A DNA stretch of 54,682 bases from the NCBI GenBank assembly GCA_020342155.1, contig CP070842.1, positions 1,236,594 through 1,291,275 on the forward strand, written 5' to 3'. Origin of the DNA: Dehalococcoidales bacterium. GTDB lineage: Bacteria; Chloroflexota; Dehalococcoidia; Dehalococcoidales; Fen-1064. The notes under the pieces were generated by a model that ran no database searches, was not told where the DNA came from, and was given only the letters and a program-made list of their open reading frames with translations. Of this stretch, positions 1 to 54,682 are shown piece after piece; the first letter of the stretch is position 1, and every line of letters starts with the position of its first letter. A program made the position numbers and the translations under genes.

Positions 1-1407
1 ACCGACGGCTGGCGGGCAGTAATCGCCGAGGACTTTACCTTTGATAATATACGCTTCTGTGCACAGGGAGTGGCCGAATACCTGAAGCAGGAGGGTTTGG
101 AGAGCCGGGGGCTAATCATTGGCTACGATAACCGCTTCGCCTCCGAAGACTTCGCCGAGGCCGTCGCCGAGGTGATTGCTGGCAACGGCATCAAGGTTTT
201 TCTTACCCCACACCCTGTACCAACACCCGTAATCAGCTTCGGTGTCGCTTTCAAGGAGACTGCTGGAGCTATCATCATCACCGCCAGCCACAATCCGGCT
301 CGGTGGAACGGCCTGAAGCTCAGAACAGCCGACGGTAGTAGCGCTCCGCCCGAGGTTATCGCCCCGGTGGAGAAACTCATCGACCGTGCCTTAAATGCCG
401 GCAAGACGAACCGAATCCCAATCGACCTCGCTCGGGAGAAAAAACTGGTGGAATCCCTTGACCTGACCCCAATTTACCTGGAGCGGGCAGCCAAGTTTGT
501 TGACCTTGATGAGCTGCGCCGCGCTAGACTGAAGGTAATTGTCGATACAATGTACGGGGTCGGCGTCGGTTACCTCAAGACCCTGCTCGACAGCAGTACC
601 ATCGACGTGAAGGAAATTAATAACGAGCGCAATCCCGCCTTTCCCGGAATCAACCCCGAACCCATCGCCGTTAACCTGGGTAAGCTCTCGGCAGCTATCA
701 GGGAACACCAAGCCGATATCGGCATTGCCCAGGATGGTGACGCCGACCGTATCGGCATCATCGATGAAAAGGGGGAGTTCCTGACCCAGTTCCAGGTATT
801 TGCCCTGCTCTGCCTCTACCTTCTTGAAGTCCGCGGGGAACGCGGGCCGGTAGTGAAGACAATCACCTCCACCAGCATGGTCGACCGCCTCGGTGAAATC
901 TATAATGTGCCTGTATATGAAACTGCAGTAGGCTTCCAGTACGTTGCCCCGGTAATGGTCGCCGAAGACGCTATCATCGGCGGCGAGGAAAGTGGAGGCT
1001 ACGGCTTCAAGGGGCACGTACCGGAACGTGATTCGGTGGTCGCCGCTCTCTATTTCCTCGACTTCATGGTCAAGACCAGCAAGACACCAGCACAACTCCT
1101 GGAATACCTCTACAGTAAGGTCGGCCCGCACTACTACCACCGGACGGACATCCACTTCCCTGAGGACAAGCGAGTGAGAATACTCACTCGCATGAGAGAA
1201 AATTACCCCGATACTATCGACGGTGTCAGGGTGGTGAAGAGGGACACCACCGATGGTTTTCGTTTTATTCTGGCAGACAAAACATGGCTACTTATCCGGT
1301 TCTCCGGTACGGAGCCGGTGCTACGCGTCTACGCCGAAAGCGACAGCATGGCCCGTGTCGAAAGGCTGCTGGAACTGGGTATGCAGCTGGCCGGGGTTTC
1401 AGCGTAA
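1..1407 (+). CDS. Phosphoglucomutase/phosphomannomutase family protein (5' partial)
   Basis: Alpha-D-phosphohexomutase that interconverts hexose 1- and 6-phosphates in the cytoplasm for sugar-nucleotide supply. The frame is open from the first base and reads TDGWRAVIAEDF, the usual N-terminal motif, so the true start lies upstream of the window. Family landmarks in order are the phosphoserine loop TASHNP (Ser about residue 96 of the visible part), the metal-binding loop DGDADR, the sugar-specificity loop GEESGG and the C-terminal phosphate-binding RFSGTEP. All four domains are therefore present and intact. Whether the substrate is glucose, mannose or glucosamine phosphate cannot be told from sequence alone. 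About 190 bases separate it from rpoB, which has its own promoter. Confidence 0.93.
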   Translation, partial: TDGWRAVIAEDFTFDNIRFCAQGVAEYLKQEGLESRGLIIGYDNRFASEDFAEAVAEVIAGNGIKVFLTPHPVPTPVISFGVAFKETAGAIIITASHNPARWNGLKLRTADGSSAPPEVIAPVEKLIDRALNAGKTNRIPIDLAREKKLVESLDLTPIYLERAAKFVDLDELRRARLKVIVDTMYGVGVGYLKTLLDSSTIDVKEINNERNPAFPGINPEPIAVNLGKLSAAIREHQADIGIAQDGDADRIGIIDEKGEFLTQFQVFALLCLYLLEVRGERGPVVKTITSTSMVDRLGEIYNVPVYETAVGFQYVAPVMVAEDAIIGGEESGGYGFKGHVPERDSVVAALYFLDFMVKTSKTPAQLLEYLYSKVGPHYYHRTDIHFPEDKRVRILTRMRENYPDTIDGVRVVKRDTTDGFRFILADKTWLLIRFSGTEPVLRVYAESDSMARVERLLELGMQLAGVSA

Positions 1408-1432
1408 CCAGCGGGTAAAAACAAGGCTGGAC

Positions 1433-1461
1433 TTGACAAATAGATTGCAGGGTGTTACGAT
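1433..1461 (+). promoter_or_regulatory. Sigma-70 type promoter for rpoBC
   Basis: A perfect -35 box TTGACA (1433-1438) is followed after exactly 17 bases by TACGAT (1456-1461), a 4/6 match to the -10 box. The inferred start near 1468 leaves a leader of about 130 bases before rpoB, and that leader contains an 8-bp hairpin. Confidence 0.7.
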
Positions 1462-1530
1462 TACGCTGCGATAATATGCCTCACAAGGTTATTGCCTTTG
1501 CCATTTTAATCCCTACCCTCCCTATCCTTT

Positions 1531-1551
1531 GCTTTGGGACGCGCCCAAAGC
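1531..1551 (+). repeat. Hairpin in rpoB leader, possible degenerate copy of the intergenic hairpin repeat
   Basis: GCTTTGGG and CCCAAAGC form a perfect 8-bp inverted repeat around ACGCG. The GGGA..CGCCC core and the preceding pyrimidine-rich 'atccctaccctccc' resemble the hairpin repeats near 15.8, 32.4 and 51.8 kb, but the match is short. It could equally be a leader structure regulating rpoBC; no T-run follows, so it is not a simple terminator. Confidence 0.35.
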
Positions 1552-1598
1552 GAAGCACCAATGCTGTTGTGCCTGCATAATACGCAGGAGGAGAGGTT

Positions 1599-4500
1599 GT
1601 GTCTATGTCGTCGGTGGATACTGAAAGTGGCCTGTATCCCATTCCCCGAAAGTCCTACGCTAAACTACCCCAGATACTTGTAGTGCCCAACCTGATTGAA
1701 GTACAACTGCAATCCTTCCGTTGGTTCCAGGAGGAGGGACTGCGCCAGGTACTGGAGGAAGTATCCCCTATCAAAGACTTCACCGGTAACCGGCTGGAAC
1801 TCACCTTTGTCAGCTATGAGTTCCGTGAACCTCGTCATTCAGAGCAGGAGTGCTTGCAGCGAGATCTTACCTACTCCGCTCCGCTCTATTTAAAAGCAAG
1901 GTTACTTATCAAGCAGACGGGAGAAATCAAGGAACAGGACCTTTTTCTCGGTGACATCCCGATAATGACCGTCCGGGGCACCTTTATCACCAGTGGGGCG
2001 GAACGGGTGGTAGTCAGCCAGTTACTCCGCTCGCCCGGCGTCTACTTCACGGTTGAGGAGGACGCCTCCAGTGGATTGCCACTGTGCCACGCTAAGCTAA
2101 TTTCCAATCGCGGAGCCTGGCTCGAGTTTGACACCAGCAGTGCCGGGGTAATATCAGCCAAGATAAACGGCAAACGGAAGATTCCGGTGACAACACTGTT
2201 GCGCGCCATCGGTTTCAGCGATGACGAGGAACTGCTGAGCATGTTCGCCAATGAAGATGACTCCCCGGACCGCCAGTTCATCCGTAATACCATAGGACGT
2301 GAGCCGGGGATTCGGGATGAGAGCGAGGCCCTGATAGATATTTACCGGAAATTACGCCCCGGCGACCCACCCAACATAGATAATGCCCGAAAGCTGTTAA
2401 ACGGCCAGCTTTTTGATTCCCAGCACTATGATCTCGGGATAGTTGGGCGCTACAAGATGAACAAGCGACTTGGGCTCGAAATTCCAGAGTCTCAACGGGC
2501 CTTGACCAAGGAAGATATTGTCGAAATAATCAGGCACATAGTCATGGTCAACAACGGTGATGACAGAGGTGATGACATCGACCATCTTGGGAATCGGCGG
2601 ACTCGTACCGTTGGTGAATTAGTGCAAAACCAGTTTCGTATCGGCCTGATGCGATTGGAGCGGGTGGCTAAGGAGCGCATGAGCACTATTCCCACCGAAG
2701 CAGCCATTCCCGGTGCCTTGATAAACACCCGCCCGGTGGTGGCGGCCATCAGAGAGTTCTTCAGCAGCTCTCAGTTGTCCCAGTTCATGCAGCAGACCAA
2801 CCCGCTTGATGAGTTGACCCACAAACGACGTCTGTCCGCCATGGGCCCGGGTGGGCTGTCCCGCGAGCGTGCCGGCTTCGAGGCCCGTGATGTCCACTAC
2901 TCGCACTATGGACGCATATGCCCCATCGAGACGCCGGAGGGACCAAACGTCGGTCTCATCGGCTCATTGGCCACATACTCCCGCATCAACCGGTATGGCT
3001 TCATCGAGACACCCTACCGCAGGGTCGTCAACGAGATGAGTAATACTGACGAGCAACTGTCGGGCAAGACTGTTCGGGAGACAGTGGTAGAAAATAGTAA
3101 GACGGTGGTGAGAGCCGGTACCACTATTGGTAACAAGCAGATAACGGCACTGCAGAAACTATCGCCACGGATGATAAAGGTGGTGCCCTTCGTTTCCGAT
3201 GAGATTGTCTACATGTCAGCTGACCAGGAAGACAGGTACACAGTCGCCCAGGCCAATGCCCAGCTAAATGAGAACAGCCAGTTTACAGACGAACGAGTTG
3301 AGGCCAGACTGGCCGGCAACTACCTGCGTGAAGCTCGAGAAAAGATCGATTTCATGGATGTTTCACCCAAGCAAATATTCAGCGTCTCGGCAGCACTGAT
3401 ACCCTTTCTGGAGCATGATGATGCTAACCGCGCCCTGATGGGGGCCAATATGCAGCGGCAGGCAGTACCTCTACTTCGTCCTTCGGCGCCTCTGGTAGCA
3501 ACCGGCATGGAGGCCGAGGCAGCCAAGCATAGCGGGCAGGTACTACCGGCGCTGAATGACGGTGTAGCAACATCGGTTACCAGTGCGGAGATTACCATTA
3601 CCCGGGATAATGGCGGTCAGGATACGTACCCGCTGCTCAAGTTCGTTCGCACCAACCAGGGAACCTGTATCAATCAGCGGCCAATAGTGAGTAAGGGCGA
3701 CCAGATTAAACGTGGTACCGTTCTGGTTGACAGTTCATCGACGGAACAGGGGGAACTAGCCCTCGGGCAGAACCTCCTGTGTGCCTTCATGAGTTGGGAG
3801 GGCTATAACTTCGAGGACGCTATTGTCATCAGCAGCCGCCTGGTAGAAAGGGACTCCTTCACCTCGATCCACATTGAAAAGTATGAGGTGGAAGCCCGCG
3901 ACACCAAGCTCGGTCCGGAGGAAATCACCCGGGACATCCCTAATGTGGGTGAGGAAAGCCTGCGGGAGCTGGATGAAGACGGTATTATTCGAATCGGAGC
4001 CAGAGTTGGCCCGGACGATATTTTGGTCGGAAAAATTACGCCCAAGGGAGAAACAGAGCTTTCCGCTGAGGAGAAGCTCTTGCGAGCCATATTTGGTGAG
4101 AAGGCCCGCGAGGTCAAGGACACCTCCCTACGAGTACCTCATGGCGAGTGGGGTAAAGTGGTCAATGTGAAAGTATTTGCTGGTGATGACCTGCCTGCTG
4201 GAGTCAATCAGTGGGTGCAGGTCTGGGTAGCGCAGAAGCGGCCTATCTCCGTTGGGGACAAGATGGCAGGGAGACACGGCAACAAGGGAGTCGTTTCCAT
4301 CATTGCCCCGGTCGAAGATATGCCCTTCCTCCCCGATGGCACGCCGGTGGATATTATCCTTAACCCCATCGGGGTGCCCGCAAGAATGAACATTGGCCAG
4401 GTCCTAGAAACACACCTGGGCTGGATCGCCCAGACACTGGGATTCAAAGTGCTGACCCCCGTTTTTGACGGTGCCGATGATATTGCTATCGAGGACGCCC

Positions 4501-5711
4501 TGGCCAAGGCATGGCTAGCCCAGAGAGCCGCAGCGGTTGACCCGGACAACGGCCACCTGCCCATGAATACGGCAAAGGCCAAGGCGTGGGTTGACAGCCA
4601 AGGATACAGCGGCGATAAGGTCTTTGATGATGAATCCCGCGGGGAAGCCAAGAATGCCTGCCTACGCCTCTGGCTCAAAGAGCAGGGAATCGCCAGCGCC
4701 AAGCTTACTCAGGAGAAGCTGACCGAGACACTTGAGCGTATCCAGACTGAAAAGAACCTCATCGCGCCGACCTTGGGTAAGGTCTTTCTGAATGACGGCC
4801 GCACCGGCGAACCGTTCGACCGGCCGATAACAGTGGGGAATATCTACATAATGAAGCTGAATCATCTGGTCGAAGACAAAGTTCATGCCCGTTCGACGGG
4901 ACCCTACTCGCTGATTAGCCAGCAGCCCCTCGGCGGCAAGGCTCAGTTTGGCGGTCAGCGCTTTGGCGAGATGGAGGTATGGACGCTGGAGGCCTACGGA
5001 GCTGCCCACAACCTCCAGGAAATGCTTACTATTAAGTCAGATGACGTCAGCGGCCGGACCAAGGCTTATGAGGCAATAGTAAAGAATGAGGACATCCTTC
5101 AACCCAGCGTGCCAGAATCGTTCAAGGTCCTCGTCAAAGAATTGCAGAGCCTGGGGCTGGCCATTGAGGTAATCAACGAAGAGGATAGGGCAGCCTTTAT
5201 TAGAGAAACCACTGAAATGCCTCAATTAGAGGCCGGTACTGAGGGTGAGGAAGAGGCTGTTACCACTGAAACAGACGAGGCCCCCTCGCTGGAAACAGAG
5301 CCTGCAGCCGACGAGGAGGTAACAACCGATGCTCCTTTGCTAGAAGCGACGGTAGAGACCGAAACCAACGAGGAGATAACGGAGACTGAAACAGCCGAAG
5401 CCCCCTCGCTGGAAACAGAGCCTGCAACCGACGAGGAGGTAACAACCGATGCTCCTACGCTAGAAGCGACGGTAGAGACCGAAACCAATGAGGAGACAAC
5501 GGAGGCTGGAACAGCCGAAGCCGCTATGCAGGAAACGGAACCTGAAACAGAACTGGAAGTAGCCGCCGAAGCCCCGACACTTGAAGCGACGCTAGAGACC
5601 GAAACCAACGAGGAGATAACAGATACTAAAACAGCCGAAGCTGCTACACAAGAAACAGAACCAGAAACGGAGGAAGAATTGACCGGAGAGGTAGAAGAAG
5701 AAAATGCTTGA
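1599..5711 (+). CDS. rpoB: DNA-directed RNA polymerase subunit beta
   Basis: Catalytic beta subunit of RNA polymerase, partner of the beta' subunit encoded directly downstream with an 8-base overlap. The GTG start has AGGAGG seven bases upstream; an ATG two codons later is less well spaced. The rifampicin-pocket region (about residues 390-450) reads [12 protein letters not shown] then [14 protein letters not shown] and is followed by [22 protein letters not shown] and the C-terminal [24 protein letters not shown] are also present. At 1370 residues it is longer than many bacterial beta subunits because of an acidic tail (about 1205-1370) containing 3.65 tandem 40-residue repeats rich in Glu and Thr. 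The residue equivalent to E. coli Asp516 is Gln (residue 398). Identity is certain; the role of the tail is unknown. Confidence 0.99.
5271..5708 (+). repeat. 120-bp tandem repeat (3.65 copies) encoding the acidic RpoB tail
   Basis: Three full 120-base units begin at 5271, 5391 and 5511 and a partial fourth at 5631. The first two are nearly identical (shared blocks such as [10 protein letters not shown] and DEEVTTDAP); the third and fourth have diverged ([20 protein letters not shown]). Every unit is in frame, so copy number can change without disrupting the subunit. The tract ends just inside the start of rpoC. Confidence 0.95.
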
Positions 5712-8700
5712 AGTCAATGATTTTGATGCTATCCGCATTTCGCTGGCTTCACCGGAGCAAATCAAGAGCTGGTCATATGGGGAGGTTACTAAGCCGGAAA
5801 CGATTAACTACCGTACCCTGAAACCAGAAAGAGACGGACTATTCTGCGAGAAAATCTTTGGCCCGACCAAGGACTATGAGTGTTTCTGCGGCAAGTACAA
5901 GAAGATCCGCTATAAGGGCATTATCTGCGATAAGTGCGGTGTCGAGGTAGCCCGAGCCAAGGTACGCCGGGAACGAATGGGACACATCCAGCTGGCCTGC
6001 CCCGTGAGCCATATCTGGTTTGCTAAGGGAATACCAAGTCGATTGGGCCTATTACTTGACCTCTCACCCAGAAATCTGGAGCGGGTGCTGTACTTCTCAC
6101 ACTACATCATCACTTCTGTGAATACAGAGGCACGGGACCTAGCAATCGAAGAACTCAAGGAGCAGATTTCTCAGGATATGGAAGAACGCCAGGCGGCGCT
6201 GGAAGAAAAAATCCAGGATATGCCGGACGCCTCGGTGGAGGAAGTAAACCAGCTCCGGCGAGACATGGGCGAGGAGAATACGCCGCTACAGGAGAAGCTC
6301 CTTGCCGACCTAGAGCAAATAAAAGAGCTTCAGGTACAAAAGTTACTGAGCGAGAACGAATATCGCGAGCGGAACCAGAAGTGGGGCGACATTTTTTCCG
6401 CTGGAATGGGTGCCGAGGCAATCCTCAAGGTACTCAAGAGCGTAGACCTGCACAAGCTACGTATCGATTTACTGGAGGAGACCCACTCCACTTCCGGCCA
6501 GCGCCGTAAGAAGGCGAGTAAACGGCTGCAGGTAGTGGAGGCATTTCGTCGCAGTAACAACAAACCGGAGTGGATGATTCTTACCGTACTGCCCGTCCTG
6601 CCTCCCGACCTTCGACCGACTGTTCAACTCGATGGTGGCAGGTTTGCTATCAGTGATATAAACGACCTCTACCGACGAGTGATTAACCGTAATAACCGGT
6701 TGCACCACCTGATTGATATCGGGGCACCGGAAATCATTATCCGCAATGAGAAACGGATGCTCCAGGAGGCAGTCGATTCGCTCATCGACAACGGCAAGCG
6801 GGGCCAACCAGTCTCTATTAGTGGCAATCACAAACTGAAGTCACTTTCTGATATGCTGCGGGGGAAGCAGGGACGCTTTCGCCAGAACCTGCTTGGCAAA
6901 CGTGTCGATTACAGTGGTCGGTCGGTCATCGTTATTGGACCTGAACTCAAGCTTAATCAGTGTGGCCTGCCGCGGAGAATGGCCCTGGAGCTGTTCAAGC
7001 CATTTGTGATGCGCCGGTTGATTGAGCAGGGTCTGGCCCATAACATCAAGAGTGCCCGCCGTCTGGTGGAGAAGGCCAAGCCAGAGGTGTACGACATACT
7101 GGAGGATGTTGTCAGGGGATGGCCAGTATTACTCAACCGCGCCCCCACCCTGCATCGTCTTAGTATACAGGCCTTCGAGCCGGTGCTCATTGATGGCAGT
7201 GCCATCCAAATCCACCCGCTGGTCTGTTCCGCCTTCAATGCCGACTTTGACGGCGACCAGATGGCAGTCCACATCCCCCTCTCTAAGTCAGCAGTCAAAG
7301 GCGCCAGAGAGGTGATGTTGAGCATCCACAATATGCTGCTGCCTTCGTCTGGGGAACCGGTGGTAACCCCAACCCTGGACATGGTACTGGGCTGCTACTA
7401 TTTGACGACGATCAGACCTGAAGCTAGAGGGGAGGGCATCCTAGTAGGCAGCTTTGAAGAGGCTAAGCTCATGTATGAACTTGGCGTGATTGACCTCCGG
7501 GCTGAGATTGATGTTCGAGACCGTGAGAACGGCGGGGAGAGGACTAAAACCACGGTCGGGCGTATTCTCTTTAACGATGCCCTGCCAAAAGAGACCGAAT
7601 TCTACAACCAGCCAGTCGACAGGGCAAGCTTGAAAAAGGTAGTAACGGACTGCGCCAAGCTCATGAGTGATGAGGACATGGCAGATGTCATGGACAACCT
7701 CAAGGAACTCGGCTTCCGCTACGCTACTAGGTCCGGGGCAACTATCGCCATGAGTGACCTCGAGGTTCCTGCCCTCAAGGAGCAATTATTGAAGGAAGCG
7801 GAGGAAAAGACCGCTGTTATTGAAAGCCAGTACAACCGGGGGCTGATTACTGAGGACGAAAGGTATGATGGCGTTGTCAACGTGTGGATGGAGACCACCG
7901 ACAGGGTAGCCGATGCCACTTCACAGAGCCTCGACCCCCAAGGTAGCGTTTATATGATGGCGACGTCCGGGGCTAAGGGTAATATCACCCAGATAAGACA
8001 GATGGCCGGAATGAGAGGTCTGATGACCAACCCATCCGGCAGGATTATCGACTTTCCCATCAAGGCAAGCTTCAGCGAAGGACTCAGCGTACTCGAGTAC
8101 TTTATCTCCACCCACGGCGCCCGCAAGGGATTGGCCGACACCGCCCTGAGGACTTCGGAGAGTGGCTATCTCACACGGCGCCTGGTCGATGTTGCCCATG
8201 ATGTAATTATCCTAGAAGAGGACTGTGGCACCACCGACGGCGTCTGGATGTCACAGCAGGAAGAGACCGAGCTATTACCATCACTCACCGAGCGTATAAC
8301 CGGTCGGCTGGCAGCCAGTCAGGTGGTCCACCCCGAGACCGGAGAGGTCATCGTCGACCTAAACGAAGAGATTAGCGATGAGAAGGCAAGAGAGATTGTT
8401 GCTGCCGGGATAACCCGGGTCCACATCAGGTCTCCGCTTTCCTGTCTGGCAAGGCAGGGTGTTTGCCAGAACTGCTACGGTCGTGACCTGGGTCGTGGTC
8501 GTCTGGTAGACCTCAATACAGCGGTAGGTATCATCGCCGCACAGAGCATCGGTGAGCCGGGTACTCAGTTGACATTACGCACCTTCCATACCGGCGGTGT
8601 CGTTGGGCTGGATATCACCACCGGTCTGCCCCGGGTAGAAGAGCTGTTTGAGGCAAGGACACCAAAAATCCAGGCGATTGTCTCAGAGATAAACGGAACT

Positions 8701-9741
8701 GCCGAGGTGACTCGCAGTGATGAAGGACAGACAATCAGAGTCTCCAGCACCGATCCTTTCCGTGTCGAACACGCGCTGCCCCCCGGCTGGCAGATTGCAG
8801 TGGACAACGGCCAATGGGTGGACATTGGAACGGTGCTGGCACTCCCACCCACTACCGATAAAAAGTCTGCTAAGAAGGGCAAAGCTAGCACGCCGCCTAA
8901 AGGCGATACAGAGTCCAGTGAACTGACTGCCGAGGTCCAACCCATCGTGTCCCGTGTCGCCGGCGAGGCGATTATTGAAGACGGCCATCTCTCCATCGTC
9001 TACGAGGAGATAGAAGAACGCGAATACCACCTCCCGGCAACAACACGTATCCGCGTCCAGACCGGCGACATCATTGCTGCCGGACAGCAGCTGACCGAGG
9101 GTTCCATCAATCCCCAGGATATACTACATGTCCGCGGCCGCGAGGCCGTTCAGCAATACCTAGTCGAAGAGGTACAAAAGGTCTACCGCTCCCAGGGAGT
9201 GAACATCAACGATAAACACATCGAAATCATTGCCAGGCAGATGCTATCCAAGGTTCGGGCTGACTCTGCCGGTGACACTGAGCTTGTCCCCGGCGAATTG
9301 ATAAACAGGTTCCAGTATGAAGATATCAATGCCAAGGTACTCGCCGAGGGGGGGGAACCGGCTACCGCCCGTACGTTGCTGCTGGGCATCACACGAGCAG
9401 CGTTAAGTACCAATAGCTGGCTGGCCGCTGCCTCCTTCCAGGAGACCACCAAGGTGCTAACCGAAGCGGCTGTCAAACGAGCCACCGACAAGCTGATTGG
9501 GCTTAAAGAAAATGTAATCATCGGCCGACTTATCCCGGCCCGATACAAGGCAAGCGAGGAGCCACCAGATGAACTACAGAAACTGGAACTGGCCGAGCAA
9601 GATGCAGTTCTGGTGGCAGTGTCGGGCATCGAAGGGGAACTGGCCGCCGAGTTAGAGCTGGAATCCATAGAAGAGGCGACGACCTTACCAGATACAGATG
9701 AGGATGAAGATAGACCTGACCAACCAGAATCGCTGCTCTAG
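5704..9741 (+). CDS. rpoC: DNA-directed RNA polymerase subunit beta'
   Basis: Beta' subunit carrying the polymerase active site. The N-terminal zinc site is Cys60, Cys62, Cys75 and Cys78; the catalytic magnesium loop NADFDGDQM is at about 512-520; the second zinc site is Cys841, Cys914, Cys921 and Cys924. The trigger-loop/bridge region [21 protein letters not shown] is intact. A lysine- and serine-rich low-complexity stretch ([11 protein letters not shown], about 1052-1062) sits in the jaw region, and the C-terminus is short and acidic. The ATG overlaps the rpoB stop by eight bases, which suggests translational coupling. At 1345 residues it is within the bacterial range. A strong hairpin terminator follows. 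Confidence 0.99.
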
Positions 9742-9765
9742 TAACTATCTGTTAATCTGATATTC

Positions 9766-9800
9766 AGTGTGGGCCCGGATAACCGGGCCCACACTATTTA
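9766..9800 (+). terminator. Terminator after rpoBC
   Basis: A perfect 13-bp GC-rich stem (AGTGTGGGCCCGG with its complement) closes on a 4-base loop and is followed by ATTTA. The stem is very strong but the U-tract is weak. It lies 24 bases after the rpoC stop. Confidence 0.8.
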
Positions 9801-9815
9801 ATCGCAAGGTGTCAC

Positions 9816-9842
9816 CTGACCGGGTCTTTCCTGTGGTATAAT
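9816..9842 (+). promoter_or_regulatory. Extended -10 promoter for ruvB
   Basis: A perfect TATAAT at 9837-9842 is preceded by TGG, giving the TGn extended -10 motif. A weak CTGACC lies 15 bases further upstream. It sits just beyond the rpoBC terminator and about 40 bases before ruvB. Confidence 0.65.
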
Positions 9843-9882
9843 GTGACACGGTAGGCAGCAACGGGAAAGGACATCTTCGAAA

Positions 9883-10905
9883 ATGGCTCGCATCACATCA
9901 GGCAAGCCCAACGCCGAGGACAGGCCAATCGAGACCAGTCTGCGACCACGGTGTTTTGATGATTTCCCCGGGCAGAATACTGTCAAGGACAACCTGAATA
10001 TCGCCATCGCCGCCGCCAAGGGTAGGGGCGAGGCTCTGGACCACATCCTGTTCTACGGTCCGCCCGGCCTGGGTAAGACCTGCCTGTCCCATATCATCGC
10101 CACCGAGATGGGTAGTAACATCCGGGTGACATCCGGACCGGCAATCGAGCGTACCGGAGACCTAGCTGCCATTCTGACCAACCTGCATAAGCAGGACATC
10201 CTTTTCATCGACGAAATCCACCGCCTCAACCGCGCCGTAGAAGAAATACTATACCCGGCAATGGAGGATTCTGCACTGGACATCATCATCGGCAAGGGGC
10301 CTGGCGCCAAAAGCCTTCGGTTGAACCTGCCTACTTTCACCCTGATTGGCGCGACGACACGTTTTGCCATGCTCAGTCCACCTCTCAGGGACCGTTTTGG
10401 TGCTGTTTACCACCTCGATTTCTATGACCAAGCAACAATCGAGACGATTCTTAAACGCTCCTCTGAGATTCTACAGATAGAAGCCAACACTGAAGGACTG
10501 CAGGAGATAGCCCGTCGTGCCCGGGGTACACCGCGTGTGGCCAATCGGCTGCTTAAGCGGGTACGTGATTACGCCCAGGTGAAAGCAGATGGCCGTGTCA
10601 CCGAGGCGGTGGCAGTTGAAGCACTGGCAAGACTAGAGGTCGACCCGATAGGCCTCGACGAGCTAGACCGCAAGGTGTTGTCCACCATTATCGACAAGTT
10701 CAATGGCGGACCAGTAGGGCTGGAAACAATTGCTGCCTCCATCAGTGAAGAATCAGACGCGATTATGGACATTTACGAGCCCTACCTGCTGCAGCTGGGT
10801 TTCCTCGAGCGGACTCCGCGGGGGCGGGTAGCTACCCCACTGGCCTACGAGCACCTCGGCCGGCCAAACAATAGGGACAAGTCGGCCCAGCAGACCATGT
10901 GGTAA
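9883..10905 (+). CDS. ruvB: Holliday junction branch migration ATPase RuvB
   Basis: Hexameric AAA+ motor that drives branch migration of Holliday junctions with RuvA. Walker A is [12 protein letters not shown] (about residues 59-70), Walker B LFIDEIHR, sensor 1 GATTRFAML, and the arginine finger region PLRDRFG; a winged-helix domain ends the protein ([18 protein letters not shown]). At 340 residues it has the normal length. GGAAAGG lies 12 bases before the ATG. ruvA and ruvC are not in the window. The next gene starts 21 bases downstream on the same strand and may be cotranscribed. Confidence 0.98.
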
Positions 10906-10926
10906 AGCTCCTTCGGAGACCCAGAA

Positions 10927-11484
10927 ATGACTGGACACCCCATTTTAGAAACAGAGCGCCTAATTCTCAAGCCTTTTAAGCTGGCTGACGCCCCGGAGGT
11001 GCAGCGGCTTGTCGGTGACCGTGATGTCGCCTCGACGACGATAAACATACCCCACCCCTATGAGGACGGCATGGCGGAGGAGTGGATAGCAGCCTATCAG
11101 GACCGCTTTGATAAAGGTGAGCAGGTCAGATTCGCCATTACTCACGGCAAAGAGGGGTATCTCATCGGAGCTATCGACTTATGGGCAATAAATACGCAAC
11201 ACGAAAAAGCCGAAATAGGCTACTGGACTGGCAAGCCGTACTGGAACCTGGGTTACTGCACCGAGGCTGCTCGCGCCGTCTTGAAACACGGATTTATAAT
11301 ACTGGGACTGAACCGCATCTATGCCACGCACTTTACACGCAACCCTGCCTCGGGACGCGTCATGCAGAAAATTGGCATGAAGCACGAGGGGCATCTAAGA
11401 CAGCACGCTAAGAAGTGGGGTAATTACGAGGATTTCGAGACCTACGCAATACTGAGGAGTGAGTACGAAACTTCAACGGGATGA
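10927..11484 (+). CDS. GNAT acetyltransferase, RimJ/RimL type
   Basis: Acetyl-CoA-dependent N-acetyltransferase of the RimJ/RimL branch, which acetylates protein N-termini or small amines; the substrate here is unknown. The opening LETERLILKPFKLADA is the hallmark beta strand of the family, followed by IGYWTGKPYWNLGYCTEA, where the usual acetyl-CoA loop lies, and NPASGRVMQKIGMKHEGHLRQ near the C-terminus. Length (185) is typical. It follows ruvB closely and converges on the DUF5667 gene. Confidence 0.88.
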   Translation: MTGHPILETERLILKPFKLADAPEVQRLVGDRDVASTTINIPHPYEDGMAEEWIAAYQDRFDKGEQVRFAITHGKEGYLIGAIDLWAINTQHEKAEIGYWTGKPYWNLGYCTEAARAVLKHGFIILGLNRIYATHFTRNPASGRVMQKIGMKHEGHLRQHAKKWGNYEDFETYAILRSEYETSTG

Positions 11485-11535
11485 CCGAAATAACCGTACC
11501 TATTTTCTGCCTCAGCAAGCACCACAGGCGTTATT

Positions 11536-12567
11536 TCACGGTGCCAATTGCGGGTCAGAAGAGTCCGGTGCCAGGCTCGAAGCTCGTGATTGTTGATTAG
11601 AAGTGCCCGGCTGCTGATTTGAGGTGCCTGGTCCATTGTTAGATTCACCCGGTTGCTGGTTCGAGTTACCGGGTGTCCCATTAGGGGTATCGGATTCCTC
11701 ACCATTCTGTGACTGGTTCGATTCTCGAAGAGCTTTCTGGCAACTTGCCACGTAGCTGTTTACGGAAGTGACAATCGCCCGGGTAAGTGCCGGCTTTTCG
11801 GATGGTGGAGCTTCCTCTACCATGGTCCGGATTTCGTCCGGATGACTGACTATATAACGCCCCCAGAGTACCTGCAGCATAACCTTCTCATCTTCCCGGA
11901 CGGTGCTGGCTACATCATGGACGGCGACATCCGGTTTCAGTGACGGCCCCCCTTCAGTGATTTCAGGTCCGATTGCTGATTGGCTGGCCGGTGAGAGGCT
12001 GGATATATTAGCTAGATGGCCCTTGAGACGAACGACTGTCCGCTGTACTAATTCGGTCTTGCCCCTTTCCATTAACCATTCTATCTCAATCGTCCTTCGG
12101 TCCACCAGAGTGGCATATAACTCGGCTTTGGCAGCATTGGATGCAGTTAATGCTAACCGCACGTTTTCGGCCGCTATCTTCACCGCATAGAGTGGGTTGC
12201 CGGGCAGAGTATTCTCAGAGTCAGCAGCCAATACGGTACCACTACCGAGCAGCAACACCATAACGACAGTAACGACTGCCATTGCCCATCGCGGTTGCCG
12301 GACAAGGAAGAAACGCCTTTTCTTCTCATCCGTCCCAGCCATCTCTACTCGAAGCTGATAGCGGGCTCTGGCCTTAAACTCGGGGCTGGGAGTAACATCT
12401 ATTGCCTCGTTGGTAACCATGGCCGTACGCAGCAGAGGCTCAAGTTCAGCGGCGTACTCCGGATACTTTTCAAGACACTGCTCTGTCGTCTCTCCATTGG
12501 CCAGCATCCGCTCAAGACACTCGTCAAGGATATTGTTGAGCTTCTTATCCTTTTTCACTTTCCTCAC
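11536..12567 (-). CDS. DUF5667-domain membrane protein, putative partner of the ECF sigma factor
   Basis: The N-terminus (LDECLERMLANGETTEQCLEKYP, about residues 11-35) and the following PLLRTA and PSPEFKARARYQL blocks fit DUF5667 proteins, which commonly sit beside ECF sigma genes and are presumed anti-sigma-like. A single transmembrane helix (about 94-113, AVVTVVMVLLLGSGTVLA) separates the cytoplasmic N-terminus from an extracytoplasmic part beginning DSENTLPGNPLYAVKIAAE. The last 50 residues are a Gln/Asn/Pro/Ser low-complexity tail with PGTSNQQ-like 7-residue repeats. The gene overlaps the sigma factor gene by 23 bases, so the two are coupled. The regulatory role is inferred from the pairing. 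Confidence 0.82.
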   Translation of the reverse strand: MRKVKKDKKLNNILDECLERMLANGETTEQCLEKYPEYAAELEPLLRTAMVTNEAIDVTPSPEFKARARYQLRVEMAGTDEKKRRFFLVRQPRWAMAVVTVVMVLLLGSGTVLAADSENTLPGNPLYAVKIAAENVRLALTASNAAKAELYATLVDRRTIEIEWLMERGKTELVQRTVVRLKGHLANISSLSPASQSAIGPEITEGGPSLKPDVAVHDVASTVREDEKVMLQVLWGRYIVSHPDEIRTMVEEAPPSEKPALTRAIVTSVNSYVASCQKALRESNQSQNGEESDTPNGTPGNSNQQPGESNNGPGTSNQQPGTSNQQSRASSLAPDSSDPQLAP

Positions 12568-13096
12568 CTACCAGAAGCACCTTACGCAAAGCTGCTACTG
12601 CGCTGTGTTGTAACGCCTTAACCGCACCCTCACTCTTACCCATGGTGCGGGCAACCTCGGCGATGGCCAGACCACCGGCAAAGCGCAAGCTGATAACCTC
12701 CTGCTGTGTCGCTGTCAGCTGCCTCGTGGCCACTCTTAACCGCTCAATATCGAACCGGTTCTCAACCGTCCGCAATGGGTTATCATCACTGGAAACTATC
12801 GACTCTTCCAGTCGGACTGTGGGGCGTTTACTCTGCTTCCTGACGAAGTCGACCATCTGGTTATGAGCGATACGAAACAACCAGGCAGAGAAAGGCACTC
12901 CCTTCCACTTGAAGGACCCGATAGACTGGTACGCTTTAAGGAAGACCTGCTGTGTCATATCTTCAGCCTCTGCCCTGTTGCTTATTTTGAGAACCACATA
13001 ACGATAAATCTTATCGAAATAAGCCTCATATAACTCGGCGAAAGCATCCTTGTCTCCCTGTTGTGCCTGGCGGACAAGGCTTTGCTCGTCTTGCAC
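12545..13096 (-). CDS. ECF (sigma-70 family) RNA polymerase sigma factor
   Basis: Alternative sigma factor with region 2 (DAFAELYEAYFDKIYRYVVLKISNRAEAEDMTQQVFLKAYQ, split here by domain rather than quoted further) and region 4 (VISLRFAGGLAIAEVARTMG), plus the linker typical of extracytoplasmic-function types. It has 183 residues, a usual size. Translation probably begins at GTG with a GGGGGT ribosome-binding site. A promoter (TTGCGG-17-TAGAAT) lies just upstream. It forms an operon with the DUF5667 membrane protein and is divergent from the rimI-like gene. The inducing signal is unknown. Confidence 0.94.
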   Translation of the reverse strand: MQDEQSLVRQAQQGDKDAFAELYEAYFDKIYRYVVLKISNRAEAEDMTQQVFLKAYQSIGSFKWKGVPFSAWLFRIAHNQMVDFVRKQSKRPTVRLEESIVSSDDNPLRTVENRFDIERLRVATRQLTATQQEVISLRFAGGLAIAEVARTMGKSEGAVKALQHSAVAALRKVLLVGEESEKG

Positions 13097-13127
13097 CAGA
13101 TAACCCCCACACTAATAACCTTAAAGC

Positions 13128-13156
13128 ATTCTACACCGCTGCGGACTCCACCGCAA
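13128..13156 (-). promoter_or_regulatory. Promoter for the ECF sigma operon
   Basis: On the minus strand TTGCGG is followed after 17 bases by TAGAAT, about 30 bases before the GTG start. It resembles a housekeeping promoter; no second motif suggesting autoregulation was recognised. Confidence 0.5.
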
Positions 13157-13281
13157 TTTATTTGCTACCCGGTGCAATATATATAACGCATAAAATGGCT
13201 AAAGGATAGGTGACAGAGACGATTTGTTGCGATACTGGTGCAATACCTCAGCACCTTGCGGGACACCAGGAAGCTAAGATG

Positions 13282-13290
13282 TGTTACAAT
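13282..13290 (+). promoter_or_regulatory. Extended -10 promoter for the rimI-like gene
   Basis: TGT precedes TACAAT, giving an extended -10 motif; no good -35 box was found. AGGGGA follows at 13310-13315 as ribosome-binding site, seven bases before the ATG. Confidence 0.5.
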
Positions 13291-13322
13291 AACCCGAGTA
13301 ACCCATCTCAGGGGACGTTATC

Positions 13323-13979
13323 ATGCCGGACTATGTACGCCTGATGCGCCATGAAGATATTGACCAGGTTGTTGTAATCGACCGTGAAGCCTTTCCCACT
13401 GAATGGCCACCACCCAACTTCAAACGCGAGTTGGAGAACCGGCTGGCGACCTATATCGTGGCCTGTAACGCCACTGAGCTGACCGAGGAGACTGAGGAGA
13501 CTCCGCCACAGGGTGGCCTGACCATGTTATTATCCAGAGTGAGCAGGTTGTTCACACCTGGCCGGTTACCAGACAGCAAGTGGTCAGCCAAAGGTGGCGA
13601 ATACATTACGGGTTTTGCCGGTTTCTGGGTAATGGCCGATGAAGCTCACATAACCACTATCGCCACGCGACAGACCTGCCGCCAGCAGGGAATCGGCGAG
13701 CTGCTATTACAGTCGATAATAGATATGGCCGCCCGGCGTGAAGCTCGAATCATTACTCTGGAGGTACGGGCCTCCAACACGGCTGCCCAGAAGCTCTATA
13801 CCAAGTACGGGTTCACCCAGGTGGGTTTACGGCACGGCTATTATATCGATAATCGCGAGGACGCAATAATAATGTCCACCGACCATATTACCTCACCTTC
13901 ATTTAAAGCACAGATAAAGGAAATAATAGAGGCCTACACCACTAAGTGGGGACCAGACCGTTATCGTATGAGCACCTGA
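13323..13979 (+). CDS. rimI: GNAT acetyltransferase, probable RimI (ribosomal S18 alanine acetyltransferase)
   Basis: The C-terminal half is close to RimI: VMADEAHITTIATRQTCRQQ leads into the acetyl-CoA loop RQQGIGELLL, then LEVRASNTAAQKLYTKYGF and a Tyr-rich YYIDNREDAIIM end. RimI acetylates the N-terminal alanine of ribosomal protein S18 and many related proteins act on other N-termini. It has 218 residues, about 60 more than E. coli RimI, because of an inserted stretch (about residues 45-90, including LTEETEETPPQGG) that looks disordered. The start is set by AGGGGA seven bases upstream. The exact substrate is uncertain. Confidence 0.8.
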   Translation: MPDYVRLMRHEDIDQVVVIDREAFPTEWPPPNFKRELENRLATYIVACNATELTEETEETPPQGGLTMLLSRVSRLFTPGRLPDSKWSAKGGEYITGFAGFWVMADEAHITTIATRQTCRQQGIGELLLQSIIDMAARREARIITLEVRASNTAAQKLYTKYGFTQVGLRHGYYIDNREDAIIMSTDHITSPSFKAQIKEIIEAYTTKWGPDRYRMST

Positions 13980-14006
13980 CTGCCAGCTTATCCGGCCGAC
14001 AAGCCC

Positions 14007-14474
14007 CTATTCCTGGCCAAAAAACGTACCCAGAAAGGAGGGGCGTTTTAAAGGAGGCTCCGTAGTCCCCAGGTGCTCCATCATCCAGTCCTCAAGGCCC
14101 TTACGGCACGCAGCAAGGGGCTCAGTAAGTTTGGCGACATTAATGCTCTGGTGGCTTGTCTTGCTCTTCTTGACAAGCTTGATTTCTTGATTGAGGTCTT
14201 CTACTATACTGAAGGTCAGTCTCAAGGTCTCATTCAGCGACTCACCGAGGAATCCAACATCGTTCTTATAAAGCTCCCAGTTATTTCTTTCAAATTTTCT
14301 GGGTTTCTCCCGAAGATAAAATGCTGACACCAGTGCCTGGTCCATCTTGACGTCAGTGAGGATCAACTGAATGATTTCCGGGTGCCGCCTCACGGAACCA
14401 CGCCCTCTCAGGAAAGAGAACAGCGCTACTACGATAAGTAGCGACACTACAACCCAAATTGCCCCGGTGTCCAT
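14007..14474 (-). CDS. Hypothetical protein with N-terminal membrane anchor
   Basis: Not recognised. One transmembrane helix near the N-terminus (AIWVVVSLLIVVALFSFL, about residues 5-22) is followed by a basic RGRGSVRRH segment and a cytoplasmic, mostly helical region (about 30-140) rich in Leu, Lys and Glu. There are no cysteines suggesting metal binding apart from Cys128. It is the last gene of a minus-strand run starting at the methyltransferase near 16.6 kb, but spacing of about 100 bases from its neighbour leaves operon membership open. Confidence 0.6.
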   Translation of the reverse strand: MDTGAIWVVVSLLIVVALFSFLRGRGSVRRHPEIIQLILTDVKMDQALVSAFYLREKPRKFERNNWELYKNDVGFLGESLNETLRLTFSIVEDLNQEIKLVKKSKTSHQSINVAKLTEPLAACRKGLEDWMMEHLGTTEPPLKRPSFLGTFFGQE

Positions 14475-14577
14475 ATTTCTATCCTCGCCTTATACTGCTG
14501 TGCCACCAACCCTTAAATTAAACCACACCCCTATCGCCGTGTCCATAACAGACCAGCCCGCCCCCTGATTACGCCCC

Positions 14578-14763
14578 CTAGTCTGTTTCCGAGGCCAACC
14601 TGCCAGCATGCCCCCAGTTGTGCTTGGGTATATCCTGTATGATAATGTGCAAGGCTTCCTTGGGAACTCCAATCCGGGTAAACGTGTCAGTTATCCCCTC
14701 CACCAGCTGTTTCTTCTGCTCGACGGTGCGACCTTCCCACATTTCAACGATGACTACCGGCAT
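14578..14763 (-). CDS. 4-oxalocrotonate tautomerase family protein
   Basis: A 61-residue protein of the tautomerase superfamily. After removal of Met the N-terminal Pro (MPVVIVEMWEGRT) would be the catalytic base, and the sequence continues with the usual VEGITDTFTRIGVP helix and IIIQDIPKHNWG strand. These enzymes form hexamers and carry out keto-enol tautomerisation or related promiscuous chemistry; the physiological substrate is unknown. Length is typical. GGAGGAG lies just upstream of the ATG. The zinc-ribbon gene ends about 28 bases upstream on the same strand. Confidence 0.88.
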   Translation of the reverse strand: MPVVIVEMWEGRTVEQKKQLVEGITDTFTRIGVPKEALHIIIQDIPKHNWGHAGRLASETD

Positions 14764-14791
14764 GATGTGTCTCCTCCTTCGGCACAGTCGG

Positions 14792-15010
14792 TTACTTTTT
14801 CTCGAGTTTCTTTTTCATAGCCAGTAACTCCTGCAGTCGGTCGAACTCCTCCTGACTGATGGGCTTGCATGACCTGAGCTTATTACTGGCTATCTTGATG
14901 ACAAAGTTTTCCCGGCACTGCCAGCACCGGTATGGTCCCTCGAAGCTGGAATTAGCCAGAGAGAAACCACTCTCGCTGCTACAATTTGGACATGTTATCT
15001 TGACAATCAT
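14792..15010 (-). CDS. Small zinc-ribbon protein
   Basis: A 72-residue protein with two CxxC knuckles, CPNC (residues 7-10) and CWQC (29-32), 18 residues apart, forming a zinc ribbon, followed by a lysine-rich helical tail (FDRLQELLAMKKKLEKK). No specific family was recognised. It lies between the tautomerase and the Trm9-like methyltransferase on the same strand. Trm9 in eukaryotes and archaea needs a small zinc protein, Trm112; this protein does not show the Trm112 sequence pattern, so a partner role is only a guess from position. A ribosome-binding site (GAGGGGGTG) precedes the ATG. Confidence 0.7.
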   Translation of the reverse strand: MIVKITCPNCSSESGFSLANSSFEGPYRCWQCRENFVIKIASNKLRSCKPISQEEFDRLQELLAMKKKLEKK

Positions 15011-15110
15011 GGCATCACCCCCTCGCCGACTCTCCGCCTGCCTTTTTCTTTCCGGCGAACTATAGCAGAATCCTATTACTCGTCCAGGACTTTGTCAACA
15101 CCGCCCTCAA

Positions 15111-15746
15111 TCAGTCTTTCGTCACCAGCAAACAAATATTTTGGGAAACGAACCTGGCTGGAAAGCGGCCTCCTTCCGGAAAGCTGAGTACCCTGAAACC
15201 GGCCCGTTTCACCAGCCTCACCAGTTCAGGATAGGAGAACAGGTAATAGTAACGGTACAAGGTCTCATCTCCAGTCCTCCAGGGAACTGCTGGCTCTTTC
15301 CCCTTGAGCCAGAACCGGGGCTGCCAGCGGTTCCAGACAGTGATAAAGACTTCACCCCCGGGCTTCAATACCCGCCATAGCTCGTTTAGCGCTGTCGCCT
15401 GATTGTCTGCCTTGATATGGTGGTAAGTAGCCACCGCAATAGCACGGTCAAAGACCCCATCGGCATAGGGTAGACTGGTAACATCGGCTAATACCAGACT
15501 TACATCAAAATTGAACTTCCGGGAGTACTCTCCGGCCAGGTACAGCATCTCCCGAGCGAAATCCACCCCGTGCAGTTCGAAGCTACTGATGAACGGCAGG
15601 AAGTCCGGACCGTGGGCACAGCCAAGATTAAGCAGACGGCCACCATGCCAGCGTTCTGCCAGTACCTCCAGTTCACGGCGGAATATCGACCAGTGACGGA
15701 AGTTGTACCAGCCGGGGGCTATGCGATTGAAGGTATCTTGTATCAC
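15111..15746 (-). CDS. Trm9/ALKBH8-like SAM-dependent tRNA methyltransferase
   Basis: Class I methyltransferase with motif I LNLGCAHG (39-46), acidic Asp62, and motif IV region LPYADGVFD (92-100) followed by HH (109-110). Beyond the general fold it matches the Trm9 family from end to end as I remember yeast Trm9: FNRIAPGWY at the N-terminus, KPGGEVFITVWNRWQ, VPW (154-156), YRYYYLFSYPEL (164-175) and a C-terminal LLVTK. Trm9 methylates 5-carboxymethyluridine at tRNA position 34 to mcm5U; the cm5U substrate is made by Elp3, whose gene lies one gene away. The pairing strongly supports a tRNA wobble role, though bacterial Trm9-like enzymes can also have other substrates. A hairpin repeat lies in the 211-base gap upstream. 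Confidence 0.82.
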   Translation of the reverse strand: MIQDTFNRIAPGWYNFRHWSIFRRELEVLAERWHGGRLLNLGCAHGPDFLPFISSFELHGVDFAREMLYLAGEYSRKFNFDVSLVLADVTSLPYADGVFDRAIAVATYHHIKADNQATALNELWRVLKPGGEVFITVWNRWQPRFWLKGKEPAVPWRTGDETLYRYYYLFSYPELVRLVKRAGFRVLSFPEGGRFPARFVSQNICLLVTKD

Positions 15747-15750
15747 CCTA

Positions 15751-15875
15751 TCCCCTGTATCGCCTTCCCCTCAAGGGGAAGGCGAATAAGAGTTTTTGAA
15801 GGGACTACGCCCCTTCAAACTTCCCAGTTTCGGGCTTATTTTCTTCCCGCTTTGGGGCTGCGCCCCCTCTATTAC
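15751..15875 (+). repeat. Intergenic multi-hairpin repeat, copy A
   Basis: Three hairpins in a row: a perfect 12-bp stem (15760-15771 with 15774-15785), an 8-bp stem (TTGAAGGG 15796-15803 with CCCTTCAA 15811-15818) and GGGGC-TGC-GCCCC (15854-15866), followed by 'ctctattactcccc'. The last block matches the copies near 32.35 and 51.75 kb in the same orientation. It fills most of the gap between two methyltransferase genes; no gene was recognised in it. Confidence 0.75.
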
Positions 15876-15957
15876 TCCCCACATATCAGGATCTGCTTTC
15901 CTCCAGCATCGTGCTCGCATCGCTTTAGAAATCCTATAAATCATTCTGTGCCCTAAA

Positions 15958-16656
15958 TTAAATCTCCCTGTAAAAAATCCTTAGCTTGTGTCTTATTGAT
16001 TTCTTATCATTTGCGACGAGGTAATCAATAGCTTCACTGCCAAAGATGAAGCCGTAGGTCTCGATAGCTTCCTCCAGTGTGGGATACGTGTGAGTCACCC
16101 AGAGGTCTTTATAGCTATAACTACATTCATTTCTCAGGTACCTATCAAGCTCATAGCCATGCCCGATGGCTCTATTCCTCTCGGGGATAATTGGCGCCAG
16201 TTCTCCACCATACCATCGGTAATGATTACCCGCCCTGATTATAAACCCACCCTTTTTTACCACCCTGGAAGCTTCCTCATGTGAGAGAGGCCCGGCATAT
16301 ACGGTAACAGTACAATCAACGGAATTTCCCGCCAACGGTAGCCTAGTACCGTCTCCATGTACAAATGCTATGTTGGTAATACCATTTTCACGGGCTTTCT
16401 TGGTTGCTACTCTCATCATGGTCTCTTCAGGCTCGACAGCAATTACCAGTCTGGCCCTCTTGGCCAGTTCCAGGGTAGCTATCCCTGTCCCAGAACCGAC
16501 CTCTAGGACAACTTTGTCATCCAGCCCGAACATATCACTGATAATAGCAGCCGTAGTTTCAGAGTGCCCCGAGAACCTGTCATAGACTTCAGGATACTCC
16601 CTGAAAAAACGCGGCCAATCATGTTCTATAGTCTGATATTTTCGCCTTTGTGCCAC
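15958..16656 (-). CDS. Class I SAM-dependent methyltransferase
   Basis: Methyltransferase with motif I VLEVGSGTGIATLEL (about residues 49-63), acidic AVEPEE (about 73-78) and DGTRLPLAGNSVDC (about 100-113). The C-terminal half contains WYGGELAPIIPERNRAIGHGYELD, unlike common families I know, so the substrate is unknown. The opening HDWPRFFREYPEVYDRFSG is family-like for small-molecule or tRNA methylases. It is divergent from elp3 with about 60 bases between starts, so the two may share control, and heads the minus-strand run leading to the Trm9-like gene. Confidence 0.85.
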   Translation of the reverse strand: MAQRRKYQTIEHDWPRFFREYPEVYDRFSGHSETTAAIISDMFGLDDKVVLEVGSGTGIATLELAKRARLVIAVEPEETMMRVATKKARENGITNIAFVHGDGTRLPLAGNSVDCTVTVYAGPLSHEEASRVVKKGGFIIRAGNHYRWYGGELAPIIPERNRAIGHGYELDRYLRNECSYSYKDLWVTHTYPTLEEAIETYGFIFGSEAIDYLVANDKKSIRHKLRIFYREI

Positions 16657-16719
16657 TGCTGATTGTACCCTAAAGCTCGAATTTGCTAAAGTATACCTGA
16701 TAGAGAATTGAAGTATACA

Positions 16720-18096
16720 ATGAAGAAGTTGACCAGGACAATATCGGGAGTGACGCCGGTGGCGGTGATGACACAGCCTACGATATGCCCCGGCCGTTGC
16801 GTCTACTGTCCCACCTACTCGGCCACTCCCCAGAGCTATACTCCGGAATCACCGGCGGTGCTGCGCGGCAACCAGTGTGACTATGATGCCGCCCAGCAGG
16901 TCAGGCTTAGGCTGAAGACCCTCTCTGAAATGGGCCATCCCACCGACAAAATCGAGCTGATTATCATGGGCGGCACCTTCCTGGCAACCCCGCCTGAATA
17001 CCAGTACGGGTTTATCAAGGGCTGCTACGACGCCCTCAACGGTGTGGAAGCAGCCAACCTCGAAGAAGCCAAGCTCCTGAACGAGACCGCCAAACACCGC
17101 AGCACTGGACTGTGCATCGAGACCCGGCCCGATTGGTGCGGGCAGGAGGAAATCGAGCGAATGCTGGAGTTCGGCACCACCCGGGTCGAACTGGGCGTCC
17201 AGACCCTGGATGACGACATCTACCGGCTGGTACGCCGGGGACACGGTGTAGAAGAAGTGGTCAGGGCGACGGCGCTGCTGAAGGAATACGGGTTCAAGGT
17301 CCACTACCACTGGATGCCGGGGCTGCCCGGCTCCACCCCGGAGAAAGACCTTGAGATGTCCCGGCAGCTCTTCGCCGACGCCCGTTTTCGGCCGGATGGC
17401 CTCAAGCTGTACCCCACCATGGTGGTCGAGGGTACGGAACTGGAGAGATGGTACCGGCAGGGATACTACCAGCCATACCCCAGGGAAACGATGATCGGCC
17501 TGGTGGCCGATATCAAGTCGCTTGTGCCGCGATATGTCCGGATCTCGCGGGTTCTGCGTGACATCCCGGCGAAATTCATCGTGGCCGGTTGCCGTGATTC
17601 ACTGCGGGGCGTCGTCAGGGAGCGGATGGAGGCGCAAGGTACCGAGTGCCAGTGTATCCGCTGCCGGGAATACGGCCACCGCGTGATGAGCGGCCGGGAA
17701 ACAGGCGAACCACATCTGGTGAGGATGGACTACGAGGCCTCCGGGGGCACTGAAGTATTCCTGTCCTTCGAAGATGAGGAAGAGACACTGTTCGGTCTGC
17801 TGCGCTTCAGGCTCCAACTCCGGCCTATCACCCGTGCCAGTGTCAACGAGGGTCCTGCCGCCGTAGTCCGGGAACTGCACGTCTACGGCCCAGAGGTGCC
17901 GCTGCGACACCAGAATGAGGCTGCAGCCCAGCACAAGGGCCTGGGTAAGGCCCTGCTCCGGGAAGCGGAGCGGATTGCCCGGGAGGAATTCTACGCGAAA
18001 CAACTGGCGGTGCTGAGCGGGGTGGGTGCCAGAGAGTACTATCGTACCGAGCCCGGCTATGACGAAAAGGGTGGTTATATGGTCACGGATCTGTAG
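16720..18096 (+). CDS. elp3: Elp3 family tRNA uridine-34 carboxymethyltransferase (radical SAM and acetyltransferase)
   Basis: Elp3 makes 5-carboxymethyluridine at tRNA wobble position 34 from acetyl-CoA using a radical SAM domain fused to a GNAT domain. The 4Fe-4S motif is CPGRCVYC (Cys23, Cys27, Cys30). MGGTFLATPPEYQ, GVQTLDDDIYRLVRRGH and HYHWMPGLPGSTPEKD are characteristic of Elp3. The CQCIRCREYGH linker precedes the GNAT part, which ends QHKGLGKALLREAERIARE then YYRTEPGYDEKGGYM. This is the archaeal-like single-subunit form known from Dehalococcoides mccartyi. I chose the ATG at 16720; a TTG four codons earlier is possible. Neither has a clear ribosome-binding site. The nearby Trm9-like gene supports a shared pathway. 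Confidence 0.95.
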   Translation: MKKLTRTISGVTPVAVMTQPTICPGRCVYCPTYSATPQSYTPESPAVLRGNQCDYDAAQQVRLRLKTLSEMGHPTDKIELIIMGGTFLATPPEYQYGFIKGCYDALNGVEAANLEEAKLLNETAKHRSTGLCIETRPDWCGQEEIERMLEFGTTRVELGVQTLDDDIYRLVRRGHGVEEVVRATALLKEYGFKVHYHWMPGLPGSTPEKDLEMSRQLFADARFRPDGLKLYPTMVVEGTELERWYRQGYYQPYPRETMIGLVADIKSLVPRYVRISRVLRDIPAKFIVAGCRDSLRGVVRERMEAQGTECQCIRCREYGHRVMSGRETGEPHLVRMDYEASGGTEVFLSFEDEEETLFGLLRFRLQLRPITRASVNEGPAAVVRELHVYGPEVPLRHQNEAAAQHKGLGKALLREAERIAREEFYAKQLAVLSGVGAREYYRTEPGYDEKGGYMVTDL

Positions 18097-18169
18097 TCAC
18101 TGTGATACTTTCGGCCACAAATCGTATCATATACTGAGCAACCAGCCTGCCCCACGCCTGAACAGGGGG

Positions 18170-18197
18170 TTGACAAATAGAATTTTTGTGTTATGCT
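18170..18197 (+). promoter_or_regulatory. Upstream promoter P1 of the surface protein gene or of a small RNA
   Basis: A perfect TTGACA (18170-18175) is followed after 16 bases by TATGCT (18192-18197). Transcription would start near 18204, about 100 bases before the second promoter and 335 bases before the surface protein. Confidence 0.65.
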
Positions 18198-18218
18198 TTA
18201 TGTTAATCAGTATAGGCA

Positions 18219-18304
18219 GGTATGACCATGTACGAGTACGCAGTCATACCGATAAACAGCGAGTCAAGGCGCGGCGCTTCAGGGAAAGAGCGCCGAGGCT
18301 TGAC
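18219..18304 (+). other. Two hairpins between promoters P1 and P2, candidate small RNA or operator
   Basis: GGTATGAC (18219-18226) pairs with GTCATACC (18243-18250) around 16 bases. A second, longer hairpin is built from GTCAAG (18263-18268) with CTTGAC (18299-18304) outside and CGGCGCT (18272-18278) with AGCGCCG (18289-18295) inside, separated by a symmetric 3-base internal loop. Its right arm contains the -35 box of promoter P2. No coding sequence fits. It could be a short P1 RNA, an attenuator, or a protein-binding site. Confidence 0.5.
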
Positions 18305-18327
18305 AAGTGTTTATGTTATGTTATAAT
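18300..18327 (+). promoter_or_regulatory. Consensus promoter P2 of the surface protein gene
   Basis: TTGACA (18300-18305) and TATAAT (18322-18327), both perfect, are separated by 16 bases. This is the strongest promoter in the window, in keeping with an abundant surface protein. It leaves a leader of about 205 bases. Confidence 0.85.
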
Positions 18328-18337
18328 AAAGGGTTGT

Positions 18338-18539
18338 GTATCCGTAGGTACTACTATGGATAGAAGGATACGCAAATCTTACTAAGGAAGGAGGTAGTGT
18401 ATGGTCAGAGCCTGAAAGGGGAAAGGAATGAACTCATTCCAAAAACAGATTTTTAACAGGCAAACAAGGTTTGTCTCCATGGACGGAGAGATTTGACATA
18501 TATTATGGAGACATTTCAAGGAGGAAAAACTAAAGGTCG
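18338..18539 (+). promoter_or_regulatory. Structured mRNA leader with four-codon mini-ORF
   Basis: The leader holds an inverted repeat GTATCC/GGATAC (18338-18343, 18366-18371). A textbook ribosome-binding site AAGGAGG (18388-18394) then sits six bases before a mini-ORF, ATG-GTC-AGA-GCC-TGA (18401-18415). A hairpin GGAATGA-AC-TCATTCC (18425-18440) follows, then a long-range pair TGTCTCCAT/ATGGAGACA (18472-18480, 18505-18513). The main gene has AAGGAGG 15 bases before its ATG, which is far, and AAAGG only three bases before it. Translation of the mini-ORF may control or stabilise the message. Confidence 0.55.
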
Positions 18540-21053
18540 ATGAAAAAGAAGAAAATATCTAGAATTTTAGGTGTGAGCCTGACTCTGGCACTGCTGTCCA
18601 GCCTGCTGGTGGGTGTTGTCCCGGCTTCGGCAGCCGTTAGTTCGGCGACCGTGAGCGCGGATGACTACCAAATCAGTGCACCCGCGACCTACGACCTGGT
18701 CTTCTCAATCGCGACAGCGTTGCCTGTCACTGGGGACATCATCATAGACTTCCCGGCAGGCTTCGATATCAGCGGCATCCTTGCGGCAGCTGACGACGAC
18801 CTGGACACGGTTGTGACCAATGACCCGGATGACGACGTCAATGTTGCCGGTACTTCCGGTATCGGTACCACGGCGTTCGCGCTCACCAGCTGCACAAGCA
18901 CTGTAAGCGGTGCTGTAGGCACCGGCATGACGCTGACAATTGATGTCCCGCAGGCCATCGGTGTTGGTGCCACCCTGCAGGTGATAATCGGTGACAGCGG
19001 CGCTGTGGGTGGAGGAGGAGAAGTCCTCAATTCCGGCGTCCCGGGTGACTACGTACTCGAGATAAGCACCTCATCCGAGCCTGTCCCTGCAGTGGACTCC
19101 CAGACCTTCACGCTCATACCACCGGTTGTTCCGCCGGCCCCGGGTATCGTTACACTTCATAATGATGCCGACATACCGATGGCAATCTACACCGGCCTCA
19201 GTGCCATCCAGGATGCCATTAACGCCGCTTCCAACGACTGGCTCCTCGATATAGGCGCTGGCACATATGTCGAGAACCCGGATACCATCGGACTAACCGG
19301 TATGAGGTTCCAGGCACAAGTACCCGGCACGGCCATCGTCCGGGGTACCTGGGACATCGATGCTACCGGAGCGTTGCTGACCGGCCTCAACATCGAGGGG
19401 ACAGTAGCTATCGCCGCTACGGGCGATGGTGCTGACATCGTGGACTGCTGGTTCGAGTATGACTCACTCGGCACCGCTGACTTACTCACCGTGGCAAACG
19501 GTGCTACCGGAGTTGATGTAAGTGGTTGTACCTTCGACGTATCCGCTTCACTTGCAACCAATGGTATTAATACCATGGATGCGCTCGACGTGGACGGCTG
19601 CAACTTCACGGTCGGCGCCAGTAATTTTGGCATCGCGTCTAATCCGGGCGCTCCTCCCCAGATACTCGATGTAGCCGACTCCACCTTCACCGGAGCCGGC
19701 AGTGGCCTTGACCTTAACGCTGGTTCCGACACGCTGGTCGGCGGTAGCGGCTTCGACGGCATGTTAACGGGCATCAGCATGTCTGGTGACACGCTCGACG
19801 TGCAGGACTCCACCTTCACCGGCTGCGGAGCTTCCGGTGCTACTGCAGCGCTGCGGCACGGAGCCCTTGACATCCTCAGTGTCGGCGACGCACAGGGTGT
19901 CGTCATCTACGACAACACCTTCAGCGGAAACGTAAACGGTCTTCTGAAGGTTAGTGCAGACGCTGAGCACGCCTTCTTCAAGTTCAACACCTGTGACCTG
20001 GCTGCCGGTTTCGACAACGATGACACGGCTACGCTCGATGCCACCAACAACTGGTACGGTTCGGCCGACGGTCCGGTAGGACTGGTCAATGACCCACCGG
20101 TTAACGTTGACCCGTGGCTGCCTTACCCGCTAACCGGTGCAGTTGTCCAGACCGGCATAGCGGCGGGGCTTGCTAACGAAGTAAATGCCAGCGGCACGGT
20201 CGGTGTCGAGATCTGGAGCACCGGTACCATGGATTGTGTCGGTCTCGGCAACTACGCCGATAACCCGGTACCAGGCCAGCCCTTCCTGGCCGACGTCATC
20301 AGGTGGTTCGAAATCAATGTGGTTGGCCTTGGGGGCATCACCGACGATGTCACAATAACCCTCCATGGTATAACCAATGTTGGGGCGGCCGCCTGGGCCT
20401 GGAGCACCTATATGGACATGTGGGTCCAAGTCGTTGCTGTGGTTGACCTGTTCACGGGCACGGTATCGTTCACACTCGACAATACTACCAGCCCGAGTAA
20501 CGCCAACCTCAACGAGCTGGTGTTCGCCCTCACCGAGCCGGCGGTAGCGCCACTTGGCCTCCCGGCACTCCCCATCAGCCCAGTCCTCGGTGCAGACGAT
20601 GTCGATATTGACCCGTCCTTCACCTGGGGCGCTGTGGCTGGAGCTACAGGCTACGAGTTCCAGATTGCTGTGGAGTCCTCTGTCCCCGGTGTCGACCCGT
20701 ACATCGTTCCGTTCGACTCCAAGAACGTGGCGACCACCGGTTGCAGACTCATCGAAGACCTGGCCTACGACACAACCTACGTCTGGAGAGTAAGGGCTGT
20801 CAGAAACGGCGATGTGGGCCCCTGGCTCAACAGCTTCATCACCACGATGGTAGAACCAGAGGAGCCGGAACCACCGATAGAGATAATTCAGCAGGATCCA
20901 CCTATCATTAACATTCCTGACTGGCCAGATACTATCGTGGAAGAAACGACTCCTGTGATTCCTGACTACCTGCTGTGGGTAGTAATTGGTGTTGCTGCGG
21001 TACTCGTAATCGCCGTGATTGTCCTGATTGTCAGGACCAGAAGGGTAGCCTAG
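18540..21053 (+). CDS. Cell-surface protein with beta-helix region and C-terminal membrane anchor
   Basis: An 837-residue exported protein. A signal peptide (MKKKK followed by a hydrophobic stretch ending about residue 32 at PASA) precedes a beta-rich domain (about 35-195). A region of short repeats with a parallel beta-helix look follows (about 205-510, with VDSQTFTL before it, repeated DSTFTG motifs, and NNWYGSADGP near 503). A second beta domain comes next, then a fibronectin-like module (about 675-780, AGATGYEFQIAVES to TTYVWRVRAV), a proline/glutamate linker, and one transmembrane helix (about 808-830) with an RTRR stop-transfer end. This orientation displays the bulk outside the cell. 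Function is unknown; adhesin or envelope-layer component is likely. The strong promoter suggests high expression. Confidence 0.85.
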   Translation: MKKKKISRILGVSLTLALLSSLLVGVVPASAAVSSATVSADDYQISAPATYDLVFSIATALPVTGDIIIDFPAGFDISGILAAADDDLDTVVTNDPDDDVNVAGTSGIGTTAFALTSCTSTVSGAVGTGMTLTIDVPQAIGVGATLQVIIGDSGAVGGGGEVLNSGVPGDYVLEISTSSEPVPAVDSQTFTLIPPVVPPAPGIVTLHNDADIPMAIYTGLSAIQDAINAASNDWLLDIGAGTYVENPDTIGLTGMRFQAQVPGTAIVRGTWDIDATGALLTGLNIEGTVAIAATGDGADIVDCWFEYDSLGTADLLTVANGATGVDVSGCTFDVSASLATNGINTMDALDVDGCNFTVGASNFGIASNPGAPPQILDVADSTFTGAGSGLDLNAGSDTLVGGSGFDGMLTGISMSGDTLDVQDSTFTGCGASGATAALRHGALDILSVGDAQGVVIYDNTFSGNVNGLLKVSADAEHAFFKFNTCDLAAGFDNDDTATLDATNNWYGSADGPVGLVNDPPVNVDPWLPYPLTGAVVQTGIAAGLANEVNASGTVGVEIWSTGTMDCVGLGNYADNPVPGQPFLADVIRWFEINVVGLGGITDDVTITLHGITNVGAAAWAWSTYMDMWVQVVAVVDLFTGTVSFTLDNTTSPSNANLNELVFALTEPAVAPLGLPALPISPVLGADDVDIDPSFTWGAVAGATGYEFQIAVESSVPGVDPYIVPFDSKNVATTGCRLIEDLAYDTTYVWRVRAVRNGDVGPWLNSFITTMVEPEEPEPPIEIIQQDPPIINIPDWPDTIVEETTPVIPDYLLWVVIGVAAVLVIAVIVLIVRTRRVA

Positions 21054-21100
21054 CTAACCCCCTGGACCGGGCGTGACGGATAGCACGCGAACCGGATACC

Positions 21101-21138
21101 ACGAGCCCCCCGCTTGAGCGGGGGGCTCGTTCTTTTTC
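21101..21138 (+). terminator. Rho-independent terminator of the surface protein gene
   Basis: A perfect 14-bp stem (21101-21114 with 21117-21130), nearly all G and C in its upper part, is followed by TCTTTTTC. It is the clearest terminator in the window and lies about 50 bases after the stop codon. Confidence 0.93.
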
Positions 21139-21247
21139 AGAGCTAACAGACAATCGTCAATGCTCGTTGGGATAAGAGGACTCTGGAAGAGACTGCAGGA
21201 AAGGTGTTATCAAGTTCCGGGACGACAGGCTGGTACTAAACTACCGT

Positions 21248-21880
21248 TCAGTAGTCAAGCTGGACGACCTGGACACTAAGGGGTAAGCCCGTCCGGGTCA
21301 ACGACAGCTTGGGCTGGGCAGTAACTTCCTTCAGGCCCATTTCTTTGAGAAAGCCATCAATCGATGCCAGCCCCCGATTCAAAGCATTCGTCCGATAGTG
21401 CATCGGCACCACTACCTTCGGCTCAAGCTGGCGGACTACCTCGGCCGCCACAGCCGCACTGATGGTGGAAACCCCACCCACCGGTAGCAGCAACACATCG
21501 GCCTCCTCTATCTGTTCCACCTGGTCGGTAGTGAGTACATGTCCCAGGTCACCGAGGTGACAGACCGATACCCCGTCAATATCCATCAGGTAGACGGTGT
21601 TCCTGCCTCTCTTGGCCCCCTTCTCGTTATCATGAAAGGTGCCCACACCGATGATGAGGACGCCGCTGATTTCATACTCACCGGAGCCTATAACCGGCCT
21701 CGGGTCGCCAGCGACACCCTGGACGTAGGAATGCCCCGGGTGCTGATGACTGACGGTGACGATGTCGGCCGATGGCTTGCCCAGAGAATAGCCCAAATCA
21801 GGGGGGTAGGGGTCGGTAATAATGGTGGCGTTTCTACCCTTGATACGGAAGCAGGAATGGCCCAACCAGTTGATGTCCAT
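21248..21880 (-). CDS. Metallo-beta-lactamase-fold hydrolase (UPF0173-like)
   Basis: A 210-residue single-domain protein: INWLGHSCFRIKGRNATIITDPY at the N-terminus, SHQHPGH where the metal motif HxHxDH lies, HLGDLGH, LLLPVGG and VVPMHYRTN at the end, all in the order of the UPF0173/YtkL-like small hydrolases. The Asp of HxHxDH is Gly here, so the second metal site may be altered. I chose the ATG at 21880 because a good promoter ends only seven bases before it; a TTG 12 codons upstream would lie inside that promoter. The substrate is unknown. Confidence 0.85.
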   Translation of the reverse strand: MDINWLGHSCFRIKGRNATIITDPYPPDLGYSLGKPSADIVTVSHQHPGHSYVQGVAGDPRPVIGSGEYEISGVLIIGVGTFHDNEKGAKRGRNTVYLMDIDGVSVCHLGDLGHVLTTDQVEQIEEADVLLLPVGGVSTISAAVAAEVVRQLEPKVVVPMHYRTNALNRGLASIDGFLKEMGLKEVTAQPKLSLTRTGLPLSVQVVQLDY

Positions 21881-21887
21881 GCAGTAA

Positions 21888-21916
21888 AATATAGCACATC
21901 CGAGATTACTGTTCAA
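21888..21916 (-). promoter_or_regulatory. Promoter giving a probably leaderless mRNA
   Basis: On the minus strand TTGAAC and TATATT are separated by 17 bases. The -10 box ends seven bases before the ATG of the hydrolase gene, so transcription should begin at or next to the start codon. No ribosome-binding site is present. Confidence 0.6.
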
Positions 21917-23080
21917 TTAGACCGGTTTGCCGGTTCTGCTCGGTAGAGAGAATAGAAATGGTAAACAGATTACCGAGGGAATCACAGCAATCAGAAACGG
22001 GTAGTTTATTTGATTGGAGATACCGAAAGCCAATATACCAAGAAAAGGTCCAACCGCCAGAGACAAGTCAATCATCGAATCAAATATAGCCATAGAGGTA
22101 CCGATATATCTCTTGTCAAATGCTTCAGACGCATAAACGAAACTCAGGAGAAAAGTTATGGTCTCACCGACAACAAACACCCAATAAGTGATGAGTATCG
22201 GGAAAAATCCGTTACAGAATATGAGTATGACCGCGGATATAATGATGATTGGTTGTGCGATGATGGCGAATAATTTACGCCCGTACCTGTCTGATAGAGA
22301 CCCCACTGTGAATGAGGTAACACTATGAACGAGGGCACCTGTAGAGATTATTAGTCCTATCTGCCACGGAGCCAGACCAAGGATTTGAGCTTTGGTTGGA
22401 ATGAAATTAGCCAATATCCCGTAGGCAAACATCCCCGAAATCCCCAATAGGAGATAGACGTAGACCATTCTGTGTTGTAGCAGCCGCTTGATACCCGTAA
22501 AAACACTCAGGTCGTGAGTAACCTGTGGCCGGTCATCATCCTTGATTAGCTTAAAGGCAGCGAAAAAGGCTACCAACGAAAGGATGCCGTCTGCCAGAAA
22601 AGGAGTACGTAATGAAGCGAGTGAAAAAAGACTGCCCAGAGCCGGGCCGACTACAAACGACAATCCCTGACTACCTCTTAGAATTCCAAAGAACTTCCCC
22701 GGCTGTTCCGTCCCCAGTTGTGAAGTAATCACCAGTAATGCCGGCATGGCAATGGCATCAGCAATTCCTGCCAGTATCCTCAGTAACAGCAGTGGAACCC
22801 AGTCAGCCGCAATAAGAGTAAGTAAGGATGACACTGACCCCAGTAATGCGCCAATCAATATCAGTGCCCGTTTCGACCACCTGTCGGCTAAAATCCCCGT
22901 AAAGAACTGGGCAATTACTACAGTTATTAAACTCGCCGAAAGTATTACAGGTATTAGTGTATCACTGGCTCCAAGCTCCTGTGACAGTTTGGGCAAGACA
23001 GGGGTTCCAATAAGCGTACTCAGAAACAGAATAAAGGTAAAGACGCCTATACCGTACATCCGGGCTACGTTGTCACGCAT
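21917..23080 (-). CDS. MFS transporter, drug/H+ antiporter-like
   Basis: A 387-residue major facilitator with about 12 hydrophobic segments. The loop after helix 2 reads GILADRWSKRALILIG, close to the MFS signature, and VGSLSDRYGRKLFAI is its repeat in the second half. LSTLIGTPVLPKLSQELGAS at the N-terminus is like the DHA1 exporters. Its stop is beside the hydrolase promoter. The ATG has no ribosome-binding site but a 7-bp inverted repeat just upstream. Substrate is unknown; multidrug or metabolite efflux is the usual role. Confidence 0.9.
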   Translation of the reverse strand: MRDNVARMYGIGVFTFILFLSTLIGTPVLPKLSQELGASDTLIPVILSASLITVVIAQFFTGILADRWSKRALILIGALLGSVSSLLTLIAADWVPLLLLRILAGIADAIAMPALLVITSQLGTEQPGKFFGILRGSQGLSFVVGPALGSLFSLASLRTPFLADGILSLVAFFAAFKLIKDDDRPQVTHDLSVFTGIKRLLQHRMVYVYLLLGISGMFAYGILANFIPTKAQILGLAPWQIGLIISTGALVHSVTSFTVGSLSDRYGRKLFAIIAQPIIIISAVILIFCNGFFPILITYWVFVVGETITFLLSFVYASEAFDKRYIGTSMAIFDSMIDLSLAVGPFLGILAFGISNQINYPFLIAVIPSVICLPFLFSLPSRTGKPV

Positions 23081-23084
23081 AGTT

Positions 23085-23102
23085 ATACTACTTTTGTAGT
23101 AT
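23085..23102 (-). promoter_or_regulatory. Inverted repeat upstream of the MFS gene, candidate operator
   Basis: ATACTAC (23085-23091), TTTT, GTAGTAT (23096-23102): a perfect 7-bp palindrome starting four bases before the MFS start codon. Its position over the likely promoter and start suits a repressor site, but no regulator gene lies nearby. Confidence 0.4.
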
Positions 23103-23179
23103 TGAGGAAAACCTATTTATGTGCCATGTTAGCACAACTTGAGGATAGATATAAGACGTATAATTACCTCTGATTCCTC

Positions 23180-23209
23180 TTGACAAGTGAGGGTGGAAGG
23201 TGGTAATTT
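23180..23209 (+). promoter_or_regulatory. Promoter of the hrcA heat-shock operon
   Basis: TTGACA (23180-23185) is followed after 18 bases by TAATTT (23204-23209), itself preceded by TGG as an extended -10. The inferred start near 23216 falls at the left edge of the CIRCE-like operator. Confidence 0.75.
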
Positions 23210-23216
23210 AAGATTG

Positions 23217-23243
23217 TTAGCAGTCTAACGCTTCGACTGCTAA
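23217..23243 (+). promoter_or_regulatory. CIRCE-type HrcA operator, compensated variant
   Basis: TTAGCAGTC, nine bases, GACTGCTAA. The consensus CIRCE is TTAGCACTC-N9-GAGTGCTAA; here position 7 of each arm has changed to the complementary base, so symmetry is kept. It lies between the promoter and hrcA, so HrcA would repress its own operon and release it on heat shock. Confidence 0.9.
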
Positions 23244-23254
23244 AGGGGGTAGAA

Positions 23255-24304
23255 ATGCTTCCTCTCAGGACAGAAACGATATTAAAATCAATTGTTGGGC
23301 GGTACATTATTAATGCGGTGCCGGTGCCTTCGCAGAGCATCATACACGACTACGGTCTGGGAGTCAGCTCGGCTACCATCCGCAATGAGATGGCACGCCT
23401 AGAGCAGGACGGTTATATCATCCGCCCCCACACCTCGGCAGGGAGTGTACCCTCGGACATGGGCTACCGCTACTACGTAGAATCTCTGGAAGACATCGAT
23501 CTCCCGCTAAACCAGCAGCACCAGATAGAGCATATGTTCCATCAGGTTGAGACCAGACTGGAGGAGTGGCTCAGTCTAACGGCAACACTGCTGTCACACC
23601 TGGCCAACAACATGGCGGTGGTCTTCATACCCAGGCCGTCTAATTGCCAGTTCAAGCACCTTGAGGTGGTCAACCTGCAGGACAACACAGCACTTTTGGT
23701 CATGGTCCTGTACGGCGCTAAGGTAAGACAGCAACTGGTGACCTTTGAGCAGCCCATCTCGCAGTCGGAGTTGACGGCCATCAGCATCAAGCTCAACGCG
23801 GTCTATACCGGCCTTACCACCCGGCAGATTTCAGACAGCGAGGCAGTACTATCCGACACTGAAAGACAACTGACCGATTGTGTGCTGAGCATTATGCAGA
23901 ACGAAGATGAGGAAGGCCGGGACGAACCTTATATAGACGGCCTGCACTTCACGCTGGACCAACCGGAGTTTACTGGTAGCCGTCAGATGCTGCCTCTGGT
24001 GGAATTGGTCGAGCAGAGGAATAGATTGAAAACTATCGTCCCCCGACAACTGCCCTCTCACGGGGTGCAGGTAGTTATCGGCAAAGAAAACGAGGCTGAG
24101 AGCATCCGCGACTACAGCGTGGTTCTAAGCCGGTACGGTCTGCCTGATGAGGCTGTCGGTACGATAGCTATTATCGGCCCTACCCGAATGCCTTATGCCC
24201 GCAGTATTGCGGCAATAGACTATCTGGCCTGGCTGCTCAGCCGGCTGATTGCTAGGTTATACGGCAAAGAAACACAAAACCAGAGGGACCATTCTGAAAA
24301 CTAA
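23255..24304 (+). CDS. hrcA: Heat-inducible transcription repressor HrcA
   Basis: Repressor of class I heat-shock genes that binds CIRCE. The N-terminal winged helix (about residues 1-75) contains SSATIRNEMARLEQDGYIIRPHTSAGSVPS, split by helix and wing, and YRYYVESL, both typical. The C-terminal domain ends YAIIGPTRM-like (GTIAIIGPTRMPYAR), again family-typical. At 349 residues it has normal length. GGGGGT is placed ahead of the ATG. It is the first gene of hrcA-grpE-dnaK-(Fe-S protein)-dnaJ, and its operator lies immediately upstream, so autoregulation is expected. Confidence 0.97.
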   Translation: MLPLRTETILKSIVGRYIINAVPVPSQSIIHDYGLGVSSATIRNEMARLEQDGYIIRPHTSAGSVPSDMGYRYYVESLEDIDLPLNQQHQIEHMFHQVETRLEEWLSLTATLLSHLANNMAVVFIPRPSNCQFKHLEVVNLQDNTALLVMVLYGAKVRQQLVTFEQPISQSELTAISIKLNAVYTGLTTRQISDSEAVLSDTERQLTDCVLSIMQNEDEEGRDEPYIDGLHFTLDQPEFTGSRQMLPLVELVEQRNRLKTIVPRQLPSHGVQVVIGKENEAESIRDYSVVLSRYGLPDEAVGTIAIIGPTRMPYARSIAAIDYLAWLLSRLIARLYGKETQNQRDHSEN

Positions 24305-24323
24305 GGAGGCAGGGCGGCATAGG

Positions 24324-24875
24324 ATGATACCGAGAGACCCGGACACCGAGCCATCTGTTGAAGATACCGAACTAGAAGAACCAGAAGCAATGAAACAGGC
24401 TCTGGCAGACGAGACAAAGAGGGCAGAAGAATATCTCGCCAGCTGGCAAAGGGTCCAGGCGGACTTCGTCAATTTCAAACGGCGAAATGAGCAGGAGCGA
24501 GAAGAAACTATCAAAATGGCTAACGCCGAATTAGCACGCACTATTCTACCCATCCTCGACGACTTCGAGAGAGCCCTGGAGCATGTCGAACCGCCGATGG
24601 CCGAGGATAGCTGGGTGGAGGGAATACGTCTCATCGAACGGAAACTGAGGGCTGGTCTGGAATCACAGGGAGTACGAGAGATTCAGGCACTCGGGGAGAA
24701 ATTCGACCCCAATCTCCACGAAGCCGCCATGCACAGTAAGGGTCCCGACGGGATAGTCGTTCAGGAGTTGCAGAAGGGCTACATACTGCACGATAGGGTA
24801 ATTCGCCCATCAATGGTCGTAGTGGGCAATGGAGAGATAGAATCGGAAGAGGAGATCGGGCCGGAAGACGACTAG
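24324..24875 (+). CDS. grpE: Nucleotide exchange factor GrpE
   Basis: Exchanges ADP for ATP on DnaK. A long helical region (about residues 20-90, LADETKRAEEYLASWQRVQ then FVNFKRRNEQEREE) forms the dimeric coiled coil, and the beta domain ends with the signature LQKGYILHDRVIRPSMVVVGN. The N-terminus is acidic and the protein has 183 residues, as usual. I chose ATG 24324, which has AAGGAGG 14 bases upstream; the frame is open further upstream within hrcA but that part is not conserved in type. It follows hrcA by about 20 bases. Confidence 0.95.
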   Translation: MIPRDPDTEPSVEDTELEEPEAMKQALADETKRAEEYLASWQRVQADFVNFKRRNEQEREETIKMANAELARTILPILDDFERALEHVEPPMAEDSWVEGIRLIERKLRAGLESQGVREIQALGEKFDPNLHEAAMHSKGPDGIVVQELQKGYILHDRVIRPSMVVVGNGEIESEEEIGPEDD

Positions 24876-24953
24876 TACAACCCGACTACTATTAATACTA
24901 TTAAATTGATTATTGATTGAAGATTCCCTCGATAGGTAAAGGAGGATTTAACT

Positions 24954-26858
24954 ATGGGAAAGGTCATTGGAATTGATCTGGGCACTACCTTTTCGGCGGT
25001 GGCTGTCATGGAGGGCGGAGAGCCAACTATCATTCCCAATGCTGAGGGCGGCCGTACCACGCCATCGGTTGTGGCAGTGAGTAAGACTGGAGAACGCTTG
25101 GCGGGGCAGGTAGCCCGACGCCAGGCAATCACCAATTCGGATAACACTATTTTCAGCATCAAGCGCCTGATGGGACGCAAGTATGACGAACCATCGGTCG
25201 AATATGACAGGAAACTGCTACCATACAAAATTGCTAAGGCGGCTAATGGTGATGCCCACGTGACGATGGGTGACCGAGACTACAGCCCCCCGGAAATCTC
25301 GGCCATGATTTTACAGAAGCTCAAAACAGATGCCGAGGCCTATCTTGGCGAGACAGTCACGGAAGCCGTTATCACAGTGCCCGCCTACTTCAACGATAGT
25401 CAGCGGCAGGCAACCAAGGACGCTGGTAAGATTGCCGGACTGGAGGTATTACGCATCGTCAACGAACCAACGGCAGCCTCCATGGCCTATGGTCTGGATA
25501 AAAAGGGAGAGGAATCTATTGCTGTCTACGACCTCGGTGGTGGCACTTTTGATATATCCATCCTAGACATTGGTGAAACAGAGCAGGGCGGGCGGAGTTT
25601 TGAAGTAGTTTCAACCAACGGTGATACCCACCTCGGTGGCGATGATTTCGATCAGCGGATAATGGACTGGGTATGCGATGAGTACAAGCGGGAGCAGGGA
25701 ATAGACCTGCGGGAGGACAAGATGGCCCTGCAGCGTCTGAAGGAAGCTGCAGAAAAGGCCAAGACCGAGCTGTCCACTGTCCAGCAGACGGAGATTAACC
25801 TCCCCTTCATCACGGCCGATGCCAGCGGACCCAAGCACCTCAATATCACGCTCAGCCGGGCCAAGCTGGAACAACTGGTGATGGACCTCGTAGAGAATAG
25901 CCTGGGCCCCGTACGTCAGGCACTGACCGACGCTAAGAAGACAGCCGCCCAGATTGACGAGATAGTACTGGTCGGCGGGCAGACCCGAATGCCCCTTGTC
26001 CAAGAGAAGGTCAAGCAGTTCTTTGGCAAGGAGCCTCATAAAGGGGTCAACCCGGACGAAGTGGTAGCTATCGGCGCTGCCATCCAGGCAGGAGTACTCA
26101 AAGGAGAAGTCGAGGACGTCCTCCTGCTCGACGTCACCCCGCTCACACTGGGTATTGAGACGCTAGGGGCGGTAGTCACCCCCCTAATCCCACGCAATAC
26201 TACCATCCCTACCTCCAAGAGCCAGATTTTCAGTACCGCCACGGACAACCAACCCAGCGTAGAGATTCATGTCCTGCAGGGCGAGAGAACAATGGCAGCC
26301 GATAACCGGACACTGGGACGTTTCATGCTCGACGGTATCCTGCCAGCCCCACGCGGTATGCCCCAGATTGAGGTCAGCTTTGATATTGATGCCAACGGAA
26401 TCCTCAGCGTAAAGGCCCATGATAAGGGGACCGGTAAAGAGCAGAAGATTACCATCACGGCTTCCAGCGGGCTTTCCAATGAAGAAGTGGAGCAGATGCA
26501 GCGCGATGCCGAAGCCCACGCCTCTGACGACGCCAAGCGAAGGGAAGAGGTGGAAGTACGCAACACCGCGGACACCATGGCCTATACCGCAGAGAAGATG
26601 CTGCGGGATAATAAAGACAAGATATCTGATGAGCTGAATAAAGAGGTGGAGGAAAAGGTGGCTGCGGTACGCTCTACCCTCCAGGGGACAGACTTAGAAG
26701 CAGTTAAAAGGGCGAGCCAGGAGCTTTCTGACACCATGCAAAAGGTAGGTACAGAGGTCTACCAGCAGCAGCCCCCACCGGGTGAGCAACCACCTCCCGA
26801 TGATGGTGATAGTGGTGACGATGAAGGTACCGTCGAGGGCGAGTTCCGCGAGGTGTAG
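24954..26858 (+). CDS. dnaK: Molecular chaperone DnaK (Hsp70)
   Basis: ATP-dependent chaperone. [17 protein letters not shown] opens the ATPase domain, with [13 protein letters not shown] and [14 protein letters not shown] in the middle and [13 protein letters not shown] at the interdomain linker and start of the substrate-binding domain. The lid is helical and the C-terminal tail (about 605-634) is Pro/Gln- then Asp/Gly-rich and ends EFREV. Length is 634, as usual. The start has a strong AAAGGAGG site. It sits 78 bases after grpE and 100 bases before the next gene, all in one operon under CIRCE control. Confidence 0.99.
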
Positions 26859-26958
26859 TTGCATCAGGGTCTGCGAAGGACGATAATTGAAGTTTAAGGC
26901 AACCGAAGGCGAAGCCTTTCGTGTAGAAGAGCAAAGTGAAGGAAGGAGAATACAACCA

Positions 26959-28032
26959 GTGAGTACTAATGATAGCTATGCCGTGCTCATGGAAAACCTG
27001 GGATTTCAAGGTTCCAATCGACTCCGCCCGATACTGGAGATGCTAATGACACCGGACCAGGCAAAGATGGCCGTCGCACTGCCCGGAACCCCCCAGGAGG
27101 TAGCAGAAAATACGGGAATAGACGTGAACCGGGTACGTGATAACCTCGATGAGCTCTATTTCAAAGGTGTCATTTTCCCCCGCGGGGATTTCCGTAATCG
27201 CGTGTACTACCGCTTTGCCCGTTCAATCGGCCAGTTTCACGATTCCACCATGGCCACCGAACAACTGGACGTAAAGAAGGACCGCCCGTTCTTCGAGCTG
27301 TGGTACGATTTCGTAATGAACGAGATGTACCCCAATTCCGCCAAACGTTTTGGAGAGATGGAATCTCCTCGTACCAGGATAGTGCCCGCTTACAGGTCAA
27401 TCAAAGACCTGCCGGGTGTCCTACCCTACGAGAACTTCCCGGAGATACTCAAGGCGCAGGAACTGATTGCCACAGCACCGTGCTCCTGCCGGCTCTGCAC
27501 CGACTCGGTGGGAGAGCCGTGTGATCTCCACGATGAGGTAGCTCATGCGGTATGTCTCCAGTTTGGGCGGGGTGCCGACTACATAATCGCACGCGGCTCG
27601 GGACGTGAGCTGAGTAAAGAAGAGGTACTGGAGCTCAATGATATCATCGAAGAGTCGGGCCTGCTTCACCTGTGGCCAAACAGCGCCGCTATGACCGGAC
27701 CCAAGACCAGCTGCCAGTGTTGTCGTGATTGCTGCATGACTTACGTGCCGATAGACCAGGCCGAACTACCCATCAGCAAGGTCTGGGAAAAGAGCCGCTA
27801 CCAGGCCTACATTAATCAGGATGACTGCGACGGCTGTCAGATATGTGTTGACCGCTGCCTGTTTGACGCCATAGAGATGGAGCGTCCTGACGGTAGCAAG
27901 AAATACAAGGCGACTGTTGATGCCGATAAGTGCTTCGGCTGTGGCTCCTGTGTCATCGGCTGTGAAACAGCAGCCATGAAGATGAAGGTGGTGAGACCAC
28001 CAGAGCATATTCCGCAACCAATAACCGCATAG
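26959..28032 (+). CDS. 4Fe-4S dicluster protein with N-terminal winged-helix-like region
   Basis: A cysteine-rich protein placed between dnaK and dnaJ. The N-terminal part (about residues 35-95 from the GTG, with [27 protein letters not shown] shared between two helices) looks like a winged helix. The middle has CSCRLC and, after spaced cysteines, CQCCRDCC. The C-terminus carries two ferredoxin-type sites, [11 protein letters not shown] and [11 protein letters not shown], each CxxCxxCxxxC. It therefore probably binds at least two 4Fe-4S clusters and more metal in the middle, suggesting an electron-transfer or redox-sensing role. The GTG with AAGGAG ten bases upstream is preferred over an earlier in-frame start. 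Function in the heat-shock operon is unknown. Confidence 0.85.
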
Positions 28033-28043
28033 GGTTTATCAAA

Positions 28044-29123
28044 TTGCCAGCAAAACGAGACTACTACGAAGTACTAGACGTCAAGGAGAATGCCACCGAT
28101 GAAGAGATACGGAAGGCATTCCGCAAGAAGGCTTTCCAGTATCACCCGGACCATAACCGCGAGGACGGGGCCGAGGAGAAGTTCAAGGAGATCAATGAAG
28201 CCTACGAAGTACTCTCCGATGCCGAAAAGCGTGCCACCTACGACCGCTTCGGGCACAGCGGCAGTGATGGTCTCTTCAGGCAGGGCTTCGACGGATTTGA
28301 CTTCGGCTTCGGCGACATCTTTGATGCCTTTTTTGGAGGAGCTGCAACAGCCACCCGGCAAGCCCCACAGCGTGGTGCCCCTCTAGAGTACCAACTCGAG
28401 ATTACTCTCGAAGAGGCGGCTTTCAGCTGTGAAAAGGAAATAGAAATCACCCGCACGGAAAACTGCTCCGGATGTCAGGGTACCGGTAGTAAGTCAGGTA
28501 CGCAGCCGGTACGATGCCCGAATTGTGACGGAGCCGGGCAAGTGCGCCGTGTCCAGGCAAGCATCTTTGGCCGCTTCACCAACGTCGCCACCTGTCCCCA
28601 GTGCCGCGGGGAGGGTAGAATAATCACAGAGCACTGCCCGCAATGCCGGGGCACCGGGCGAGAAAAGCTGAAGCGTAATATCACTGTCAAGGTTCCGGCT
28701 GGGGTAGATAGTAATACTCAACTGCGCATGCGCGGCGAAGGTAATGCCGGCACCAGAGGTGGTCCCTCGGGAGACCTGTTCGTCGCAATATCAGTCAGGC
28801 AGCATGAGTACTTTATGCGCAGAGGCGATGACATTCTTTATGAGTTACCAATCAACTTCGCCGAGGCTGCCCTGGGGACTGAGTTGAGTGTACCCACACT
28901 TGACGGCGACCACAAGCTAAAGGTTCGCGCCGGTTGCCAAACGGGAACGGTCTTCCGTATCAAGAACAAGGGCATCCCACATCTTTCGCGGGATGGGCAC
29001 GGCGATGAGCTAGTTACGGTATCTGTAACAACGCCAGAGTCACTCACCAGAGAGCAACGTCGGCTTTTTGAGGAACTGGCTAGTAGTCTGGGCACTGGCA
29101 AAAAGAAAAAACGCAAACACTAA
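28044..29123 (+). CDS. dnaJ: Chaperone protein DnaJ (Hsp40)
   Basis: Co-chaperone that stimulates DnaK ATP hydrolysis. The J domain holds YHPDHN with the essential HPD; a short Gly/Phe-rich region ([22 protein letters not shown], in two parts) follows. Four CxxCxGxG zinc repeats are [24 protein letters not shown] and CPQCRGTG, and a C-terminal substrate-binding part completes type I DnaJ. It starts at TTG with little ribosome-binding sequence, 11 bases after the Fe-S gene, so coupling is likely. Length 359 is normal. It meets plsY end to end with no gap. Confidence 0.98.
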
Positions 29124-29858
29124 TTACCGGAGTACTGACCTACCTGTGAGAGTCTCTTTCCCCTTACCCTCCCCCGGAGTGGGTGCCTGCAATTCTTCAG
29201 CTTTATCACCCAGGCGACGCTCGCTGCCTGACAGGAGTCTGATGATATTGCCCCGATGCATTACAACGATGACAACGGTACCCACTAGAGCATAGAAAAG
29301 AAACTCAAGTGGCCAGTGATAGCGAATGGTTAATAGTATCATAAGGGCATAGGTACTGACCACCGCGATTAGAGAAGCCAGGGAAACGAACCGGGTGGCG
29401 AAGGCACTGATAATAAAAAGCTCACCACCAAGCAAAGCAGTTGGCCATGACAGGGCTATCATCCCGCCAAAGAATGTGGTAACGCCCCTCCCCCCGCGGA
29501 ACTTGAGGAATACAGACCAGTTATGACCGACCACAGCCGCCAGGGCTGCCAGGACCAATCCAAATTCCTTCCCGAAACCAAAATCACCTACCTCTAGATA
29601 GCTAATACCCATAATAATCCGGGCAAATACGACTGCTAATACGCCTTTGAGCAGGTCACTGGCGAAGACTATGGCAGCTGCCTTTCTACCGGCTGTGCGG
29701 AGCACATTAGTCGTCCCGGTACTCTTACTCCCTAACTCCATTACATTCACATGAGCGGTCCGTCTGGCGATAATCACACCAAACGGGATTGAGCCCATAA
29801 AATAACCAAGGGCAATACAGGCAACGTACTTGAGAGCTATGATGGCTTGGGGCGTCAT
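29124..29858 (-). CDS. plsY: Glycerol-3-phosphate acyltransferase PlsY
   Basis: Integral membrane enzyme that transfers acyl from acyl-phosphate to glycerol-3-phosphate, the first step of phospholipid synthesis. Motifs are GSIPFGVIIAR, LGSKSTGTTNVLRTAG (the common form has GSGNIGATN), VVGHNWSVFLKFRGGRGVTTF and a helical end. About five to seven hydrophobic segments are visible. It has 244 residues, longer than the usual 200, through a hydrophilic C-terminal tail with PTPGEGKGKE. The ATG overlaps the der stop by four bases. Confidence 0.94.
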   Translation of the reverse strand: MTPQAIIALKYVACIALGYFMGSIPFGVIIARRTAHVNVMELGSKSTGTTNVLRTAGRKAAAIVFASDLLKGVLAVVFARIIMGISYLEVGDFGFGKEFGLVLAALAAVVGHNWSVFLKFRGGRGVTTFFGGMIALSWPTALLGGELFIISAFATRFVSLASLIAVVSTYALMILLTIRYHWPLEFLFYALVGTVVIVVMHRGNIIRLLSGSERRLGDKAEELQAPTPGEGKGKETLTGRSVLR

Positions 29859-31174
29859 TTCTCCCCCCTCGATTTGAAGACAAGACGAAGCGGCGTGCCG
29901 GTAAAACCAAATGACTGGCGTAGCTTGTTCTCGAGATAGCGACGATAGGAAAAATGGACCAGCCTAGCATCATTAACAAAGAAGACAAATGTTGGCGGGT
30001 CTACCTCTGCCTGGGTTGCGTGCAGTATTTTAAGCTGCCTGTGGCCTTTTCGCGGCGGGCTGTGGCCAGCCACTGCCTGCTGCACAACATTGTTGACCTG
30101 AGCGGTCGGTAGCCGTTTTAGTCTCTCCTGATAGACCTCACTCGCCCGTGGCATCACCTCACCTACACCCTGTCCCAACAAGGCCGATGTATACAGGATA
30201 GGTGCATAAGGAACAAACCTGAACTGGCCCCTGATGTATCTGTCCCATTCAACCTGATTCTCTCCGGAAATCAAGTCCCACTTGTTAACTACCAAGATAA
30301 TCCCCTTAGCTGCCTGCAGAATGTAACCTGCGATGTGCATATCCTGCGCTGCAGACAACTCGGTTGCATCTAGTACCAGCAAGACCACGTCTGCCCGGTC
30401 AATTGCCCGAAGGGCACGCAGCACACTGTAACGCTCTATCGCAGCGGTCAACCGACCCCGCCGACGCATACCTGCGGTATCAATAAGTAACACACTTTCG
30501 CCTGCTATGTCAAGTAAGGTATCGACGGCATCACGCGTAGTACCCGGGATGTCATCAACGATAGCCCGTTCGCTGCCAAGCAGGGCATTAAGCAGCATTG
30601 ACTTACCTACATTTGGCCGGCCGACAATGGCTACCTTCATCATCTCAGGTTCGGCTTCAGGTGGTGCTGAAACCGGTAGAAGCGCGCTGATTCTGTCGAG
30701 CAACTCAGCCGTACCTCGACCGTGATGCGCGCTAACTGCCAGAGGGTCACCCAGACCTAGCTCGTAAAAGTCCACGGCGTGGGTCTCTAAACGGTCGTTA
30801 TCAGCCTTATTGGATACCAAGATTACAGGCTTGCTTGTCTGCCGCACCATACTGGCCACCTCAAGGTCAGGGGGTGTCACCCCATCCCGAACGTCCACCA
30901 GGAAAATTATGACATCAGCCTCAGCAGCGGCTATCTTTATCTGCTCTCTGACTCCCTGACCAACGGCGGTGTCCGAACTTGTCTCGAGTCCGCCAGTGTC
31001 CACCAAGGTAAACTCATCACCCTGCCAAGAGACGTCAGCGATAACCCGGTCACGGGTTGTCCCCGGCAGATCCTCAACGATGGCGATACGCCTGCCCGCC
31101 AGACGGTTGAGCAGGGTGGACTTCCCCACGTTCTGTCGACCAACGATGGCCACAATCGGTTTTCTCACCACCAT
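29855..31174 (-). CDS. der: Ribosome-associated GTPase Der (EngA)
   Basis: Double-GTPase needed for 50S ribosome assembly. The first G domain starts VAIVGRQNVGKSTLLNRLAG (usually GRPNVGKS) and the second VAIVGRPNVGKSMLLNALLG; the G3 motifs are DTGG and DTAG and the G4 motifs NKAD and NKWD. A KH-like C-terminal domain contains PPTFVFFVNDARLVHFSYRRYLENKLR in two parts. I set the start at the ATG encoding MVVRKPIV because GAGGAAG lies eight bases upstream; an upstream extension lacks family similarity. It is translationally coupled to plsY by a 4-base overlap. Confidence 0.97.
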   Translation of the reverse strand: MVVRKPIVAIVGRQNVGKSTLLNRLAGRRIAIVEDLPGTTRDRVIADVSWQGDEFTLVDTGGLETSSDTAVGQGVREQIKIAAAEADVIIFLVDVRDGVTPPDLEVASMVRQTSKPVILVSNKADNDRLETHAVDFYELGLGDPLAVSAHHGRGTAELLDRISALLPVSAPPEAEPEMMKVAIVGRPNVGKSMLLNALLGSERAIVDDIPGTTRDAVDTLLDIAGESVLLIDTAGMRRRGRLTAAIERYSVLRALRAIDRADVVLLVLDATELSAAQDMHIAGYILQAAKGIILVVNKWDLISGENQVEWDRYIRGQFRFVPYAPILYTSALLGQGVGEVMPRASEVYQERLKRLPTAQVNNVVQQAVAGHSPPRKGHRQLKILHATQAEVDPPTFVFFVNDARLVHFSYRRYLENKLRQSFGFTGTPLRLVFKSRGEK

Positions 31175-31269
31175 ATTCAATACTTCCTCAAAACAAGGGG
31201 GCGAATAAAACAAAACCCTCCCCGCCATATCTAATTATGGGAAAAAGACAGGCACTTGGTTTTCGAGTG

Positions 31270-32184
31270 TTAGCCGCCCAACAGCTTAGCCAATAGGGCT
31301 TTCTGCGCGTGCATCCTGTTCTCCGCCTGGTCAAAGACAACCGACTGAGGACCGTCGATAACGTCATCGGTCACCTCTTCACCACGGTGGGCCGGCAGGT
31401 CATGCAGGAAGATGGCGTCTGCCTTCGCCTGAGAGAGCAGCTTTCTATCGACCTGATAACCGGTAAACGCACGAGCTCGAACCTCAGACTCAGCCTCTTG
31501 CCCCATGCTCGCCCAGACGTCCGTGTAGACAATATCGGCCCCGCTGACAGCCCGGCCCGGCTCCTCGGTAAGAAGAATCTCAGAACCGCTCCGGGCAGCG
31601 TAGCCTTGAGCTACCCGTAGCATTTCATCGTGCAGACTATACCCGACTGGAGAGGCGATATGGAAATTCATCCCTACCAGTGCTGCCGCCAGCAGCAGGC
31701 TGTAGGCGATATTGTTGCCATCGCCGATAAATGCCAGAGTAAGGCCAGCCAGTTTGCCTTTGTTCTCGTAGATGGTGAGGAAGTCAGCGAGTGCCTGGCA
31801 GGGGTGCTCCCGGTCAGACAGGGCATTAATTACCGGTACGGTGGCATAGTCCGCTAACACCTCTACTGTCGCGTGGGAAAAGGTGCGGGCAGTGATAATA
31901 TCGACATAGCGGCTGAGCACTCGTGCCACATCCGGGACCGACTCCCGCTCTCCCAGGCCAACCTCCGCCGGGGAAATATAGATGGCCCCCCCACCCAGCT
32001 GGCGCATGGCTACCTCAAAGCTGACGCGGGTACGCAGTGACGGTTTCTCAAAGAGAATGGCCAGTATTTTCCCATCACAAAGGGCAGGCAAGCCCTGGGC
32101 CTTTAGTTTCACAGCCCCCGCCATGAAAGAGGTAATATCTTCATCGGCCATATCAGATATCGAAAGGAAGCCCTTTCCCTTCAT
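31270..32184 (-). CDS. argF: Ornithine carbamoyltransferase
   Basis: Makes citrulline from ornithine and carbamoyl phosphate in arginine synthesis. Carbamoyl-phosphate site is [11 protein letters not shown] (the SxRTR motif) and HPCQALADF follows; the C-terminal loop is [11 protein letters not shown] where the usual motif is HCLP. Asp262 therefore replaces the cysteine that normally lines the ornithine site. I set the start at MKGKGFLS, seven bases after GAGGTG; an upstream stretch is unlike the family. At 304 residues it has normal length. Other arginine genes are not nearby. Confidence 0.92.
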
Positions 32185-32290
32185 ATCATCACACCTCTTT
32201 TTACTTTCAGGTACCTCACAGTATACCATGAAATCCATCTTGTAGACACAACAGTGTACTGTTAAGATATTATAGAAACCCGCCCCTGTT

Positions 32291-32513
32291 TGGTCGTGGA
32301 GGCCCCATCCCCTTAATCCCCTTCCCCAGAGGGGAAGGGGAAAACATAATAAGAGGGGCTGCGCCCCTCTTTGACTCCCCTTATTATTCTGCGACTAGGG
32401 TAAAGAGTATCCCAACTGATAGAAAGGCATGTACATAAGGTGCGAAGGAGTTCGCATGAGAACTACTCTCTCACCGTTTTGGGGATTCCAAGGGGGTGTC
32501 CCCCTTGGTTTTT
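32291..32513 (+). repeat. Intergenic multi-hairpin repeat, copy B, ending in a terminator-like hairpin
   Basis: The 417-base gap upstream of argF (the two flanking genes are divergent) holds four hairpins. They are an 11-bp stem (32317-32327 with 32331-32341), AGAGGGGC-TGC-GCCCCTCT (32352-32370), TGCGAA-GGAG-TTCGCA (32441-32456) and CCAAGGGGG-TGT-CCCCCTTGG (32488-32508). The last is followed by five Ts, as in an intrinsic terminator. Blocks 'ggccccatcccc', 'gactcccc', 'aaggtgcgaa' and 'caccgttttgggga' recur in the copy near 51.8 kb in the same order. No gene was recognised here. Confidence 0.8.
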
Positions 32514-32655
32514 CCCCACTCTTAAAAAGCTTTGCCTCTCCAGACACTACCCTTCACTCCATCCGTCCCTGACCAACTCACGGGTCAAATGCACCCTCCA
32601 GCTGGCTTTGGCATTCAGGATAATCTAAAATAATGCAGTAGTAAGGAGGCGAAGA

Positions 32656-32928
32656 ATGGCTACCGAAAAGTTCACCGTATCTGGAAGTCAGGTACTGGAG
32701 AAGGTAAAACAACTCATCCGCGAAGGCAACATTCGGAGGGTACGCCTGCTACACAATGACCGCACCATCATTGAGATACCACTATCACTTGGCGCACCGG
32801 CAGCAGCAATAACCATCATGGCAGCCCCAATACTGGCAGCCATCGGGGCCTTTGCTGCCTTGGTGACCGAGTGCACTATCGAGGTCGAGAAGGTGGACAG
32901 TGACAGTGCCGACACAGATAAGGAGTGA
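32656..32928 (+). CDS. DUF4342 domain protein
   Basis: A 90-residue protein. An N-terminal helical part (SGSQVLEKVKQLIREGNIRRV, in two pieces) and beta strand IIEIPLSLG lead into a hydrophobic Ala-rich segment (about residues 50-75, ITIMAAPILAAIGAFAAL) and an acidic end. This layout is that of DUF4342 proteins, which are small and of unknown function; the hydrophobic part may insert in a membrane. GGAGG precedes the ATG closely. Its end overlaps the next gene by up to 29 bases. Confidence 0.8.
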   Translation: MATEKFTVSGSQVLEKVKQLIREGNIRRVRLLHNDRTIIEIPLSLGAPAAAITIMAAPILAAIGAFAALVTECTIEVEKVDSDSADTDKE

Positions 32929-33388
32929 AGCAAGTCACACCGACACTATCGGCGCAGGCAAGGGAAGCTATGTCCTGCTGACGCATCTCCCTGAAGAACA
33001 AACGATTGCCGCCGGTAGTCTGAGTCCTTCCCTTTTCGCCCGAGGCTACTATGCTTACGTTGGTTCCGCCCTCGGCGGATTTAGGTCACGGCTGGGCCGT
33101 CACCTCCGCACCGGGAAGAAGCCCCGCTGGCATATCGACTACCTCCTGCAGCATGCTTCACTAGATGCTATCGTCATCTGCGAGACCGAACACAGGACCG
33201 AATGCGTCATTGCACAAACCCTGGCCTGGCAGTTCAAATCCGTACCCAGTTTCGGGGCCAGCGATTGCCGCTGCCGCAGCCATCTCTTCTTCGCTACCGA
33301 CGACATAATGTCGTCGGTGATATACACTTTTAAATCAATAGGTCTGAAGCCGAGATTGAAATATCTCCGGGGGCAATCTTCGAAATGA
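32900..33388 (+). CDS. GIY-YIG nuclease-like protein (DUF123)
   Basis: The sequence GSYVLLTHLP then GYYAYVGSALGGFRSRLGRHLR carries the GIY-YIG-like strands, followed by KPRWHIDYLL, CETEHRTECVIAQTL and FGASDCRCRSHLFF. This is the DUF123 branch, sometimes fused to endonuclease III in archaea, with unknown substrate. Start is uncertain among closely spaced GTG codons, and no ribosome-binding site was seen, so coupling to the preceding gene is likely. Its stop overlaps the next gene by four bases (ATGA). A perfect 10-bp hairpin lies in its 3' part. Confidence 0.82.
   Translation: MTVPTQIRSEASHTDTIGAGKGSYVLLTHLPEEQTIAAGSLSPSLFARGYYAYVGSALGGFRSRLGRHLRTGKKPRWHIDYLLQHASLDAIVICETEHRTECVIAQTLAWQFKSVPSFGASDCRCRSHLFFATDDIMSSVIYTFKSIGLKPRLKYLRGQSSK
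33296..33318 (+). other. Perfect intragenic hairpin in the GIY-YIG gene
   Basis: ACCGACGACA and TGTCGTCGGT form a perfect 10-bp stem around TAA. It codes for TDDIMSSV. No T-run follows, so it is not a normal terminator; an RNA structure or binding site in the coding region is possible. Confidence 0.6.
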
Positions 33389-34017
33389 CAGAAATAATCC
33401 TAGTAAGGCACGGGCAGACAGCCTGGAACGTCACCGAGGTCTTCCGGGGGCGGATTGACATCGAGCTTGACGAGACCGGCATGAAGCAGGCAGAGCTGCT
33501 GGCCGAATACCTGAGCCACAGGAAGTTGGAGGTTGTTTACTCCAGTCCGTTACGACGTGCTGCGCAGACCGCCGAGGCGATTGCCCGTCATCACGGGCTC
33601 ACCATGGAAATCTCCCCCGGACTCAACGATATCGACTTCGGAGAGTGGCAGGGGTTGTCCCACGAAGAGGTACGGATCAAATACAGCGAGCTCTATTCGG
33701 CGTGGATGACTACTCCCCACCGGCTCAGATTACCCTCCGGGGAGAGCCTAGACGAGGTCAGGCAGCGGGCAGTAGCACTGGTAAATGAGGTGGTAGAAAA
33801 GCACGAGGGTGCGATTGTCCTGGTATCACACCGGGTGGCGAATAAGTTGCTGATATGTGCCCTTCTGGGTCTGGACAACTCTCATTTCTGGGACATCAGG
33901 TTTGATACCTGCGGGTTGACCACGTTCGAATTTGCGGATGGACGGTTCGTGCTCGCTGAGCACAACAACACATCTTTCCTGGAATCACTCAGGCAGACCC
34001 CACTCAGTGATTTCTAA
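33385..34017 (+). CDS. Histidine phosphatase family protein (phosphoglycerate mutase-like)
   Basis: The catalytic motif is LVRHGQTAWN (residues 5-14, with RHG), followed by RGRIDIELDETGMKQAELLA, SSPLRRAAQTAEAI, the catalytic Glu in DFGEWQGLS, and VSHRVANKLLICALLG. The second histidine (SHR) is conserved. It is therefore a cytoplasmic phosphatase or mutase of the cobC/GpmB-like branch; substrate is not predictable. It starts in a 4-base overlap with the GIY-YIG gene and ends six bases from the convergent ATPase gene. Confidence 0.9.
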   Translation: MTEIILVRHGQTAWNVTEVFRGRIDIELDETGMKQAELLAEYLSHRKLEVVYSSPLRRAAQTAEAIARHHGLTMEISPGLNDIDFGEWQGLSHEEVRIKYSELYSAWMTTPHRLRLPSGESLDEVRQRAVALVNEVVEKHEGAIVLVSHRVANKLLICALLGLDNSHFWDIRFDTCGLTTFEFADGRFVLAEHNNTSFLESLRQTPLSDF

Positions 34018-34023
34018 GAAACA

Positions 34024-34947
34024 TTAACCACCTTCGCTGGCAAACAGGTACTCCCCCACCTTCCGCAGTCGCTCGAGTCCCTTTATCTCGTGGGGAAAGA
34101 GCGGCACCTCAACTATCTTCATCTCTGAATACTGCTGATAAAGCCGCTCGATATAGCCCCGCTGCTGGTCCGCCCTGGACTGGAGGAAGCTGGAGCCGCC
34201 AATCTCCTTGATGACGTTGTTAATCACGAGCTGGTCGGCAGAAAAGCCGTACCTGCCCATTTCTTCGAGGATGCCGTCAAGCTGCTCCACGGCAAGCGCC
34301 TCAGGTATAGTAACGATGACGAAGTTAACACCCTGCCGGAGAAAATCCATATCTTCACCAGATAACTTTTCCCATCCTTTTATGATATCAAGCACCGACC
34401 TCCTGGTCCTGCTGCCGAGCTTGAGCCGGGAGTAGATACGCGGGGCTGGTCTCAGGTGCTCACGAAGCATCGCCGGCGTCTGGAGCAAGCCAAGCGTCTG
34501 TCCCATCGGGGCGGTATCCCAGACGATATGTTCGTAGGTCTCGGCCTGGCTCAACTCCTTGATGTAGTCTACCATGAATTCATCGTGCAGGCCGGGCAGT
34601 ATCGAGGTAACGAACTCGGCGAACTCGTCGTAATCAACCGCCACAAACGAGGAAAAGACCTCGTAGACCTCCGGGCCGAATTTCCTGTCCCACATCTGCT
34701 TTATCTCTTTCAGGCCAAGCTCGGCAAGGTCAAGTCCCTCAAGCACCCTGGTTGGTTTTACCTTGTCTGCCACCTCGAAGATATGTGACAGGGAGGGGGT
34801 GGGGTCGGTTGATATTACCAGGGTTTCTCCGTTATCAGAGGTGTGGTGGAGGGCGGTAGACCCGGCACAGGTCGTCTTGCCAACGCCACCTTTACCGGCG
34901 AACATGGTGACTCGCTTTCTATCAATAGCATTATTTATGTCAAGCAT
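34024..34947 (-). CDS. ArsA/Get3-like ATPase
   Basis: Deviant Walker A GKGGVGKTT (about residues 18-26), ISTDPTPSLSHIF (usually ISTDPAHS) and DTAPMGQTLGLLQTP identify an ArsA-type dimeric ATPase with one ATPase domain, 307 residues. These proteins either energise arsenite efflux (with ArsB) or target tail-anchored proteins (Get3); no arsB, arsR or arsC gene is nearby, so arsenic transport is not supported. Substrate is unknown. GGAG precedes the ATG by six bases. It is convergent with the phosphatase gene and co-directional with the downstream-lying permease. Confidence 0.88.
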   Translation of the reverse strand: MLDINNAIDRKRVTMFAGKGGVGKTTCAGSTALHHTSDNGETLVISTDPTPSLSHIFEVADKVKPTRVLEGLDLAELGLKEIKQMWDRKFGPEVYEVFSSFVAVDYDEFAEFVTSILPGLHDEFMVDYIKELSQAETYEHIVWDTAPMGQTLGLLQTPAMLREHLRPAPRIYSRLKLGSRTRRSVLDIIKGWEKLSGEDMDFLRQGVNFVIVTIPEALAVEQLDGILEEMGRYGFSADQLVINNVIKEIGGSSFLQSRADQQRGYIERLYQQYSEMKIVEVPLFPHEIKGLERLRKVGEYLFASEGG

Positions 34948-35005
34948 TTCTTGCTCCAGGCTATTTCAGGCTATCACTTTTATTCGAGAGCAGTCAAAGG
35001 ACTCG

Positions 35006-36784
35006 CTAGAAAGGCCACAGCAACGGTATCAGCACTACCGCCAGAACCCAGAAAATGATGTTCAGCGGTAAGCCGATGCGTGTAAAATCGGTAAAGCGGT
35101 AACCACCCGGTGAATAAACCATAGTATTGGTCTGATAACCCACCGGGGTGGCGAAGCTGGTAGAGGCGGCAAAGGTGATAGCGATTAAGAAAGGTCGAGG
35201 GTCAGCATTAATGGCAACAGCCAGCGTAATAGCAATCGGTGCCAGTATCGCAGCCGTAGCGTTGTTGGACATCAGTTCCGTCAGTATTGCCGTGACGATA
35301 TAAATTGCTGCCAGCAGAGGTAATGGACCCCATTCCAAAAGCGGTTGCAGTACCGTATCCGCCAGCAGGAGAGCCGCCCCGCTACTCTCCATGGCTACTC
35401 CCAGCGGAATGATACCGCCAAGAAGGAAGATAATCTTCCAGTCGATAGCATTGTAGACCTCTTCGATAGTCAGGCAGCGTGTCAGCACCATGCCAGCTGC
35501 CCCAATACCAGCCGCAACCATAACAGGGACAATATTAAACGCGGCAAGTACCACCAGGGTCACCGTCAACAGTATGGCAGCAATTGCCCTGTCCTTTCGG
35601 AAATAGAGCTCTGTAAGCTCATTGGTGACGACGGCATGAGATGAATTCATCAGCCGCGTAACATCGTCTTTTTGCCCCTGGAGCAAGAGGGTATCGCCGC
35701 TATTAAGCTCGATATCAGCCAGTCGGTCTCTCAGAACATGCCCTCTCCGCTGTATTGCTAGAATCAAGGCCCTGTAACGGCGGAAGAAGTCGGATGAAGT
35801 CAGAGTGCGACCGATTAGATTGGAGCCCGGCGGAACCAGGACTTCGACAAGCTGCGTCTCATCGGAGCGAAGTTGCTGGTCACGCACCTTAACATTCTTT
35901 ATCATTTCCAGGCCATATTTGTTTTCCATGACAATAATCTGCTCGATATGACCATGAAGCAGAAGCAGGTCACCGGGCCTGATTCTGGTTCGGGTTGGCC
36001 TCGAGACGGCCTTTCCTTCACGAATCAGGTTTGAGAGCTCAATGCCGGTATCACGAGACACCCTACCCTGCTCCCATGTTTTGCCTACCAGCAGAGAACT
36101 ACCAAGCACCTGGAGCTCAGCCAGATAATCAGCCAGCCGGTACTTGTCTACCTGCTCCGGTTCTCCTCTACGTTTAGGTAACAACCACCGACTGGTAGCC
36201 AGCAGATAAAGGGTACCGGCAACCACCATCACCAGTCCCAAGGGAGCAAATTCGAAGAAGCCGAACGGCCTCAAATCTCGACCGATGGCGATGCCATTGA
36301 CCAGCATATTTGTTGAGGTACCAACCAGTGTACATACACCACCGAACTGACTGGCATAGGAAAGCGGTATCAGTACCCTGGATGCAGGAATCCGACGACT
36401 ATACGCCAGAACGACGACAATAGGGATAAAAATGGCCACTACCGCCGTATTAATCATAAATGCCGACAGCACAGCTACGACCAGACATATGACCAGTATC
36501 AGCCTTATTTCGGTCCTGCCCATCAGCCGGTCGAGGTGACGTGCTACCCACTGAATAAGCCCGGTCCGTACTAGGCCGGCGCTGACGACGAACATGGCGG
36601 CTATAGTAGCGGTAGCCTGATTGGCAAAACCAGTGAGTGCCTGCTGTGGAGTCAACACGCCGGTTACCAGCAGCGCCAAAAGAGCACATACAGCTATCAG
36701 CTCGATTCGCAACTTACCATGGATAAAGAGGGCTACGGTGATAGCGAGTACAACAAACGTTGTTATTATGCTAGCATCTGGCAT
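35006..36784 (-). CDS. SLC13/DASS family anion permease with RCK_C domains
   Basis: A 592-residue membrane protein: about five helices at the N-terminus, a cytoplasmic pair of TrkA-C-type domains (about residues 215-385, with ELVEVLVPPGSNLIGRTL-like text and LRDRLADIELNSGDTLLLQG), then seven or so helices. SYASQFGGVCTLVGTSTNMLV is the first, and ITLAVAINADPRPFL with FATPVGYQTNTMVYSPGGY the second, substrate/sodium motif. Such proteins carry sulfate, dicarboxylates or citrate. The substrate is not predictable. It is divergent from polA. Confidence 0.92.
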   Translation of the reverse strand: MPDASIITTFVVLAITVALFIHGKLRIELIAVCALLALLVTGVLTPQQALTGFANQATATIAAMFVVSAGLVRTGLIQWVARHLDRLMGRTEIRLILVICLVVAVLSAFMINTAVVAIFIPIVVVLAYSRRIPASRVLIPLSYASQFGGVCTLVGTSTNMLVNGIAIGRDLRPFGFFEFAPLGLVMVVAGTLYLLATSRWLLPKRRGEPEQVDKYRLADYLAELQVLGSSLLVGKTWEQGRVSRDTGIELSNLIREGKAVSRPTRTRIRPGDLLLLHGHIEQIIVMENKYGLEMIKNVKVRDQQLRSDETQLVEVLVPPGSNLIGRTLTSSDFFRRYRALILAIQRRGHVLRDRLADIELNSGDTLLLQGQKDDVTRLMNSSHAVVTNELTELYFRKDRAIAAILLTVTLVVLAAFNIVPVMVAAGIGAAGMVLTRCLTIEEVYNAIDWKIIFLLGGIIPLGVAMESSGAALLLADTVLQPLLEWGPLPLLAAIYIVTAILTELMSNNATAAILAPIAITLAVAINADPRPFLIAITFAASTSFATPVGYQTNTMVYSPGGYRFTDFTRIGLPLNIIFWVLAVVLIPLLWPF

Positions 36785-36880
36785 GACTACTTTTCAGACA
36801 TACACTCCGCAATCTATATGACTGACCTACTTAAGAGCCTGTTACCTAAACACGATAATAGTACCACGAGTGGGTTAGAA

Positions 36881-36909
36881 TTTATACCATTTGCCCACTC
36901 TGTTATAAT
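36881..36909 (+). promoter_or_regulatory. Promoter giving a probably leaderless polA mRNA
   Basis: TTTATA (36881-36886), 17 bases, then perfect TATAAT (36904-36909) with TGT ahead as an extended -10. The -10 box ends six bases before the polA ATG, so transcription should start on or beside the start codon. No ribosome-binding site lies between. Confidence 0.75.
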
Positions 36910-36915
36910 TGTGGC

Positions 36916-39639
36916 ATGAATCAACGGCTGGTACTTTTCGACGGTAATGCCCTAGTGCACCGTGCCTACCATGCTATGAAGGATACCAGACCATTGACCA
37001 CCAAAAGTGGTGAGGTGGTCAGCGGTGTCTACGTCTTTACCCTGATGCTACTCAAGGTACTTGATGACCTGAAGCCCACCCACTACGCCATCGCCTTTGA
37101 TACGCGGGCACCGACCTTCCGCCATGAGATGTTCGCCGAGTACAAGGCACACCGCCCCCCTACCCCCAACGAGTTAATACAACAGATGGACCGGGTCAGA
37201 CAACTGGTCGATGCCTTTCACATGCCCGTATACGAACTTGACGGCTATGAGGCTGATGACGTTCTCGGCACTCTTAGTCGCCAGGCGGCGGAACAGGGTG
37301 TTGAGACCATCATCGTCACCGGCGATGCCGACACGATGCAGCTGGTCACGGAGCAGGTCAAGGTACTTTACCCAAGACCGAGAGGAACTTTCAGTGACAT
37401 TGACCTCTACAATGAAGCCGCCGTGAACGAGAAATACGGTGTCAGTCCGGAACATATCCCCGACTACAAGGCCCTACTCGGCGACCCATCGGACAACATC
37501 CCAGGTGTTCCCGGCATTGGCAAGAAGACGGCTGCCAAGCTCATCCAGGAGTTCGGTGGCATCGACGATATCTATACCCATGTCGACGAAGTTACCCCTC
37601 CAAAGACACAGGAAATCCTCCGAGAAAACGAAAGTACCGCCCGCCAGAGCAAAAAACTGGCCACTATCGTTACCGAAACGCCGGTAACCATCAACCTGGA
37701 CGAGTGCCGCACGAGCAACTACGACCGTCACCGCGTTACCGACCTTTTCCGTGAGCTTGAGTTCACCAGCCTGATGGACAAATTACCCGAGGGGGGTGAA
37801 AGCACCACAGAACCGGCTATCAGGGTTGGCGTAGAGCCACCTCCAAAGCAGGACTACCACGACATCACCAACTCAGAGGATTTTGATACTCTGTTGAACC
37901 GGCTCTCAGCTGCCAAGACCTTTACCTTTGATCTCGAAACAACCGGACTGGACACCATAAAGGACCAGCCCGTCGGCATCTCGGTCTCACCGGTGCCCGG
38001 GGAGGCCTATTACATACCAGTCGGTCACGTCGGTTGGGGGCATGTTGAACAGTTACCATTGGAACAGGTCCTCGACCGATTGAGGCCACTCTTCGAGGAC
38101 ACTGCCCTGGCCAAGATTGCACATAACGGTAAATTCGACATGACGATACTGGCCGAGAGCGGGGTTAATGTCAACAACCTGGCATCCGATACGATGATTG
38201 CCGCCCATCTGCTCAGCGAAAAGTCACTGGGTCTCAAGGCCTTAGCCTTCCAGCGTCTTGGTGTTGAGATGATGCCGATAACCGACCTTATCGGTACGGG
38301 CGCCAGGCAAATCTCAATGTCCCAGGTACCGATAGAACAGGCGGCAGAATACGCCTGCGCCGATGCCGATATCACCGGGCGACTGAACGAAGTCCTGCAA
38401 CCGGAGCTACACCGGGAAGGGCTATGGCAACTTTTCTCTGATGTCGAAATGCCGCTGGTGCCGGTACTGGTCCATATGGAAAGGAGCGGTATCGCTCTTG
38501 ATACGAAGTTATTATCCGAGATGTCACTGCACCTCGGGCAGCAATTGCTGGAACTGGAGAAGGATATATATAACAGTGTAGGACACCAGTTCAACATCAA
38601 CTCGCCCAAACAACTGGGCTCAGTCCTCTTCGAGGAACTACAACTACCCGGAACAAAGCGAAAGGGCAGTTATTCCACAGCAGCATCGGTACTGGAAGAA
38701 CTCCGTGAAGTTCATCCGGTAACGGGCTTCGTTCTCGATTACCGCCAGCTCTCCAAGCTAAAGTCAACCTATATCGACGCTTTGCCAGAACTGGTCAATT
38801 CGAAAACGGGGCGAGTCCATACCAGCTTCAACCAGACAAGAACCGCCACCGGTCGCCTCTCCTCAAGCGATCCTAACCTCCAGAACATCCCCATCCGGGG
38901 CGAGCAGGGGAAGCAGATAAGAGGGGCCTTCATTGCCCCTGCCGGTTCCTGCCTTTTCGGTACTGACTATTCGCAGATTGATCTGCGCGCCCTCGCTCAT
39001 TTATCGCAGGACAAGAACCTGCTGGCTGCCTTCCAGCACGATGAAGATATCCATGCGGCCACAGCCGCTCAACTTTTCGGCGTCAGTACCGCCGATGTCA
39101 CACCCGACATGCGCCGCCTGGCGAAGACAGTCAACTTCGGCGTCATCTACGGGATGAGCGAGTACGGACTAGAACAGGCAACCGAGCTGTCCCGGGAGGA
39201 GGCTGCCAAGTTCATTGAGGCCTACTTCGAGAAATACCCTGGAGTAACACGGTACCTTGAATCCACCAAGCAGCAGGCCCGGGAAACAGGAAACGTGCAG
39301 ACACTGCTCGGCAGGAAACGCACCATCGCCGAAATAAACTCATCCAACCGTCAGGTGAGAGAAGCCGCGGAACGCATGGCCATAAATATGCCGGTGCAGG
39401 GTACATCTGCAGACATAATCAAGGTGGCTATGGTCAACCTGTACCAGGAGATGAAACAGCGCGACCTGAAGAGCAAGATGCTGCTCCAGGTACATGATGA
39501 GCTTGTCTTTGAGGTACCGCGGGAGGAACTTGCCGAGATGGCCGAACTCGTCCCCCGCTTGATGTCCACGGCCCTCGAACTCAGCGTTCCCCTGAAAGTG
39601 GATACCAAGACCGGCAGTAACTGGGGAGAGATGGAATAA
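36916..39639 (+). CDS. polA: DNA polymerase I
   Basis: Family A polymerase for Okazaki fragment maturation and repair. Three domains are intact: 5'-3' exonuclease (about 1-290, LFDGNALVHRAYHA, GYEADDVLGTL, LGDPSDNIPGVPGIG); a 3'-5' exonuclease that keeps its acidic residues (FDLETTGLD, AHNGKFD, YACADADIT), so proofreading is likely; and polymerase (TDYSQIDLRALAHLS, RRLAKTVNFGVIYGMSEYG, QVHDELVFEVP). The O-helix has Phe, not Tyr, at the ddNTP-discrimination site. Length (907) is normal. The message is probably leaderless. A small membrane ORF and mutM follow. Confidence 0.99.
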   Translation: MNQRLVLFDGNALVHRAYHAMKDTRPLTTKSGEVVSGVYVFTLMLLKVLDDLKPTHYAIAFDTRAPTFRHEMFAEYKAHRPPTPNELIQQMDRVRQLVDAFHMPVYELDGYEADDVLGTLSRQAAEQGVETIIVTGDADTMQLVTEQVKVLYPRPRGTFSDIDLYNEAAVNEKYGVSPEHIPDYKALLGDPSDNIPGVPGIGKKTAAKLIQEFGGIDDIYTHVDEVTPPKTQEILRENESTARQSKKLATIVTETPVTINLDECRTSNYDRHRVTDLFRELEFTSLMDKLPEGGESTTEPAIRVGVEPPPKQDYHDITNSEDFDTLLNRLSAAKTFTFDLETTGLDTIKDQPVGISVSPVPGEAYYIPVGHVGWGHVEQLPLEQVLDRLRPLFEDTALAKIAHNGKFDMTILAESGVNVNNLASDTMIAAHLLSEKSLGLKALAFQRLGVEMMPITDLIGTGARQISMSQVPIEQAAEYACADADITGRLNEVLQPELHREGLWQLFSDVEMPLVPVLVHMERSGIALDTKLLSEMSLHLGQQLLELEKDIYNSVGHQFNINSPKQLGSVLFEELQLPGTKRKGSYSTAASVLEELREVHPVTGFVLDYRQLSKLKSTYIDALPELVNSKTGRVHTSFNQTRTATGRLSSSDPNLQNIPIRGEQGKQIRGAFIAPAGSCLFGTDYSQIDLRALAHLSQDKNLLAAFQHDEDIHAATAAQLFGVSTADVTPDMRRLAKTVNFGVIYGMSEYGLEQATELSREEAAKFIEAYFEKYPGVTRYLESTKQQARETGNVQTLLGRKRTIAEINSSNRQVREAAERMAINMPVQGTSADIIKVAMVNLYQEMKQRDLKSKMLLQVHDELVFEVPREELAEMAELVPRLMSTALELSVPLKVDTKTGSNWGEME

Positions 39640-39653
39640 CCACGCAAGTGTTG

Positions 39654-39794
39654 ATGAGCAGACTGCACCCTGGTATCTACGCCCTTTTCTTCATTTTATT
39701 CGGACGGATACTCGCTTTCGGCATTTCTATATACAAGCGTTATTTTGAACGTACCCAGATTAAGTCAGAGGTGAAAAGTGCCCGAGCTTCCTGA
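39654..39794 (+). CDS. Small single-helix membrane protein (46 residues)
   Basis: Not recognised. The 138-base gap between polA and mutM is entirely open in this frame. The product would have a hydrophobic helix (about residues 7-27, GIYALFFILFGRILAFGISI) followed by a basic tail (YKRYFERTQIKSEVKSARAS), typical of a small inner-membrane protein with its C-terminus inside. In-frame TTG and GTG codons lie one and two codons earlier. There is no ribosome-binding site; it starts 15 bases after the polA stop and runs 17 bases into mutM, so it would rely on coupling. It may be chance. Confidence 0.45.
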   Translation: MSRLHPGIYALFFILFGRILAFGISIYKRYFERTQIKSEVKSARAS

Positions 39795-40599
39795 AGTCGA
39801 GACGGTAAAGAACGAACTGCTCCCCTTTGTGGTTGGCCGGTACATCACCGGCGTGACCCTGGTGTGGGAAGGTATAGTCAAAGAGCCTTCAGTTGATGAG
39901 TTCTGTTCCCGCATCATTGGGCAGGAGATAACCGTCATTACCAGGCGCGGTAAGTATCTCTTTTTCCACCTGGGCAGTCAAGATTTCCTGCTAATTCATC
40001 TAAAAATGACCGGCTCGTTGGTCGTCAATCAGGATCCGCCAGAGCCACTAAAGTTCGTCCGTGCCATCATTCACCTCGACAACGCTACCAGTATCTATTT
40101 CCGCGACCCGCGCAAGTTCGGCGTAATGCGACTCATCAAGGACACAGATACTATCGGGACCAAGCTAGGTCCGGAACCGCTGGAAGAGGGCTTCACCCCG
40201 AAAGTACTGGCGGAGCGACTGGCCAACCGCACCGCACCGATAAAGGCCGTGCTCTTAGACCAGAAGGCGATTGCCGGAATCGGTAACATGTATGCCGACG
40301 AAGCTCTGCACGCTGCCAGAATCAATCCGTGGCGGCCAGGCGGCAGCCTTACCCGACCGGAGATAAAACGCCTCCACCACGAGATACGTCGAATACTCTG
40401 GACAGCGATTGAGAACAAGGGAGCCAGCGTAGATACCTACTTCCGTCCCGACGGCTCTGAGGGTTCGGCACACTACGAATTCAAGGTGGCCCACGGCCTC
40501 GGGGGCAAGACCTGCTCCGCCTGCGGTGGCCCGATAGAGCGGGTAGTGGTACGCAACCGCGGGACCTACTACTGCCCCAGGTGCCAGCCACTTAAATGA
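39778..40599 (+). CDS. mutM: Formamidopyrimidine-DNA glycosylase
   Basis: Base-excision repair glycosylase/AP lyase for 8-oxoguanine and formamidopyrimidines. The product begins PELPEVETV after Met, giving the catalytic Pro and Glu. TRRGKYLFFHL carries the conserved Lys, and the C-terminal zinc finger is CSACGGPIERVVVRNRGTYYCPRC. It has 273 residues, as usual. The start is GTG, set by the required N-terminal Pro; AGAGGTG lies only three bases ahead. It follows polA, giving a small DNA-repair group. Confidence 0.98.
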   Translation: MPELPEVETVKNELLPFVVGRYITGVTLVWEGIVKEPSVDEFCSRIIGQEITVITRRGKYLFFHLGSQDFLLIHLKMTGSLVVNQDPPEPLKFVRAIIHLDNATSIYFRDPRKFGVMRLIKDTDTIGTKLGPEPLEEGFTPKVLAERLANRTAPIKAVLLDQKAIAGIGNMYADEALHAARINPWRPGGSLTRPEIKRLHHEIRRILWTAIENKGASVDTYFRPDGSEGSAHYEFKVAHGLGGKTCSACGGPIERVVVRNRGTYYCPRCQPLK

Positions 40600-40653
40600 T
40601 ATTTGGACTCATGCCTGCTTCTGAGGCTACATCTTTCCAAAGAAAGCCTGATA

Positions 40654-41952
40654 TCATAGATTTCTGATACGCGGCATGAACATCGTTACAAAGACGAAAA
40701 ATGCCAGAGTGGCTACACCGAAGCAGCCGATTACCAACGGAGCACTGTAAGCATCAATAAGCATCCCAATCGGCATGGCACCCAGTGGCATAAGACCGAA
40801 GGTCGTCATGAACAGGCCCGTGACCCGACCGCGCATCTCAGGCGGTGTAATTACCATTATAAGAGCCTGGCTAAACGCCATAAAAGCAGTGCCGAACGCT
40901 CCGGTGAATACCAGAACCACCAGTGACGGGACGAAGGTATTAGGGCCAGCAACAGCGCCAAAGAGCGCCAGCGCCGCCCCGAAACCCATCGCTGAGCCGA
41001 CAAGGACACGACCCTTGTACCGGTAATTACCCAGCGAAGCAACCGTCAGAGCACCAACAACCGCACCCGCACCCTGCGCGGTGCCCATGAATCCCAGCTC
41101 AGTAGGCCCAACCAGAAATACGTCCCTCTGAAACACCGGCAGGAAATTGACATAGGGCAGTGCTAGGACGACCGGAATAACACTTACAATCAGCAGTTGA
41201 AGGACAGTACGGTCACGGCGGAGGTAGCGTAGCCCATCCAACGCGTCCCTAGCAACCGAGGTCGAGGCCGATACCACAGCCTTACCCTTAATCGGAATCA
41301 TGAGGAGGAACAGGGCGAAAATACCGTAGCCAAAGAACTTGATGTAATAAGCCGGCCCTGTCCCGAAAGCACCAATAACCACGCCAGCCAGTGATGGGCC
41401 AATAACGCGGGTCATACTCATTATCCCCGAATTCAGTGACAGGGCGTTTATCAGGTTCTCATCACCTACAAGGTGAGGAACGTAGGACTGTCTCGCCGGC
41501 ATACTGAAGCCGGCAATGATGCCCACGGCCAGGGAACTGACGACGATATGCCAGACCGCGATAAGCCCGGTAGAAATCATCACACCGATAAACAGTGCGA
41601 AAACACCAATGCCAAGCTGTCCAACCATCAGCAGGTTCCGTTTCGCCAGGCGGTCGGCGGCAACACCTCCGGCGAGCGAGCAGAAAAGCATGGAGACACC
41701 AAGCGCAACACTAACGTAGCCGATGGCCGTCGCCTGGTCGGTCAAATGATAGACCAGGTAGTTCTGGGTGAATTGCTGCATCTGCAGCGCCGTGGTAGCA
41801 ATCAGTGATCCGATGGCAAAGATGCGGAAATTTCGATTCTTCAGCGAAGCAAAGGCAACAAACCAGTCTCGCCTCTTTTCGGGATAATCAGATGAGCCCC
41901 CTCCCGCACTACCCGCAGCCGTGTCCTCGCCCGCGTTAAAGTCCTTCCGCAT
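40654..41952 (-). CDS. MFS transporter (EntS-like exporter type)
   Basis: A 432-residue facilitator with about 12 helices. The hydrophilic N-terminus (about 1-30) precedes FRIFAIGSLIATTALQMQQFTQNYLVYHLT, in two pieces, typical of the MFS_3/EntS-like group that exports siderophores or drugs. GGVAADRLAKRNLLMVG is the loop 2-3 signature and PARQSYVPHLVGDENLINALSLNSG the central loop motif. Substrate is not predictable, and no siderophore genes are present. Confidence 0.92.
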   Translation of the reverse strand: MRKDFNAGEDTAAGSAGGGSSDYPEKRRDWFVAFASLKNRNFRIFAIGSLIATTALQMQQFTQNYLVYHLTDQATAIGYVSVALGVSMLFCSLAGGVAADRLAKRNLLMVGQLGIGVFALFIGVMISTGLIAVWHIVVSSLAVGIIAGFSMPARQSYVPHLVGDENLINALSLNSGIMSMTRVIGPSLAGVVIGAFGTGPAYYIKFFGYGIFALFLLMIPIKGKAVVSASTSVARDALDGLRYLRRDRTVLQLLIVSVIPVVLALPYVNFLPVFQRDVFLVGPTELGFMGTAQGAGAVVGALTVASLGNYRYKGRVLVGSAMGFGAALALFGAVAGPNTFVPSLVVLVFTGAFGTAFMAFSQALIMVITPPEMRGRVTGLFMTTFGLMPLGAMPIGMLIDAYSAPLVIGCFGVATLAFFVFVTMFMPRIRNL

Positions 41953-42114
41953 GGATGATATCAGTCCTTCCTCAGGGTACGGTAAGCAGCTCCCTCTTAA
42001 TGAGGCGGCCTCCGGTTCATACCTGGCCTCGATAATACGTAGAGGTTGCCGACATTATGGGGGATACTTTATTAATCATAGCATAAATCCCCGCTGGCCT
42101 TACAGCAGGCCATG

Positions 42115-42123
42115 TGATACAAT
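42115..42123 (+). promoter_or_regulatory. Extended -10 promoter for the small basic protein
   Basis: TGA precedes TACAAT (42118-42123). No good -35 box; instead an inverted repeat TGGCCT/AGGCCA (42095-42112) lies where it would be, a possible control site. Confidence 0.45.
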
Positions 42124-42161
42124 TGAGCTAGATCGAACGTGTAAGGGAATAATATCTACCA

Positions 42162-42275
42162 ATGACTGCTAAGAAAGCCCCGGACCTAGAAACATTCGTT
42201 AAGAACGTAAACAAGAAGGACAAGCGTAACGGTCTAAAAATCCGCTTCGCCTTTGTCAAGCGCAAGAGAAGATAG
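42162..42275 (+). CDS. Small highly basic protein (37 residues)
   Basis: Not recognised. The product starts MTAKKAPDLETFVKNV and ends in FVKRKRR; 14 of 37 residues are Lys or Arg. An extended -10 promoter lies about 40 bases upstream and AAGGGA 13 bases upstream. Its size and charge suit a nucleic-acid- or ribosome-binding peptide, comparable in character to small ribosomal proteins, but I cannot name a family. It ends ten bases before the convergent DUF502 stop. Comparison with related genomes would decide whether it is real. Confidence 0.5.
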   Translation: MTAKKAPDLETFVKNVNKKDKRNGLKIRFAFVKRKRR

Positions 42276-42285
42276 AACCGCTATA

Positions 42286-42948
42286 TCAACCCGTCCCCGG
42301 CTCAAAGAAACTACCTCCCACAAACAGTTTATCGCTGACCTCCTGGATTGACACCCGGCCACCAGACACGACCATTTTCAAGGCGTCATCGACCGACAAG
42401 TCGGTCCGGATTACCTGGTCCTCGCTGAGTATCTGCAGGAAGCCCGAGGTCGGGTTGGGGGAGGTCGGTATAAAGATATTAAGCAGTTTCCTGCCGGACT
42501 CATCAGACGTTTCATTGGTAATAAAGCCAAGTGTTCTCGTACCCCTCCTGGGGAATTCAACCAGCACCACCTGCATGAAACCAGTCTTGTCGGGCGCGGC
42601 GAAGGCCTGCACGATTTGACGGATACCGTTGTAGAGGTATTGGGCTATTGGTACCCTGTTGAGCAGGCTCTCACCGTAGCGAAGCAGTCTCCGTCCCAGT
42701 ATGTTGCTGACTATTATACCGATAATGAAAATCAGCACTATGGTTATCGCGAAGCCAACTCCGGGTATCTCTTTATTGAATATAGGTTCGATTAAGTAAG
42801 GCTGGAGAAAACCATCTACCCACATAAAAATCCAAATCAGTATCCACACAGTAAGACCAAGCGGCAAAGCAACGATAAAACCCCTGAAAAAATATGTCCA
42901 AAGCTTCCTGCCTGCCCATTTTAAAGTAGCCGTTATTCTTCCCATCAT
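42286..42948 (-). CDS. DUF502 family membrane protein
   Basis: A 220-residue protein with two strong transmembrane segments (about residues 20-45, GFIVALPLGLTVWILIWIFMWV in part; and about 65-85, GFAITIVLIFIIGIIVSNILG). It then has RVPIAQYLYNGIRQIVQAF, VLVEFPRRGTRTLGFIT and FIPTSPNPTSGFL, the landmarks of the DUF502 family. This family is widespread, with no established biochemical role in bacteria. Two ATG codons start the protein; AGGGG lies close upstream of both. Confidence 0.92.
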   Translation of the reverse strand: MMGRITATLKWAGRKLWTYFFRGFIVALPLGLTVWILIWIFMWVDGFLQPYLIEPIFNKEIPGVGFAITIVLIFIIGIIVSNILGRRLLRYGESLLNRVPIAQYLYNGIRQIVQAFAAPDKTGFMQVVLVEFPRRGTRTLGFITNETSDESGRKLLNIFIPTSPNPTSGFLQILSEDQVIRTDLSVDDALKMVVSGGRVSIQEVSDKLFVGGSFFEPGTG

Positions 42949-43089
42949 TACCCCTGCCCTCCTTATCGCTCGAGCACCTAATTACTATGGTAACAATACT
43001 GGCAGTCCACCAGCAACAAACGAATGAACCACTCACCGACCACAAGTACAGGAAAGTAGACCTCCGCTACAGGGACGACCATTCGATAT

Positions 43090-44094
43090 TCACTCACGAG
43101 CCAGATCGGCTGTTGAGAAAAACGGCTGGTCGGCACGCTCAAAGTCAGGCAGGTAGCTGTCCGATGACTCCATCTCCTGGCCCCAGCCGTTTTCCAGTCC
43201 CAAGCGCTCTGTCAATTCGATAACCTCCGAATATTCGGCCGTGGTTAGCCTTCGTGAGAGGGCAGGAATTCGTGAGGCCCGGTGAGTTGGATAGTACTGG
43301 CACATAATACTCACCGTAACCGCTGGAGAGACCTTATTGACCAGCCAGGTGAGTGATGCCTCACTGCCGGCCAGGCCGTTGGGGAGCACCAGGTGACGCA
43401 CAATCAGCCCCCTTCGGGCCAGTCCAGCCTCATCCAGAACCAGCTTACCCACCTGCCGGTACATCTCCTGAATAGCGGCACGGGCATGCCTTGTATAATC
43501 GACTACCCGGGAGAATTTCCTCGCCCATCTGTCCGAACCATATCTGAGGTCCGCCAGGTAGACATCTACTATGCCATCGAGCTTTCTCAGGGAACTGAGG
43601 GAGTCATAGCTGCTGGTATTGTAGACCAGTGGCAGGCGAAGGCCCAGTGGTACTGCCTCCAGCACTGTCCGTACTAGCTGCGGGACAAGGTGTGAGGGAG
43701 AGACAAAGTTGATATTGTGGCAATCCAGCTCATTCTGAAGATACATGATACGCTTGGCTAGGGTACGGAAATCCAGTTCAGTAAACAGCCGTTTTTTACG
43801 TGGCTGGCTTATCTGGTGGTTCTGGCAGTAAGCACACCGCAGGTTACAGTTGCCAAAGAATACCGTCCCCGAGCCGCGTGTCCCTGAAATAGCCGGCTCC
43901 TCACCTTGGTGGCTACAGACCGTTGCTACGACGGGCAGATATTCGGAACGACAGAACCCCCGCTCGCCTTCAAGCCGATTAGCACGACATTCCCGGGGGC
44001 AGATATCACACGAGACCATCCGGGCTTCCAGGTCTTCGGCACGGCGCTTCAGCTCACCTGATTCGTATAGGGCAATGTATCCCGACTCCAACAA
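43090..44094 (-). CDS. Radical SAM protein, PflX/PflA-like
   Basis: The SAM 4Fe-4S motif is FFGNCNLRCAYCQNHQIS (CxxxCxxC, about residues 74-91). Upstream a cysteine-rich stretch CDICPRECRANR then GFCRSE is typical of the COG1313 (PflX) branch, which resembles pyruvate formate-lyase activases and may bind further metal. NFVSPSHLVPQLV and the later VRHLVLPNGLAGSEA are conserved in type. Partner protein unknown; no glycyl-radical enzyme lies nearby. Length 334 is normal. Confidence 0.9.
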   Translation of the reverse strand: MLESGYIALYESGELKRRAEDLEARMVSCDICPRECRANRLEGERGFCRSEYLPVVATVCSHQGEEPAISGTRGSGTVFFGNCNLRCAYCQNHQISQPRKKRLFTELDFRTLAKRIMYLQNELDCHNINFVSPSHLVPQLVRTVLEAVPLGLRLPLVYNTSSYDSLSSLRKLDGIVDVYLADLRYGSDRWARKFSRVVDYTRHARAAIQEMYRQVGKLVLDEAGLARRGLIVRHLVLPNGLAGSEASLTWLVNKVSPAVTVSIMCQYYPTHRASRIPALSRRLTTAEYSEVIELTERLGLENGWGQEMESSDSYLPDFERADQPFFSTADLARE

Positions 44095-44133
44095 CCGCCT
44101 CCTCCATCTCCACGCCGCTTAATTCCTGTGAGG

Positions 44134-46144
<2,011 letters not shown>

Positions 46145-46171
46145 ATCTATACTCCCTTTTACGATATTGTA

Positions 46172-46300
46172 TTAACCTTGCATATTTTCGGAGCTCGAGG
46201 CTGCTTCTACAAAGGCAGTAATAAGAGGATGTGGCCGTCCTTTTAATTCATCCCTTATCCCCTGTACCATACCCTGAACTATTACGCCTAATTCTACCAT
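46172..46300 (-). pseudogene. Short ORF, possible remnant of a CTP synthase C-terminus
   Basis: A 42-residue reading frame ends GIRDELKGRPHPLITAFVEAAS and a few further residues. This resembles the CTP synthase C-terminus, where HPEF-x-S-RP-x-RPHPLF-x-x-FVxAA is usual, but the glutaminase HPE motif is absent. The frame extends a little upstream without a further start. It may be a decayed gene end, or a real small ORF, or a chance likeness. The rest of the 437-base gap (to 46581) shows no gene; it holds the palindrome ACCTTAAGGT (46529-46538). Confidence 0.25.
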
Positions 46301-46581
46301 CTCACCCACCAATATTCCAGCTAATATGCCCGCTCATACGACGAGTTACACCCCACATTCTCTGATGTATTTACCCTACCTCCATATTAGGTGTTAATGA
46401 TGTAAGGAGAATATAGCCCTTTCAGATAGATGTTATTGATATGGTAGACGTAAATAGAACAATATTTGACCTCCGAGGGTCCCATTAATGGTTCGGTTTA
46501 GTCCTCAACAGAAATAAACGTCATGATAACCTTAAGGTAGACAGGAAGAATCACGAACGAAAACGAAGAAGATAGTAGTAG

Positions 46582-46962
46582 ATGATTAAAGCAATCTTCG
46601 AGAGGCTTAATTACGGGGAAAAAGGTTTTACCCTGATTGAGCTACTGGTGGTGGTTACCATTCTTGGAGCACTGGCGGGTGTGGCTATTCCCCAATTCGG
46701 AAAATTCATAGGTGAGGGGGAAACTGAAGCTGCGGAAACGGACCTGCACAACATCCAGGTAGCAGTAACGGCGCTCATGGCTGACCAGAATATTAACTTA
46801 CTGGATGCTGGTGCTTATCCCATAATTACAAGTGATATGGACGACATCACACTAAATGGTGTACCACTAAGTGACTATATAACAGGTCTGAATGCTGACG
46901 GTACTGTAAAATCCGGTACCACTTATAGCTTTACACAAGACGGTCAAGTATCATTCCCTTAG
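46582..46962 (+). CDS. Type IV pilin-like (pseudopilin) protein
   Basis: A 126-residue class III-signal protein. The leader MIKAIFERLNYGEKG is cut before FTLIELLVVVTILGALAGVAIPQF, which has the conserved Glu5 and forms the N-terminal helix; the rest is a small globular domain with TDLHNIQVAVTALMAD and a beta-rich end. Pilins of this kind form type IV pili or secretion pseudopili, but no pilus assembly ATPase, prepilin peptidase or platform gene lies in the window. There is only weak ribosome-binding sequence (AAGAAG). A 6-bp inverted repeat (46982-46997) follows. Confidence 0.9.
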   Translation: MIKAIFERLNYGEKGFTLIELLVVVTILGALAGVAIPQFGKFIGEGETEAAETDLHNIQVAVTALMADQNINLLDAGAYPIITSDMDDITLNGVPLSDYITGLNADGTVKSGTTYSFTQDGQVSFP

Positions 46963-47037
46963 TAGTTAAAACCTCCCGGTACTCCTCCCATGAGGAGAAG
47001 TTTCCGGAATCAGCGCCGCCCATCTATTTAAACTGGC

Positions 47038-47955
47038 TCAACCGATGTCCTCAAGCGCTTGCTCAAGGTCAGATGGCAGAGCAGATTCAAACTCTACATA
47101 CTCCCCAGTCGCAGGGAGACGGAACCCGAGGCGATGGGAGTGAAGGAACTGTCGCGATAGATGGGCTGATTTTACCCCATATGTGGCGTCACCAACCACC
47201 GGATGGCCGATTGCCGTCAGGTGAACTCTAATTTGGTGTGTGCGGCCGGTCTCAGGCATGACCTCAAGCAGGGTGTAGTTGTCAATATACCTGATAACAC
47301 GGTATCGGGTGCGGGCCGGCCGGCCCTGGTTTTCGGCAGCGACTGCCATACGCTTGCGATTACGCGTGTCACGCCCGATTGGTGCTTCAATAACGCCATG
47401 CTCAGGAGCGAGATGTCCCTTGACCAGCGCGAGATAGACCTTGGTCACAGTATAGGACTTGAACTGCTCAACGAGGTCAGCCTGGGCTGTTCGGTTCTTA
47501 GCTACCAGCATCACCCCGGAAGTATCCATGTCGAGCCGATGAACGATACCCGGTCGCATTGGGTCGTCGGTATCGGGAGTGAAAGATAGATAGGCAAGAA
47601 TAGCATTGACCAGTGTGTGGTCGGGATGTCCCGGCGCCGGATGTACTGGCAGCCCGGCTGGCTTGTCAATCACCAGCACATCATAATCCTCATAGAGGAT
47701 ACCGAACGGAATATCTTCCGGCTCCGGGTGGCTGGGGGCGGATGGGGGAATAGTGACTGTGATGCGGTCACCGACACTCAGTTTCAGGCTCGCCTTCGCG
47801 ACTACGCCATTGACCCTGACCATACCATCATCAATAAGCTTCTGGGCTTGAGTCCGTGTCAGTTCCGGGCAGTTCCCGGCAACGTAACGGTCAAGGCGAA
47901 TGCCCTGGCTGCCTACCACGTAACTATGCTCTCTGGAACCTGCGATTGACATCAC
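47038..47955 (-). CDS. RluA/RluD family pseudouridine synthase
   Basis: RNA-modifying enzyme converting uridine to pseudouridine, probably in 23S rRNA. An S4 RNA-binding domain (about residues 18-80, GIRLDRYVAGNCPELTRTQAQKLIDDG in part) precedes the catalytic domain with HRLDMDTSGVMLVAKN, which carries the catalytic Asp. LEVMPETGRTHQIRVHLTAIGHPVVGD is the second signature. At 305 residues it has normal length. It follows lspA by about 20 bases and is the last gene of a three-gene operon; the lspA-RluD order is common. Confidence 0.95.
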   Translation of the reverse strand: MMSIAGSREHSYVVGSQGIRLDRYVAGNCPELTRTQAQKLIDDGMVRVNGVVAKASLKLSVGDRITVTIPPSAPSHPEPEDIPFGILYEDYDVLVIDKPAGLPVHPAPGHPDHTLVNAILAYLSFTPDTDDPMRPGIVHRLDMDTSGVMLVAKNRTAQADLVEQFKSYTVTKVYLALVKGHLAPEHGVIEAPIGRDTRNRKRMAVAAENQGRPARTRYRVIRYIDNYTLLEVMPETGRTHQIRVHLTAIGHPVVGDATYGVKSAHLSRQFLHSHRLGFRLPATGEYVEFESALPSDLEQALEDIG

Positions 47956-47975
47956 TCTCGTATTAATCGGCCTGC

Positions 47976-48482
47976 TCAGGGGGAGTGTCGCATTTCGGTA
48001 ATGGTCAGGCGGAGGAGAGAATAGGCGATAATGACAACACCGACAGTAACCGCCGAATCAGCAATATTGAAGGCCGGCCAGACACCAAAATCAATGAAAT
48101 CAGTGACATAGTCCCATCTCAACCGGTCAATCAGATTGCCTACGATACCACCCAGTATCAGGCCGAAGGCTATGATATTGAGTCGACTGACCAGGGCTGG
48201 GATACGACGATAGACGAGAAAGCCCATTACAAGGAGAACGACAATGCCGACCATAGCAGCGATTTTCAGAGCGAAGGAGTGCCCCGGGAAAATACCAAAG
48301 GCAGCCCCGGTGTTCTGGACGTGAATCAACCTAAAGAATCCCAGCTGCCAGATAACCCCGCCCTCGTCATATGACCTTACCAATAAATTCTTGGTGAGTT
48401 GGTCGGCGGTTACTACCAGCAGAAAGGAGAGAGCGAGACCCCCCCACCACCACCTAGCCAGAGGGGAATCTACCTTTTGCAT
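47976..48482 (-). CDS. lspA: Lipoprotein signal peptidase (signal peptidase II)
   Basis: Membrane aspartyl protease that removes lipoprotein signal peptides. Four transmembrane segments are present. The two catalytic Asp motifs are GGIVGNLIDRL and FNIADSAVTVGV, and VQNTGAAFGIFPG is the conserved loop. Length (168) is normal. Its start overlaps the end of the upstream zinc-finger gene by 29 bases, so another start within the gene is possible. Presence of LspA fits a lineage that makes lipoproteins. Confidence 0.96.
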   Translation of the reverse strand: MQKVDSPLARWWWGGLALSFLLVVTADQLTKNLLVRSYDEGGVIWQLGFFRLIHVQNTGAAFGIFPGHSFALKIAAMVGIVVLLVMGFLVYRRIPALVSRLNIIAFGLILGGIVGNLIDRLRWDYVTDFIDFGVWPAFNIADSAVTVGVVIIAYSLLRLTITEMRHSP

Positions 48483-48834
48483 TCTTCGTCTGAAGCGTCT
48501 TGCAGTTCAAGCACAGTTTCGCATACGGTACTGCCTCTAACCGCTCCAGGGCTATCGGCTTACCACAGTCCTCGCACTTGCCATAGGTACCCTCCTCGAA
48601 TTTCGCCAGGGCAGCCCTAACGTCGGCCAACTGCTCCCGCATCTGTTTCTCCAAAGCCAGCCTCCGCTCCAACTCGAGGCTCTCAGTAGCCTCCTCCTCC
48701 CGCTTGCCAAAAGGACTCCCCTCACGCCTCTCCTCAGTAGGATATGCGATAGCTCGCAGTTGCTCCAGATCGTCAGTTAAACGCTTCTCTTCACTCTCAA
48801 GATGAGACCGAAGTGCATCATATTTCCCAGCCAC
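48454..48834 (-). CDS. TraR/DksA-type zinc-finger protein
   Basis: A 126-residue protein with a helical, charged N-terminal half (coiled coil about residues 7-85, with LESEEKRLTDDLEQLRAIA) and a C4 zinc finger CEDCGKPIALERLEAVPYAKLCLNC near the end. The layout is that of DksA/TraR proteins, which act in the RNA polymerase secondary channel; many Gram-positive-type members (YteA-like) have no proven role. GGAGGTAAA lies ahead of the ATG, and a minus-strand promoter TTGCTC-17-TATAAT further up. It is the first gene of the operon with lspA and the pseudouridine synthase. Confidence 0.88.
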   Translation of the reverse strand: MAGKYDALRSHLESEEKRLTDDLEQLRAIAYPTEERREGSPFGKREEEATESLELERRLALEKQMREQLADVRAALAKFEEGTYGKCEDCGKPIALERLEAVPYAKLCLNCKTLQTKNAKGRFPSG

Positions 48835-48909
48835 TTTACCTCCTCCCGCCTGTCTCGTGGGTCTGATGGAAGGCCGGTCGGATTGTATTGGAATTCAGGT
48901 TAGATAGAT

Positions 48910-48938
48910 ATTATACTCGAAGGAAAACCAGAGAGCAA
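48910..48938 (-). promoter_or_regulatory. Promoter of the traR/dksA-like-lspA operon
   Basis: On the minus strand TTGCTC and a perfect TATAAT are separated by 17 bases, about 75 bases upstream of the first gene. Confidence 0.65.
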
Positions 48939-48975
48939 TAATAAATGTCAATACCGGGGTAGAATTTAACTCCAG

Positions 48976-49019
48976 TGTATCCTACTTTATCTGGTTTAGC
49001 AACCTTTTTACAGGATACA
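48976..49019 (+). promoter_or_regulatory. Inverted repeat in the divergent intergenic region
   Basis: TGTATCCT (48976-48983) and AGGATACA (49012-49019) form a perfect 8-bp inverted repeat around 28 bases, just upstream of a promoter for the gene at 49119. It may be an operator or a cruciform; no regulator was identified. Confidence 0.35.
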
Positions 49020-49023
49020 GTAG

Positions 49024-49052
49024 TTGCAGCGTCTAACGATAGAGGGTAAAAT
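49024..49052 (+). promoter_or_regulatory. Promoter for the unrecognised gene at 49119
   Basis: TTGCAG (49024-49029) and TAAAAT (49047-49052) are separated by 17 bases. The -35 match is only partial. Confidence 0.4.
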
Positions 49053-49118
49053 CTGGGGAAGAAAGGCCTGTCCGGCCAGCACTTTGGCCGGGTGGACTGG
49101 ATGGGAGGATGCCCAGAG

Positions 49119-49805
49119 ATGGCTGAGGAATTAGGCAGGATAGAAAAACCCAGTGCAGAGCGCTTCCAGGGAGAGCGAAAGCTGTACCTCGTACCACTGC
49201 TATATACCGGAAAAGACGCTCCCCAAGAGTACCTAGAGAGGTTCGAGTTGTACTGGCAGCAGGTGGAAGAGCAGATATATAACCAGGAGTCAAAGATAGG
49301 GAAGGCCAGACGGGTCTATCACGAATTGATTGCCGTCGGAGGGGAGGAAGGACTCAAAATCTTGGAAGAACTGAATCCGCCCGGCTATAAGATAACGCGG
49401 CAACGGGCCGAGGCTGGTGCCGAGTTCGAGGCAACCGAAGAAGCAGAACTGGCCAACGAGTGCATGGACTGGGAGCGATTTCTGTTATTCGGGTTTCTGA
49501 GCCGGAGTGCGGCCGGGAAGGTCAGCGAGCTGTACCGAGAATCTGCCAGGAAGCGATACGAGCATATCGCCCAACGGATAGATGAGACGCTGGGAGCCAA
49601 CGAGGTGGCTATCCTCTTCATCAGGGAAGAGCACCAGGTGCAGTTTCCCCAGGACATCGAGGTGTTCATGGTAGCACCACCGGCACTAGACGCAATTCAC
49701 CGCTGGCTGCGGGAACGCCCACAGCATGAGGAACCGCAAGAGTCAGCAGAATCGGACCAACAAGAAGAACCGGACAAACAGGAGAAGCCACAAGAGGGAA
49801 ATTAA
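49119..49805 (+). CDS. Hypothetical protein, helical and charged
   Basis: Not recognised. From the ATG with GGGAGG ten bases upstream the product has about 228 residues. It opens MAEELGRIEKPSAERFQGERKL; a helical, charged middle with KIGKARRVYHELIAVGGEEGL follows, then ANECMDWERFLLFGFLSRSAAGKV, a region with ANEVAILFIREEHQVQFPQDIEVF that looks like a beta/alpha core, and a disordered Glu/Gln-rich tail (about 200-228). There are no transmembrane segments or metal motifs. It is convergent with the first PAC2 gene, 27 bases away. Its well-formed promoter, ribosome-binding site and coding character suggest a real gene, probably lineage-specific. Confidence 0.75.
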   Translation: MAEELGRIEKPSAERFQGERKLYLVPLLYTGKDAPQEYLERFELYWQQVEEQIYNQESKIGKARRVYHELIAVGGEEGLKILEELNPPGYKITRQRAEAGAEFEATEEAELANECMDWERFLLFGFLSRSAAGKVSELYRESARKRYEHIAQRIDETLGANEVAILFIREEHQVQFPQDIEVFMVAPPALDAIHRWLRERPQHEEPQESAESDQQEEPDKQEKPQEGN

Positions 49806-49832
49806 GAATACTCGTGCTCAGCTTGAGTTATT

Positions 49833-50663
49833 CTAGTTCCCGGCGTCTCTGAGAAAGTCACCGACCTCTTTGGCCAGTTTCTCACCTTCACCTTCGGCAA
49901 GTCTCAAGCCGCGCTCCAACTTACCGATGATACTATCAATTTCCGGCTGTGCTGCCCGTATCTGGTCAATCCTTTCATTCTGCAGCCCTGCCTCTTCATC
50001 AAGGTCAGTGAGGTCAAGTCCGAGGTTGAGCCGGTCACTAAGGAAATCGAGTGCCGTCCGATACGCCTCAGGGTCGTCAGCCGAAACCAAGTAGAAGGGG
50101 ACTGGAACCCAGAGATTGGCCGAAGGGATTCCTCTCTTCTTAGCAGTCCACAGGAAGAAGGAGTTCAGAGTAGGTCTTCCGCCAGGGGGGGTCTCAAAGT
50201 CCGTCTCCCTGCTCAGTTCATATCCGCTCAACTCCGTCTTCAATTCCGGGGAACCTATCGTGCCGAAAAACTGACGCGGAGCCGTGTGAGCCCCCATGGC
50301 AATCATACTGCCAACAGTATAGATCTCCCTGACATGGCAGTAGTCCTGGGCAACATCCAGTATCAGGTTGAGGAACTGATACCATTCATAGCTGGGCGGC
50401 GTACTCCGAAAGACCACCAGGTCCCTATCAGGGCAAGCGTAGAACCTGCTCTCGGGAAAGAAGACGATGTCATTGACAATGGTAACCCCGTTCAGAGGGA
50501 AGAAGTCAGCCGGTTCAATCTCACAGAAGGCCTCCCCTCCGAGCTTCCCGACCAGATAATCAGTTACCCTCCGTCCCAATCTGCCGGCATCCATCGACCA
50601 GCCAACAACCAAGGCCGGAGTACGCAACTCTGGCTTTGCCGAGAAGTGGACCTTCTCATTCAT
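49833..50663 (-). CDS. PAC2 family protein
   Basis: A 276-residue protein of the PAC2 (proteasome assembly chaperone 2-like) family. The N-terminal ALVVGWSMDAGRLGRRVTDYLV, EPADFFPLNG, then the strand-loop VREIYTVGSMIAMGAHTAPRQFFGTIG and, later, LFLWTAKKRGIPSANLWVPVPFYL in part follow the family order, with a helical C-terminal part (about 225-276). In actinobacteria and archaea PAC2 proteins are linked to proteasome context, but no proteasome genes lie here. The ATG overlaps the upstream PAC2 gene by four bases. Role unknown. Confidence 0.85.
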   Translation of the reverse strand: MNEKVHFSAKPELRTPALVVGWSMDAGRLGRRVTDYLVGKLGGEAFCEIEPADFFPLNGVTIVNDIVFFPESRFYACPDRDLVVFRSTPPSYEWYQFLNLILDVAQDYCHVREIYTVGSMIAMGAHTAPRQFFGTIGSPELKTELSGYELSRETDFETPPGGRPTLNSFFLWTAKKRGIPSANLWVPVPFYLVSADDPEAYRTALDFLSDRLNLGLDLTDLDEEAGLQNERIDQIRAAQPEIDSIIGKLERGLRLAEGEGEKLAKEVGDFLRDAGN

Positions 50664-51562
50664 TGTCCCTTGTCTCCCTCTTCCTGTCGGAAGAAATCAT
50701 CAATGTTCTCTTTCAACCACTTCTCGTCTTCCTCGGTAATCATCCCCGGCTGTGCCTCCTGTCTCCGCTGGTCAATCCTGTCCCTGACCTCATTGGGAAA
50801 CTGCCGGAAGACATTGGTAATAACATCTTCCATCTGAGCCGTCATGTCATCAAGAGCAGCCATGTCGATGCTAACGCCCAATATGGCGGCAAGCATCTCG
50901 AGAACGGACTGCGAAGCCTTAGGATAGGGAAAGGGAACTCGCGAGAGGTAGTCCGGTATTTCACCCATCAGGCAGACACCTTCTAAGCCCCGCTTCTTGG
51001 CGACACCAATCAGCAGACCGTTGAGACCGGTGATATTCCCTACATCACCCCGCCCCTCGACCTCACTCATCAGGAGCGTATTGGCGTAGCCCTTCATCTC
51101 AGCGAGTAATCCACTGTCGGTAGCCACCGCCCAAACCCGCGGTTTCCAGCTATGATGGGTGAGGGCAACAGCGGCCCCCGAGGTATAGATTCGACTGCAG
51201 CCGAACTTCTCCGCCACATCCAGAACCTGGTTGGCCATTTCATAGGCCTTACCACCCTCAGCGTACATCCTGCCCCGACCGGACGGTTGCTCCTCCCCAA
51301 CGAAGAGTAGCAAGTCTCTATTGGCAAGCCTCTTGTAGTAAAACTTGCTGGTGGGAAACTCAAGGCTGTGCAGGACACTGGCCCTGATAACGACCTTGCT
51401 GGGATAGAAATAGTCCCAGGGCTCGATTTCCCCGAGCTCTTCGGCCTCAATCTGCTGCCTGAGGTTATCAACGGTGATTACGCCGATATTGCCGATACCG
51501 GGCCAACCGACAATCATATGCGGCTGATTCAGTTCCGGTTCGCTATGGAGAATTATGCCCAC
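50660..51562 (-). CDS. PAC2 family protein
   Basis: A second PAC2 protein, about 300 residues, translated just ahead of the first. It has MIVGWPGIGNIGVITVDNLR at the start, GEIEPWDYFYPSKV, LLLFVGEEQPSG, CSRIYTSGAAVALTHHSWKPRVWAVA and NGLLIGVAKKRGLEGVCLMGEIPDYLS, matching PAC2 family order; the C-terminus is helical. I place the start at GTG encoding VGIILHSEPEL; an upstream in-frame stretch of 20 codons is possible but has no family likeness. The two PAC2 proteins may form a heterodimer, as PAC1/PAC2 do in eukaryotes, an inference from tandem arrangement. Confidence 0.83.
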   Translation of the reverse strand: MGIILHSEPELNQPHMIVGWPGIGNIGVITVDNLRQQIEAEELGEIEPWDYFYPSKVVIRASVLHSLEFPTSKFYYKRLANRDLLLFVGEEQPSGRGRMYAEGGKAYEMANQVLDVAEKFGCSRIYTSGAAVALTHHSWKPRVWAVATDSGLLAEMKGYANTLLMSEVEGRGDVGNITGLNGLLIGVAKKRGLEGVCLMGEIPDYLSRVPFPYPKASQSVLEMLAAILGVSIDMAALDDMTAQMEDVITNVFRQFPNEVRDRIDQRRQEAQPGMITEEDEKWLKENIDDFFRQEEGDKGQ

Positions 51563-51690
51563 GGCCCACCCCGTTACGTTGTCTTCCAAACATATTCTAA
51601 TCTTAAACAAGTGGCAGGGCAAGTCTTTATACTCGTTAATATGATTGGTGACACTTTAGCATCCTCTTACCTGCCTTACCCGTACTGTTT

Positions 51691-51974
51691 AGTAGTGGTG
51701 GCCCCATCCCCGATCTATCTTTTCCCACCCGCCACCCTTAAGGAAAAAGAGGGGCTGGCGCCCCTCTTAAACTCCCCCTTTGGCATTTTAGGATAAGAAC
51801 CGGGGTTAAGGTAGTATCTTACATGATAAACAGGAAATATGTTGGTTCGATGTCCAGCCTTCTATCTAAGGTGCGAACGACTCTTGCTGAAAATCTGCCT
51901 TCCCACCGTTTTGGGGAGTCCAGAGGGGTGTAACCCCTTTGGAACGGGGGTTCAAGGGGGTGTCCCCCTTGGAA
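51691..51974 (+). repeat. Intergenic multi-hairpin repeat, copy C
   Basis: The gap between the PAC2 and recN genes shares with copy B, in order, 'ggccccatcccc' (51700-51711), a 9-bp stem AAGAGGGGC/GCCCCTCTT (51747-51768), 'aactcccc', 'aaggtgcgaa', and 'caccgttttgggga'. AGGGG/CCCCT (51924-51938) follows, then CAAGGGGG-TGT-CCCCCTTG (51953-51971). It lacks the T-run of copy B. The copy is about 60 bases longer than B between its hairpins. No gene was recognised in it. Confidence 0.8.
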
Positions 51975-52079
51975 AATGCACATAACTTATTGATTCGAGA
52001 GAAAGGAGTACCCCCCTTGATTCTATCTTTCGGGGATTAAGAACCAACCAAACAGCATGCAACCGAAATTAGCTGAACG

Positions 52080-52088
52080 TGGTAAAAT
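52080..52088 (+). promoter_or_regulatory. Extended -10 promoter for recN
   Basis: TGG precedes TAAAAT (52083-52088), an extended -10 box with no good -35, about 25 bases before the recN start. AAGGGGGG serves as ribosome-binding site. Confidence 0.45.
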
Positions 52089-52112
52089 AGAGGCAATTTT
52101 AAGGGGGGTACC

Positions 52113-53861
52113 TTGCTAGTCGAGCTAAGGGTCAGGGACATCGGCATTATCGAGGATATCAACTGGAGCCTGGGCCCGGGGTTCAACGTCATTACCGGCG
52201 AGACCGGGGCGGGGAAGTCGCTGGTGATTGACGCCGTTGAGGCCCTGCTGGGGAGCAAGCCGGACGATGAGATGATTCGGCACGGTGCCGACGAGGCCCG
52301 TATCGAGGGCGTCTTTACCATATCCCACGATGATAAATTTACCGTGCTGAGAGAGATACTGGCAGAAAAAGGGCTGGCCGCCGGTGAAGATACCCTGGTA
52401 GTCCACTGCGAGCTAAGAAGGCAGGGCCGCAGCACCATCCGGCTCAACGGTCAGGCGGTACCGCGGGGCCTGCTCCAGCAAATCGGACGCCTGCTCATCG
52501 ATGTCCACGGCCAGAGCCAGCACCTCTCCCTGCTCGACCGGAAAAATCACCTCGACTTTTTGGATGCCTATGCCCACACTATCGAACAGAGACAGGCGTT
52601 TTCCGCCATGGCGGCAGAACTCAACCAGGCAGAGCAAGAACTGAAATCGCTCACCAGAGACGAGCAGGAACTGGTCCGCCGCGAGGAATACCTGCGCTAT
52701 CAGGTCGATGAAATCGGCCGGGCGGAACTGCGGGAAAGCGAGGACGAGGAGCTCGAACAGGAACAAAAAGTGCTTGCCTCCGCCGAGCACCTCAAGGCGT
52801 CCTCCTACGAGGTCTACCGGCAGCTCTACGACGATGATAGCTCCGGCAATCCGGCCTCGGCGCTGGACCGGCTGCACGAGGCGGTGTCGCAGATGAGGCG
52901 GCTGGCGGAGCTCGACCCCGCCCTGAAACCGCACCTTGATTCGCTGGAAGAGAACCTCTATAGCCTCGAAGAGACGACCAAGGACATCCGCGCCTACAGC
53001 GACCGCCTCGAGCACGACCCCGCACGGCTGGAAGAGGTGGCGTCAAGGCTGGAGCTAATCAGGGACCTCAAGCGAAAATACGGGCAGAGCATCGCTGAAA
53101 TCCTGAACTATGAGAAGGAAGCCGCCGTCGAGCTGGAGGGCATCTCCCACTCCTCGGAGCGGCGATTGGAGCTGGAAGAGACCTGTTCCCGCCTCAAACA
53201 GGAGATGGGGCAACTCGCCGTCCGACTCTCGGAGGCGCGTTCAAAGGCAACCACGCAACTCAAAAAGGGAGTGGAACAGGAGCTCCAGGAACTGAACATG
53301 CCGCAGGTGGAGTTTGAAGTGGCCATATCTCAGACCCCCCACCCCGACGGTATCCCCTACCCGGACGGCCAGACCTATGCCTTCAGCAGCGATGGCGCCG
53401 ACAATGTCGAGTTCCTCGCCTCAACCAATCCCGGTGAGCCTATCAAGCACCTGGCCAGGATAGCCTCAACAGGCGAGACCTCGCGCTTCATGCTGGCCCT
53501 GAAAGGAGTGCTCTCCGAGGCCGACAACATCCCCGTGCTGGTCTTCGACGAGATTGATATCGGGGTGGGCGGCAGGAGCGCCGAGGTAATCGGGAAGAAG
53601 CTCTGGACGCTGGCCCGCCACCACCAGACGATATGCGTTACCCACCTCCCCCAGATTACGGCCTTCGCCGACGCCCACTACCGGGTAAATAAGGAGGTCT
53701 CCGGCGACCGCACCGTCAGTAGACTCGAGGTGCTGGAGGGTGACGCCCGCACCGAGGAAATGGCGGCCATGCTGGCCGGATCACAGATTACAGAGACCTC
53801 TCTGAAGAATGCCCGCGAGCTGATGGAGAGGGCGGAGGGGTGGAAGGGAACCAGTAGCTAG
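52113..53861 (+). CDS. recN: DNA repair protein RecN
   Basis: SMC-like ATPase acting in double-strand-break repair. Walker A is ITGETGAGKSLVIDAVEALLG (residues about 26-46, quoted in part), the signature region is ARIASTGETSRFMLALKGVL, and Walker B is VLVFDEIDIGVGGRSAEVIGK. The centre (about 150-370) is a long coiled coil with many Glu, Arg and Leu, and FDVHGQSQHLSLLD-type text (DVHGQSQHLSLLDRKNHL) is typical. It starts at TTG, four bases after AAGGGGGG. At 582 residues it is slightly longer than E. coli RecN. It converges on the ABC permease gene. Confidence 0.97.
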   Translation: MLVELRVRDIGIIEDINWSLGPGFNVITGETGAGKSLVIDAVEALLGSKPDDEMIRHGADEARIEGVFTISHDDKFTVLREILAEKGLAAGEDTLVVHCELRRQGRSTIRLNGQAVPRGLLQQIGRLLIDVHGQSQHLSLLDRKNHLDFLDAYAHTIEQRQAFSAMAAELNQAEQELKSLTRDEQELVRREEYLRYQVDEIGRAELRESEDEELEQEQKVLASAEHLKASSYEVYRQLYDDDSSGNPASALDRLHEAVSQMRRLAELDPALKPHLDSLEENLYSLEETTKDIRAYSDRLEHDPARLEEVASRLELIRDLKRKYGQSIAEILNYEKEAAVELEGISHSSERRLELEETCSRLKQEMGQLAVRLSEARSKATTQLKKGVEQELQELNMPQVEFEVAISQTPHPDGIPYPDGQTYAFSSDGADNVEFLASTNPGEPIKHLARIASTGETSRFMLALKGVLSEADNIPVLVFDEIDIGVGGRSAEVIGKKLWTLARHHQTICVTHLPQITAFADAHYRVNKEVSGDRTVSRLEVLEGDARTEEMAAMLAGSQITETSLKNARELMERAEGWKGTSS

Positions 53862-53885
53862 AACTGCTTTTACTCCCCCTTTGCC

Positions 53886-54682
53886 TCAGCCAGCCGCGGT
53901 ACGGAAGCGCCAGACGGCGATGCTGCCGAAGATTATAGTGAAGACCACCAGGGCGAGCAGCTCCGGGCCGACATCGGCAAAATCGGCCCCGAAAAGCATC
54001 AGTTTGTTGAAGCCGTTATTTGCCCAGCCGTGGGGCGTGATTTTGGCCAGGGACTGCAGCCACTGGGGCGCGATGAAGAGCGGCCACCAGCAGCCACCGA
54101 GCGGCGCCATTATCAGGGCGGACAGTGTTGCCAGTGAACCGGCACTCCGGTCGGTCTTTACCAGGGTAGCCAGCATCACGCCGAAGGCAGCCGAGACGAT
54201 TACCATCAGGAAAGAGAGGATGATAACAGCCGCCGGGGCCAGCCCGAGGTCGATATTGAATACCAGGATACCTATCGCCCAGAAGATAATTATCTGCACC
54301 AGCCCCTTGGCCGCCGTGCCCGTGAAAATGCCACCGATGATGGTAGACCGCCGCACCGAACTGGCCAGCATCCGCTCCAGGGTATGGTTCTGGCGTTCGC
54401 GGACAATTGCCTCCGAGGACAGGGCAGCCGCAAAGAAGACGAACATCACCAAATAGCCGGGGATAACGAAGTTTGACGGCTGTTCCGCCTCAACTTCACC
54501 GACCTTCTCGCTGGCATACTCTATCAATGACTCATCAGTAATTAATTGACCGACTAGCGATTGCGGTATATCCTGAGCCTGCTCCCCGAGCAACTCATCA
54601 ATAGTTTTACCGACTACGATGTTGGCGCTAATCCGGGAGCTGATCCCATCAGCCAGACCATGCAGTGCGGTCCGATAATTAA
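53886..54682 (-). CDS. ABC-2 type transporter permease (5' partial)
   Basis: Membrane subunit of an ABC-2 exporter of the NatB/YhgE-like kind. The frame stays open to the right edge of the window, reading SSRISANIVVGKTIDELLG, so the start lies outside. Six hydrophobic segments are visible, with VRERQNHTLERMLASSVRRSTIIGG between the first and second, a typical ABC-2 coupling loop, and PLGGCWWPLFIAPQWLQSLAKITPHGWANNGF near the end (in two parts). The ATPase subunit is not in the window. Substrates of such exporters include sodium, drugs and lipid-linked molecules. Confidence 0.9.
   Translation of the reverse strand, partial: NYRTALHGLADGISSRISANIVVGKTIDELLGEQAQDIPQSLVGQLITDESLIEYASEKVGEVEAEQPSNFVIPGYLVMFVFFAAALSSEAIVRERQNHTLERMLASSVRRSTIIGGIFTGTAAKGLVQIIIFWAIGILVFNIDLGLAPAAVIILSFLMVIVSAAFGVMLATLVKTDRSAGSLATLSALIMAPLGGCWWPLFIAPQWLQSLAKITPHGWANNGFNKLMLFGADFADVGPELLALVVFTIIFGSIAVWRFRTAAG

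Follow-up and report, generated by a model that had tools for sequence, protein, structure and literature searches.

Why should the best ribosome-binding site in the leader of a surface-protein gene stand before a reading frame of four codons, and not before the gene itself? The question arises at positions 18,338–18,539 of the window, by which we mean the whole analysed stretch of 54,682 nucleotides from Dehalococcoidales bacterium (contig CP070842.1); all features described below lie on its + strand. The layout given in an earlier note on these letters is present as described. An AAGGAGG at 18388–18394 (SD1) sits 6 nt before the ATG at 18401 of the mini-ORF ATG GTC AGA GCC TGA (MVRA; 18401–18415), and the gene's own AAGGAGG at 18518–18524 (SD2) is separated by 15 nt (AAAAACTAAAGGTCG) from the ATG at 18540. 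Positions 18334–18542 belong to a family of structured 5′ leader RNAs that stand before S-layer-like surface-protein genes across the order.

A leader shared across the order

The stretch first inspected lies inside a larger unit with an extended -10 promoter at its front and the gene's start codon at its end. The main promoter (promoter P2, 18300–18327) reads TTGACA-16-TATAAT with TG before the -10, agrees with the consensus at 12/12 positions and is kept in both sister species. It predicts a transcript start at ~18334, right at a 5′-terminal hairpin, GTGTATCC/GGATACGC (18336–18373), whose pairs are kept with changes in sister species G002 and with one mismatch in sister species G001. SD1 follows, with the order consensus AAAGGAGGTGAT, which complements the 16S 3′ end over 12 nt. 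Three helices, named P1 to P3, come next: the hairpin P1, CCT-GAAA-GGG (18411–18420), which has a GNRA tetraloop and holds the mini-ORF stop; the hairpin P2, GGAATG-AACT-CATTCC (18425–18440); and the helix P3 (18472–18513), formed by TGTCTCCAT (18472–18480) with ATGGAGACA (18505–18513). The leader closes with SD2 and its 15-nt spacer (18518–18539), which ends in a AAAGGTCG box recognised by column conservation.

A second, upstream promoter (promoter P1, TTGACA-16-TATGCT, 18170–18197) is followed by an inverted repeat, GGTATGAC/GTCATACC, at ~18219–18249. This repeat directly behind the upstream promoter mirrors the hairpin directly behind the main one, and both are conserved in the genus. Between the promoters, at 18255–18305, a hairpin GGCGCT/AGCGCC with an outer GTCAAG/CTTGAC overlaps the main promoter's -35 and is possibly an operator or attenuator.

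The leader is better conserved than the protein behind it: its DNA is 91% and 85% identical to that of two sister species, whereas the proteins behind the leader in the same two species are only 42% and 34% identical. Kept in the genus are SD1, a GNRA hairpin of the form CCC-GNRA-GGG, the long-range helix and another hairpin, in which changes compensate each other. The gene in the window encodes an 837-aa S-layer-like secreted protein (18540–21053) with a signal peptide, a weak beta-helix match, a C-terminal TM segment and RTRRVA. Nearly all readable downstream proteins open with a MKKKISKILGVGLTLALLASLL-type signal peptide, whereas their bodies differ, being of beta-helix type in the window and BNR-like in others (L126, L044); what stays constant is therefore the leader together with the signal peptide. 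Replacement of the body behind a constant leader is the likely history, judging from these sequences. In three genomes (1.4–1.5 Mb), the leader precedes a protein that we take to be of the Dehalococcoides S-layer type.

A DNA search first caught the stretch around the gene's start, AAGGAGGAAAAACTAAAGGTCGATG, and the leaders upstream of it were then read. They share one architecture: a promoter, often a 5′ hairpin, AAAGGAGGTGATGCTATGG, P1, P2, P3, SD2 and AAAGGTCG-ATG. A covariance model, R1, built from 17 leaders, finds the leader in 113/156 genomes of the order (E<=0.1); at the stricter E<=1e-4 the matches number ~115. In a set of 400 genomes from the phylum, some of them of the same order, R1 gave few matches outside the order, mostly short and weak. 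The short ones that we inspected (L139, L141, L144) are ordinary gene starts, and outside the order the string AAAGGAGGTGATGCTATGG begins ordinary genes. A search for plasmids found none. The number of copies varies: one genome (G151) carries up to nine leaders (L158, L163, L165, L166, L172, L178, L184, L187, L194) and another (G034) carries three (L046, L146, L147), which suggests that sets of alternative surface proteins share this type of leader.

The comparisons below use 99 leaders, a chosen subset of the matches that is mildly redundant, with an effective number of 88. Across the order, a promoter of at least 10/12 consensus positions lies within 120 nt of SD1 in 64/99 leaders, against 3.5 in shuffles, and the predicted promoters, all of them positioned as consensus matches, would place SD1 ~10–60 nt from the mRNA 5′ end.

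Helices and covariation in the transcript

Several lines of evidence support the fold. First, 86% of the cells in the three helices are paired over the 99 leaders. Double-change cells number 234, where shuffles give 71.5, and the covariation score is 0.353, against 0.162 in the control and 0.03–0.09 when the structure is slid; this alignment was fitted to the structure, and the first alignment, built without it, likewise exceeds its covariation controls. Second, RNAalifold recovers P2 and P3 unaided, and pairs of both helices are among the top scores in an unsupervised scan of all column pairs. Third, double changes occur at 5/5 modelled pairs of P2 and at 10/10 pairs of P3, where 92–93% of cells are paired. 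The long-range pairing TGTCTCCAT/ATGGAGACA, which the earlier note had seen in the window, where it is perfect, is therefore a real covarying helix across the leaders. P3 cells hold 112 G-U against 15 A-C combinations, so the + strand transcript is the selected molecule. Compensatory changes beyond controls and a fixed position before one gene type are the marks of a structured cis-regulatory RNA, and the leader has both.

P1 with its GNRA tetraloop occurs in 56/99 leaders, against 1.3 expected, and all four bases occur at N. Longer stems take its place in some leaders. Long inserted stems of this kind are seen at L016:1293-1500 and L014:4006-4226, and also in L049, L057, L060 and L068; by their sequences, such a stem replacing P1 in several families may be a variable domain of the RNA.

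Competing structures were sought as well. In the window, the 5′ strand of P3 could also pair around the start behind SD1 (AUGG/CCAU), but this pairing does not track the sequence changes in relatives. Neither RNAalifold nor the unsupervised scan of the leaders found a covarying alternative helix, including any that would hide SD2, and no terminator-like site was found in the window leader. No family of Rfam 15 matches the leader above its gathering score, and it appears to be an undescribed structured RNA.

The upstream site, the mini-ORF and the start box

The 16S rRNA of the window's own genome ends in GGATCACCTCCTTTCT. Pairing to this tail is worth -17.2 kcal/mol at SD1 and -11.2 kcal/mol at SD2, and the best site before any of 51 long ORFs in the window reaches -13.8 kcal/mol, weaker than SD1. 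Because its pairing beats both SD2 and the best site of the 51 ORFs, SD1 is not a chance occurrence. The same order holds among relatives, SD1 pairing more strongly than SD2 in 99/99 leaders (median -18.9 versus -9.3 kcal/mol), so that the proposal that the gene does not have the leader's best ribosome-binding site holds throughout. The exact 16S complement at SD1 often extends over 10–14 nt, and its core columns G/T/G are 98–100% conserved, while SD2 is both weaker and more variable. All 99 leaders thus carry an SD-like 16S complement that is upstream of, and separate from, the SD of the gene.

This is one of the properties of a STAB-SD. In Bacillus thuringiensis cry3A, according to the portion of PMC4113751 consulted, a 30S subunit on an SD near the 5′ end has been demonstrated to stop RNase J1, and such a STAB-SD does not direct translation. 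By analogy, we infer, with a probability of about 0.5, that SD1 parks 30S subunits and so protects and loads a very abundant mRNA. Close to the 5′ end, SD1 would bind a 30S subunit or a ribosome in the act of initiating with great strength, and the occupied site, together with the 5′-terminal hairpin, would shield the message from RNase J. With ribosomes kept nearby, the mRNA would gain the long life and heavy translation required for an S-layer. P1–P3 would serve as a spacer leaving SD1 and SD2 separately accessible, and translation of the gene would begin from SD2 together with the GGTCG box. The genome encodes an RNase J (TIGR00649, 634 bits), and we favour parking for stability and loading because of this enzyme and the STAB-SD precedent.

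What of the mini-ORF? The earlier note had made its conservation, and that of its site, decisive. The site is kept across the order, and the ORF is not: MVRA-stop occurs in 2/99 leaders, the window's and one other. Already among sister species, G001 has lost start and stop, and G002 keeps the ATG but has lost the stop and reads on. Behind SD1 the ORF runs from 1 to 47 codons across the 99 leaders, and its frame relative to the P1 hairpin varies. In the window, the TGA lies inside the conserved GNRA hairpin, and selection on the hairpin therefore accounts for that sequence. With length and frame variable and MVRA-stop present in just two leaders, selection acts on ribosome binding and fold, not on the peptide. 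A conserved four-codon peptide is rejected, the peptide in the window being probably incidental; of the claim that the leader's best translation start belongs to four residues, the strength of the site stands, and the peptide as a working part does not. If SD1 parks subunits, the mini-ORF would be a by-product of a start-like codon behind it, with no selected peptide.

Initiation is another matter. A canonical ATG, GTG or TTG stands at start distance behind SD1 in 69/99 leaders, and in the others the codon is mostly a near-cognate ATA, ATT, ATC or CTG, so that some initiation is plausible. A translated leader ORF is accordingly the first alternative to weigh: ribosomes would initiate at SD1, and the site at which they pause or terminate would set P1–P3 folding and (re)initiation at the gene, making the leader a sensor of translation status. 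The first two start-codon columns (A 85%, T 95%) and the use of AAAGGAGGTGATGCTATGG to begin ordinary genes outside the order speak for it, but the third (G 54%) is conserved below the G that follows (81%), and selection would seem from these columns to act only loosely on a start-like codon. An unfixed ORF length and frame, the loss of start and stop in G001 and the lack of a covarying alternative helix also count against it, and we consider this reading doubtful. Parking, for its part, has to accommodate the start or near-cognate codon that usually lies behind SD1, unlike in the untranslated STAB-SD, so true initiation may matter.

Parking alone does not fully explain the P1–P3 fold and the invariant GGTCG box. 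Within the SD2 spacer, columns T, C, G and A are 98–100% conserved over 90+ leaders. The box, TAAAGGTCG-ATG (18529–18542), with its over-long SD spacing, is nearly invariant in >90 leaders and stays although the start codon shifts by two bases in two of them (L052, L053). A pseudoknot of the box was rejected, the unsupervised scan of column pairs giving it no covarying partner, and so was translational coupling through the TAA/TGA around the gene's ATG, whose frame is lost with the two-base insertion in the same two leaders. The box at this spacing would be a further start signal. A two-site relay, in which ribosomes captured by the 12-nt SD1 at the front of the mRNA are passed on by the fold, across P3, to the remote SD2/GGTCG start, is unlikely in our estimate; if true, it would make the leader a bacterial RNA that loads ribosomes with no need of a leader peptide. 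Improbable too is that translation is controlled through P1–P3 and the box, either by a ligand (a riboswitch) or by a regulator that binds there and may be the surface protein itself. The conserved fold of several helices, its GNRA loop and the invariant box adjoining the start codon would suit such a switch, and the consulted part of PMC5102406 places a riboswitch upstream of a Dehalococcoides S-layer gene; however, the leader has no Rfam match, no covarying pairing that would hide SD2 was found, and the loops are variable, with no large invariant pocket. That SD1 is a strong inherited DNA sequence with no function in the leader, as the unconserved four-codon ORF might suggest, is hardly credible in view of compensatory changes, strand-specific wobble pairs and a near-invariant SD1 over ~90 effective sequences.

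A leader of this kind, on the mRNA of surface proteins, is shared by a large part of an order of anaerobes that are important in the environment, and bears on how S-layer mRNAs stay abundant and stable. Here selection has favoured a ribosome-binding site other than the one belonging to the gene, and a much stronger one.

Comparison with known systems

Leader-peptide attenuators of the trp and erm type have a strong SD and a short ORF ahead of leader hairpins, and the leader described here resembles them in this order of parts. It differs in having no conserved peptide, codons, frame or length, and no terminator or covarying alternative helix was found; the selected short ORF and the mutually exclusive helices or terminator that define an attenuator are thus both missing. 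The S-layer/cell-wall gene cwp of Bacillus brevis has tandem translation starts. The present case resembles it in that an S-layer mRNA has a leader of great length, with several promoters and a pair of SD sites, but here the upstream start is out of frame or its ORF ends at once, and the protein is not extended.

In the text seen of PMC5102406 (2016), which cites Rowe et al. 2015, a riboswitch appears upstream of a Dehalococcoides S-layer gene. This is probably the same gene family and region as the leader described here, although that text gives the riboswitch no sequence, structure or Rfam family; since the two may be the same region, our claim to novelty is limited to that extent.

The closest parallel is STAB-SD, as presented in the consulted portion of PMC4113751. 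Both have an SD-like 16S complement far upstream of the gene, its proximity to the 5′ end coming here from predicted promoters, and in both cases the message encodes a protein made in very large amounts by an organism that has RNase J. The complement at SD1 is the longer of the two (up to 12–14 nt), and a start or near-cognate codon usually comes after it. SD1 is also part of a conserved RNA fold with three hairpins and a GGTCG start box, whereas that portion of PMC4113751 describes no such fold for STAB-SD.
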